From positions 1 through 41,950 of the forward strand of contig JABMOY010000115.1 of NCBI GenBank assembly GCA_013203955.1: 41,950 nucleotides of DNA, written 5' to 3'. Shown here in pieces: positions 1-41,950 of this stretch. The notes under the pieces were generated by a model. It had not been told where the DNA came from, did no database searches, and saw only the letters and a list, made by a program, of their open reading frames with translations. Numbering within the stretch: position 1 is the stretch's first letter; each line of letters opens with the position of its first letter. The position numbers and the translations under genes are program-made. Source of the stretch: Rhodospirillales bacterium. Lineage in GTDB: Bacteria; Pseudomonadota; Alphaproteobacteria; Rhodospirillales; Casp-alpha2.

Positions 1-2
1 AC

Positions 3-101
3 GCCGGCGTCGACCATCCGCTGTTCTATGCCGACAACGCCCTGATGCTGTTCGGCGACGCCAAGAAAATGACCGAGGAAATCGTTCAGGCGCTTGGTTA
101 G
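3..101 (+). CDS. pntB: NAD(P) transhydrogenase subunit beta, C-terminal fragment
   Basis: Only the last 32 residues are in the window. The reading frame opens at the left edge and ends with TAG. The visible peptide contains [18 protein letters not shown] followed by a short amphipathic tail, which is the characteristic C-terminus of the NADP(H)-binding domain III of PntB. The family couples proton translocation across the inner membrane to hydride transfer from NADH to NADP+. The gene runs convergently into rpsU, with 23 bases between the stop codons. The upstream pntA genes would lie outside the window. The assignment rests on this short tail, but the motif is distinctive. Confidence 0.85.
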
Positions 102-124
102 ATTGGTGTAAGGGGAGGGGAGGC

Positions 125-328
125 TTAGAAGCCTTCGCGCTCCAAGCGCTTGCGTTCCAGCTTACGGGCGCGGCGGATGGCTTCGGCCTTTTCACGGGCT
201 TTGCGTTCGGACGGCTTTTCGTAGGAACGACGGAGTTTCATCTCCCGGAAGATGCCTTCGCGTTGCATCTTCTTCTTCAGCGCCTTGAGGGCCTGATCGA
301 CGTTGTTATCGCGGACGGTGACTTGCAC
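125..328 (-). CDS. rpsU: 30S ribosomal protein S21
   Basis: A 67-residue, very basic protein beginning [20 protein letters not shown], with the family's Arg/Lys/Glu-rich C-terminal helix ending in [10 protein letters not shown]. Length and sequence are typical of alphaproteobacterial S21. In well-studied bacteria S21 sits on the platform of the 30S subunit and aids translation initiation. It is divergent from def and the COQ9-family gene. That pairing is so frequent in alphaproteobacteria that the latter family was named after its divergence from rpsU. The 131-base spacer to def must hold both promoters. Confidence 0.97.
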
Positions 329-459
329 TGGTTCTTGTCTCTCTTCATGTTAAGGGCCGGAAATATAAGCTTTTCCGAGGTGGGGTGCGGGTAATATCAT
401 ATCCCTACAGGTATGGAAAGGGCTGAGGCCCTGGAAAATGGGACTAAAGGGTTAATTTC

Positions 460-1062
460 ATGGCTATCCTGAAGATCGCCAGAATGGGGCACCCGGTGCT
501 GAAACGGATCGCCGAGCCGGTTTTGGACCCGAAAGCGCCGGAAATCCACCGTCTGATCGCCGATATGGTCGACACCATGGCCGACGCGCCGGGGATCGGG
601 CTGGCGGCGCCGCAGGTCCACGTGCCGAAACGGGTGGTGATTTTCTCTATTCCCGGAAGCCGCCTAGAGGAAGATGACGAAGACCCGGAAGATGATGATG
701 ATACGGACGAGGGTGTTCCGATGACCGTTCTGATCAACCCGGAAATCGAGGTCTTGACGGACGAAAAAGTCTCCGGCGTCGAAGGCTGCTTGTCGCTGCC
801 CGATATGATCGGCATGGTGCCCCGGTTCACCCATATCCGCTACCGGGCGCTGGCGCCGGATGGTTCGACAATCGAGCGCGAAGCCAGGAACTACCACGCC
901 CGCGTCGTCCAGCATGAATGCGACCATTTGGACGGATTCCTGTATCCTATGCGTATGGATGATCTGTCGACCTTGGGCTATCCCGAAGAAATGGACCGCC
1001 GCCTGCCGCTCAGCGGACGCTTGAGGGCTGAAAAAGAAAAGACTGATGACGATGGCGAATGA
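460..1062 (+). CDS. def: Peptide deformylase
   Basis: A 200-residue metalloenzyme that removes the formyl group from the N-terminal methionine of nascent proteins. All three family motifs are present: GIGLAAPQV at residues 45-53, EGCLSLP around Cys110, and HECDH at 152-156. Cys110, His152 and His156 would bind the metal and Glu153 would be the catalytic acid. The unusual part is a run of acidic residues at about 69-84 (roughly ten Asp/Glu) inserted before the strand that reads MTVLINPEIEV. The usual deformylase loop there is much shorter. The C-terminus ends in an acidic/basic tail. The last 17 bases overlap the start of the downstream COQ9-family gene, so the two are probably translated from one message. 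Confidence 0.95.
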   Translation: MAILKIARMGHPVLKRIAEPVLDPKAPEIHRLIADMVDTMADAPGIGLAAPQVHVPKRVVIFSIPGSRLEEDDEDPEDDDDTDEGVPMTVLINPEIEVLTDEKVSGVEGCLSLPDMIGMVPRFTHIRYRALAPDGSTIEREARNYHARVVQHECDHLDGFLYPMRMDDLSTLGYPEEMDRRLPLSGRLRAEKEKTDDDGE

Positions 1063-1690
1063 AAACTTAAGCGCCCGGCGTGACGAGATCATGCTCGCCA
1101 CCTTGGCCCATGCACCCTTCGATGGCTGGACCCGGCGCGCTTTAACGACCGGGGCCAAGGACGCCGGATTCGGGCCGGAAGAAGCCCTTCTCGCCTTTCC
1201 GGGCGGTATCCCCGACCTGGTGGATCACCTCGCCGTTTGGGCCGATGGGCGCATGTTGGCGGCCTTGGCGAAAATGGATCTGGATGCCATGCGGGTCCGC
1301 GACCGCGTCGCCGCCGGGGTCAGGGCCCGCTTGCAAGCGTTAAGCCCATACCGCGAAGCTATGCGCCGGTTGGTGTCTTATCTGGCGATGCCGCAGAATT
1401 TGCCCCTGGCGGGTCGCTTGACGTGGCGCACGGTGGACGCCGTCTGGTACGCCGCCGGCGACAACGCCAGCGATTTCAACTACTACACCAAGCGCGGCCT
1501 GCTGGCGCCGGTGTTAACGACGACGGTGCTTTATTGGCTGAATGACGAGACCGAAGATTTTGCCGATACCTGGGCCTTCCTGGATCGGCGCATCGGCGAC
1601 GCGCTGAAGGTGCCCGGCCTCAAGGCCCGGATCGAGAAGGCCTTTTCATCGTTTCCTAGGCCGTCGCGCCTGTTCCGCCGCCCTGGCTAA
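1046..1690 (+). CDS. COQ9 family protein (rpsU-divergent type)
   Basis: A 214-residue protein of the COQ9 / 'rpsU-divergently transcribed' family. Mitochondrial COQ9 is a lipid-binding TetR-fold protein that supports ubiquinone synthesis by presenting intermediates to COQ7; a similar role here is inference. Visible features are an N-terminal helical part (RDEIMLATLAHAPFDGWTRRAL) resembling a TetR-like helix-turn-helix fold, and the conserved block TVDAVWYAAGDNASDFNYYTKRGLLAPVLTTT at about 133-164, the most recognisable stretch of the family. The first codons overlap def by 17 bases. MTMANEN gives two possible starts (1046 or 1052). The short region after the gene has no clear terminator. Confidence 0.9.
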   Translation: MTMANENLSARRDEIMLATLAHAPFDGWTRRALTTGAKDAGFGPEEALLAFPGGIPDLVDHLAVWADGRMLAALAKMDLDAMRVRDRVAAGVRARLQALSPYREAMRRLVSYLAMPQNLPLAGRLTWRTVDAVWYAAGDNASDFNYYTKRGLLAPVLTTTVLYWLNDETEDFADTWAFLDRRIGDALKVPGLKARIEKAFSSFPRPSRLFRRPG

Positions 1691-1770
1691 TTCTTTCTCA
1701 AATCTGGCGTGATGCGATCGTCTGTCCTATGATATGGGCGACCAGGGAAAAGAGGTCTAAACGAAAAAAA

Positions 1771-2643
1771 ATGGCCGAATACGATACCACCCCAGCACAA
1801 CCGCAAACGCCGCAAGGCGTGTCTGTCGGGGTGTCCGAAGCCCCGCCCCCCGATCTTGCCGAACATTTTCTGATGTGTTCCCGGCTGGGGCGCTATTTGA
1901 CCGTTTCCGACGGCAGCCGTTTCGTCATTACCGATGATTTCCGCGACGTGCCGGTCCAACACGAAGCCGCCGCCATGGCCTCGATCTTTTCCAAGGATCT
2001 GTTGGTGGCGCAAGCGGCCTTGTTGCCGTTGGGCGGCGCGGTGCAGAAATTTTCTCCCAAAAAGCGCGAAAAATACGAACGCCTGTTCCATTTGATCGAA
2101 CAACAGGCGCTGTCGGATGTTGTCCGCCATTCGGCCCGCAGCGTGCTCGAGGCCGGGTTCCGGGATTCGGAAATCAGGGCGTTGGAAGCGGAACTGGGCG
2201 AAACTCTGAGCCCCGCCCGCGCCCGTTACCGGGCGTTCCTCGAGGTGGTGAAGCAATTGATGGACCGCAAAATTACCGCAGGCCCCTTCCTGGACGAATT
2301 CCGCGATTTCACCCAGGTCGTCGCCGGCAAGCTGGATTTCGGCATCTACAGCTTCTGTCTGGACCGCATGTTCGGCAGCCCGAGCATCCCGATGAAGCTG
2401 AAGAAGCTGCTGGTCCTGGAAATCCTAAAATACCCACCGATTATCCGCCGCGAGCTGTTGACCAACATTCTGGCCTTTCCCGGCCAAGGCAGGGATTTGT
2501 TGGAATTCGTCAAATACATGGTGGCGACAGAACTCGGCAAGAACGCTGCCATCGAGATCGAATTGCTTGAAGCTTTCAAGCTCCGCCGCCTGTCTTTAAC
2601 CGACATCGAAGACAGCCTGATCGCCAGGACGGCCAAAGCCTGA
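1771..2643 (+). CDS. Uncharacterised conserved-looking protein, possible DUF2336-like helical protein
   Basis: I do not recognise this 290-residue protein. I place the start at the ATG beginning MAEYDTTPAQP, preceded by a purine-rich GAGG about 15 bases upstream. An ATG 42 bases earlier (1729) is possible but lacks a ribosome binding site. It has a Pro-rich first 25 residues, then a mostly helical body with many paired charged residues. There is no signal peptide and no membrane segment, so it is probably cytoplasmic. The helical, repeat-like texture (for example KLKKLLVLEILKYPPIIRRELLTNIL near the C-terminus) could fit a HEAT-type or DUF2336-like fold, but that is a guess. It converges on purE with a 7-base gap. 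Codon use resembles its neighbours. Confidence 0.6.
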   Translation: MAEYDTTPAQPQTPQGVSVGVSEAPPPDLAEHFLMCSRLGRYLTVSDGSRFVITDDFRDVPVQHEAAAMASIFSKDLLVAQAALLPLGGAVQKFSPKKREKYERLFHLIEQQALSDVVRHSARSVLEAGFRDSEIRALEAELGETLSPARARYRAFLEVVKQLMDRKITAGPFLDEFRDFTQVVAGKLDFGIYSFCLDRMFGSPSIPMKLKKLLVLEILKYPPIIRRELLTNILAFPGQGRDLLEFVKYMVATELGKNAAIEIELLEAFKLRRLSLTDIEDSLIARTAKA

Positions 2644-2650
2644 ACCCCTC

Positions 2651-3139
2651 CTAAGAAGGGACTTCGGCGATCGTTTCGTTCTGATTTTTCCTGAATTCAT
2701 CCCAGACCTTGGCGATTTTTTCGTCACTGAGCGCCAGGATTGAGGTCGCCAGAAGGGCCGCGTTCTTGGCGCCCGCCTTGCCGACGGCCAAGGTGCCGAC
2801 GGGAACGCCGCCGGGCATTTGCGCCATCGATAACAGGCTGTCCAGGCCGCCCATGACCTTGGTCTCCATGGGCACGCCTAATACCGGTAACGGGGTGAGC
2901 GCGGCGATGACGCCGGGAAGGGCGGCGGCCATGCCGGCGCCGGCGATGATGACCTTGAGGCCCCGGTCGCGGGCGCTGGCGGCGTATTCATTGACCTGTT
3001 CGGGGTTGCGGTGGGCCGACAGAATCTTGGCCTCAAAGGGGATGCCCAGAGCTTGAAGCGTCTCGGTGGCGCTGCTCATGGTGTCCCAGTCAGACTTGCT
3101 GCCCATCAAAATGCCGATTAAGGGGTCGTTGTCAGCCAT
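2651..3139 (-). CDS. purE: 5-(carboxyamino)imidazole ribonucleotide mutase (class I PurE)
   Basis: A 162-residue enzyme of de novo purine synthesis that converts N5-CAIR to CAIR. Signature segments are [14 protein letters not shown] near the N-terminus, SAHRNP around catalytic His43, [24 protein letters not shown], and [24 protein letters not shown]. The length is normal for class I PurE, which works with PurK. In many alphaproteobacteria purK follows directly, but here the next gene downstream is convergent, so purK must be elsewhere. The gene is divergent from the GGDEF-like gene, with 170 bases between the two starts. Confidence 0.97.
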
Positions 3140-3309
3140 GATCGCTTTCCTTCTATAAAGCTAGGTTCTTAGCCGGAAAGCGAGGAATTATAGGAATACA
3201 CGCCGCCTTAGCAAGGGTCGTCAAGAAACTATTAACCCTAGGGTGTGCTATAATGAGTGTTTGGGGATCCTCAGTTGAGGATATTCGCAAATTTTGAAGG
3301 ACATACGGG

Positions 3310-4095
3310 ATGGATGTGAACAAGGCGGAAGCCGTCATCCCCGTAGGGCAAGGCGGTCCGAGGAAGGACCAAAAGCGCAGCCCCGAGGAAGAACAAGAAA
3401 ACGGCGATCAGACGAACGGCGAGGCGCTAAGCGGAGAATCGCCTTGGGCGGGCACCGAAGCCTTTGCCGTGGGTGGGGTTTTGGCTGGCGGGATGTCGCC
3501 GCAAATCCAACAAGCCTTTGAAGGATTAGCCCAACAAATTGAGCCGCTCCGCGCCGAGGTCGAACAGGCCCGGGGGCGCGAGGCCCATTTCAAGGAATTG
3601 GCCGAAACCCATTCCTTCCTGCCGATGCCGGGGCGCCGCGAGTTTATCCGCGAGCTGACCCACGTCATTAATAATCTGGAGCATCTGTCGCCACCGCCGA
3701 GCCTGATACTTCTTCATATTGCCAATGCTGACGATGTTCGCCGCCGTTTCGGCCGCAAGGCGCTGGACGCAATGCTTGTACACGCATGCGCCGTCATCGA
3801 TTCACAATTGCATCCGACGGACGTCGCCGGCAGCATCGGGGGAAACGATTTCGGCATCATCCTTCTGGTCGCCAATCATGAACTGGCCAGGACCATGGTT
3901 GAAAGAATTGCCGAGGCCTTCGGCGCCCAGGGCTTCCCCTGGCAGGGGGCAACGATTCCCCTCGAGGTCGTCGCCGGAGTGGCCTCGCTGGCCAATATAG
4001 AGACGTCGGAAGCGGCAATTAGCAAAGCGGACAAGGACCTTATGGGTACGGGCGCACCGCCGGTTGAGGCCGAAGTCCTGCCTGAAGGCGAATAA
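3310..4095 (+). CDS. Degenerate GGDEF-domain protein
   Basis: A 261-residue protein. Residues 1-60 are low-complexity, charged and Gly-rich. Residues 65-100 form a short coiled-coil-like helix. Residues 105-250 follow the GGDEF (diguanylate cyclase) fold: PGRREFIRELTHVI, then SLILLHIANADDVRRRFG where active enzymes have a metal-binding Asp in the 'DlDgFK' strand, then GSIGGNDFGIILL. The signature at 177-181 is GGNDF instead of GGDEF/GGEEF, and the LDLD-type strand is LHIANAD, so key acidic residues are altered. I infer a non-catalytic domain that may bind GTP or c-di-GMP or act in protein contacts. There is no membrane segment. The start is supported by GAAGG nine bases upstream of the ATG. 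Confidence 0.75.
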   Translation: MDVNKAEAVIPVGQGGPRKDQKRSPEEEQENGDQTNGEALSGESPWAGTEAFAVGGVLAGGMSPQIQQAFEGLAQQIEPLRAEVEQARGREAHFKELAETHSFLPMPGRREFIRELTHVINNLEHLSPPPSLILLHIANADDVRRRFGRKALDAMLVHACAVIDSQLHPTDVAGSIGGNDFGIILLVANHELARTMVERIAEAFGAQGFPWQGATIPLEVVAGVASLANIETSEAAISKADKDLMGTGAPPVEAEVLPEGE

Positions 4096-4112
4096 ATTTG
4101 AAAAAAACCGTT

Positions 4113-4313
4113 TCAGGCGATGATATCGGGCAACAATTGGTTTTCGATCTGGATAATCTCGTCTTTCAAGGTGAGCTTGCGCTTTTTCAACCGCTGAATT
4201 TTCAACTGCTCGAAGGGCCGGTCTTCCATAAACCCTGTTATTTCCTCGTCCAATTGGCGGTGTTCCGCCCTTAGATCGGAAAGCTTTTCCTTAAGCGCCT
4301 CTATATCGTCCAT
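4113..4313 (-). CDS. YdcH/DUF465 family small protein
   Basis: A 66-residue coiled-coil protein: MDDIEALKEKLSDLRAEHR, then LDEEITGF and a closing helix with RLKKRKLTLKDEIIQIE. The combination of an L-x2-EH-x2-LD helix followed by LKKRKLxLKDEI is the DUF465/YdcH signature. The function of this family is unknown; members are abundant small cytoplasmic helical hairpins. The gene converges on the degenerate GGDEF gene (17 bases apart) and is divergent from a second DUF465 gene at 4483. Confidence 0.85.
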   Translation of the reverse strand: MDDIEALKEKLSDLRAEHRQLDEEITGFMEDRPFEQLKIQRLKKRKLTLKDEIIQIENQLLPDIIA

Positions 4314-4482
4314 CGTTTCCGGTGTCTCATCAGCCGTTTTTTTTAATCATAACAGAACCCCTCGATAAGCGGTAGATGGGTCCTGAAGGGGGTGAAACAA
4401 GTGAGTTTCAACGGTGGATTTTTGCGCCGTTTTTTACTATTATACCCGTGATGACTTTCGTTTGATCAAGGAAGGGAAAAGT

Positions 4483-4650
4483 ATGAGCCTGGATGGAAAG
4501 ATCGACACCTTGAAGAGCAAACATCAAGCCCTTGAAAACGCTATCGAAGATCACAACAACCGACCTCATCCTGACGATATCGAAATCGCCAGTCTCAAAA
4601 AGCAAAAACTGAAAATCAAAGACGAAATTGCGGCCATAGCCGACTCTTAG
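4483..4650 (+). CDS. YdcH/DUF465 family small protein, second copy
   Basis: A 55-residue protein beginning MSLDGKIDTLKSKHQALENAI and containing SLKKQKLKIKDEIAAI, again the DUF465 hairpin. I chose the ATG at 4483 because GAAGGG lies just upstream; the frame extends back to 4414 without a start-site signal. It is a paralogue of the divergent gene at 4113-4313 but is shorter and clearly diverged. A terminator-like hairpin follows at 4707. Confidence 0.85.
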   Translation: MSLDGKIDTLKSKHQALENAIEDHNNRPHPDDIEIASLKKQKLKIKDEIAAIADS

Positions 4651-4706
4651 ACGTTTCCGGCTTTACCGACCGGAAGCAATATCAAAATCCTGGGCGGATT
4701 AAAGTG

Positions 4707-4735
4707 CCTGTGCGCTAACAGGTTTTTGCGTTTTA
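4707..4735 (+). terminator. Rho-independent terminator after the second DUF465 gene
   Basis: CCTGT, a six-base loop GCGCTA, ACAGG, then TTTTTGCGTTTT. A second perfect hairpin (TTCCGG / CCGGAA) lies at 4655-4675. The T-tract overlaps the last codons of the convergent acyl-CoA synthetase gene. Confidence 0.6.
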
Positions 4736-6373
4736 AATTTCCTTGGCTTTTTCACGCAATTTGAATTTCTGAATTTTACCCGTCGACGTTTTCGGCAACG
4801 GACCGAAGACAATGGTCTTCGGCGCCTTGAAATGGGCCATGTTGTCCCGGCAAAACGCGATTATTTCATCTTCCGTCACGGGATCGGCTTTTTCCTTCAA
4901 CTCGACGAAGGCGCAGGGGGTTTCGCCCCATTTATCATCCGGCTTGGCGACCACGGCGGCGGCCAGAACGGCCGGGTGCTTATAAAGGATGCTTTCGACC
5001 TCGATGGAGGAAATGTTCTCACCGCCGGAAATGATGATGTCCTTCGAGCGGTCCTTCAACTCGATATAACCGTCGGCGTGGGCAACGCCTAAATCTCCAG
5101 AATGAAACCAACCGCCCGCCAAGCTTTCCTCGGTAGCTTTGCTGTCTTTGAGATACCCCTTCATGACGATGTTGCCCCGAAACATGACTTCGCCCATGGT
5201 TTCGCCGTCCAGGGGCACCGGGTCCATGGTTTCCGGGTCGCGTACGCTCAGGCCTTGAAGCATGTGGTAATTGACGCCTTGGCGGGATTTTAATTCCGCT
5301 TGTTCCTCAATGGGGCGGTCGTTCCATTCGTCGTGCCACGAACAGATCACAGCGGGGCCGTAGGTTTCCGTCAATCCGTACACATGGGTGACGTTGAAGC
5401 CTTGGCGCTGCATGGCTTCGAGCGTCGTCGCCGGCGGTGGGGCTGCGGCGGTCATAACGTTGACTGGATGATCGAAGTCCCGGCGTTCGTCGCCGCCGGC
5501 GTTTGCGACTAGATTTAGAACGATCGGCGCGCCGCAGAAATGCGAAACCTGATGATCGGCGATGGCGTTGAAGATGTTGGCGGCGCTCACGTTCCTCAAG
5601 CAAACGTTGGTGCCGGCGACGGCGGCGATCGACCACGGAAAACACCAGCCGTTGCAATGGAACATCGGCAGCGTCCACAAATAGACCGGGTGATGGGCCA
5701 TATTCCAGCCGACGATGTTGCTGACGGCGTTCAAATAGGCGCCGCGGTGATGATAGACCACGCCTTTGGGGTCGCCGGTGGTGCCCGACGTGTAATTGAG
5801 CGAAATCGCCTGCCATTCGTCATCGGGCAGGGACCAATCGAATTCCGGGTCACCTTCGTCCAACAAGGCCTCGTAGTCTTTTTCGCCCAGCCTGTCGTGG
5901 CTGATGTTGGGGCCGGCTTCGCTGTCGTCGATGTCGATGACGGTGATGTCGCGGCCAAGATCGGCGAGTGCGTCTTTGACGGTCGCCGAAAACTCGGTGT
6001 CGGTTATCAGTATTTTCGCTTCGCCGTTGTTTAAGCAAAATGCAATGGTCGCGGCGTCCATGCGCACGTTCAGAGTATTAACCGCAGCCCCCGTCATCGG
6101 TACGCCGAAGGCGGCTTCGTACATTTCAGGGGTATTGGACCCCATGATGGCGACGGTGTCGCCGGGGCCAATGCCGCGGTTCTTGAGCGCGCTTGCAAGA
6201 CGTCGGCAACGGGCATAGGTCTCGGCCCAAGTGAAGCGCTTTGCGCAGTGAATGACCGACGTGTGGTTGGGATAGACGGCTGCTGTGCGCCCCAGGAATG
6301 AAAGCGGCGACAGTTGGGTAAAGTTGGCCGTGGTCCGGTCGAGCCCGTGTTCATAGATTTTTCTGGCGCCCAT
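4733..6373 (-). CDS. Acyl-CoA synthetase (AMP-forming), medium-chain/DmdB-like
   Basis: A 546-residue member of the ANL (AMP-binding) superfamily, which activates a carboxylic acid to its acyl-CoA through an acyl-adenylate. Motifs: the P-loop NYTSGTTGDPKGVVYHHRG at about 194-212, the segment HPVYLWTLPMFHCNGWCFPW, THVYGLTETYGPA, then GWFHSGDLG and the hinge KDRSKDIIISGGENISS. The C-terminal catalytic lysine is in PKTSTGKIQKFKLR. The subgroup with YHHRGAYLNA and MFHCNGWCFPW includes medium-chain acyl-CoA ligases and the methylmercaptopropionate-CoA ligases (DmdB) of marine bacteria. The substrate cannot be read from sequence alone. It is divergent from prpE across 154 bases. There is no signal peptide, so it is cytoplasmic. 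Confidence 0.9.
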   Translation of the reverse strand: MGARKIYEHGLDRTTANFTQLSPLSFLGRTAAVYPNHTSVIHCAKRFTWAETYARCRRLASALKNRGIGPGDTVAIMGSNTPEMYEAAFGVPMTGAAVNTLNVRMDAATIAFCLNNGEAKILITDTEFSATVKDALADLGRDITVIDIDDSEAGPNISHDRLGEKDYEALLDEGDPEFDWSLPDDEWQAISLNYTSGTTGDPKGVVYHHRGAYLNAVSNIVGWNMAHHPVYLWTLPMFHCNGWCFPWSIAAVAGTNVCLRNVSAANIFNAIADHQVSHFCGAPIVLNLVANAGGDERRDFDHPVNVMTAAAPPPATTLEAMQRQGFNVTHVYGLTETYGPAVICSWHDEWNDRPIEEQAELKSRQGVNYHMLQGLSVRDPETMDPVPLDGETMGEVMFRGNIVMKGYLKDSKATEESLAGGWFHSGDLGVAHADGYIELKDRSKDIIISGGENISSIEVESILYKHPAVLAAAVVAKPDDKWGETPCAFVELKEKADPVTEDEIIAFCRDNMAHFKAPKTIVFGPLPKTSTGKIQKFKLREKAKEI

Positions 6374-6434
6374 ATGTCCTCCCTGGATCGTTATTCAGGA
6401 TTCGATGATCCTTATCGCTCAGAGTGCCACAAAC

Positions 6435-6459
6435 CGGCTTTGCAAAAAAAGCCGTTTTG
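6435..6459. terminator. Hairpin in the acyl-CoA synthetase / prpE divergent spacer
   Basis: CGGCTTT and AAAGCCG form a perfect 7-bp stem (6435-6441 with 6448-6454) followed by TTTT on the plus strand. It sits between two divergent genes where no gene end needs a terminator, so it may instead be an attenuator or operator for prpE. Confidence 0.35.
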
Positions 6460-6527
6460 GCCCAAACTTCCCAGAATAAATGAGCCACCGTCGCAAAGAC
6501 GGGGTTTAAGGGAGGTAAATTATTATC

Positions 6528-8438
6528 ATGACCAATGCCTATGATGACGCCTATCGGCGTTCGCTTGACGATCCGGAAGGGTTTTGGGGGGAAGTCGCCG
6601 AGGATGTCCGCTGGATCAAGAAATGGGACAAGGTTCTGGATTCCTCGAACAAGCCGTTTTACCGCTGGTTTGTGGGTGGTGAGCTTAATACCTGTTTTAA
6701 CGCGCTCGACCGTCACGTCGAAGAAGGCCGCGCCGATCAAACAGCCCTGATTTACGATTCTCCCGTTACCGGGGGAATGGTCCGAAAATACACCTACCGG
6801 GAGCTTCGAGACGAAGTCGCGACATTCGCCGGCGCGATGGCGGGCCTGGGGGTGGTGAAGGGGGACCGCGTCATTATTTACATGCCGATGGTTCCCGAGG
6901 CGGCTATCGCCATGCTGGCGTGCGCCCGCATCGGCGCCATTCATTCTGTCGTCTTCGGCGGTTTCGCCTCGAACGAGTTGGCAGTCCGCATCGATGACGC
7001 CAAGCCGAAGCTGATGGTGGCGGCATCGTGCGGCATCGAGGTCGGGCGGGTGATCGAATACATGCCGCTTCTGAACGGCGCCATCGAAGCTGCCAAACAC
7101 AAGCCAGACAACTGCATCATTTTGCAGCGCCCCGAGTCCAAGGCGGCGTTGATCCCCGAGCGCGACATCGACTGGGCGGACGCCATGGCCGGGGCCGAGC
7201 CCGCCGACTGCGTGCCGGTTCTGGCAACCGATCCGCTTTACATCCTCTATACGTCCGGCACCACGGGCGAGCCCAAGGGTGTCGTCCGCGACAACGGCGG
7301 CCACTTGGTGGTGCTTAAATGGACCATGAATAATATCTACGGGGTCGATCCGGGTGACGTCTATTGGGCGGCATCCGACGTCGGCTGGGTGGTCGGCCAT
7401 TCCTACATCGTCTATGCGCCGTTGTTCCACGGCTGTACGACCATCCTTTACGAAGGCAAGCCCGTCGGCACCCCCAACGCCGGCGCTTTCTGGCGCGTCA
7501 TCAGCGATCACAAAGTCAAGGTCCTGTTCACGGCGCCGACGGCGTTCCGCGCCATCAAGCGCGACGACCCGGACGGAGAATTGATGAAGGGGTACGACCT
7601 GTCGCATTTTAAATATCTGTTCCTGGCCGGCGAGCGGACCGATCCCGACACGCTGCATTGGGCGGAGGAAAAGGTCGGCGTGCCCGTGATCGACCATTGG
7701 TGGCAAACGGAAACCGGTTGGTCCATCGCCGCTAATTGCGTGGGCTTACACCAGTTCCCGGTCAAACCCGGATCACCGACGAAGGCGGCGCCGGGTTGGA
7801 ACGTGCAAGTGCTTGATTCCGAGGGCGTCCAGGTCGCACCCGGCGAAGCCGGTGCCATCTGCCTGAAGCTGCCGCTGCCGCCGTCAAGCTTGTCGACGCT
7901 GTGGAACGCCGACGACCGGTTCGTGACTTCGTATATGTCGGATTTCGACGGCTATTATAATACTTCCGACGGCGGTTTCATGGACGAGGACGGCTACCTC
8001 TACATCATGGGCCGCACCGACGACATCATTAACGTCGCCGGGCACCGGCTGTCCACCGGCGGTATGGAAGAGGTCCTGTCCAATCATCCCGAAGTCGCCG
8101 AATGCGCCGTGATCGGCGTTGCCGATGATCTTAAGGGGCAGTTGCCGGTCGGGTTCCTGGTCCTCAAGGCGGGGGTCACAAAGGATAAAAGTGAAATCGT
8201 TTCAGAAGTGGTAAGCATGGTTCGCGACCGCATAGGACCCGTCGCCGCATTCAAGCAGGCGACCGTCGTCGATCGCTTGCCGAAAACCCGGTCTGGCAAG
8301 ATTCTCCGGGGAACCATGCAGAAAATCGCCGACAACGAGGACTATAAAATGCCGGCCACCATCGATGACCCGGCGATCCTCGACGAAATAAGGGAAGCCC
8401 TGAAAGGGATCGGCTACGCCGCTTCGCGTGAAGGTTAA
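6528..8438 (+). CDS. prpE: Propionyl-CoA synthetase (propionate-CoA ligase)
   Basis: A 636-residue acetyl-CoA-synthetase-like ligase that makes propionyl-CoA from propionate, ATP and CoA. The N-terminus has the ACS-type segment FNALDRHVEEGRADQTALIYDSP. The P-loop is ILYTSGTTGEPKGVVRDNGGH, and VDHWWQTETGW in the usual family is seen here as VIDHWWQTETGWSI. The C-terminal domain begins at GRTDDIINVAGHRLSTGGMEE, and the catalytic/acetylatable lysine lies in LPKTRSGKILRGTM. VRDNGGH after the P-loop and the C-terminal MPATIDDPAIL separate PrpE from AcsA. A GGAGG motif lies 12 bases upstream of the ATG, a long spacing. Downstream methylcitrate or methylmalonyl pathway genes are not in the window. 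Confidence 0.92.
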   Translation: MTNAYDDAYRRSLDDPEGFWGEVAEDVRWIKKWDKVLDSSNKPFYRWFVGGELNTCFNALDRHVEEGRADQTALIYDSPVTGGMVRKYTYRELRDEVATFAGAMAGLGVVKGDRVIIYMPMVPEAAIAMLACARIGAIHSVVFGGFASNELAVRIDDAKPKLMVAASCGIEVGRVIEYMPLLNGAIEAAKHKPDNCIILQRPESKAALIPERDIDWADAMAGAEPADCVPVLATDPLYILYTSGTTGEPKGVVRDNGGHLVVLKWTMNNIYGVDPGDVYWAASDVGWVVGHSYIVYAPLFHGCTTILYEGKPVGTPNAGAFWRVISDHKVKVLFTAPTAFRAIKRDDPDGELMKGYDLSHFKYLFLAGERTDPDTLHWAEEKVGVPVIDHWWQTETGWSIAANCVGLHQFPVKPGSPTKAAPGWNVQVLDSEGVQVAPGEAGAICLKLPLPPSSLSTLWNADDRFVTSYMSDFDGYYNTSDGGFMDEDGYLYIMGRTDDIINVAGHRLSTGGMEEVLSNHPEVAECAVIGVADDLKGQLPVGFLVLKAGVTKDKSEIVSEVVSMVRDRIGPVAAFKQATVVDRLPKTRSGKILRGTMQKIADNEDYKMPATIDDPAILDEIREALKGIGYAASREG

Positions 8439-8444
8439 TCCCGG

Positions 8445-9257
8445 TTAGGCCGGGTCTTCGGTGTTGGCCTCTTCGGGAATCTTGGGCGTGGGGTTTGGCG
8501 CAAAGACTTCTTCGGCCGCTTTCAGAACATCCGGTGTCTCCGGGATACCCTCGATTGGCGGCGGCGGAGGGGCAGCCAGTTCAGCTTCCAACCGTTCCTT
8601 CTTGGCCAGCCCTTTGATAAGCATGGATTGACCGGGAAGCAGGGCGGCGAGGGCGGAAGCTACGGAATCCTTGCCCTCTTCGTTGCCGGCTTTGCTTTTA
8701 GGCGGGGGCGGCGGGGGCGGGGTATCCGATGCGGGCATGCGGGCGCGGGCCACGGCTACGACCTTTTCCAAATCCGGCCCCGAACACAGGCCCAGATTGA
8801 CAGGGTTCTGGGGTTTGATATTGGGCATGTTCCAATGGCTGCGCTCGCGGATCGCATTGATCGTCGGCTTGGTGGTGCCGATCAGTTTTGAAACTTGGGC
8901 GTCGGAAAGCTCGGGATGGCTGCGCAGCAACCAGGCGATAGCGTCCGGGCGGTCTTGGCGTTTAGAAACCGGGGTATAGCGTGCGCCTTTTTGGCGGACC
9001 TTCGGCAAAGGGATTCCCGGTACGGCCATTTTCAGGCGCGCCTTGGGATCACCATCGCAACGGGCCAGTTCTTCCAGCGTCAATTCGCCGCCGGCAATCG
9101 GGTCCAATCCCTGCATGCCGGTTACGACCTCGCCATCGGCAATGGCCTGGACTTCCATTTCGTGCAGTCCGCAAAATTCGGATATCTGCTCGAACGTCAA
9201 CGCTGTATTTTCAACGAGCCAAACAGCCGTTGCCTTTGGCATCAACGGATGCGCCAT
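8445..9257 (-). CDS. trcR: TrcR-type cell cycle transcriptional regulator (DUF1013)
   Basis: A 270-residue protein starting MAHPLMPKATAVWLVENTALTFEQISEFCGLHEMEVQAIADGE, the hallmark of the alphaproteobacterial DUF1013/TrcR family. It then has MQGLDPIAGGELT and a second helix-turn-helix-like part (HPELSDAQVSKLIGTTKPTINAIRERSHWNMPNIKPQNPVNLGLCS, broken here by my reading). Residues after about 185 form a Pro/Ala-rich acidic extension with a polyproline run near 195-202. Family members are reported as CtrA-linked cell-cycle regulators. The start at 9257 is preferred over 9296 because the family begins MAHPLMP and an AAAGGA lies upstream. The gene follows the quinone oxidoreductase gene at a 115-base distance on the same strand. 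Confidence 0.88.
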   Translation of the reverse strand: MAHPLMPKATAVWLVENTALTFEQISEFCGLHEMEVQAIADGEVVTGMQGLDPIAGGELTLEELARCDGDPKARLKMAVPGIPLPKVRQKGARYTPVSKRQDRPDAIAWLLRSHPELSDAQVSKLIGTTKPTINAIRERSHWNMPNIKPQNPVNLGLCSGPDLEKVVAVARARMPASDTPPPPPPPKSKAGNEEGKDSVASALAALLPGQSMLIKGLAKKERLEAELAAPPPPPIEGIPETPDVLKAAEEVFAPNPTPKIPEEANTEDPA

Positions 9258-9372
9258 CTTCGTTTTTCCTTTTCCAGAAGACCTCCGGCCTACCAACAGG
9301 CATGCCGGACCATTGAACGGCCCCTTTATAACGCCGGGCTGCCCATTCGGTCAAACATCACAAACGCCTATT

Positions 9373-10371
9373 TTAAGGGACCAACATGATCTTGCCTATG
9401 TGCTGGCTCGACTCCATCAAACGGTGGGCTTCCGTCGCGTCGTTCAGGGGAAAAGTCGCGTGAATCACCGGCCTAATGTCGCCGGCGGCAATCAATGGCC
9501 ACACTTTTTCGATCAGAACATTGGCAATTTTGCCTTTTTGTTCAATAGGTTGTGGTCTTAGCGTCGATCCGGTCATCGTCAGACGCTTCAACATGACCGG
9601 CATGAAGTTGACTTCCACCTTGGACCCACAGAGGAAGGCGATGGACACATGCCGGCCATCGGGCCCCAGGGCCTTGATGTTGCGGGGAATATAGTCGCCG
9701 CCCACCATGTCCAAGATGACGTCTACGCCCCGGCCTGAGGTGAAGTCTTTGGCCGCTTCGACGAAGTCTTCCTCCTTGTAATTGACGGCCCGCTCGGCGC
9801 CCAATTCCAGGCAAACTTTGCATTTTTCCGCGCTGCCGGCGGTGGTAATGACCCGCGACCCAAGCTTCGATGCAATCTGGATGGCGGTCGTGCCGATGCC
9901 GCTGGACCCGCCGTGCACCAGAAAGGCTTCGCCGGGTTGCAGGTGGGCCCGCTCGAAGACATTTGACCACACGGTGAAAAACGTTTCCGGCAAGGCAGCC
10001 GCCTCGACCATGTCGAGATCTCCCGGAATGGGCAGGCATTGGAGGGCGGGGGCGGCCACAAAATCCGCGTATCCGCCGCCCGCCACCAGGGCGCAGACCT
10101 TGTCGCCGGTCTTCCAAGCGCCCGCGTCTTTGCCTATGGCGGCAATGGTGCCCGCGACTTCTAGGCCTGGAATGTCGGTAACGCCCTCAGGCGGCGCATA
10201 GTGGCCTTGGCGCTGGATGCAGTCGGGCCGGTTGACGCCGGCGGCTTCGACTTTGATTAGGACCTCGCCGGCGGCCGGTTCGGGAACGGGCCGTGTCCCC
10301 GGTATCAGCATTTCCGGTCCCCCGGGTTCGGAAATTTCAATACAGTTCATGGTTTCGGAAATGGCGGTCAT
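9373..10371 (-). CDS. NAD(P)H quinone oxidoreductase, PIG3/QOR-like medium-chain dehydrogenase family
   Basis: A 332-residue zinc-free MDR-superfamily oxidoreductase. It opens with MNCIEISEPGGPEMLIPG after a seven-residue leader, contains GVNRPDCIQRQGHYAPPEGVTDIPGLEVAG in the substrate domain, and has the nucleotide-binding motif LVHGGSSGIGTTAIQIASKLGSRVITTAGS at about 151-180. The TIGR02824/PIG3 quinone oxidoreductase group has this GVNRPD...G.Y.PP.G.....GLE pattern. It lacks the cysteine set of zinc alcohol dehydrogenases. The likely reaction is NADPH-dependent reduction of quinones; the physiological substrate is not readable. It is divergent from the DUF1192 gene. No clear Shine-Dalgarno precedes either possible ATG. 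Confidence 0.85.
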   Translation of the reverse strand: MTAISETMNCIEISEPGGPEMLIPGTRPVPEPAAGEVLIKVEAAGVNRPDCIQRQGHYAPPEGVTDIPGLEVAGTIAAIGKDAGAWKTGDKVCALVAGGGYADFVAAPALQCLPIPGDLDMVEAAALPETFFTVWSNVFERAHLQPGEAFLVHGGSSGIGTTAIQIASKLGSRVITTAGSAEKCKVCLELGAERAVNYKEEDFVEAAKDFTSGRGVDVILDMVGGDYIPRNIKALGPDGRHVSIAFLCGSKVEVNFMPVMLKRLTMTGSTLRPQPIEQKGKIANVLIEKVWPLIAAGDIRPVIHATFPLNDATEAHRLMESSQHIGKIMLVP

Positions 10372-10428
10372 GGGCTAAGGCGCTCTCGCATGTTGATTTC
10401 GGAATATGGTATTATTTACTTACTTAAT

Positions 10429-10454
10429 ACGGGTGCAATACGGGTGCAATACGG
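10429..10454. repeat. Short tandem repeat, 11-bp unit, two copies plus partial
   Basis: ACGGGTGCAAT occurs at 10429-10439 and again immediately at 10440-10450, followed by the first bases of a third copy. The array abuts the GGAGGAGG ribosome binding site of the DUF1192 gene. Confidence 0.9.
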
Positions 10455-10464
10455 GGAGGAGGCC

Positions 10465-10647
10465 ATGGATACGGATGATTTAGAGCCGTCGGTCAAAAAG
10501 CCGGCGGTTAAGAACCTGGAGGAAATGAGTATCGAAGCCTTGCAGGACTATATTGCCGAGATGGAAGGCGAAATTTCCCGTGTTCGCGAGGCCATTGCCG
10601 CCAAGAAGGAGGCCCTTTCCGGCGCCGAGGGGGTATTCAAGACGTAG
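10465..10647 (+). CDS. DUF1192 family small coiled-coil protein
   Basis: A 60-residue protein: MDTDDLEPSVKKP, then a helix EMSIEALQDYIAEMEGEISRVREAIAAKK and a short tail ending in VFKT. The acidic start with DDLEP and the block MSIEALQDYIAEME are typical of alphaproteobacterial DUF1192, whose function is unknown. The start at 10465 is fixed by GGGGAGGAGG just upstream; longer readings from 10390 would cross the tandem repeat. It converges on a small membrane protein gene with a 4-base gap. Confidence 0.88.
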   Translation: MDTDDLEPSVKKPAVKNLEEMSIEALQDYIAEMEGEISRVREAIAAKKEALSGAEGVFKT

Positions 10648-10651
10648 AGGG

Positions 10652-10867
10652 TTAATCTGCTTCCTGAGACCTCTTTTTGGCCATGAACATCAGCCAGCCG
10701 ATGGGGCCAAGGAATAAAATAATAACCAGCCATCCCCACCTGGGGCCAAACGGGCATTTCGATTCCAGGGGTGTCTTCCAGGGGCCGCTTCTGGGCGAAA
10801 ATACCACGTGAAGCAGGGGAAGGACGAAGCCGATAATTAAAACTGTCCAGGCGGCGGTGGTGTTCAT
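10652..10867 (-). CDS. Small two-helix membrane protein, PLDc_N-like
   Basis: A 71-residue protein with two membrane segments, at about residues 5-23 (AAWTVLIIGFVLPLLHVVF) and 43-63 (GWLVIILFLGPIGWLMFMA), separated by a charged loop with CPFGPRWG. The pattern 'W..vi.f.GPiGwl.Y' matches the N-terminal phospholipase D nuclease-like (PLDc_N) hairpin found in many small envelope proteins. The function is unknown. The gene is followed upstream by a long non-coding stretch. Confidence 0.7.
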   Translation of the reverse strand: MNTTAAWTVLIIGFVLPLLHVVFSPRSGPWKTPLESKCPFGPRWGWLVIILFLGPIGWLMFMAKKRSQEAD

Positions 10868-10994
10868 TTGGGTCGCTTTTCATCGCAGTTAGGCTGTTAG
10901 GGGCGAGCTTAACACGTTCCGGCGTGGTCTTGAGGAGTTCTTACGAATCAAAGGTTTCCGCGACCCTTCAACCTTTCCCTCCCTGCAGAGCCAG

Positions 10995-11022
10995 TTGCTG
11001 GCTTCCATTAACAAGATTTTAA
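10995..11022 (+). promoter_or_regulatory. Putative sigma-70-type promoter of the candidate sRNA
   Basis: TTGCTG at 10995-11000, a 16-base spacer and TTTTAA at 11017-11022 would place the start of transcription near 11029. The -35 box lies inside the palindrome AGCCAG-TTG-CTGGCT (10989-11003), which could be a repressor site. The -10 match is only moderate. Confidence 0.35.
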
Positions 11023-11028
11023 GAAGTC

Positions 11029-11132
11029 CCGGATAAGGTTAAGTCATGGGTGAGGAGAAAAATTATCATCCATTCAACTTCGACGCCTCCCTGTTGAACT
11101 CGCCGCCCCTTCGGGGGCGGCGCTTTTTCTTT
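11029..11132 (+). ncRNA. Candidate trans-acting small RNA with anti-Shine-Dalgarno loop
   Basis: Three consecutive hairpins are visible. Hairpin 1 pairs ATGGGTGA (11046-11053) with TCATCCAT (11066-11073), with one G-T pair, and has a purine loop starting GGAG. Hairpin 2 pairs TTCAAC (11073-11078) with GTTGAA (11093-11098) and displays CCTCCC (11086-11091) in a 14-base loop. Hairpin 3 is CGCCGCCCC-TTCG-GGGCGGCG followed by CTTTTTCTTT, a textbook intrinsic terminator. No protein gene ends immediately before it on this strand, so an independent transcript is likely. Loops with CCUCC are known from several alphaproteobacterial sRNA families that block ribosome binding sites. Family membership is inference. 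Confidence 0.6.
11101..11132 (+). terminator. Strong Rho-independent terminator
   Basis: A 9-bp GC stem closed by a UUCG tetraloop (CGCCGCCCC, TTCG, GGGCGGCG with one more G) followed by CTTTTTCTTT. No coding gene on the plus strand ends nearby (the DUF1192 gene ends 450 bases upstream), which supports a separate short transcript. Confidence 0.85.
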
Positions 11133-11165
11133 GCCTAGATTCCTAATTGCCATTATGAGGGTTGG

Positions 11166-11315
11166 ACCCCCCGATCATGCTTTTCGATAGGGGGGTTGAC
11201 CGGATGCTCCGGGCTTGGGTATTGTCCTCGGTGAATGTTTCATTCAGGCGAGTTTGACAGGTTCGAGGCTTAAAATTAAGGGGGCTACCGTTCAGCGGTG
11301 GCCCCCAATAATTTT
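11166..11315 (+). promoter_or_regulatory. Hairpin array upstream of the thioesterase pair
   Basis: Four inverted repeats follow each other. ACCCCCC / GGGGGGT is at 11166-11172 and 11190-11196. CCGG-ATGCT-CCGG is at 11200-11212. A long stem TGTC-CTCG-TGAATG / CATTCA-CGAG-GACA spans 11223-11259 with a TTT loop and small bulges. GGGGGCTACC / GGTGGCCCCC is at 11280-11306, followed by AATAATTTT. The last could terminate transcription. This may be a second structured RNA or a 5' leader controlling the thioesterase genes. I do not recognise a known riboswitch. Confidence 0.45.
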
Positions 11316-11353
11316 AGCACCTGTTTCTTTTTCCCCGAAACGGCACCCCAAAT

Positions 11354-11815
11354 ATGAGCGACGCTGAAAACGAAACCCGGGATCGCTATCCCCATTTCGC
11401 GGACCTTCAGACCCGTTGGTCGGACAATGATATTTATGGTCACGTTAACAACGTGACGTACTATTCTTATTTCGACACCGTGGTGAATTGTTTTCTGATC
11501 GAGGCAGCGGGGCTCGACATCCAAGAAGGCCCCGAGATCGGGTATGCCGTTGAAACAAAATGTAAATTTAACAAACCCGTTGCCTATCCCGAACCCCTGG
11601 ATGCCGGGCTTCGGGTTGGTCGGATCGGCAATTCCAGTGTCCGTTTTGAAATTGGAATTTTTCGGAAAGGCGACAACGACGCGGCGGCGGCGGGGCATTT
11701 CATCCATGTTTTCGTCGATCGCGCCACCGGCAAACCGGTGACCATCCCGGATAAAATTCGGGGCGCCCTGGAACGCATCCTGGCCCCGACCTCATCAGCC
11801 TCCTCGGGAGCTTAG
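11354..11815 (+). CDS. Acyl-CoA thioesterase, hotdog fold (4HBT family), first of two
   Basis: A 153-residue single-domain hotdog thioesterase that would hydrolyse acyl-CoA to the free acid and CoA. The motif QTRWSDNDIYGHVNNVTYYSYFDTVVN at about 18-44 carries the family's catalytic Asp in the D-N-D-x2-GHVNN context, and the helix that follows is typical of the 4HBT/FcbC-YbgC group. No Shine-Dalgarno is visible before the ATG; a small hairpin GTTTC / GAAAC lies there instead. The next gene starts 5 bases after the stop and encodes a close relative, so the two form an operon. Confidence 0.85.
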   Translation: MSDAENETRDRYPHFADLQTRWSDNDIYGHVNNVTYYSYFDTVVNCFLIEAAGLDIQEGPEIGYAVETKCKFNKPVAYPEPLDAGLRVGRIGNSSVRFEIGIFRKGDNDAAAAGHFIHVFVDRATGKPVTIPDKIRGALERILAPTSSASSGA

Positions 11816-11819
11816 AGCC

Positions 11820-12266
11820 TTGCCCGAGCCAATAAATAAAGAGCCAGCCAAGCAAACCCGCGATGATTTTCCCTATCGGATCAGCGTGCCGACCCGGTGG
11901 GGCGACAACGACATGCTGGGCCACGTCAATAATGTCCTTTATTACCGCTTTTTCGAGGCGGTGGTCGTCCGCTTTGTGATGGAAGAGGCGGGGGTCGATT
12001 GGCTGAAGGACGAGATTTCTCCCCAGGCCGTGGAAACGCTGTGCCGGTTCCACCGCCCCCTTAGCTTCCCCGAAACCGTCGAGGCGGGGCTTCGGGTGGC
12101 GAAAATCGGAAATTCCAGCGTCACCTTTGACATCGGTCTTTTTGGCGAGCAGGACGATACCCCCTCGGCCACGGGTCATTTCGTCCACGTCTTCGTTAAT
12201 GCCGAAACCCTAAAATCCCAGCCGATTCCGGAAAAGAAACGGAAAGTTTTAGAGAAATTCACCTAA
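11820..12266 (+). CDS. Acyl-CoA thioesterase, hotdog fold (4HBT family), second of two
   Basis: A 148-residue paralogue of the preceding gene. It has PTRWGDNDMLGHVNNVLYYRFFEAVVVRF with the same catalytic D-x-D-x2-GHVNN arrangement, and the shared block GLRVAKIGNSSVTFDIGLF against GLRVGRIGNSSVRFEIGIF in the first copy. The start is TTG, four bases after the previous stop codon, with GGGAG about ten bases upstream; no better in-frame ATG exists near the conserved start. The two proteins may form homodimers or a heterodimer, as hotdog enzymes act as dimers or tetramers. The substrate is unknown. Confidence 0.83.
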   Translation: MPEPINKEPAKQTRDDFPYRISVPTRWGDNDMLGHVNNVLYYRFFEAVVVRFVMEEAGVDWLKDEISPQAVETLCRFHRPLSFPETVEAGLRVAKIGNSSVTFDIGLFGEQDDTPSATGHFVHVFVNAETLKSQPIPEKKRKVLEKFT

Positions 12267-12273
12267 ACAAAAA

Positions 12274-12315
12274 AAAGAGGCGCAACCCTTGTTCGGCTGC
12301 GCCTCTTTGGTTTTT
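12274..12315. terminator. Bidirectional Rho-independent terminator between thioesterase and hsp20 genes
   Basis: AAAGAGGCGCA (12274-12284) pairs perfectly with TGCGCCTCTTT (12298-12308). It is preceded by an A-run and followed by GGTTTTT, so it can serve both the plus-strand thioesterase operon and the minus-strand hsp20 gene. Confidence 0.88.
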
Positions 12316-12344
12316 CCCGGGGCTTTTTCCGGGGAAGCATAGAC

Positions 12345-12800
12345 TTAAGCGGCTTTTTGGCCGATCCGCTTGGCGTCACTTGTTTCGATGGCGATCTTGC
12401 GTGGTTTCTTTTCCTCGGGAACCTCGCGCGCAAGGTCGATGCTCAGCAAGCCATTCGTCAGGCTGGCGCCGACAACCTTGATGTGATCGGCCAATTCGAA
12501 ATTGCGCTCGAAGGCGCGCCCGGCGATGCCGTGGTGAAGATACGTTACCTCTTCGCCGTCATCGGGAAGCTTGCCCGTAATCACAAGGGTGTTTTCCTTG
12601 GCCGTCACGTCGAGGTCCTGTTCGGTGAACCCGGCGATTGCCATGGTAATCCGGTATCCGTCTTCGCCGATTTGCTCGATGTTGTAGGGCGGGTAGCCGT
12701 TGGCGGACGGACCCATTTGGTTTGCCGAATCCAACAGACGCTGCATGCGGTCGAAGCCGACGGATTGACGGAAAAGGGGTGAGAAGTCGATGGTACGCAT
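12345..12800 (-). CDS. Small heat shock protein, Hsp20/IbpA family
   Basis: A 151-residue alpha-crystallin chaperone. It starts MRTIDFSPLFRQSVGFDRMQRLLD, the standard opening of alphaproteobacterial IbpA-like proteins, followed by YPPYNIEQIGEDGYRITMAIAGF and the crystallin core ending in LTNGLLSIDLAREVPEEKKPRKI. I chose the start at 12800 because GGAGG lies eight bases upstream; an in-frame ATG two codons earlier sits too close to that site. The family binds unfolding proteins during heat stress. A clear RpoH-type promoter and a hairpin-prone 70-base leader precede the gene, which agrees with heat control at both transcription and translation. Confidence 0.95.
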   Translation of the reverse strand: MRTIDFSPLFRQSVGFDRMQRLLDSANQMGPSANGYPPYNIEQIGEDGYRITMAIAGFTEQDLDVTAKENTLVITGKLPDDGEEVTYLHHGIAGRAFERNFELADHIKVVGASLTNGLLSIDLAREVPEEKKPRKIAIETSDAKRIGQKAA

Positions 12801-12803
12801 AGC

Positions 12804-12840
12804 CATATCCTCCAATAAAAGAAGCTACATGGGTTAAGGC
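12804..12840 (-). promoter_or_regulatory. Possible RNA thermometer in the hsp20 leader
   Basis: On the minus strand, TAGC-TTCT upstream of the ribosome binding site can pair with AGGA-(TATG)-GCTA, which includes the GGAGG site and the sequence just before the start codon. Masking of the ribosome binding site in a weak, A/U-G/U-rich stem is the design of ROSE and fourU thermometers that control many alphaproteobacterial small heat shock genes. The pairing is short and only predicted by eye. Confidence 0.35.
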
Positions 12841-12876
12841 TGATGGACCCTATTCATTAGGCACCCATCGCCGACA

Positions 12877-12908
12877 CTGATATAGGGGCGCGAATTTCGC
12901 GCCGCAAG
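12877..12908 (-). promoter_or_regulatory. RpoH (sigma-32) promoter of hsp20
   Basis: Read on the minus strand: CTTG, an 18-base spacer, then CCTATATCAG. This matches every fixed position of the alphaproteobacterial heat-shock consensus CTTG-N17/18-CYTATNTNNG. Transcription would begin near 12870, giving a leader of about 70 bases before the hsp20 start codon. Confidence 0.85.
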
Positions 12909-12932
12909 GGGTGTGGAGAATTTTCCGCCGCC

Positions 12933-12965
12933 AGGCGTTTAAGGTCATAACGCCTTGTTTTATTT
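12933..12965 (+). terminator. Hairpin with plus-strand T-tract between hsp20 promoter and cyclase gene
   Basis: AGGCGTT and AACGCCT form a perfect 7-bp stem (12933-12939 with 12949-12955) followed by TGTTTTATTT on the plus strand. No plus-strand gene precedes it, so it may insulate against antisense transcription or act as a stem at the 3' end of the minus-strand cyclase message. Confidence 0.4.
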
Positions 12966-12969
12966 AACG

Positions 12970-14793
12970 TTACGAGGCGTCTTCTTCGGTTTTTGGAGAG
13001 GTGGGAGGGTTAATTGGCGTTTGCGGAACAGGGGCGGGTTCCGCCTGAGCCGGGGCAGCTTTCCCAGGTTGTGGTTGGGCGGCGGCTTCTTCTCCGCCTT
13101 CGGCTTCGTTCCACTTGACTTCAAAAATGTTGATAGGTTCGGAGAAACCCTTCATTTCAAAACCGCCGCAGCTGACGAACGTATAATCCTTGCCGGCGCA
13201 AATGCCCCTGACGATTTCCGAAACATAAATCTGGTCGGCCGATGCCTTGTCGACAATGCGCGCCGAAAGCTGCACGACGGTGCCGAACAGGTCGTTATCC
13301 TCGGCGATCGGCTCGCCGGCGTTGAGCCCGATTTTCAGGTGCAGGGGAAGGTCGGGGTTTTGCTGCGTATAAAGGGCGGTTTCCCGTTGCATGGTGATAG
13401 AGGCGTCGATGCCATCCGATGTTCTGGCGAAAGACGCCATAATGCCGTCCCCGGTGTGCTTGATTTCCTTGCCCGCATTGGCGCTGAGCGCCTCGCGGAC
13501 GACCCTGTTGTGGGCGCGGACAACCTTTTGCGCCCCTTCATCGCCTAAGGATTGAGTCATCGCCGTTGATCCGGCAATGTCGGTGAACAACACCGTAACG
13601 GGGCCGGTCTGTTCTTCCCTGGGCTTTGGCTTGTTCCATTCATTGAGGGCGTTTTCAAGCAGCCGGGCCCCCTGGGCCTCGTCGGTCAGGTAAGTATTGA
13701 TGCTGTTGCGCCCCGACTGGAACATCTGCATGTAGCGGGCATCGGCCATCAGGTATTCTTCGTAGCGTTGAGAGAAAGAGGCCGCATGGGATTTCTTAAA
13801 GCCTAAGGTTTCGACGCATTGGGAAAGAATTTTTATGTGCGACTCGGGGTCCATATTTCCTTCCTGGGTCAGAATCTCGCAGGCCCCCGCTAAATACATG
13901 CTGAGCCCGAATTTGTTGAAGTTATCCAAATTACCTACGGGGACCTTGCTGCCCTTCATGGATTCCACAAGAAAGCCCTGCATATAGACCTTAAGCTTTT
14001 CGGCTGTTTCCGATAATTCGTTCGGATCTGCAGGCTTCGCCTCAGGTTCTTGTTCTTCGGCGGCAGATTCGGGTTGCGGTTCCGGTTCGCTGGGTGAGGG
14101 TGGTTTAGCCTGGCGCTGGGCGGCCCGGGCCCTGGCCGCGGCTTCCTGGGCGGCGCGTTTTTCGGCTGCCCGTTGCGCGGACCTCGCCGACATGGCGAAA
14201 AGCCAAGCAAGAAACCGGTTCTGCTGGGATTTTTTCAGCTTCACGTCTTTCATGACAGTGGCGGTCATGCCAAAGGCGGAAATCAGGAAGACGACGATAA
14301 AAACGCCGATCAGAAGATTCGTCTGATTGTTGCCGGTGATGCGAACGCCAAAAATCTTGGTGCCGCCAAAAATCTCGGAAGCCATGACCGCCAAAATTCC
14401 TGAAATGCATAGACAGAACAACATCACGCCCAGAAGCTTGATGAGCACGCTGGACAAGCTTTGGCGATCCGGTTTCTTAGAGGCCGTTGAGGGAGGGTTT
14501 GCCCTCCGGGTTTCGGAGGATTTTGATGTTCTTCCACGACCGACGGGCCGGGCCCTCTTGACGGCGGGCTTCGGTGGCCTGGCATCCTTGAAAATGACCG
14601 CATCGGAAAAGACGCCGGTGTCCGGGTCCAGAGTTTCGGCGACGACCCTGACGGCTTCGATGTGGATACGATCCTCCAGCAGCATCTTGGCTTCGGCGAT
14701 CGCTTCGTCTCTTTGGTCGCCAAGGAAATTTTCGTGGATGGTCCACTGATCGCCTTGCCGGACTTGGAGCTCGAATGTTTTGTTTTCCGTCAT
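12970..14793 (-). CDS. Membrane-bound class III adenylate/guanylate cyclase, downstream paralogue
   Basis: A 607-residue protein that would make cAMP (or cGMP). In order: an N-terminal domain of about 68 residues (FELQVRQGDQWTIHENFL ... VFSDAVIFKD), a basic linker, membrane helices at about 112-133 and 158-181, an Ala/Pro/Glu-rich linker, a conserved helical part at about 264-395 (NFNKFGLSMYLAGACEIL ... YLMADARYMQMFQSGRNS), and the cyclase domain at 398-560. Asp405 (LFTDIAGST) and Asp449 (KHTGDG) are the two metal ligands. Lys445 precedes the second one, and Arg512 (LSARI) is the transition-state residue. Gln508 stands where many enzymes have Asn. The tail after 565 is Pro/Ala-rich. It has the same architecture as the upstream gene, 96 bases away, and is probably co-transcribed with it. 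Confidence 0.88.
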   Translation of the reverse strand: MTENKTFELQVRQGDQWTIHENFLGDQRDEAIAEAKMLLEDRIHIEAVRVVAETLDPDTGVFSDAVIFKDARPPKPAVKRARPVGRGRTSKSSETRRANPPSTASKKPDRQSLSSVLIKLLGVMLFCLCISGILAVMASEIFGGTKIFGVRITGNNQTNLLIGVFIVVFLISAFGMTATVMKDVKLKKSQQNRFLAWLFAMSARSAQRAAEKRAAQEAAARARAAQRQAKPPSPSEPEPQPESAAEEQEPEAKPADPNELSETAEKLKVYMQGFLVESMKGSKVPVGNLDNFNKFGLSMYLAGACEILTQEGNMDPESHIKILSQCVETLGFKKSHAASFSQRYEEYLMADARYMQMFQSGRNSINTYLTDEAQGARLLENALNEWNKPKPREEQTGPVTVLFTDIAGSTAMTQSLGDEGAQKVVRAHNRVVREALSANAGKEIKHTGDGIMASFARTSDGIDASITMQRETALYTQQNPDLPLHLKIGLNAGEPIAEDNDLFGTVVQLSARIVDKASADQIYVSEIVRGICAGKDYTFVSCGGFEMKGFSEPINIFEVKWNEAEGGEEAAAQPQPGKAAPAQAEPAPVPQTPINPPTSPKTEEDAS

Positions 14794-14889
14794 TTTTCAC
14801 CCATCGAATGGGTTTTCCCCACAAGAAACGGGGCAACCAAAACCATTATCCTCAATATAGCCTTGGCGACAATGTTTTGAAAACAAGTC

Positions 14890-16854
14890 CTATTCGGTGG
14901 TGGTGGTAGTGGCGGTGGGGGGAGACTCGACTTCGCCCTCAATGTCATGCCACATCACTTCGAAAAGGGTGATGTCATCCCCGAAGCCTTTCATGGGAAA
15001 GCCCCCGCGGTTGGTGAATTGATAATTCTTTCCGGCACAGATACCGCGAACGATTTCAGAAACGAAGATTTCGTCGGCCGACGCCTTATCGACGATGCGC
15101 GCCGAAAGCTGCACGGTCGTTCCGAACAAATCGTTATCTTCGGCGATTGGTTCGCCAGCATTGAGGCCGATTTTCAAATGCAAGGGAAGGTCCGGGTTCT
15201 GCTGATTATGAAGAGCCGTTCCCTTCTGCATTTCTATGGATGCATCGACACCGTCCGAGGTCTTGGTGAAAGACGCCATGATTCCGTCCCCGGTGTGCTT
15301 GACCTCCTTGCCGGCGTTGGCGCTGAGTGCCTCGCGGACGATCCGGTTGTGGGCGCGGACAACCTGTTGTGCGCCGGCGTCTCCCAAGGCCTGCGTCATC
15401 GCCGTCGAGCCGGCGATATCGGTGAACAGAACGGTAATCGGGCCGCTTTGCTCTTCCCTGGCCTTGGGCTTGTTCCATTCGATAAGCGCGTTGTCGAGCA
15501 GCCTGGGTGCGGCTGTTTCTTCGGAGGTAAAAATGTTCATGGCGTTCCGACCGGCTTGGAACATCTGCATGTAGCGGGCATCGGCCATCAGGTATTCTTC
15601 GTACTTGTCGGCAAACGAGGCCGCATGAGATTTCTTGAAGCCCATGACCTGGACGGCGTCGCTCAGAATCCTGGAACGGGTTTTAACATCAAGTTCCTTG
15701 TTTTGGGATAGGATTTCGCAAGCCCCGGCAAGGAAAAGGTTAACGCCGAACTTGTTGAAGTTATCCATTTTCTTTTGGTCGGTTTGGCTTCCCTCCAGCC
15801 CCTTGGACAGGAAGCCCATCATATATGATTTCTGTTTTTCCCCAGCCGGCGACAGAGGTTCCACTCTGGGTGCGCTTTCGGGTTTGCCGTGTGTGGCGGC
15901 ATCCAGGACGACGCCCCTTCCGGTGTTTTCTTGGCTGGGTTGCTCCTTTTCTTGCCCGAGTTTTTCCCGAAGCCGGTCGGTAAGGGCATCGTTTTCTGCC
16001 GCCTGTTCGGGCGTCGTTGCCGGTTCGACTTTGAATTCCTCGACCCCCTTCATGGCCTGATCCAGGCTTGCCATGGTATCGGCATTGGTAGCGGCGCCCC
16101 CTTCCATGAGTTCCTGACTGGGGCCGGCGGTGGCGCTTGTGCCCGCATCGACCGGGGGGGGTGCGGCGGCTGGCATCTTTTTCGGCGGGGCTTTCCCCGG
16201 CCTTTGCGGGGCCTGCTGCGATTGGCCCCTTCGTTTTCGCGAATTTTCCAGGGTCTGGCCCCTCATGACGGAAATGGTCAGGGACAGGGCGGTGATCAGG
16301 AAGGTCGAAATGAACACCCCGATCAACATATTCGATTCGGCATTACCAGTAATACTCATGCCAAGGATTATTGTTCCGCCGAATAATTCTTCTGCGACGA
16401 ACGAAAGGGCAGCAGCCAGAACGAGGCTGAAAAGAAGAACCAGAAGCAGTTTGACGACAACGGCTGTCAAAGTGGAGGGCTGTTTCGACGTCGCTGCCCT
16501 TCTGCGGGGCTGGGCCGCACCCTTGGATTCGCCTTTATCTTGAGTGAGCCAGGATTCGTCCCGGGCGGAAGGCCGACGGGAATAACTACTACTACTGCTA
16601 CTGCTGCTGCTCTTGCCGCCTGATGCGCCGGTGGATTTCAAGCCCGGGCTTTTGTAGACGATGAACTCGTTATGGACGTCCAACTCGGGGTCATAGACTT
16701 CTTTGATGACCTTGACGGCATCGACCGTGCTGAGTCGGTCGAGTTCCCGGCCCTCATCAATGGCCGCGCTTTTTTGGTGGGCCAGGAAGGTGGCATGGAT
16801 GCTCCACCTGCCGTTTTGTTGGACCTGTACCTCGAATGTCGTGCTGCCGGTCAT
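14890..16854 (-). CDS. Membrane-bound class III adenylate/guanylate cyclase, upstream paralogue
   Basis: A 654-residue paralogue of the next gene. The N-terminal domain reads FEVQVQQNGRWSIHATFL ... EFIVYKS (residues 6-69). A run of nine serines lies at 82-90. Membrane helices are at about 130-152 and 172-196. A long, low-complexity linker (about 200-335) is where the two copies differ most. The helical part follows at about 340-465, and the cyclase domain at 471-636 has Asp479 and Asp523 as metal ligands. The catalytic parts of the two paralogues are nearly the same (for example HLKIGLNAGEPIAEDNDLFGT in both, read as two pieces). The tail ends in a Thr run. Both genes have GGTGA just upstream of the ATG. 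The cyclic nucleotide made and the input signal are unknown. Confidence 0.88.
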   Translation of the reverse strand: MTGSTTFEVQVQQNGRWSIHATFLAHQKSAAIDEGRELDRLSTVDAVKVIKEVYDPELDVHNEFIVYKSPGLKSTGASGGKSSSSSSSSSYSRRPSARDESWLTQDKGESKGAAQPRRRAATSKQPSTLTAVVVKLLLVLLFSLVLAAALSFVAEELFGGTIILGMSITGNAESNMLIGVFISTFLITALSLTISVMRGQTLENSRKRRGQSQQAPQRPGKAPPKKMPAAAPPPVDAGTSATAGPSQELMEGGAATNADTMASLDQAMKGVEEFKVEPATTPEQAAENDALTDRLREKLGQEKEQPSQENTGRGVVLDAATHGKPESAPRVEPLSPAGEKQKSYMMGFLSKGLEGSQTDQKKMDNFNKFGVNLFLAGACEILSQNKELDVKTRSRILSDAVQVMGFKKSHAASFADKYEEYLMADARYMQMFQAGRNAMNIFTSEETAAPRLLDNALIEWNKPKAREEQSGPITVLFTDIAGSTAMTQALGDAGAQQVVRAHNRIVREALSANAGKEVKHTGDGIMASFTKTSDGVDASIEMQKGTALHNQQNPDLPLHLKIGLNAGEPIAEDNDLFGTTVQLSARIVDKASADEIFVSEIVRGICAGKNYQFTNRGGFPMKGFGDDITLFEVMWHDIEGEVESPPTATTTTTE

Positions 16855-17058
16855 TGTTCACCTAGTGAATAGGAAGCGCCTATCCGGGTTGGGGGAAAAA
16901 CGATTTCCCGGTACCCTATAATATTGGAGTGACAACTTATTTTCCAAGAATCGCGAACAAAAAGAACCCCTAACTTTAGGCATAGCCCTTGAAACAACTT
17001 ATTTTATCAAAACCTTATGGAGGGAGTAAACGGGCAAGGTTTTAAAAAAAACAATCCT

Positions 17059-17084
17059 TCCCCGCAACCCCTCCCCGCAACCCC
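17059..17084. repeat. Tandem repeat, 13-bp unit, two copies
   Basis: TCCCCGCAACCCC is at 17059-17071 and is repeated exactly at 17072-17084. The pair lies inside the loop of an 8-bp inverted repeat. Confidence 0.9.
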
Positions 17085-17116
17085 TTTAAGCACCTGAGCG
17101 CGGCATCGGAGGATTG

Positions 17117-17144
17117 TAAATAATCGGCCAAGCGAAAGGGCCGA
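17117..17144 (-). terminator. Terminator of the MFS/rpmE transcript
   Basis: On the minus strand TCGGCC, a nine-base loop and GGCCGA form a perfect stem followed by TTATTTA. A second perfect stem, ATCATT-TTC-AATGAT (17149-17163), lies just before it, between rpmE and the terminator. Confidence 0.6.
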
Positions 17145-17186
17145 AGCCATCATTTTCAATGATACAGAAAAAGGCAGGAAAGGGTC

Positions 17187-17411
17187 TTAACTTTTCAATC
17201 CCAAGTCTTTGAATCTTTTGTTGAATTTAGCCAACTGGCCGCCACTGTCCATCAAACGGTGAACCCCGGTCCAAGCCGGATGGGTTTTCGGGTCGATGTC
17301 CAGCTTCAAGACGTCGCCGGGCTTGCCCCACGTCGAATGGGTCGTATAGGTGGAGCCATCGGTCATTTGGACCGTGATCTCGTGGTATTCGGGATGAGTG
17401 TCTTTTTTCAT
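17187..17411 (-). CDS. rpmE: 50S ribosomal protein L31, zinc-free type
   Basis: A 74-residue protein starting [29 protein letters not shown] and containing [13 protein letters not shown] and [12 protein letters not shown], the L31 pattern of alphaproteobacteria. It lacks the cysteine quartet of zinc-binding L31, so it is the C-minus form. The start at 17411 is set by the family; the frame extends 19 codons upstream without a proper N-terminus. It lies 53 bases downstream of the MFS gene on the same strand. Confidence 0.95.
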
Positions 17412-17464
17412 TATAAGGTTCCAGCCTTTGAAGCCGCCTTGTATAGGGGATGGGACGTAGCCTT

Positions 17465-18670
17465 TCAAGGCTTATGGGAGGGTTTTCCGGTTTTTTCGGG
17501 GAACTTGAGGGATTTCAGCGAAAGAGCGCCCAGAACAACGACAATCACCATCACCAAAGCCCCGCCGTAATAAGGCCAATCCCGCCCCAGGAAACCGAAA
17601 AGAAACCCGGCCCAAGCCGGGCCGGTAAAACGCGCCATGGTCGATGCCGAGCGCGTCACGCCCATGATGCCGCCTTGTTCGTCGTCGCCGACCTGAAGGG
17701 ATATTAGGCTGTTCAATGACGGTGAAATGATACTGAATCCGTAACCGGCAACCGTCATCGCAATAATCAAAACCGTGATGTTTTGGCTGAAGGGGATCAA
17801 CAGAACCCCCAGCGCCAGGGCAACGGCGCCCTGGATGACCAAGTGCGCTTCGCCGAACCGGCGGACCAGCCGACCGACCAGTCCGCCCTGAATGAAGGCG
17901 CTCAACAGCCCCACATAGGCGAACAGATAACCATTTTGTTCCGGCCCCCAACCGAATTTGCGACGCGACCACATGGCAAAGGTGGATTCCAGGCCGGCGA
18001 AGGCAAAGGTGGCCAGAAACGTCAAGCCGATCAGCAATCCGACGTTCTTGCGCTGGAGCGCTTCGCGGAACATAGCCATGCGTTTTTTCGGCGGTTCTTT
18101 CGCCAACTTTTGGCGTATTTCAAGGGGAAGAGATTCTTTCAGAATAAAAAAAGCTAAAATGAGTGCCGTGAAAGAAAGTCCCGCGGCGGCGAAGGCGGGA
18201 CTTTGATAGTCCGCGTTTAAGGGATCGGATCCTGCTAAAATTCCCCCGATGGCCGGGCCGGCGATAAAGCCCAGGCCGAAGGCAGCGCCGATGGCGCCCA
18301 TGCCCTTGGCGCGGTTTTCCCGGGTCGTGATATCGGCGACATAGGCAAATGCGGCGGAGATGTTGCCGGCCATGAAGCCGCCGACGGCGCGCACCGCGAA
18401 TAACATCCAAAGGCTTTCCGCGAACCCCAGCCAAACGTATGACATCGCTGCCCCCGCCAAGCTGACGAGCAGCACCGGGCGTCGACCGATACGGTCGCTG
18501 AGCCGGCCCCAGAAAGGTGCCGCCAGGAACTGGGTGAACGAATAGGTCGCCATCACCATGCCCACCATGACCGGCGATGCCTGGAAGAATTCCGCGTAGA
18601 AGGGCAACAGCGGGATGATCACGCCGAACCCGATCAGGTCTATAAGGACGATGAGAAAGAGGATCAGCAT
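17465..18670 (-). CDS. MFS transporter, TetA/DHA1-like
   Basis: A 401-residue, 12-helix major facilitator. It starts directly in the first membrane helix ([29 protein letters not shown]), which carries the D-x-IGFGxIIPLLP signature of the DHA1/TCR group. The loop 2-3 motif is [14 protein letters not shown], and helix 5 has the antiporter-like motif [18 protein letters not shown]. This group exports tetracycline-like drugs or other small compounds with proton antiport, but the substrate cannot be inferred and resistance should not be assumed. It is followed by rpmE, with which it may share a terminator. It is separated from the OmpA/motor operon upstream by 89 bases. Confidence 0.88.
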
Positions 18671-18759
18671 CTAAGGTTCGGCACTTCCCTTTTTGGCGGG
18701 GGTTTTGGGGACGGTATAATTCCTGAGCTTTGGAATGCGGGCCGTGAGTAGGGAATGGG

Positions 18760-19932
18760 TCAGCGTTGGGTTAATTTCAACTCAATTCTTCGGTTCCGGC
18801 GTTTGGCGATTTCGTCGTTACGGTCATCCAGGGGCTGAAACTCCCCGAACCCGGTCGCGGCGAGACGGTTCGGCGCAAGCCCCTGGGTCACCAGGAATTG
18901 AACCACGGAAATGGCCCGGGCCGACGACAATTCCCAATTCGACGGGAACCGGGTTGTTTTGATGGGATCCTTGTCGGTATGCCCATCGACGCGAAGAACC
19001 CAATCGATATCGGCGGGGATTTCCCCGGCGATCAGGTTAAGGGTCCGGGCCAGTTTCTTGATCTGCTCCTTGCCCGCTTCGCCCATATCCGCCGACCCTT
19101 TGGTGAACAAGACTTCGGATTGAAAGACGAAACGGTCGCCGACAATACGCACGCCTTTTTGGTTGCCCAGTAAATCGCGAAGGCGTCCGAAAAATTCAGA
19201 ACGATAGCGGCTCAGCTGATGGACCTTGCTGGCCAAGGCCGCGTTCAACCGATTGCCGAGAGAAGTAATCTGAACCTTTTGTTCGGTGGCTTGTCTTTCC
19301 GCCACCTCCAAGGCCAAAGATATCTTGGCCAAGGTTTCGCGAAGCGCCGCCGTCTGCTGATTGAGCAGCGCCACCTGGGCGCGCGCGCTTTTTGAAATTT
19401 CCCGCTCTTCCAAAAGGTTCTTGCCCGATTGTTCCAATTTCCCGGCCATCTCGGCGACCTTGGCCTGTAGTTCTTGGCGAAGGGCGCGAAGCGCTGCCAC
19501 GTCCTGGTTGAGGCTGGCCATCTCTTGAAGTTGGGTGGTGATTTTCGATTTATCCGCTTCGATGGCCCCCAGGGCGGAGGCCAGGTTTCTTTCCGTTGTC
19601 TCGGCACGTTGGCGAAGCTGGCTGACGGCGGTTTTTAGGTCGTCGCGAAGGGCTACGGAAATCTGTAACTCCTGGGACAACTGGGCGACGTTTTTACGTA
19701 AATCCGTATTTGCCCGGCGCTCTAACGACAACAAGTCGGCCAGTTCACCGATTTGGTTTTGTAGCCTCAATAAAGCTTGGTCCCGACCCGACAGGGCTTG
19801 GCCCAGAAAAAACTGCGCTAACACGAAAACCATCAGCAGAAACATGGTGACCATCAACATCGTCGCCAGGGCGTCGACGAACCCAGGCCAGATATTGGTA
19901 GCGCGTTGCCGGCGGCGGGCGAAGGCGGTCAT
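18760..19932 (-). CDS. MotB/OmpA-like stator protein with long periplasmic coiled coil
   Basis: A 390-residue protein. The N-terminus is basic (FARRRQRATN), then one membrane helix with GFVDALATMLMVTMFLLMV at about 17-35. Asp20 lies where MotB/TolR/ExbD proteins carry the ion-binding Asp. About 200 residues of predicted coiled coil follow, rich in Leu, Gln, Ala and Lys (about 50-250). The C-terminal OmpA-like peptidoglycan-binding domain (about 265-390) contains VLRVDGHTDKDPI, NWELSSARAISVVQFL, GLAPNRLAATGFGEFQPL and AKRRNRRIELKL. It is the last gene of a three-gene operon, 21 bases after the MotA/ExbB-like gene. Together they would form an ion-driven motor anchored to peptidoglycan. Confidence 0.85.
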   Translation of the reverse strand: MTAFARRRQRATNIWPGFVDALATMLMVTMFLLMVFVLAQFFLGQALSGRDQALLRLQNQIGELADLLSLERRANTDLRKNVAQLSQELQISVALRDDLKTAVSQLRQRAETTERNLASALGAIEADKSKITTQLQEMASLNQDVAALRALRQELQAKVAEMAGKLEQSGKNLLEEREISKSARAQVALLNQQTAALRETLAKISLALEVAERQATEQKVQITSLGNRLNAALASKVHQLSRYRSEFFGRLRDLLGNQKGVRIVGDRFVFQSEVLFTKGSADMGEAGKEQIKKLARTLNLIAGEIPADIDWVLRVDGHTDKDPIKTTRFPSNWELSSARAISVVQFLVTQGLAPNRLAATGFGEFQPLDDRNDEIAKRRNRRIELKLTQR

Positions 19933-19953
19933 CTGATTTTCATAAACCCGGGC

Positions 19954-21093
19954 CTAGCCGTCGCCCGAGCCCTGGCTGGAGCCCGCGATGGTACGGGCAA
20001 GCAATTTGATCTCGCTTCTGATCTGCTGGGTTAACTCGTCGCGGCCTTGGCTTAATTCCTCCGTCAACTTGGTCAAATAGACATCAAGGTTGCGGATATG
20101 GGCGCGGGTGGTTTCATCCAAACCGCTGTTTGATGAGCCGGCGGCAAGTTGGGCCAGAATGGGCTTCATTTCAATCTGCGCTTCGGCCAAGCCTTTCATC
20201 AAGGTTTGTTCAGTTCGCATATGATCGGTCAGGATTTCCAGTTTTTCGCCGAGGGCGGTAATGCCGGTGTTGGCCGAAATACGACCCTCCTCGCCCCGGG
20301 CAATGGTCCGTTGCAGGTTCTCCAGGCTTTCCGCCGTTTGTTCCAGAAGCGCTTGTACGTAGGCCGGGATGGGCTGGTCCGTTTCCGTCAACAGCGAACT
20401 GGAAGCCAGCCGGGTGACCGTCGAAAGCCAGTCTTCGAGATCGTTGTAAAACCGGTTCTGCGCTTGGTTGGCTTGTAGGTCCAGGAAACCCAGAACCAGT
20501 GACCCGGCGAGCCCGAAAAGCGAAGAAGAAAACGCTGTTCCCATGCCGGTCATTGGCGCCTTCAGGCCCCGCTTAAGATCGGAAAAAACGGTTGTCGCGT
20601 CGCCCCCGTCAACACTAAGCCCGCCGATGACGTTGCCGATTGAAGCCACCGTTTCCAGCAATCCCCAAAAGGTCCCCAAGAGGCCTAGGAAAATCAGCAG
20701 GCTGATGGTGTAGCGCGAAATGTCCCGTGATTCATCCAACCGGGAAACGATGCCGTCCAACAGCGAACGCATAGCCATGGTCGACAGGCTGAGCCGGTCC
20801 TTGTGTTCGCCGACCATGGTCGCCATCGGCGCCAGCAGTCGAGGAGGTCGGGCTTCGGAAACCGGGCTGGAATTTTGGCGGAAGTTTTCAATCCACGTGA
20901 CTTCGGGGGAAAGCATCAAAACTTGGCGGAAGTTATAAACGATGCCAAGGATAAGAACCCCGACAATCAGGCCGTTCAACGGAACGTTTGCCATAAACGC
21001 ATTTTGCAGAGGAAAAAATAAAACACCCGACAGGCCAATGACCGCAAAGACGAAAACAATCATCCGGATAAGATATTTACGAGGCCGGGTCAT
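19954..21093 (-). CDS. MotA/TolQ/ExbB-family proton channel protein
   Basis: A 379-residue inner-membrane protein. Helices lie at about 10-29 (LIRMIVFVFAVIGLSGVLFF), 38-60 (LNGLIVGVLILGIVYNF), about 126-160 (SRYTISLLIFLGLLGTFWGLLETVASIGNVIGG) and about 177-205 (MTGMGTAFSSSLFGLAGSLVLGFLDL). GLLGTFWGL and MGTAFSSSLFGL are the family's channel-lining segments. The last 150 residues are cytoplasmic and helical, longer than in TolQ/ExbB and without the flagellar MotA torque-loop pattern. The start overlaps the upstream gene by four bases (ATGA). It partners with the following MotB-like gene. In other systems such 5:2 complexes drive flagella, Tol-Pal, TonB, gliding or Zorya defence; here the output is unknown. 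Confidence 0.83.
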   Translation of the reverse strand: MTRPRKYLIRMIVFVFAVIGLSGVLFFPLQNAFMANVPLNGLIVGVLILGIVYNFRQVLMLSPEVTWIENFRQNSSPVSEARPPRLLAPMATMVGEHKDRLSLSTMAMRSLLDGIVSRLDESRDISRYTISLLIFLGLLGTFWGLLETVASIGNVIGGLSVDGGDATTVFSDLKRGLKAPMTGMGTAFSSSLFGLAGSLVLGFLDLQANQAQNRFYNDLEDWLSTVTRLASSSLLTETDQPIPAYVQALLEQTAESLENLQRTIARGEEGRISANTGITALGEKLEILTDHMRTEQTLMKGLAEAQIEMKPILAQLAAGSSNSGLDETTRAHIRNLDVYLTKLTEELSQGRDELTQQIRSEIKLLARTIAGSSQGSGDG

Positions 21094-22169
21094 CGTTCGG
21101 TGACGTTCACGTCGACCCTGTTTACGGGGCCCTCCGTCGTCTTACTACCAAGGGCCCGAACGTCGATGCGCGTACTGCGGACACCGCTTTCAATCAAGAA
21201 CGAGCGTATGGACAAGGCCCGGGACAAGGACATGCGCCGAGCTTTGCTGGGGGACAAGGATTTGCCGCCGGCGTAGGCCAAAATCTGCAAGCGAAGTTTT
21301 TCCTTGCCCTTCAGTTTCTTAGCCAAGCCCGTCAAGCCGGGTTTTGCGTCGGTGGGCAGCTTCGATGCGGTCTCTCCAAAGATTATCTGCAAGGCCCGCC
21401 CCGGCTTCATGCCTTCGCTGGAAGGCGACAGGGATGCCTGCTCTTCTTGCTTGGTCGATGGGGCCGATTGGGGCGTCGGTTTCGGTTTGGCGGCAAGCGA
21501 TGGGGCCGGTTTTTTTGCCGGTGGCACCGCAGGAGGTGGGAGAGGCGGGGCCGCTTTTGTTGTGGCCGGTGGGGCAGGGGGCGCCATTTTCGCCATGGCC
21601 TTCGGTTTAACGGGCGGCTTAACGGTCGGTTTAGCCGCCTTTATTTCTGGTTTCCTCTCCGAAGCGGGAGGGGCCGGGGGCATAACTTTTTCCGCCATTG
21701 GAGCCGGGGGCTTGGTCGCCGTCAGGGGCGCGGGGGGCTTGGTTGCGGCAATGACCGGCGCCGACGGCTTCTGCATAATTGGCTTTGCTTTAGGCCTCTT
21801 TTTCCGGGCGGTGCGCCTGGCCGGCGTTTTGGGTTCTCCCGAGGGGCGTTTCAATTTTATCCTGCCGGCTTCCTTAGGCACCGCGACATGAAGTTGGGAA
21901 ATCGGTTTTTTTGTTCCCGGAATTAAAAGTCCGCCACGGGGGCTTCCCTCGGAAGGACGAGCGATAAAAGGTGTTCCCGCCGCCAGTGCCGGGCTCGCGT
22001 CGCCGATAACGCTAAGGTCAACAGTTACGTTATTGGTGCTGAGATCGACGTTTTGCGCTTTGGCGTTATTCGTGAAGAAGCCGAGTGCTAAAACAACCAC
22101 ACATAATAGGCCGCGAACCGCAGCCAGGAAGGGGCCTGGAAAGATATTCATTAATGCGGTGTTCCCCAT
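21090..22169 (-). CDS. Secreted Pro/Ala/Lys-rich protein with C-terminal OmpA-like domain
   Basis: A 359-residue protein with a signal peptide (about residues 7-38, hydrophobic core GLLCVVVLALGFF, likely cleavage after AKA). The stretch NVDLSTNNVTVDLSVIGD follows. Residues about 105-250 form a long low-complexity stretch of Pro, Ala and Lys repeats. Residues 260-359 look like an OmpA-type fold: GRALQIIFGETASKLP, LRLQILAYAGG, RMSLSRALSIRSFLIESGV and NRVDVNVTER. It is the first gene of the operon and ends in a four-base overlap with the proton-channel gene. A periplasm-spanning partner of the motor, reaching peptidoglycan or the outer membrane through its Pro-rich arm, is the simplest inference. 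ATG at 22151 is an alternative start. Confidence 0.75.
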   Translation of the reverse strand: MGNTALMNIFPGPFLAAVRGLLCVVVLALGFFTNNAKAQNVDLSTNNVTVDLSVIGDASPALAAGTPFIARPSEGSPRGGLLIPGTKKPISQLHVAVPKEAGRIKLKRPSGEPKTPARRTARKKRPKAKPIMQKPSAPVIAATKPPAPLTATKPPAPMAEKVMPPAPPASERKPEIKAAKPTVKPPVKPKAMAKMAPPAPPATTKAAPPLPPPAVPPAKKPAPSLAAKPKPTPQSAPSTKQEEQASLSPSSEGMKPGRALQIIFGETASKLPTDAKPGLTGLAKKLKGKEKLRLQILAYAGGKSLSPSKARRMSLSRALSIRSFLIESGVRSTRIDVRALGSKTTEGPVNRVDVNVTER

Positions 22170-22347
22170 TGTATACCCCGGCCGGGTTGCAGGTCGCTGA
22201 CCGGTTTATTGTCCCGTTGTTGAATTACCATAGCCAAGGGACGGCCAGCAGACAACTGGTTTGGGCGCTTCCAAGGCAGGGTAGGCCCTTATTAAAGGAC
22301 ACCATTATGGCCTTTTCATGGCTTGCCATGGGGTAGGCTTCGGGATG

Positions 22348-23145
22348 TTAGCGTCCGGCGTCGGCGAGAATCTTTAGAAGCGTTCCGTGCATTTGGTTGT
22401 TTGCGGCAACGATTTCACCGGTTTCCAGGATTTTATCGCCGCCCTTCATATCCGTAACGAAACCGCCGGCTTCCCGGACCAAAACCATGCCCGCAGCCAT
22501 GTCCCAGGGGTGGAGCCCTGTTTCCCAAAACCCTTCGAAGCGCCCAGCCGCGACGTAGGCTAGGTCGAGCGCCGCCGATCCGAAACGCCGGACCCCCGAA
22601 GACACCTCCATCACCGCCTTCAAGTGCTTCAAGAAGTGTTCATGGCCTTCTTTTCCCCTAAAGGGAATGCCGGTGGTGAACAGCGATTCATTTAGGTTTT
22701 CACGCGCCGATACTCTGATCCGGTTGCCGTTGAGGTACGCGCCCAGGCCTTTCTCGGCGACGAACATCTGATCCGACACCGGCTCGTAAACAACGCCGGC
22801 GGCCGGGTCGCCGTCCCGCTCGAGGGCGATGGAAATGGCAAAATGCGGAATCCCGTGAAGAAAGTTTGTGGTTCCATCCAGGGGGTCGATGATCCAGCGG
22901 TTCGACGTGTCGGCGCCTTCGATTTCGCCACCTTCCTCAAGCAGAAATCCGAAGCGCGGCCTGGCTTTCGACAGCTCTGCGACCAGCGTCCTTTCGGCTT
23001 TTTTGTCGGCGGTGCTAACGAAATCCGCCGGCCCCTTTTTCGATACCTGAAGTTTTTCAATCTCGCCGAAATCGCGGATCAGCCCCCGCGCGGCCTTTTG
23101 TGCCGCGGCGGTCATCACATTCAAAAGCGCCGACCGCTGTATCAT
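22348..23145 (-). CDS. suhB: Inositol-1-monophosphatase family protein (SuhB)
   Basis: A 265-residue Mg2+-dependent phosphatase. The metal-binding motifs are LLEEGGEIEG (residues about 68-77), WIIDPLDGTTNFLHGIPHFAISIAL (about 84-108) and GLHPWDMAAGMVLVREAGG near the C-terminus. The YVAAGRFEGFWE segment is typical of SuhB. The family removes phosphate from inositol phosphates, and in E. coli SuhB also joins the rRNA antitermination complex. The gene is likely in an operon with efp, which lies 36 bases upstream on the same strand. Confidence 0.93.
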   Translation of the reverse strand: MIQRSALLNVMTAAAQKAARGLIRDFGEIEKLQVSKKGPADFVSTADKKAERTLVAELSKARPRFGFLLEEGGEIEGADTSNRWIIDPLDGTTNFLHGIPHFAISIALERDGDPAAGVVYEPVSDQMFVAEKGLGAYLNGNRIRVSARENLNESLFTTGIPFRGKEGHEHFLKHLKAVMEVSSGVRRFGSAALDLAYVAAGRFEGFWETGLHPWDMAAGMVLVREAGGFVTDMKGGDKILETGEIVAANNQMHGTLLKILADAGR

Positions 23146-23181
23146 GGTATTCCTTTAAGTTGGGGCCTTAGAAGTTAGGGA

Positions 23182-23751
23182 TCAGTCCTTGGCCCGCTCC
23201 ACGTAAGAGCCATCGGCGGTGCTGACGACAATGCGGGTGCCGGCTTCGATGTGGGGCGGAACCATGCAGCGGACGCCGTTTTCCAACATTGCCGGTTTGA
23301 AGGACGATGAGGCCGTCTGCCCTTTGACCACGGCATCGGCTTCCGTGACCTTGAGGGAAACCTGGTCGGGTAGCTGAACGCCGATGGGGTTGCCTTCGTG
23401 GCTTTCGAAGATAACGGTCATGTTGTCTTGCAGGAACGGTACCTGGTCTTCGCCCAGAAGGTCCCGGTCTATGGAAATTTGATCGTAGGTTTCCAAATCC
23501 ATGAAGGTGAACATGCCGCCTTCGGAAAAAAGAAACTGGAATTCCTTTTGGTCCAAATGGGCCCTTTCCACCGTTTCCGAAGACCGGAAACGTTCGTTGA
23601 GTTTGGTGCCGTTACGAATATCTTTTAATTCAACCTGCAGATAGGCGCCGCCCTTGCCGGGCTGCGTATGTTGGGTCTTTACGGCCCGCCAAAGGCTGCC
23701 CTGATGCTCGATCACCATGCCGGTGCGGATGGCATTGCCGTTAATTTTCAT
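23182..23751 (-). CDS. efp: Translation elongation factor P
   Basis: A 189-residue factor that relieves ribosome stalling at polyproline. It starts [45 protein letters not shown]. Lys33 in the QPGKGG loop is the position modified in EpmA-type EF-Ps; no modification genes are in the window. Domain II ([18 protein letters not shown]) and domain III ([58 protein letters not shown], seen here as a continuous reading) are complete. The frame extends 38 codons upstream without family similarity, so I use the ATG at 23751. EF-P would help translate the polyproline proteins encoded nearby (TolA, the Pro-rich OmpA-like protein). Confidence 0.97.
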
Positions 23752-23854
23752 ATTCGCTATCCGTGTTTGGGTGGCCAATCGGGTTGAGGCGCGGAAGCTA
23801 ACACCTTGCTTGTCGCTAGGCAATGCCGGGGCTTGGGGCTCGGCAATGACCAAG

Positions 23855-24502
23855 TTAACCGGCATCGGCTATGGCGTTGTTAAAGGCCTTAACCCCCGCC
23901 GCCGGACCTTCCGGATGGTCCCAAACGGCCGAAACGACCGCCAGAAAATCGGCCCCCGCCCGGACCAGCGGCGTGCAGTTTTCCGGCGTAATGCCGCCGA
24001 TGGCGACGGCGGGCACCACCATCAGTTCCGACCACCATTCCAGGATATCAATGGAGGCGTCGGTCTTGGCATCTTTGGTGGCGGTCGGGAAAAAAGCACC
24101 GAAAGCAACGTATTCGGCGCCTTGTTCCGCTGCCTCAATGGCTAAGTGCCGTGAATCGTGACAGGTAACGCCGATGATGCCGTCGGCGCCTAAAGCCTTG
24201 CGGGCCTCGGCATATGATGCGTCATGCTGACCGATATGGACGCCGTCACAACCGCATTCGGCGGCCAAGTCCGGGCGGTCATTGAGGATCAAGGGAACAT
24301 CCTTTTCCCGGCACAGCGGCAACAAAACCGCGACGGCCCGGCGGATGGCGTCGTCATCGGCATTTTTCAACCGCAATTGCAAGGCGGCGACGTCGCCACT
24401 GTTCAGGGCTTCGGCCAGGGCCCCCGAAAACTTTATTGGGTCTATTTCCGGCGGCGTAATCAGATAGAGTCGGCACCGTTCTTCGTCCACGTTATTTTCC
24501 AT
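23855..24502 (-). CDS. thiE: Thiamine phosphate synthase
   Basis: A 215-residue TIM-barrel enzyme that joins HMP-PP and thiazole phosphate to give thiamine phosphate. Motifs: AALQLRLKN (strand 2), [25 protein letters not shown] (about 86-110), [34 protein letters not shown] (about 123-156), and [30 protein letters not shown] near the C-terminus. These cover the diphosphate- and thiazole-binding loops. It overlaps the previous gene by 11 bases and is followed by efp, so a three- to four-gene operon is likely. No THI-box riboswitch is visible before the group. Confidence 0.95.
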
Positions 24503-24914
24503 CCGTCAGCCATTTCCGAACGGCGGTTTTCGTATCTTCCATATCCAAAAGGTCAAGTGCCGGTTCCTGTCCCTCCGGCCCGCCTTCATCCAGCCGTGCC
24601 CCGGATTGCTTAGCGATATCGGCCAGACTTTTCAGGGCCTCGCCGGAAACGCTGGTCTTGATGACCTTTAATCCATGGCGCATGGCCCCCAAGGCCAGCC
24701 CGGGATCGTCGCCGCAATCGAAAACTGACGTAATGCGGAGATGTGGGTAGGAACCGGCGGCTTCTTCGATCATGTCCCTAAAAACCTGGGCGCCCAGGTA
24801 GCGGGCGGCACCCGGCGCGCTCCTGAGTGTCACCGGGACATCAAGTTCCCCGGCGACGGCAAGCGCCGCCTTGGCGTCATCAAGGCAGTGAATGATAATC
24901 GGGCGATCGGACAT
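24492..24914 (-). CDS. Uncharacterised protein upstream of thiE
   Basis: I do not recognise this 140-residue protein. It begins [41 protein letters not shown], then [44 protein letters not shown]. The alternating strand/helix pattern and the HCLDD and DCGDD segments suggest a small Rossmann-like or flavodoxin-like fold. No signal peptide or membrane segment is present. Start chosen at 24914 because GGGAG lies seven bases upstream; five extra codons to 24929 are less likely. The end overlaps thiE by 11 bases. Such tight coupling suggests related work, but I would not assign a thiamine role from that alone. Confidence 0.65.
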
Positions 24915-25055
24915 GAAAGCTCCCGCCAATTAACCTAAAATTCGATATTAAACCTTATTTCGTGCCGTGTGATTGCATGCACAGACGGTTCAATAAAAGA
25001 AAATTATTATAAAAACTGAAAATTTTGCTCAAAAACATAGTCTTAATTAGTTTAT

Positions 25056-25093
25056 GGTCCCCCGGTTCCTTGTTCCTTTTTTCTCGGGGGACC
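25056..25093 (+). promoter_or_regulatory. Perfect 9-bp leader hairpin upstream of motA
   Basis: GGTCCCCCG (25056-25064) and CGGGGGACC (25085-25093) are exact inverted repeats around a 20-base pyrimidine-rich loop (GTTCC TTGTTCC TTTTTTCT in pieces). The stem ends eight bases before the CGGAGA ribosome binding site of the stator gene, whose TTG start is at 25113. The pyrimidine loop could pair with the purine-rich ribosome binding site, so a translational switch is possible. Confidence 0.7.
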
Positions 25094-25112
25094 TAGACTT
25101 CGGAGACGGCTC

Positions 25113-25925
25113 TTGGATATAGCGACACTACTGGGTTTGTTTATCGGCGTTTCGGTTGTGACCCTGGCCATCATGACCGGGTCCGAGTTGTCTATTTTTC
25201 TCAATTTGCCCGGGTTTCTTATCGTGCTCGGCGGCACCTTCGCGGCGACGTTGATCAAGTTCCCGCTCTCGGGCGTCTTTGTCGCTTTTTTCGTCGGCAT
25301 CAAGGCGGCGTTCATCAACGAGCGCGAAAGCCCCCGCGAAATCATCGACCTGACCATGCGTATGGTCAAGCGGGCGCGCAAGGCGGGGCTTCTGGGTTTG
25401 GAAAGAATCAGCGTCAAGAACACCTTTTTCAAGAAAGGCATTCAGCTTTGCGTCGATGGTCGAGAAGGCGCCGTCATCCGCAAACTGCTGACCAGTGAAA
25501 TGGAACTGGCCATTCAGCGTCAGGAAGTCGGGGAAAAAGTCTTCCGGGCCATCGGCGAATCGGCGCCGGCCTTCGGTATGGTCGGGACCTTGGTCGGGCT
25601 GGTGCAGATGTTGAGTTCCATGGACGACCCGACGACCATCGGTCGTGCCATGGCCGTGGCGTTGTTGACGACGCTTTACGGGGTTTTGGTTGCGCAACTG
25701 ATCGCGCTTCCTATTTCGGACAAACTTGAGGCCAAGAACGAGATTGAAAAGGCCAACAGGGTCTTGATCATCGAAGCCATCATGCAAATCCACGAACGCA
25801 ATAATCCAACCGCCGTACTCGACATCTTGGAAGCTTATCTGCCTGAAAAGCAGCGCACCCAAGGCGATAGGGGAGAAGACGACGGAGACGACGGGCCGAA
25901 AACCAGACGGGCGACGGATAAATAA
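25113..25925 (+). CDS. motA: Flagellar motor stator protein, PomA/MotA type
   Basis: A 270-residue stator subunit. The start is TTG (25113), eight bases after CGGAG, and the protein begins LDIATLLGLFIGVSVVTLAIMTGSELSIFLNLPGFLIVLGGTFAAT, which matches the shorter PomA/MotP-like group in its GG-T-x-AATLIKFP loop. Membrane helices 3-4 are AFGMVGTLVGLVQMLSSMDD and GRAMAVALLTTLYGVLVAQLIALPIS. The cytoplasmic torque loop runs about residues 60-145. The last 40 residues are strongly charged and acidic/basic. PomA-type stators are often Na+-driven; the ion cannot be determined here. The stop overlaps the motB start by one base (TAATG). Confidence 0.9.
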   Translation: MDIATLLGLFIGVSVVTLAIMTGSELSIFLNLPGFLIVLGGTFAATLIKFPLSGVFVAFFVGIKAAFINERESPREIIDLTMRMVKRARKAGLLGLERISVKNTFFKKGIQLCVDGREGAVIRKLLTSEMELAIQRQEVGEKVFRAIGESAPAFGMVGTLVGLVQMLSSMDDPTTIGRAMAVALLTTLYGVLVAQLIALPISDKLEAKNEIEKANRVLIIEAIMQIHERNNPTAVLDILEAYLPEKQRTQGDRGEDDGDDGPKTRRATDK

Positions 25926-26695
25926 TGAAAATATCCGCGCTTGAACGCCGAAAGATCGAAGGCGCCCCCCGATGGATGGTGACGTTCGCGGACTTGATGT
26001 CTTTGCTGTTCGCCATGTTTGTTTTGTTGTTGTCGTTTTCCAAAGTTGACAACGCCAGCTTTACCCAAAATGCCGGTCCCATGCGTGACGCTTTCGGCAA
26101 GGGGCCAAAGATGATGCGCACCACCTCTCAGCCCTCGATCCAGCCCGGCGAGGCGGGGCCCGGCAAGGGCAAGACCCAGGAACATATTCGAACCCGCTCG
26201 ACGGCCCGGGTCGTTCAGTTCGACAATAGCGTCAAAGCCAAGCGAAGTTTCCTTTTTCAATTCCGGCGGTCCATGGAACGGGAACTGGCGGAATCGCGGA
26301 TCCTTCTTATCGATAAAGGCGACCGCATCATCATCCGCTTTCCCGGCGCCACCTCTTTCGTCCCAGGCAGCGCCGAAATGGCGAAGGACATCGGGCCGAC
26401 TCTGGACCGCATCGCCAGCATCCTTAGGGCGACAAAGGGCCAGATTGTGGTTTCCGGGCACTCCGACAATTCACCTATTTCGACGGCGCAATTCCGGTCC
26501 AACTGGGACCTGTCATCGGCCCGCGCCGTGACCGTTGTCCATTACCTGATGAACAAGGCCGGCATCAAATCGTCCAGGATCACCGCCCAAGGGTTCGCCG
26601 ACAGCCGCCCGCTGGTGAAGAACAATTCACCGGAAAACCAGTCCAAGAACAGACGCGTCGAAATCTCAATCGAGATTACGTCGTTTGAAGGCTAA
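25925..26695 (+). CDS. motB: Flagellar motor stator protein, PomB/MotB type
   Basis: A 256-residue partner of MotA. The N-terminal helix WMVTFADLMSLLFAMFVLLLSFS holds Asp23, the ion-binding residue. The next segment, FTQNAGPMRDAFG, is the plug region. The OmpA-like peptidoglycan-binding part follows: QIVVSGHSDNSPI, FRSNWDLSSARAVTVVHYLM and SRITAQGFADSRPL, ending NRRVEISIEI. It is translationally coupled to motA. It converges on gap with 48 bases between stops. No flagellar hook/basal-body gene is in the window. Confidence 0.92.
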   Translation: MKISALERRKIEGAPRWMVTFADLMSLLFAMFVLLLSFSKVDNASFTQNAGPMRDAFGKGPKMMRTTSQPSIQPGEAGPGKGKTQEHIRTRSTARVVQFDNSVKAKRSFLFQFRRSMERELAESRILLIDKGDRIIIRFPGATSFVPGSAEMAKDIGPTLDRIASILRATKGQIVVSGHSDNSPISTAQFRSNWDLSSARAVTVVHYLMNKAGIKSSRITAQGFADSRPLVKNNSPENQSKNRRVEISIEITSFEG

Positions 26696-26743
26696 TTCGG
26701 GGACTTGCCCTGAAACCGGTTATACGCTTGGGGGGCGCGTCTT

Positions 26744-27751
26744 CTAAGTAAGTTTGTGCATGGCGACGGCGGTGTCGGGCATGCGGCTGGAAAATCCCCA
26801 TTCGTTGTCATACCAGCTTAGAACGCGCACGAAGTTACCCTCGATGACCTGTGTCTGTGTCGCATCGAAGGTTGAACTGGCCGGATTATGGTTGAAGTCG
26901 ATAGACACCAAATCATCCGTCACGTAACCAAGAATACCCTTGAGGCTGCCTTCGGAAGCTTCCTTGAGCGCGTTATTGATCTCTTCGACGGTTGTTTCGC
27001 GTCCGGCGGTGAAGGTCAAATCGATTAAGGAAACGTTCGGCGTCGGCACCCGGATGGAGGTTCCGCTCAATTTGCCGTCCAGTTCCGGCAGCACCAAGCC
27101 GACCGCCTTCGCCGCCCCCGTTGACGTCGGGATCAGCGAAACGCCGCAAGCCCGGGCCCGTCTCGGGTCACTGTGCAAGGTGTCGAGCGGTCGTTGGTCG
27201 CCGGTATAGGCATGGATGGTGGTCATGAACCCTTTTTCGATGCCGACTGTTTTATTCAAGACATCGGCGACCGGGGCTAGGCAGTTGGTCGTGCACGACG
27301 CATTGGATACCACGGTGTGGTGGGCTTCCAGTTTGTCGTGATTGACGCCGTAAACGACCGTCAGATCAACTTCCTTGCCCGGGGCCGAGATCAAGACTTT
27401 TGCGGCGCCGGCGTCCAGGTGCTTGGAGGCCGAAGCTCGGTCGGTGAAAAAACCGGTGCATTCCAACGCGACATCGACGCCCAGTTCTTTCCACGGCAAA
27501 TTGGCGGGGTCGCGTTCCGCCGTTACCCTGATCGGGCCGGTGCCGGCATCAATGGTGCCGTTGTCGATGACGATGTCGTTCGGAATGGTGCCGTGAACGG
27601 AATCGTATTTCAGCAAATGAGCGTTGATTTCCACAGAGCCGAGATCGTTGATGCCGACGATTTCAACGTCGGTGCGCTGGGATTCCATGATACCGCGCAT
27701 GACCAAGCGACCAATCCGGCCAAAACCATTAATACCTAAACGTACTGCCAT
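26744..27751 (-). CDS. gap: Glyceraldehyde-3-phosphate dehydrogenase
   Basis: A 335-residue glycolytic enzyme, starting [20 protein letters not shown] with the NAD-binding Gly motif. Asp36 (INDLG) suggests NAD preference. Cys153 in [12 protein letters not shown] is the active-site cysteine, and [12 protein letters not shown] is near the C-terminus. GGGAGG lies seven bases before the ATG. Many alphaproteobacteria keep gap next to tkt and pgk; here it stands alone, with motB convergent downstream and a 374-base non-coding stretch upstream, which contains a strong inverted repeat. Confidence 0.97.
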
Positions 27752-27906
27752 ATCGAGCCTCCCTCAAAAACATTAAGTCCAAATTCTCCCAAAATGTTTC
27801 CGCCTCTAATTTCCGAAAAGCTTCCTTCGGTGTCCCAATTTTAGGGCCCAACGGCAATTCAGTTTTTCTTTGTCCGCACCATCAAGGGAAAGGCCCTGCA
27901 GGTCAA

Positions 27907-27949
27907 GGGGGGTGCTTTATATTATGTGATAGATAAAGGCATACCCCCC
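27907..27949. promoter_or_regulatory. Inverted repeat in the gap upstream region
   Basis: GGGGGGT-GC-TTTAT (27907-27920) and ATAAA-GGC-ATACCCCCC (27933-27949) are inverted copies with a two-base insertion on one side. The element is long and G/C-ended with an AT-rich centre, which fits a protein operator or a hairpin in either transcript. Confidence 0.55.
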
Positions 27950-28006
27950 TGATGCTGTTTTTAGTATGCAATATTAAATGGTTGCAAAATTTCCCTGCAG
28001 TATCGA

Positions 28007-28034
28007 TTGACCTTGTTCAAGGGGGCGTCATACT
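28007..28034 (+). promoter_or_regulatory. Putative sigma-70 promoter for the zapA operon
   Basis: TTGACC at 28007-28012, a 16-base spacer and CATACT at 28029-28034. The -35 box matches the alphaproteobacterial TTGAC core. It would start transcription near 28041, 85 bases before the first gene. Confidence 0.5.
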
Positions 28035-28125
28035 CTGCCGACAGGTCCTTTTCAAAAACAGGGCAAAAAAATAGCCTTTGGAAAGTTCAAGCGGGGGAAA
28101 TCCAAACGGTGCAAAAGGGATTACG

Positions 28126-28383
28126 GTGAAGAAGCCAAATCTGCAAAAACCGTCCAAAGTGGAGCGCGCCAAGGCCCATCTTGATGGCGCCGTCGCCAGG
28201 TTGGAAGCCGTGGCCAACCAGCGCCGGGAAGATGCGCCTTCAGGGGCTGCGCCACCCGACGACTTGATCCATAAATTGGAAGGGCTTCGGGACGAAAATG
28301 TGCGTTTGAAAGCCCTCAATGAAACCGTCTCAGTGCGCTTGGATGCCGCCATCGGGCGCATCAAATCGGTAATCGAAGACTAG
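28126..28383 (+). CDS. Small coiled-coil protein upstream of zapA
   Basis: An 85-residue protein, GTG start with AAAGGGA upstream, reading MKKPNLQKPSKVERAKAHLDGAVARLEAV, a disordered Ser/Ala/Pro patch, then a helix LIHKLEGLRDENVRLKALNETVSVRLDAAIGRIKSVI. A short helical protein in this position directly before zapA is common in alphaproteobacteria (DUF4164-like). It could assist ZapA or FtsZ rings, but I have no residue-level evidence. A longer TTG start at 28078 is possible. It lies 23 bases before zapA. Confidence 0.7.
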   Translation: MKKPNLQKPSKVERAKAHLDGAVARLEAVANQRREDAPSGAAPPDDLIHKLEGLRDENVRLKALNETVSVRLDAAIGRIKSVIED

Positions 28384-28406
28384 AGCTAAGAACAGGAGCA
28401 ACGGCC

Positions 28407-28742
28407 ATGGCCCAAGTGACCGTCACCATCAACGAGCGGAGTTACCAAGTCGTTTGCGATGACGGCCAGGAAGCTCATCTTTCGCGCCTTGGCACTTATG
28501 TCGACAAAAGAGCCGATGAATTGGTCGCGGCGGTGGGGAAGGTCGATGACGCCCGGCTTCTGGTGATGGTTTCGCTGTTGTTGGCCGACGAATTGTCCGA
28601 TGCCTATGCCGAATTGGATGCCGCCCGGGCCGCCGACGAAGGGGTCGCCGCCATGATGAGCGCCGAAGAAAGCCTGAGCGCCAATATGGAAGATTTAGCT
28701 ATTCGCATAGAGAACATTGCCGAACGGCTAGAACAGGCTTAG
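28407..28742 (+). CDS. zapA: Cell division protein ZapA
   Basis: A 111-residue protein whose N-terminus MAQVTVTINERSYQVVCDDGQEAHLSRLGTYVDKRADEL is the ZapA head domain. A middle helix (ARLLVMVSLLLADELSDAYAEL) and a C-terminal coiled coil (IENIAERLEQ) follow. ZapA bundles FtsZ filaments at the division site. GGAGC stands upstream of the ATG. The 6S RNA gene starts about ten bases after the stop codon, the usual order zapA - ssrS - fau. Confidence 0.93.
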   Translation: MAQVTVTINERSYQVVCDDGQEAHLSRLGTYVDKRADELVAAVGKVDDARLLVMVSLLLADELSDAYAELDAARAADEGVAAMMSAEESLSANMEDLAIRIENIAERLEQA

Positions 28743-28749
28743 ATTCACC

Positions 28750-28915
28750 TCTAGGGCGGTTTCTACCCTGTCCGTCAGGCTACGTTATCCCTGGGGCTTT
28801 CGATACCTCGGGAGCTGTCCCTGCCAAGCTCGTGGGCTTGGTATATGGCGCCCACCTGCACTAGCAGGCCACAGAGGATTCCCCGCCAACGGCTGGCGTG
28901 GAGCCGTCCTAACTC
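28750..28915 (+). ncRNA. ssrS: 6S RNA
   Basis: The spacer between zapA and the 5-formyl-THF cyclo-ligase gene is where 6S RNA lies in most proteobacteria. TAGGGCGGTTTC (28752-28763) can pair with GGAGCCGTCCTA (28900-28911) along 12 positions with three G-T pairs, giving the closing stem. Internal hairpins CCAAGC / GCTTGG (28824-28841) and CCTGC-ACTA-GCAGG (28855-28868) are clear. The length of about 165 bases fits. 6S RNA mimics an open promoter and binds sigma-70 RNA polymerase in stationary phase. The exact ends are estimates. Confidence 0.8.
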
Positions 28916-28949
28916 TTTATTGGCTCCCTCAATTCGGCGAATTTCCGGC

Positions 28950-29531
28950 ATGACGATAAATGACGACAAGCAGGACCTTCGCCTCAGGGCCAAGGAAAAG
29001 CGTTCGCAAGCGGTCGCCGACGCCGGGTCCGAAGCCGCCGTCCGGCTTGTCGGAAATTTTATCCACGCCGCTTCCTCTTTTCCGCAGACGGACTCTGCCG
29101 TTGCCGCCTATTGGCCGATGGCTAATGAAATCGACGTCAGACCGCTGATGAAGGAACTTCACGGCCAAGACCGCGCCGTCGCTTTGCCGGTTGTTGCTGG
29201 TGCCGCCAAGCCCTTGATTTTCCGCCGATGGGTGCCGGGCATGGAATTGGAAGAAGGCGGCTTCGGCACACACCACCCGGGCCCCGAGGCGCCGGAAATT
29301 ATCCCGGGAATTCTTCTCGTGCCCCTACTGGCTTTTGATGCACAAGGGTTCCGGCTGGGCTGGGGCGGTGGGTTTTACGACCGCACCCTTGCTGAACTTA
29401 GGGCGGCGGGTACCGTTCTGGCGGTCGGCGTCGCTTATTCGGGGCAAAAAGTTGACCGGGTGCCGAAAGATTCCCATGACGAGGCCTTGGATTGGATCAT
29501 CACCGACCGTGATGTCCTGGAGATAAGCTGA
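28950..29531 (+). CDS. fau: 5-formyltetrahydrofolate cyclo-ligase
   Basis: A 193-residue enzyme that converts 5-formyl-THF to 5,10-methenyl-THF with ATP. The start at 28950 gives MTINDDKQDLRLRAKEKRSQAV; the longer frame would run through the 6S RNA. The conserved part includes VAAYWPMANEIDVRPLM, then LVPLLAFDAQGFRLGWGGGFYDRTLAELR with the typical GxGGGFYDR substrate loop, and VGVAYSGQKVDRVPKDSHDEALDWIITDRDV. It is one base from ymdB (stop TGA, then C, then ATG), so the two are translationally coupled. Confidence 0.93.
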   Translation: MTINDDKQDLRLRAKEKRSQAVADAGSEAAVRLVGNFIHAASSFPQTDSAVAAYWPMANEIDVRPLMKELHGQDRAVALPVVAGAAKPLIFRRWVPGMELEEGGFGTHHPGPEAPEIIPGILLVPLLAFDAQGFRLGWGGGFYDRTLAELRAAGTVLAVGVAYSGQKVDRVPKDSHDEALDWIITDRDVLEIS

Positions 29532-29532
29532 C

Positions 29533-30345
29533 ATGAAAATCCTTATTTGCGGCGATGTCGTCGGCAAGGCCGGCCGTCGGGCGATCGAAGACAACCTTCC
29601 GGATATTCGGCAGCGGCTGGAATTGGATTTCGTTATCGTCAACGGTGAAAACGCCGCCCACGGTTTCGGCATTACCGATAAAATATGTGCCGCGTTTTAT
29701 GCCGCCGGTGCCGATGTTATCACCACCGGAAACCATGTCTGGGACCAGCGCGAGATCATCAACTACATCGGCGGCGATGAAAAACTGTTGCGCCCGATGA
29801 ACTATCCCGAAGGCACACCAGGGGCCGGCACCGGGATTTTTAAAACCTCCGAAGGACGCAAGGTGATGGTCGTCCATCCCATGGGCCGCCTTTACATGGA
29901 GCCCCTGGACGATCCTTTCGCCGCCGTCGAGGAAGCGCTCAGAAACCATCGCCTCGGCCAGTCGGTGGACGCCATCATCGTCGATATCCATGCCGAAGCG
30001 ACCAGCGAGAAGCAGGCCATGGGCCATTTTCTCGACGGCCGGGTTTCGGCGGTGGTCGGCACCCATACCCATGTACCGACGGCTGATGCGCAAATTATGC
30101 CCGGCGGCACCGCCTATCAGTCCGACCTCGGAATGACCGGCGATTATGATTCCGTGATCGGTATGAAAAAGGACTTAGCGACCAGCCGCTTCACCACCAA
30201 AATGCCGCAGGGGCGCCTGGAGCCGGCGGAAGGCGAAGCGACGCTATGTGCTGTCTATGTGGAAACCAATGATCGGACGGGCCTTGCCCAGCATATCGGG
30301 GCGCTCCGGCTCGGCGGCACTTTGAAAGAAGAGTGGCCCGTCTGA
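29533..30345 (+). CDS. ymdB: YmdB-family metallophosphoesterase
   Basis: A 270-residue phosphodiesterase of the YmdB/TIGR00282 group. The metal-binding residues are all in place: MKILICGDVVGKAGR, VNGENAAHGFG, TTGNHVWDQ, IVDIHAEATSEKQAMG and VVGTHTHVPTADAQIMPGG. YmdB of Bacillus hydrolyses cyclic mononucleotide or 2',3'-cyclic phosphates and influences motility versus biofilm; the role in alphaproteobacteria is not known. The neighbouring class III cyclases are far away (14 kb). The stop codon lies inside a 13-bp tandem repeat. Confidence 0.9.
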   Translation: MKILICGDVVGKAGRRAIEDNLPDIRQRLELDFVIVNGENAAHGFGITDKICAAFYAAGADVITTGNHVWDQREIINYIGGDEKLLRPMNYPEGTPGAGTGIFKTSEGRKVMVVHPMGRLYMEPLDDPFAAVEEALRNHRLGQSVDAIIVDIHAEATSEKQAMGHFLDGRVSAVVGTHTHVPTADAQIMPGGTAYQSDLGMTGDYDSVIGMKKDLATSRFTTKMPQGRLEPAEGEATLCAVYVETNDRTGLAQHIGALRLGGTLKEEWPV

Positions 30346-30370
30346 AACACGGGTCTGAAACACGGGTCTG
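30341..30370. repeat. Tandem repeat, 13-bp unit, across the ymdB stop codon
   Basis: TCTGAAACACGGG at 30341-30353 is repeated exactly at 30354-30366, followed by TCTG of a third copy. The TGA of the first copy is the ymdB stop. Confidence 0.9.
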
Positions 30371-30515
30371 TAGCGCTCCTCTGAAACTGCGGATTCGCCG
30401 CCCAATTATTGACATATTGGTCTGACATTAAGGTGGACGACAGCCGTGCGTTCACCTACTACATATGGTATAACGCGCAACAACAAATTCAGTATGTAGG
30501 GGGAAGAATCGGAAT

Positions 30516-31265
30516 ATGGCCGGTCATTCCAAATTCAAGAACATTATGCACCGCAAGGGCCGCCAGGACGCCAAGCGGGCAAAGGTTTTTACGAAGCTTA
30601 TCAGGGAATTGACCGTCGCCGCCAAAACCGGGCTTCCCGAACCGGAAATGAACCCACGCCTGCGCTCCGCCATCGCCGCCGCCAAGGCGGCCAACATGCC
30701 GGGCGATACCATGAACCGGGCGATCAAGAAGGGTAGCGGCGGGGACGACGATACCAATTACGAGGAAGTCCGTTATGAAGGTTACGGACCCGGAGGCACC
30801 GCCCTCATCATCGAAGCCCTGACCGACAACCGCAATCGCACCGCCAGCGAAGTGCGCGCCGCATTAACCAAATTCGGTGGCAACTTAGGCGAAACGGGCT
30901 CGGTCAATTTCATGTTCGACCGCGTTGGGTTGATCGTTTATGGGGCCGCATCCGCCGGGCCTGAGGATATGTTTGAAGCCGCTCTGGAAGCAGGGGCAAG
31001 CGATGTTGAGTCGTCCGACGCCGCGCACGAAGTGACGTGCGATCCCGATGATTTTTCCATCGTTCGCGATGCCCTGGAAAAAAAGTTCGGCGACGCCGAG
31101 GTTGCCCGGCTTGACTGGAAACCACAAACAAGCGTTCCCGTTGACGAACACGCCGCCGACACCTTGTTGAAGCTTTTGGACGTTTTGGATGACAACGACG
31201 ATGTCCAGCGGGTGGCGTCCAACTTCGAAGTTGACGACGACGTGCTTGAGCGCCTGAGCACCTGA
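30516..31265 (+). CDS. yebC: YebC/PmpR-family DNA-binding regulator / translation factor
   Basis: A 249-residue protein starting [39 protein letters not shown] with the standard TACO1/YebC pattern. [46 protein letters not shown] fills the middle. YebC proteins are reported as transcription regulators and, more recently, as helpers of translation at proline stretches. It lies just before ruvC, as in most bacteria, with a 16-base gap. Confidence 0.95.
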
Positions 31266-31281
31266 AGAGGCCGTAACGGAA

Positions 31282-31806
31282 ATGGAGAAAGTCATTCGAC
31301 TGATCGGCATTGATCCCGGGCTCCGCAACACCGGCTGGGGTATCATCGATATCGTCGGCAATAGGCTCAGCCATGTTGCCGACGGGGTCGTCAAATCGGA
31401 CGGCGCCCTGCCGCTGGCCGCCCGTCTGGTGCAGTTGCAGGATGGCCTTGTCCGGGTCATCGAAGTCCACCGTCCGGATGAAGCCGCCGTCGAGGAGACT
31501 TTCGTCAATAAAAACGCAGTCTCGACCCTGAAACTGGGGCAAGCCCGCGCTATAGCCTTATTAGTGCCGGCCAACGCGGGTTTAAGCGTCGCCGAATATT
31601 CGCCGAACCTGATCAAGAAATCCGTTGTCGGCGCCGGCCATGCCGCCAAAGGACAGATACAAATGATGGTCAAGACCTTGCTGCCGGGCGCCACCCTGAA
31701 CAGCGCTGATGCGGCGGACGCGCTGGCCGTGGCGATTTGTCACGCCCATCACCGCACCAGCCCGCAAGCAATGGCGGAACGGGCGGTGGAGGCCCAAGCC
31801 TCATGA
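31282..31806 (+). CDS. ruvC: Crossover junction endodeoxyribonuclease RuvC
   Basis: A 174-residue nuclease that cuts Holliday junctions. The RNase-H-like catalytic set is present: Asp11 in [13 protein letters not shown], Glu in [23 protein letters not shown], and two Asp residues in [16 protein letters not shown]. The stop codon overlaps the ruvA start (ATGA). The ruvCAB order and the tight spacing show one operon with yebC. Confidence 0.97.
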
Positions 31807-32468
31807 TTGCCAAGCTTAAAGGCCTTATCGACAGCGTCGGCGACGGCTGGACCGTTATCGACGTCGGCGGCGTCGGTTATTTGGTGTTCGCATCCGGGCG
31901 AACGCTGGGCCGGTTGGGTGCCGGCGACGTCGCCGAGGTGCTGGTCGAAACCCATGTCCGCGAAGACCACATCCACCTTTACGGTTTCATAGACGCGACC
32001 GAGCGCGATTGGTTTCAATTGCTGACGACGGTCCAAGGCGTCGGCGCCAAGGTGGCGCTGGCCCTATTATCCGTGCTCAGCCCCGATGACCTGTTGCAGG
32101 CGATTGCCGCCGCCGACAAGGCGGCGATCACCCAGGCGCCGGGCGTCGGCCCGAAACTGGCGACCCGTATTTTGAGTGAGCTGAAAGATAAGGTCGGCGA
32201 TTTTGCCTTGGCGGGTGGGCCGGGCGGAATGCAAGCGGCGGATTTCGGCATCGGCCAAGGGGGTGTGGGTGGCCCTATCAGAGATGCGGCTTCGGCCTTG
32301 GTCAACTTGGGATATCAACGCTCGCAAGCCTTGGGCGCGGTTAGCCGCGCCGCCGCCCGGCTGGGCGATGATGCCGGCATCGAAGCTTTGATCCGCGCCG
32401 GATTGGGCGAGTTGGCTTCTGGTGAAAGCCTTGGCGAAGGCTTGAGCGCGAAAACGGGGAGCGCCTAG
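31803..32468 (+). CDS. ruvA: Holliday junction branch migration protein RuvA
   Basis: A 221-residue protein that binds four-way junctions as a tetramer and loads RuvB. It starts [29 protein letters not shown], domain I. The two helix-hairpin-helix motifs are [16 protein letters not shown] and [21 protein letters not shown]. The C-terminal RuvB-binding domain is at about 170-215 ([19 protein letters not shown]). The glycine-rich linker between them ([17 protein letters not shown]) is normal for the family. The start at 31803 overlaps ruvC by four bases. Confidence 0.97.
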
Positions 32469-32471
32469 GTT

Positions 32472-33533
32472 ATGAGTGACGACAGCCGTATCCTCGCCAC
32501 CGCAATCGCCGAAGACGACGCCCCGGACATGGGTCTCCGTCCGGTTAGCCTCGATGATTTTGTCGGTCAGGAACAAATCCGTGAAAACCTACGCGTGTTC
32601 GTCGCCGCCGCGGCCAAGCGTTCGGAATCCCTGGACCATGTTCTGTTTTACGGGCCGCCCGGGCTCGGCAAGACGACGCTGGCGCAGATCGTCGCCCATG
32701 AGCTGGGTGTCGGCTTTCGCGCCACCTCGGGACCGGTGATCGCCAAGGCTGGTGACTTGGCGGCGATCCTGACCAACCTGCAACCCCGGGACGTTCTTTT
32801 TATCGATGAAATCCATCGACTCAGTCCGGTGGTCGAGGAAATTCTCTATCCGGCGATGGAGGATTTCCAACTTGATCTGATCATTGGCGAAGGCCCGGCG
32901 GCGCGCTCCGTGCGCATCGATCTGCCGCCGTTCACCCTGGTCGGGGCGACGACGCGCTCGGGGCTCCTGACGTCGCCGTTGCGCGAACGGTTCGGCATTC
33001 CCCTCAGGGTCAATTTTTATTCGGTCGACGAATTGCAGCGCATCATCGTTCGCGGTGCCGGATTGTTGGGCATGAACTTGACAGCCGACGGCGCCGTTGA
33101 AATCGCCAAGCGTTCGCGGGGCACGCCCCGGGTCGCCGGCAGGCTTTTGCGCCGGGTCCGTGACTTTGCCGCCGTTGACGGATCGGGACAGGTCGACGCC
33201 AAAATCGCCGATGGGGCGTTGAATCGGCTGGAAGTCGATGCCTGCGGGTTGGACGCCATGGACCGGCGGTACCTGAATTGTATCGCCGATAATTTCGGCG
33301 GTGGGCCGGTTGGGGTCGAAACCCTGGCCGCCGCGCTTTCCGAACAACGCGACACCATCGAAGAAGTGATCGAGCCTTACCTCATTCAACAGGGTTTCTT
33401 GATGCGTACACCCCGAGGCCGGGCCTTGGCCGGCGAGGCGTTCCGCCACCTTGGGCTCAAGGAACCCGAAGGGTTCACCCAATTGGAATTGATCAAAGAT
33501 GCCGACCAAGACGTGGATGCGGAAGATGATTAA
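32472..33533 (+). CDS. ruvB: Holliday junction branch migration helicase RuvB
   Basis: A 353-residue AAA+ motor. Walker A is [15 protein letters not shown], Walker B is [16 protein letters not shown], sensor 1 is [13 protein letters not shown], the arginine finger region is LRERFGI, and sensor 2 lies in [17 protein letters not shown]. The C-terminal winged helix includes [23 protein letters not shown]. The start lies 3 bases after the ruvA stop. The 3' end overlaps the possible longer frames of ybgC. Confidence 0.98.
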
Positions 33534-33993
33534 GACCACCCATGCGTCGCAATCCATGGGTGGCGTTCACACGTTCCCCATCCGCGTTTATTACGAAGAT
33601 ACCGACGCTGCCGGGATCGTCTATTACGCCAATTATTTGAAATTCGCCGAGCGCGCGCGGACCGAGATGCTCCGCGATCTCAGCATCGAAAGCGAAGCCT
33701 TGATGGAAAAGTCGGGCCTGACTTTTGCCGTCAGGAAATGTTCGGTGGACTTCATCAAGCCGGCGCGGCTCGACGACATGCTGTCGGTGGAAACCAGGTT
33801 GATGAAAATCGGCGGCGCGTCGGTGGTTGCCGATCAACGGGTGAAACTGAAAGCCGCCGACCTTGTCCGCATGGAAATGAAACTTGCCTGTATGTCCTTG
33901 GATGGGCGGGCGGCGCGTCTGCCGGCGGAAATAAAATCCCGTCTCCAAGCCTTTGGATATCAGGGGCAATCAAAACAACGTAGAAAGAAGTAG
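33526..33993 (+). CDS. ybgC: Tol-Pal-associated acyl-CoA thioesterase YbgC
   Basis: A hotdog thioesterase, about 155 residues, with the family start [36 protein letters not shown]; the Asp of EDTDAAG is catalytic. Possible starts are 33499, 33526 and 33556. I give 33526 because it overlaps the ruvB stop in the way operon genes do, but 33556 ([10 protein letters not shown]) is closest to the family N-terminus and none has a strong ribosome binding site. It precedes tolQ by nine bases. YbgC is regularly the first gene of the tol-pal operon and acts on acyl-CoA or acyl-ACP at the membrane. Confidence 0.9.
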
Positions 33994-34002
33994 GGCTAAT
34001 TG

Positions 34003-34731
34003 ATGGAAAACCAAGTCATTGAAGCGGCAACACTGGGCGGTTCGGTCGGTAATCTGGATTTTTCGGTGTGGTCGCTTTTCCTCAGGGCCGACTTGATCGT
34101 CAAGTCGGTGATCGTGCTGTTGTTGGCGGCATCGATCTGGTGTTGGGCGATCATCTTTGAAAAAAGCATCAGTCTTCGTCGCCTCAGCTCCCGGTCGTCC
34201 GAATTCGAACAAGCCTTTTGGTCCGGAAATTCTCTGGACGACCTGTACGAGAGGATCGCCAGCCAGCCCCGCGATCCGATGTCGGCGGTTTTCGTCGCCG
34301 CCATGCGCGAATGGCGAAGAACGCCGGCGCGTGAAAACGGGAAAACGGATTCCCGGGTCGGCTTGGCTGATCGAATCGATCGGGTCATGCAGATTACGGT
34401 CGCCCGGGAAATGGACAGGGCAGAAAAAAACATCACCGTCCTGGCGACGACCGGATCGACGGCGCCTTTCATCGGCTTATTCGGAACCGTTTGGGGCATC
34501 ATGAACAGCTTTCAATCGATTGCTATTTCCAAGAACACCAGCTTAGCCGTGGTCGCCCCGGGGATCGCAGAAGCTCTTTTCGCAACGGCCTTGGGGCTGT
34601 TGGCGGCTATACCGGCGGTTGTCGCCTTCAACAAACTGAATAAGTCCATGGACCGCTATGCCGGTCGTTTGGACAGTTTTGCCGGTGAATTTTCAGCGAT
34701 CCTGTCGCGCGAGATGGAGGGCGGTGATTAA
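34003..34731 (+). CDS. tolQ: Tol-Pal system proton channel TolQ
   Basis: A 242-residue inner-membrane protein. Membrane helices: about 26-46 (FLRADLIVKSVIVLLLAASIWCWAIIFEKSISL), then the channel pair TTGSTAPFIGLFGTVWGIMNSFQSI and VVAPGIAEALFATALGLLAAIPAVVAFNKLNK (about 150-212). LFGTVWGI and ALFATALGLLAAIPA are family signatures. TolQ forms the pentameric ion channel with TolR. ATG at 34003 is used although a TTG precedes it. The stop overlaps tolR by one base. Confidence 0.96.
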   Translation: MENQVIEAATLGGSVGNLDFSVWSLFLRADLIVKSVIVLLLAASIWCWAIIFEKSISLRRLSSRSSEFEQAFWSGNSLDDLYERIASQPRDPMSAVFVAAMREWRRTPARENGKTDSRVGLADRIDRVMQITVAREMDRAEKNITVLATTGSTAPFIGLFGTVWGIMNSFQSIAISKNTSLAVVAPGIAEALFATALGLLAAIPAVVAFNKLNKSMDRYAGRLDSFAGEFSAILSREMEGGD

Positions 34732-35195
34732 TGGCGTACTTCCTTCACCGCTCTAACGGACGCCAAAGAGGCCGGGCTCGCCCCCCCCCGATGTCGGAAA
34801 TAAATGTCACGCCGATGGTCGACGTGATGTTGGTGTTGTTGATTATCTTCATGGTGACGGCGCCGCTGTTGACGGTGGGCGTGCAGGTCGACTTGCCCAA
34901 GACCAAGGCCTCTATCATCCAAGGACAGGATGAACCGTTGGCGATCAGCGTTGACGCCAAGGGCCAAATTTATCTACAGGAAACGGAAATCGACCTTCAA
35001 GGTTTAGTCCCGCGCCTTGCCGCCATCACGTCCAATAACCCGGACGTGCGTATTTTCGTGCGCGGCGATGCTTCGATCAATTACGGCCGGGTCATGGAGG
35101 TGATGGGAACGATCAACGCCGCCGGCTACCGGAAAGTGGCGCTGGTTACCCAGCAAATAAAGAAACGCCGGCGCACAAAGAAAAAGCGCCGCTAG
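34731..35195 (+). CDS. tolR: Tol-Pal system protein TolR
   Basis: A 154-residue ExbD/TolR protein. After a basic N-terminus, MSEINVTPMVDVMLVLLIIFMVTAPLLTVGVQVDLPKT contains the membrane helix with Asp31 as proton carrier. The periplasmic domain ends in VMGTINAAGYRKVALVT. The last ten residues are nearly all Lys and Arg. TolR and TolQ convert the proton gradient into movement that pulls Pal through TolA and TolB. Confidence 0.95.
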   Translation: MAYFLHRSNGRQRGRARPPPMSEINVTPMVDVMLVLLIIFMVTAPLLTVGVQVDLPKTKASIIQGQDEPLAISVDAKGQIYLQETEIDLQGLVPRLAAITSNNPDVRIFVRGDASINYGRVMEVMGTINAAGYRKVALVTQQIKKRRRTKKKRR

Positions 35196-35213
35196 TCCCC
35201 AAAGACGGTTTTA

Positions 35214-36071
35214 ATGCGTGATGGGTTTTTCTATTCGGTTCTGTTTCATGCCGCGGTCCTGGTGGTCGGGTATTTCGGGCTGCCTTATATTCAACGCGCC
35301 CCTTTGTTGACCGATACCCCGATAATGGTTGAAATCGTCAATGTCGATGAAGTGACCAATGCGCCTGCGCCGAAACCGAAACCGCCAAAAAAAACCGAGG
35401 ACAAGAAAAAACCGCCGCCGCCCAAGAAGGTAATTAAGACGGCGGCACCTCCCCCGCCGCCGCCGAAGGTGGAGGAAAAGGAAGAAGTTGCGGCCTTGCC
35501 GGTCCTTAAGGAAAAGCCGAAACCGAAACCAAAAGCCGAAGAAAAACAGAAGCCCAAGCCCAGGCTGGCCAAGGCCAAACCCCGGCGCAAACCGCCCCCC
35601 CCCGATGCCTTCGCTTCGGTTTTAAAGACCGTCGAGAAGTTGAAAGAACAGCCGCCCGAAAAGAAAAAGGAAGAAAAAAAACCAAAGAAAAAAGAAACCT
35701 TCGAACAGCAGATGGCCAAGGCCTTGACGTCGAGGGACGCCAAGCACAACCCGCTTCGCCCCTTGGCCATCAGCGAGATTGATTTGGTCCGTCAGCAGAT
35801 CAGGGAGTGCTGGAACCTGCCGTCAGGCGCTAAGGAAGCCCAGAACCTGAGCATTGAAATCAGGATGGTTATGAACCCCGACGGAACCGTCCGCCAAGCC
35901 AGAATCCTTGACCAAAGCCGCCTGCAAGGTGATCCTTTTTTTCGTGCCGCAGCCGAAAGCGCCCTAAGGGCGGTCTTGAATCCCCGTTGTAATCCCCTCA
36001 AGCTACCACCGGAAAAATATCAACAATGGCAAAACATGATCCTCGTCTTCGATCCCAGCCAAATGTTCTAA
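35214..36071 (+). CDS. tolA: Tol-Pal system protein TolA
   Basis: A 285-residue TonB-like protein. The membrane anchor is at about 4-24 ([21 protein letters not shown]), followed by a long Lys/Pro/Glu-rich arm with many PKPKP and KKKE repeats, for example at residues 45-170. The C-terminal domain has [45 protein letters not shown] and ends in MF. TolA spans the periplasm and contacts TolB/Pal. Polyproline stretches (PPPPPPK at about 82-88) would need EF-P for smooth translation. Confidence 0.95.
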
Positions 36072-36073
36072 GC

Positions 36074-37423
36074 ATGGCGGCGTTCAAGGGATATTTTTTA
36101 AAGGCCCGGCTTCGGGGCTTGTTGGCCTTGTTTTTGGGATTGGTCGCAACTTGGCCGGCGGCGGCCGAGCTTAGGATCGATATTACCCAAGGCAAGGTCG
36201 AACCGCTGCCCGTCGCCATCACCAACTTCGTCGGCATAACCACCGATGAAATCCAATATGGGAAGGATATTTCGGGCGTTATTTCGGCCGACCTGGAACG
36301 GTCGGGCCTGTTCCGCCCCATTGACCATCGGGCTTTCATTCAGACCGACATCGCGCTGCAAACGTTGCCGCGGTTTGGCGACTGGCGGGTTATTAACGTC
36401 CAGGCCATGGTTCAAGGGCGTACGCAATTCGTCCAAGGCGGTCAGTTGCGTGTTGAATTCCGGCTTTGGGATGTCTTCGCCGAGCAACAAATGGTGGGGT
36501 TGGCGTACGTCACCGTTACCGACAATTGGCGCCAAGTCGCCCATATCATTTCGGACGCCATCTATAAGCGGATCACCGGTGAAGAGGGCTATTTCAATAC
36601 CCGCATCGTTTACATCTCGGAAACGGGTCCCCAGCAACGGCGCATCAAGCGCTTGGCGATCATGGATCAGGATGGGGAGAACCATAAATTTCTGACGGAT
36701 GGAGGCTCGCTTGTTTTGACGCCGCGGTTTTCCCCAACGCTGCAGGAAATTACGTACCTTTCATACTATCAGGATCAGCCTCGGGTCTACATCTTCAACA
36801 TCGATACCGGCCGCCAGGAAGTCTTGGGTGATTTTCCGGGCATGACCTTTGCGCCCCGGTTTTCGCCGGACGGCCAAAAAGTCATCATGAGCATGGCTCA
36901 GGCGGGTAATTCCGATATCTATCTCATGGACCTCAGGACCAGGGAGGTCAAAAGACTGACGAAGCATTCGGGGATCGATACATCCCCCAGTTTTTCTCCT
37001 GATGGCAAGCAGATCGTTTTTAATTCAGACCGCGGCGGCAGCCAAAAACTTTATGTTATGAACGCCGGCGGCAGCCGAATCCGGCGCATCAGTTCCGGGA
37101 AAGGGCGTTACGCGACACCGGTATGGTCGCCTCGTGGCGATTTGATCGCGTTTACGAAAATCCTCAGCGGCAGATTTTATATCGGCGTCATGCGCACCGA
37201 CGGGAGCGGAGAAAGGTTATTGGCGGAGGACTTCCTAGTCGAGGCGCCGACCTGGGCGCCGAACGGCCGGGTTTTGATGTTTTTTCGCCAGCAAAAGACA
37301 ACCAAGGACGGCAAAGGTGGGCGGTCCCGCCTTTATTCCATTGATTTGACAGGCCATAACGAGCGCGAGATGGTTACGCCGGTTGACGCCTCGGACCCCG
37401 CGTGGTCCCCGATCATTCGATAG
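36074..37423 (+). CDS. tolB: Tol-Pal system beta-propeller protein TolB
   Basis: A 449-residue periplasmic protein. Signal peptide [31 protein letters not shown], then [21 protein letters not shown] of the N-terminal domain and six beta-propeller repeats with the [24 protein letters not shown] pattern, for example [28 protein letters not shown]. An ATG at 36026 inside tolA would hide the signal peptide, so I use 36074, two bases after the tolA stop. TolB binds Pal and TolA. Confidence 0.96.
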
Positions 37424-37471
37424 GCGGCATATTAATAAATGTGTAAAAATCCGCTTTCAGACAAAAAAAGC

Positions 37472-37500
37472 TTGGAATTAGCTATTTTACTCTTTAATAC
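37472..37500 (+). promoter_or_regulatory. Putative separate promoter for pal
   Basis: TTGGAA (37472-37477), a 17-base spacer, TAATAC (37495-37500). It lies in an AT-rich stretch after tolB and would start transcription near 37507. Confidence 0.4.
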
Positions 37501-37537
37501 AATGTAATTAGTGGCTCTTTCAGCCAATATAGTTTTG

Positions 37538-37565
37538 TCCGCTTTAAATCGCGGATTCTTTTTGT
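37538..37565 (+). terminator. Terminator-like hairpin in the tolB-pal spacer
   Basis: TCCGC, an eight-base loop, GCGGA, then TTCTTTTTGTTT. Just upstream, GGCT-CTTTC-AGCC forms another small hairpin. It could end tolB messages or, downstream of the putative pal promoter, act as an attenuator before the pal start at 37594. Confidence 0.5.
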
Positions 37566-37593
37566 TTCACTTATCCCGGTGATGGAGAACTAA

Positions 37594-38091
37594 ATGCGCT
37601 ATAAGATTTTGAGCCTATTTGCGGCTGTGGCACTTCTTTCCGCTTGCGAAACCGCATCGAGCGGAGGCGCCGGTGGCGCCGGAAGTGCAAAAAGCCAAAG
37701 CTTCACTTCCCCGATCGTTAAGTCCGGTACGCAACAGGACTTGGTGGTCAATGTCGGCGACCGTGTATTTTTCGACTTCGACAAATACAATTTGGACGGT
37801 GCTGCCCGCAAATCCCTCGAGAAGCAGGCGGCTTGGATGAAAGCTAATCCTTCCGTTACCGTTCAAGTCGCAGGCCATGCCGATGAACGCGGCACACGCG
37901 AATACAACTTGGCCTTGGGCGACAGGCGCGCCAACTCGGTTAAGGATTATCTTGGTTCCCTGGGCGTCAATCCGTCCCGTGTCGATACCATTTCTTATGG
38001 CAAGGAACGCCCCGTTGCCACCGGTTCGAACGAAGCGGCTTGGAAGCAAAACCGTCGTAGTGTGACAAAGGTTACCGGCGCAGGCAGCTAG
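37594..38091 (+). CDS. pal: Peptidoglycan-associated lipoprotein Pal
   Basis: A 165-residue outer-membrane lipoprotein. The signal peptide ends in the lipobox LLSAC (Cys18), followed by a Gly/Ser-rich linker and the OmpA-like domain: RVFFDFDKYNLDGAARKSLEKQAAWMK, VTVQVAGHADERGTREYNLALGDRRANSVKDYL, then VDTISYGKERP and NRRSV. GGAGA lies before the ATG. Pal links the outer membrane to peptidoglycan. Confidence 0.97.
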   Translation: MRYKILSLFAAVALLSACETASSGGAGGAGSAKSQSFTSPIVKSGTQQDLVVNVGDRVFFDFDKYNLDGAARKSLEKQAAWMKANPSVTVQVAGHADERGTREYNLALGDRRANSVKDYLGSLGVNPSRVDTISYGKERPVATGSNEAAWKQNRRSVTKVTGAGS

Positions 38092-38120
38092 CCGCCGAAC
38101 CACACCATCGGGTAAAGATT

Positions 38121-38168
38121 TGGCGCTTGTCCAACCGGCGCTGTCGGGATGGGCAAGCGCCATAATTT
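38121..38168 (+). terminator. Terminator after pal
   Basis: TGGCGCTTGTCC (38121-38132) pairs with GGGCAAGCGCCA (38151-38162) with one G-T pair, followed by TAATTTTG. This would end the tol-pal messages or reduce read-through into cpoB. Confidence 0.7.
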
Positions 38169-38200
38169 TGCCTAGAATTAGGTTCACGGTATGACTGTAG

Positions 38201-38224
38201 GGGGAATGAGATAGGGTATTCCCC
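38201..38224. promoter_or_regulatory. Perfect inverted repeat upstream of cpoB
   Basis: GGGGAAT (38201-38207) and ATTCCCC (38218-38224) enclose a ten-base loop, 26 bases before the cpoB start. An operator or leader hairpin is possible. Confidence 0.4.
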
Positions 38225-38249
38225 AATAAAAGAAGCGTTTATTTAAAAA

Positions 38250-39458
38250 ATGAAATCTGAATTTTTTTATTCTCCATGGCGGCAAGGTCATTTGCCTTTC
38301 CTTCGCAAGCCATGGCATCGCACCTGCGGAGCGGTAATTGCGACCGTTTTGGCTTGCCTGATGTTGGCACCGGAGGTGCAGGCGCAAGCGCAAAAATCTG
38401 AAGATTTTAATGTGATGCTCGATCGGATGCAGCGCCTGGAAAGGGACATCCGCACCCTCAACCTGCAGCTATCCCGGGGACGCCCTCCAGCCCCAACTCT
38501 CCAATCGGCTCCGCAACCCATTGCCCCGCCGGCTGCGACCGGTGCCGGAGAAGGAGCGAAGAACGTAAGCGGTTCCGGATTGGCTCGCATGAGTGTCCGG
38601 ATTTCCGGTTTGGAAAACGATTTGCGCTCGACGACCGGGGCCTTGGAAGATATCGGTTATCAGATCGGGGAAATCCGCCAGCGCCTGGATAAGTTGGTGA
38701 CTGACATCGACTACAGATTAGGGGCGTTGGAAGGCCGCGCGCCCGGAGCCCAGGGGCAGGGCAAAGCCCCGGCTCGTAATCAGAACCGCACATCAACTCG
38801 TAATCAGGCACCGCCCCGCCTAACCGCAGCCCCTTCGCCTCCGCCCGTGCAGAAAATAATTCCGGGTCAGGAAACGGGATTCGCCCAACAACCGGGAAAC
38901 TTGGGCATCGTTTCTGAAAAAGCCGTTGCGGCGATCAGGCCGCCTTCTCAGGCGGAACCCAAGGACAGCAAAGCTCCCAAAGCGCCTAGAGTTAGGTCTG
39001 GGGTTAGCAGCGCCTCGTCCCCCAAACCCATTCTGGCGCCGCCTAGGGCCACCAGCGTTCTGCCGAAAGGGACGCCCAAAGAACAATACAACTATGCTTT
39101 CGGGCTTCTTCGTCAGGCCAATTATGATAAGGCGGAGCTGGCGCTGCAGGAATTCGTCAAGCGCTACCCGAAGGAAACCCTGGCCAGCAATGCTCGCTAT
39201 TGGTTGGGGGAAACATATTACGTGCGCGCGGCCTTTGTGCAGGCCGCCGAAGTCTTCCTTGAGAGTTATCAATCAGACCCGAAAGGCCTGAAGGCGCCCG
39301 ATTCGCTTTTGAAGCTTGGGATGTCCTTGGGCGGGCTTGAGAAAAAGCGCGAAGCCTGTGCCGCGTTCAATAAACTGATAAAGGATTTCCCCGACGTTTC
39401 CCCCGGGGTCAAAAATACCGTTGCCCGGGAAAAGCAAAAAAACGGCTGTAAGAAATAA
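38250..39458 (+). CDS. cpoB: Cell division coordinator CpoB / YbgF
   Basis: A 402-residue periplasmic protein. Signal peptide with hydrophobic core GAVIATVLACLMLAPEVQA, cleaved near AQA. The N-terminal trimerising coiled coil is at about 50-75 (EDFNVMLDRMQRLERDIRTLNLQL) and 110-165. A long Pro/Ala/Lys linker follows. The C-terminal TPR-like domain is at about 280-400: QYNYAFGLLRQANYDKAELALQEFVKRYPKETLASNARYWLGETYYVRAAF. It is longer than the E. coli protein because of the linker. CpoB links Tol action to peptidoglycan synthesis at division. Confidence 0.9.
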   Translation: MKSEFFYSPWRQGHLPFLRKPWHRTCGAVIATVLACLMLAPEVQAQAQKSEDFNVMLDRMQRLERDIRTLNLQLSRGRPPAPTLQSAPQPIAPPAATGAGEGAKNVSGSGLARMSVRISGLENDLRSTTGALEDIGYQIGEIRQRLDKLVTDIDYRLGALEGRAPGAQGQGKAPARNQNRTSTRNQAPPRLTAAPSPPPVQKIIPGQETGFAQQPGNLGIVSEKAVAAIRPPSQAEPKDSKAPKAPRVRSGVSSASSPKPILAPPRATSVLPKGTPKEQYNYAFGLLRQANYDKAELALQEFVKRYPKETLASNARYWLGETYYVRAAFVQAAEVFLESYQSDPKGLKAPDSLLKLGMSLGGLEKKREACAAFNKLIKDFPDVSPGVKNTVAREKQKNGCKK

Positions 39459-39487
39459 GCGGCTTTCCCAAAAGGTTCTTTATTCCC

Positions 39488-40882
39488 GTGGTTGATCGAA
39501 ATTCCCCATATCCGGACTTATCCCCGGAAATTCCTTTATCCGACGAGGCCTTCCAGGCCCTGATGGCGGATTTGGGCCCGTTTGAGGCCGCGCCGCACGT
39601 CTGTGTTGCCGTTTCCGGGGGCGCCGACAGCCTTTGCCTGGCGTTGCTGACGGCGAGATGGGTCGAAAAACGGGGCGGGCGCGTGTCGGCGCTGACGGTG
39701 GATCACGGCTTGCGCCCCGAAGCCGCAAAAGAAGCGCAAAAAGTCGGCCGCTGGTTAAAGCCCCTGGGCATTGCCCACCACGTTCTTACTTGGCAGGGAC
39801 CGAAACCCCAAGCCGCTATCCAGGCGGAAGCCCGAAAGGCGCGTTACCGGCTGATGTCATCGTGGTGCCGGAACGCCGGCGCGCTACACCTCTTGTTGGC
39901 TCACACCATGGACGATCAAGCCGAAACCCTGCTTCTCAGGCTCGGTTCGGGCAGTGGCAACGATGGCTTGGCGGCGATGTCGGCGGTGGTTGAAACCCCG
40001 GATGTCCGGTTGTTGAGGCCGCTTCTCGGCGTTCGCAAGTCATCGTTGGTGGCGGATTTGAAATTGCGTCGGCAGAATTGGATTGAGGACCCCTCCAACC
40101 AGGATATTGCCTTTGCCAGGGCCCGGATTAGGCAGGCCATGGCAACCGGTGGGATGGAGCCCGAGGATTTGTTTTTGGCGGCCAGCCGTTTCGGGCGTGC
40201 CAGAACGGCTTTGGAGGAGGCGGCGGCGAAAATTCTGGCTCGCTTTTCCAAAGTCCACCCGGCCGGTTTTGTTCGGCTGGATTCTGCTTTTCTGCATACG
40301 GCCCCGGAAGAAGTTTCCCTTCGGGCTTTGGGTCGGGTGATGAGCGCCGTCGGCGGTCGTGGTTACGGACCCCGGCTTAATAAGTTGGAACGCCTTCACC
40401 GCGGGCTGTCGGAAAGCCACGGAGAATTTTCCGGTACTCTGGGCGGCTGCCGGGTAGTGGCTGAGGGAAATGGAATTCTCGTCTGCCGTGAAAACAGAAA
40501 CCTTCCCGAACCGGTAGAGGTCTATCCCGGACTAAGGCTTACCTGGGACGGTCGTTTTTCGGTCGGTTTTCGGGGGGAGGGCCAAGGCCTTTTGTCGCCT
40601 TTGGGAGCCGATGGATGGTCGGAAATCGTCCAAACCAGCCCCGAATTGCGCCAAAGCCCGGTCCCGGCACCGGTTCGAGGTTCCCTGCCGGCTTTATTCG
40701 ATGATTTTGGTGTTCTTTCCGTGCCTCACTTGGGTTTCACGCGCTCCCCGGTGGGTAATTTGTCGCCAGTTATGGATGAAAGTCAGAGTTTGGCGTTTTC
40801 GGATGTCCGTTTTTGCCCCCCTAATACCTTGTCAAACGTCGGGTTTTTCTTGCGTTTTCCCCCTAACCTACTATCTCATTAG
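39488..40882 (+). CDS. tilS: tRNA(Ile)-lysidine synthase
   Basis: A 464-residue enzyme that attaches lysine to cytidine 34 of the AUA-reading tRNA-Ile. The PP-loop is VCVAVSGGADSLCLALL; the lysidine-specific region is LLLAHTMDDQAETLLLRLGSGSGNDGLAAM, followed by RPLLGVRKSSLVADLKLRRQNWIEDPSN. The C-terminal part (about 230-464) is less conserved and is the usual alphaproteobacterial extended version. Start codon GTG at 39488 or upstream. The 3' end contains a promoter-like sequence for ftsH. Confidence 0.93.
   Translation: MVDRNSPYPDLSPEIPLSDEAFQALMADLGPFEAAPHVCVAVSGGADSLCLALLTARWVEKRGGRVSALTVDHGLRPEAAKEAQKVGRWLKPLGIAHHVLTWQGPKPQAAIQAEARKARYRLMSSWCRNAGALHLLLAHTMDDQAETLLLRLGSGSGNDGLAAMSAVVETPDVRLLRPLLGVRKSSLVADLKLRRQNWIEDPSNQDIAFARARIRQAMATGGMEPEDLFLAASRFGRARTALEEAAAKILARFSKVHPAGFVRLDSAFLHTAPEEVSLRALGRVMSAVGGRGYGPRLNKLERLHRGLSESHGEFSGTLGGCRVVAEGNGILVCRENRNLPEPVEVYPGLRLTWDGRFSVGFRGEGQGLLSPLGADGWSEIVQTSPELRQSPVPAPVRGSLPALFDDFGVLSVPHLGFTRSPVGNLSPVMDESQSLAFSDVRFCPPNTLSNVGFFLRFPPNLLSH
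40849..40879 (+). promoter_or_regulatory. RpoH-like promoter for ftsH inside tilS
   Basis: CTTG (40849-40852), 17 bases, then ACTATCTCAT. It matches the alphaproteobacterial CTTG-N17/18-CYTATNT at all but one fixed base of the -10. Transcription would start near 40885, 60 bases before the ftsH start. Confidence 0.5.
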
Positions 40883-40945
40883 GGCAAGGCAGCGGAAAAT
40901 CACCCGTCGCCGAAGTAATAAGCACGCCTAAGGAGGATAAATAAC

Positions 40946-41950
40946 TTGAATTTCAGCCGAAATATGGCCCTGTGGGTCGTTGTCGCCCTCCTTGTCTTTG
41001 CCATGTTCAACCTGTTTCAGGGGACGTCGCAGCGCGGCCAGATGACGTCGCTGGCCTTTTCCGATTTCCTGACCTCCGTCGAAGCCGGCGATGTCCGCGA
41101 TGTCACCATCCAAGGCGAAACCGTTTCCGGCCATTACCGCGATGGGCGCAATTTCTCGACCTTTGTGCCCGAGGGCTCCAATCTCGTGCAGACGTTGACC
41201 AAGCGGGGTGTGCGCATCAGCGCGCTGCCCAGCGACGAGGGTACGCCGACGTTGTTTAGTATCCTTATTTCCTGGTTCCCGATGCTGTTGCTGATTGGGG
41301 TCTGGATTTTCTTCATGCGGCAAATGCAGTCGGGCGGTGGCAAGGCCATGGGATTTGGCAAGTCAAAGGCCCGGTTGTTGACCGAAAATTCCAACCGGGT
41401 GACGTTCGAAGACGTTGCCGGGATTGACGAGGCCAAGCAGGAACTGGAAGAAATCGTCGAATTCCTGAAGGACCCGCATAAATTTCAGCGCCTCGGCGGC
41501 AAAATCCCCAAGGGCTGCTTGTTGGTCGGCCCGCCGGGCACCGGCAAAACCTTGCTCGCTCGTGCTATCGCCGGTGAAGCCAACGTTCCGTTCTTCACCA
41601 TTTCCGGTTCCGACTTCGTCGAAATGTTTGTCGGTGTCGGCGCGTCGCGCGTGCGTGACATGTTCGAACAGGGCAAGAAAAACGCCCCTTGCATCATCTT
41701 CATCGATGAAATTGACGCCGTCGGTCGCCATCGCGGCGCCGGTCTTGGCGGCGGCAACGATGAACGCGAGCAAACCTTGAATCAGTTGCTGGTGGAAATG
41801 GACGGGTTTGAGTCCAACGAAGGCGTCATCCTGATCGCCGCCACCAACCGTCCCGACGTTCTCGATCCGGCGTTGCTCAGGCCCGGTCGTTTTGACCGCC
41901 AAGTGACGGTGCCGAACCCGGATATTTTGGGCCGCGAAAAAATCCTCAAG
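40946..41950 (+). CDS. ftsH: ATP-dependent zinc metalloprotease FtsH, N-terminal part
   Basis: The first 335 residues; the gene runs off the window. The start is TTG with AGGAGG nine bases upstream. Membrane helix 1 is at about 6-23 ([19 protein letters not shown]), a short periplasmic domain follows, helix 2 is at about 112-132 ([21 protein letters not shown]). The AAA+ domain has [21 protein letters not shown], Walker [22 protein letters not shown] (about 192-210), Walker [14 protein letters not shown] (about 248-260) and the second region of homology [20 protein letters not shown]. The zinc-protease part lies beyond the edge. FtsH degrades RpoH, LpxC and damaged membrane proteins. Confidence 0.98.

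Follow-up and report, generated by a model that had tools for sequence, protein, structure and literature searches.

A putative wall-clamped motor with a heptad-locked coiled coil, encoded by a gene pair widespread in Alphaproteobacteria

Two adjacent genes, here termed A and B, probably (with a rough probability of 0.6) encode a proton-driven motor that is clamped to the cell wall. The complex would have the composition A5B2, hold the coiled coil of B in register, carry force to the wall and do its work on the periplasmic side, with the product of the adjoining gene P as a separate protein. The genes lie in the window, which is the whole 41,950-nucleotide stretch of Rhodospirillales DNA that was analysed.

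P (21090-22169, 359 aa), A (19954-21093, 379 aa) and B (18760-19932, 390 aa) are all on the minus strand in the ORF list, at the coordinates given in a preliminary description of this DNA. Its remark that the genes overlap or lie 21 bases apart also holds: P and A share 4 bases (21090-21093), and 21 bases separate A from B. An inositol monophosphatase-family gene (IMPase; 22348..23145, minus) is the usual upstream neighbour of P or A, and a further conserved neighbour (23182..23865, minus) is presumably an elongation factor P (EF-P) homologue, judging from its translation. The names of the neighbours ThiE and bL31 were likewise assumed from their translations. An MFS transporter gene (17465..18670, minus) follows downstream in the window and in many near relatives, and is not proposed to belong to the motor. 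The neighbours covered by the family scan were the IMPase, the MFS transporter and cyclases.

Gene order was P-A-B in 29 of 29 other genomes with loci returned, with P or B cut by the contig or locus end in some of them. Of the 149 genomes in the class-wide sample with a listed A position, 109 had P immediately upstream of A, and the same held for 64 of the best 80 named matches. This order is more than chance.

A was assigned to the A subunits of the MotA/TolQ/ExbB superfamily by family match, fold and a conserved threonine. It scored 20.5 bits against MotA_ExbB in the family search (cut-off 22.9) and 23.2 bits, above the cut-off, in the genome search. The Pfam match is weak across the A family: 37 of the 74 members reach E 0.001. 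Thr141 of the GLLGTFWG motif is invariant in all 74 aligned homologues. The AlphaFold monomer model of A has a mean pLDDT of 85. Fold comparison of residues 26-240 gave Z 11.7 for ExbB and TolQ, 11.2 for ZorA and 9.9 for MotA, and the best 50 Foldseek rows for the model were all chains of MotA/TolQ/ExbB/ZorA-type motor complexes. The predicted fold match is indecisive by itself: the same list has unrelated helical bundles with Z up to 9.4, and the fold tool warns that values below about 13 may reflect a common arrangement of long helices. A profile search with A among PDB sequences returned no motor protein. The C-terminal tail is predicted by AlphaFold to be helical. Measured from the GLLGT motif onwards, family members have 100 to 316 residues up to the C-terminus, about 75 of which are taken by TM3-TM4, and the tail can be very short. 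Of the preliminary description of A as a MotA/ExbB/TolQ-type channel with a long cytoplasmic tail, the channel type is thus retained, but the tail varies in length and is not a defining feature.

B has one transmembrane segment with the ion-site Asp20 in WPGFVDA (the helix was read from the sequence without a prediction tool), as expected for a B subunit of the superfamily. Next comes a proline-free coil of about 207 residues, whose hydrophobic period is 3.52, and then a wall-binding domain of OmpA/MotB type (OmpA E 1.9e-15 in the family search) carrying GHTD and then NWELSSARA. A MotB-like protein with Asp20, some 200 residues of coil and a peptidoglycan-binding domain had been described here, and this stands in every part. 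Among 141 B proteins, the acidic transmembrane residue was Asp in all 141 under a pattern that admitted Asp or Asn; the wall motif (pattern G[HF][TA]D) was GHTD in 126, GHAD in 14 and GFAD in one; and an LSxxRA-type helix motif followed the wall motif in 129. B belongs to NCBIfam PRK09039: with NF006543, whose cut-off is 305, it reaches 469.8 bits. Other models of this set (NF006542 to NF006546, 'peptidoglycan -binding protein') are passed by the Sinorhizobium B and by a B of 729 aa. PRK09039 is a named family without assigned function, and its models are silent on A, P, a motor and the heptad lock. Searches of openly licensed PMC papers found none that describes a function of the A-B pair. 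PRK09039 is named in a phage gene table (as a weak match) and in a BLUF-protein table, with a motor role in neither.

The spacer of B from the ion-site Asp to the wall motif ranges from 227 to 682 residues and is mostly proline-poor coiled coil. Its length is 3 mod 7 in 34 of 52 distinct lengths, and the same holds for 21 of the 25 representatives that share less than 50% identity. The hydrophobic period was 3.50-3.52, far above shuffles, in 11 hand-picked coils (the window, Sinorhizobium and nine long ones). The tail of A, whereas B is heptad-locked, has no such lock: its lengths fall as 8, 8, 7, 6, 5, 5 and 4 over the seven classes (43 distinct lengths). The heptad-locked spacer length of B is new here. 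Selection on any coiled coil that runs without a break would give such a lock, which is evidence of a coil and not of torque. The longest coils have about 592 residues, or roughly 88 nm if straight; the longest B among those found is from Falsiroseomonas stagni (L124). The periplasm is about 20-30 nm wide, and an upright rod therefore cannot fully account for these coils. A hairpin-folded coil was considered and set aside, as 14-residue steps were not preferred beyond the effect of the 7-residue step (18 vs 16 among the 34 main-class lengths).

A was present in 188 of 289 sampled Alphaproteobacteria genomes (E 1e-10), mostly as a single copy, and B in 183 of 289 (E 1e-30), which puts the pair in roughly two thirds of those sampled. 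With A (E 1e-10), 101 of the 289 genomes gave no match, as did 74 of the 234 good ones, and the motor is hence not generally essential. Bare A-B pairs also occur outside the class. At 19 A-B loci without IMPase linkage, no gene was shared by more than 3 loci beyond A, B and antisense or low-complexity frames. One upstream gene was common to three alphaproteobacterial loci of this kind, and single genes were common to pairs of them.

The preliminary description placed this machine apart from flagellar and Tol motors present elsewhere in the window, and both were located: a flagellar MotA/MotB-type pair at 25113-26695 (family search), and an ORF at 34000-34731 with a strong MotA_ExbB match (genome search), which was called TolQ from its position between YbgC (33499) and Pal (37594). 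Flagellar MotAB/PomAB share with A-B the paired arrangement and a B subunit with a transmembrane Asp and an OmpA-type domain, but the B of the window has its coil of about 200 residues and lacks MotB_plug (no match at E 0.1); MotA_N was likewise not matched by A in the family search. In the tree, A stood apart from three flagellar A proteins with support of 100/99. The fourth, MotA1, was left out for its long branch and groups with the flagellar ones in another tree. A flagellar stator was rejected on the position of A outside the flagellar clade and on the missing plug of B. With TolQR-TolA-Pal and ExbBD-TonB the pair shares the A core (Z 11.7 in the fold comparison), but the B of the window has an OmpA domain, nothing at the locus was recognised as a TolA- or TonB-like gene, and P is predicted to be secreted by way of a cleavable signal. 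According to a recent survey, B subunits of non-flagellar motors have no discernible OmpA homology (PMC12505986). If A-B is non-flagellar, as the tree suggests, it is a widespread exception to that statement of the survey (PMC12505986).

Two other modes of action were weighed against periplasmic work, and both appear unlikely. In a Zorya-like mode, B would be fixed on the wall while the ring of A turns and its tail signals to an effector, possibly in phage defence. Such a cytoplasmic output is possible in that the nearest relatives of A include ZorA, and the predicted helical tail would fit it. All 74 aligned A homologues match the PADLOC models ZorA1 PDLC00597 and ZorA3 PDLC00647-649 (E 0.001 or better; best 5.1e-16). 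The four flagellar-type A proteins encoded in this genome match none of these models, and TolQ matches one weakly. In the tree, A, ZorA types I and III, A proteins linked to type I secretion systems (T1SS) and two other kinds split from MotA (100/99) and TolQ (96/88). On an origin of ZorA from inside the A family, AU tests reject neither of the groupings tried (p 0.54 and 0.32), with long branches and unsettled bootstrap values. Types I and III of ZorAB also share with A-B a channel subunit with an OmpA-type B subunit, and a similar core in the fold comparison. However, A reaches only about 51 bits with ZorA1 and 26 with ZorA3, against scores in the hundreds for full ZorA proteins; four full ZorA3-type proteins scored 680 bits or more against the ZorA3 models. 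The coil of the window B is long, whereas the ZorB-like protein of locus L204 has only 223 aa. ZorB profile matches are unspecific; the resemblance of B to ZorB was discarded, as the flagellar MotB of the window scores equally high.

Zorya effectors are ZorC, D, E, F or G, and none was matched among the ten nearby proteins scanned, in line with the preliminary remark that Zorya uses similar ZorAB parts but that no nuclease or helicase gene is present. Two class III cyclases near the locus gave weak Pycsar-cyclase matches only. The A-B distribution and the class-wide synteny with IMPase and EF-P look like those of housekeeping genes rather than of a defence island, and the tail of A is in some homologues very short. 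Zorya defence was therefore rejected in spite of the ZorA-like sequence of A, given the housekeeping-like distribution and the absence of an effector gene from the proteins scanned.

An accessory export motor, acting as SiiAB does in the type I secretion of Salmonella SPI4 on a substrate encoded elsewhere, is just as improbable. SiiAB is reported to be an inner-membrane proton-channel pair of the MotAB kind that controls adhesin retention (PMC6272769), and distant relatives of A and B do occur in T1SS operons: in the order TolC-B-HlyD-A-RTX protein-ABC in L203, as ABC-B-A in L217 and as B-A-RTX in L243. The L203 B carries WPGYVDA, and there is a weak PRK09039 match at its N-terminus (E 5e-7). 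In Sinorhizobium, a 604-codon ABC-protein gene adjoins B on the opposite strand. Against this, no TolC, HlyD, RTX or exporter gene was found among the window neighbours scanned. B proteins linked to T1SS are short, at about 250 residues. Of two that were scanned, one had no OmpA match and one a match below the cut-off, whereas in the window B the GHTD domain is complete and the coil long. Two of the T1SS-linked B proteins were searched against the PDB with no useful result, and plasmid searches with T1SS-linked A proteins returned nothing or only the Sinorhizobium A.

P has an N-terminal hydrophobic segment ending AKA-Q, and is predicted to be secreted with a cleavable signal. The signal-like helix is followed by a conserved VTVDLSV segment, a long Pro/Lys-rich stretch and an OmpA domain (PF00691, E 1.2e-7), which was modelled with high confidence in an OmpA-like fold (Foldseek E 4.4e-7 to 6jfw). 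The earlier picture of P as a Pro/Lys-rich, predicted secreted protein of OmpA fold is therefore confirmed. The Asp of the GHTD loop has a role in diaminopimelate binding; this position is Gly or Ser in all 22 aligned P proteins, and the P of the window has AYAGG in place of the motif. For genomes with P-like matches and no A listed, 20 stretches were fetched, and in 15 of them P lies beside IMPase with A and B absent. The other five comprise one with divergent A/B (L172), three with P but no IMPase (L173, L174, L177) and one of 300 bases that does not contain the gene (L178). Conversely, in Sinorhizobium meliloti and Shinella the order is IMPase-A-B and P was not detected. With P found without A/B, A/B without P and bare pairs outside the class, P is a separable neighbour and not an obligate part, and the machine is the A-B pair. 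The view of P, A and B as one obligate three-part trans-envelope machine, which the 4-base overlap and the conserved order would favour, is the least probable of the alternatives and, as the earlier proposal of a single three-gene device, is abandoned. B was longer at loci where P was found (median 318 at 95 loci vs 290 at 46 loci). P as a correlate of coil length was dismissed, being confounded by lineage and short loci.

For the wall-clamped motor favoured here, A and B would assemble in the inner membrane as a proton-driven machine of rotary type, with the A5B2 composition taken from homology, and B would clamp it to peptidoglycan. The two membrane helices of B would extend into a parallel two-stranded coiled coil whose heptad register is unbroken between the ion-binding Asp and the wall-binding domain, allowing force or torque from ion flow to pass stiffly to the wall. 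The motor would act on the periplasmic side, in wall or envelope upkeep, and not through the cytoplasmic tail of A, a part that varies between homologues and is sometimes very short. P would be a separate periplasmic protein from the same locus that may assist where both occur. An envelope device, as the preliminary description had suggested, is kept as the likeliest class.

A wider reading is offered tentatively, as the lesser chance: most Alphaproteobacteria may run an undescribed second wall motor, with B as a register-selected drive shaft of about 137 to about 590 coil residues that changes by whole heptads, with a minority of 3-/4-residue shifts, and keeps one mechanical phase; Zorya type III and the T1SS-linked motors might then be specialised relatives. 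Motors driven by the proton motive force that reach the wall or outer membrane are credited with few jobs in one account, namely swimming, Tol-Pal, Ton, gliding, secretion and phage defence (PMC12204202). A further such motor, with fixed synteny across much of Alphaproteobacteria, would be a missed basic envelope machine. Carriers of A-B include Sinorhizobium and Azospirillum, genera with laboratory models, and the heptad lock makes force transmission through the periplasm testable by one-residue changes in coil length.

All three genes lie on the minus strand, and ORF listing placed P (21090-22169; predicted secreted protein with OmpA-like domain), A (19954-21093; MotA/TolQ/ExbB/ZorA-type channel subunit) and B (18760-19932; MotB-like subunit) at the positions claimed in the preliminary description. 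The tight spacing it reported was likewise confirmed (4-base overlap of P and A, 21-base gap between A and B), and the flagellar- and Tol-type motor genes said to lie elsewhere in the window were both detected there by profile searches. A search across all 245 contigs of the genome (3.1 Mb) gave 8 MotA_ExbB matches at E 1 or better, 7 of them over the cut-off and A among them; thus, the genome holds several motor-type channels, of which A is one. On contig C205 of the same genome (L006, 319-2097, minus strand), a 218-aa ExbB-like gene is followed by genes of 209 and 173 aa, for both of which Pfam searches returned no match. This group is a further motor-like set with weak ZorA matches. The window also carries an adjoining pair of class III adenylate/guanylate cyclase genes (12970-14793 and 14890-16854, minus strand) with weak matches to Pycsar cyclase profiles; a similar cyclase gene was seen near P in L163-L165 and L190 (L-numbers denote stretches around homologues in other contigs or genomes).

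Among near relatives, A was present in 36 of 41 genomes (own genome counted), and the order P-A-B was kept in 29/29 other genomes with recovered loci, P or B being incomplete at some of these. Of the best 80 A matches in named genomes (L113 and L115 being one and the same contig), 64 are preceded by P and 78 are followed by B. Genera with P upstream include Azospirillum, Magnetospirillum, Magnetovibrio, Terasakiella, Kiloniella, Sneathiella and Roseomonas. Judged by the names of the top A matches, the class is Alphaproteobacteria; in a sample of 289 genomes of this class, A was found in 188, B in 183 and a P-like protein in 157. P was directly upstream of A in 109 of the 149 class genomes with listed A position, and not in 40. 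In one large family (f31), a search with A of L217 as query gave an A-like protein in only 2/79 genomes, both of the type I secretion (T1SS)-linked kind, and the motor has apparently been lost family-wide.

The view that P, A and B form one machine was not borne out, as P occurs without A/B, A/B without P, and bare A-B pairs outside the class. Twenty stretches around P were taken from genomes with no A listed in the class search. In 15 of these, P was found beside an inositol monophosphatase-family gene (IMPase) without A/B, and an elongation factor P homologue was also present in 14 of the 15. The others comprised L172 with divergent A/B, L173, L174 and L177 without IMPase, and L178, which held no gene. 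P is kept directly after IMPase in L159-L171, L175 and L176; it thus has an independent role at the locus. Conversely, P was not detectable in the IMPase-A-B loci of Sinorhizobium and Shinella and not detected at those of L180, L182-L184, L193, L194 and L196 (L194 also without detected B). Bare A-B pairs outside the class were found in L199-L202, L216, L233, L234, L236-L240 and L242; B was cut in L235, and neither gene was seen in L241. Because P is separable in both directions and bare pairs exist, A-B was taken as the working unit.

B passed NCBIfam PRK09039.1-2 with 469.8 bits (cut-off 305), a family whose name says peptidoglycan-binding protein and nothing more. The Pfam match of A was weak. 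An AlphaFold model of A (mean pLDDT 85, 74 sequences) has a core of ExbB/TolQ/ZorA/MotA type by fold comparison. Z gaps below 1 among ExbB, TolQ and ZorA count as ties; Z 9.4 is reached by unrelated helical bundles, and the tool warns that Z values such as those of A may reflect a common long-helix arrangement. PADLOC ZorA1 and ZorA3 profiles were matched by 74/74 aligned A homologues and by 0/4 flagellar-type A proteins of the same genome (further controls: TolQ, 1 weak match; L006 ExbB-like, 6 weak), so by sequence A is closer to ZorA profiles than flagellar MotA is. Full ZorA proteins outscore A by far on both models. In the predicted structure of P, there is a signal-like helix and a Pro-rich stretch of low confidence, and the OmpA-like domain at the C-terminus is well predicted. 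The conserved block of P retains the Arg of the LSxxRA helix, whereas the Asp of GHTD, present in peptidoglycan binders, is replaced by Gly or Ser in 22/22 aligned proteins.

The nearest relatives found were Zorya type III-like proteins, Zorya type I-like ones (L244, L245) and T1SS-linked pairs. Of ten loci with Zorya type III-like proteins, four were scanned, and these gave a full match to PADLOC ZorA3; in L204 the gene is flanked by DUF3348 and DUF2894 genes. The T1SS-linked pairs (L203, 1136-11267; L217, 1828-6636; L243, 2182-6632) lie in sets with varying combinations of ABC exporter, HlyD, TolC or RTX genes and may be relatives of the window's A-B resembling SiiAB, the proton-channel pair of the Salmonella SPI4 T1SS. 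In an ML tree built on the core region, with flagellar MotA as root (long branches, bootstrap unsettled), A together with ZorA-like, T1SS-linked and two other kinds was separated from flagellar MotA (100/99) and TolQ (96/88). The tree favoured no branching order among these kinds, and neither of the groupings compared by AU test was rejected. L211, L212 and L215 encode A-like proteins of about 335 aa, followed in L211 by a 263-aa TM protein, vWA-like by eye; this kind may be related to the vWA force transducers described in PMC12204202.

For coil analysis, 141 B proteins (134 different sequences) with both TM ion-site Asp and GHTD-type wall motif located were used; cut genes and proteins lacking either motif, T1SS-linked B among them, were left out. 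The two motifs are 227 to 682 residues apart. Of 52 distinct distances, 34 equal 3 modulo 7, 12 equal 0 and 4 equal 6, and 50 fit whole heptads or one extra 4- or 3-residue shift (binomial p 4e-16, corrected for choosing the class, and assuming independent lengths, which relatives do not provide). Since distinct lengths require separate indels, the heptad conclusion holds qualitatively. Among moduli 3 to 15, only 7 stood out, plus 14, which follows from it. After redundancy removal, the main length class held 97/121 (<90% identity), 75/97 (70%), 49/66 (60%) and 21/25 (50%). The hydrophobic period peaked at 3.50-3.52 residues in 11/11 coils examined (height 17.6-35.1 vs shuffled 95% level of 5-6). 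Between the coil ends, 91/140 proteins have no Pro and the others at most one. As a control, A's tail showed no heptad preference (43 distinct lengths, evenly spread over seven classes). A coiled coil rises 0.1485 nm per residue, and the periplasm is about 20-30 nm wide. The straight coil was estimated at about 31 nm for the window's B and about 88 nm for the longest, exceeding the periplasm. Very long coils were seen in L124, L128, L122 and L187 (maximum about 592 residues in L124, beyond periplasm width if straight).

The B family is already catalogued and the motor superfamily well known. For the pairing of B with A, its class-wide distribution, the separable P and the heptad-locked shaft, no description was found in openly licensed literature. 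Given that B combines a conserved ion site with a wall motif and a phase-locked coil, force would pass between ion site and wall via this coil. A's C-terminal tail is variable and nearly absent in some proteins, the shortest examples lying outside the class. With such a force path and a tail that can be nearly absent, a periplasmic output, not via A's tail, is favoured, with A-B as a presumably proton-driven motor for pulling, twisting or sensing peptidoglycan. Rotation, 5:2 stoichiometry and proton use would be as in the superfamily, from which they are carried over.
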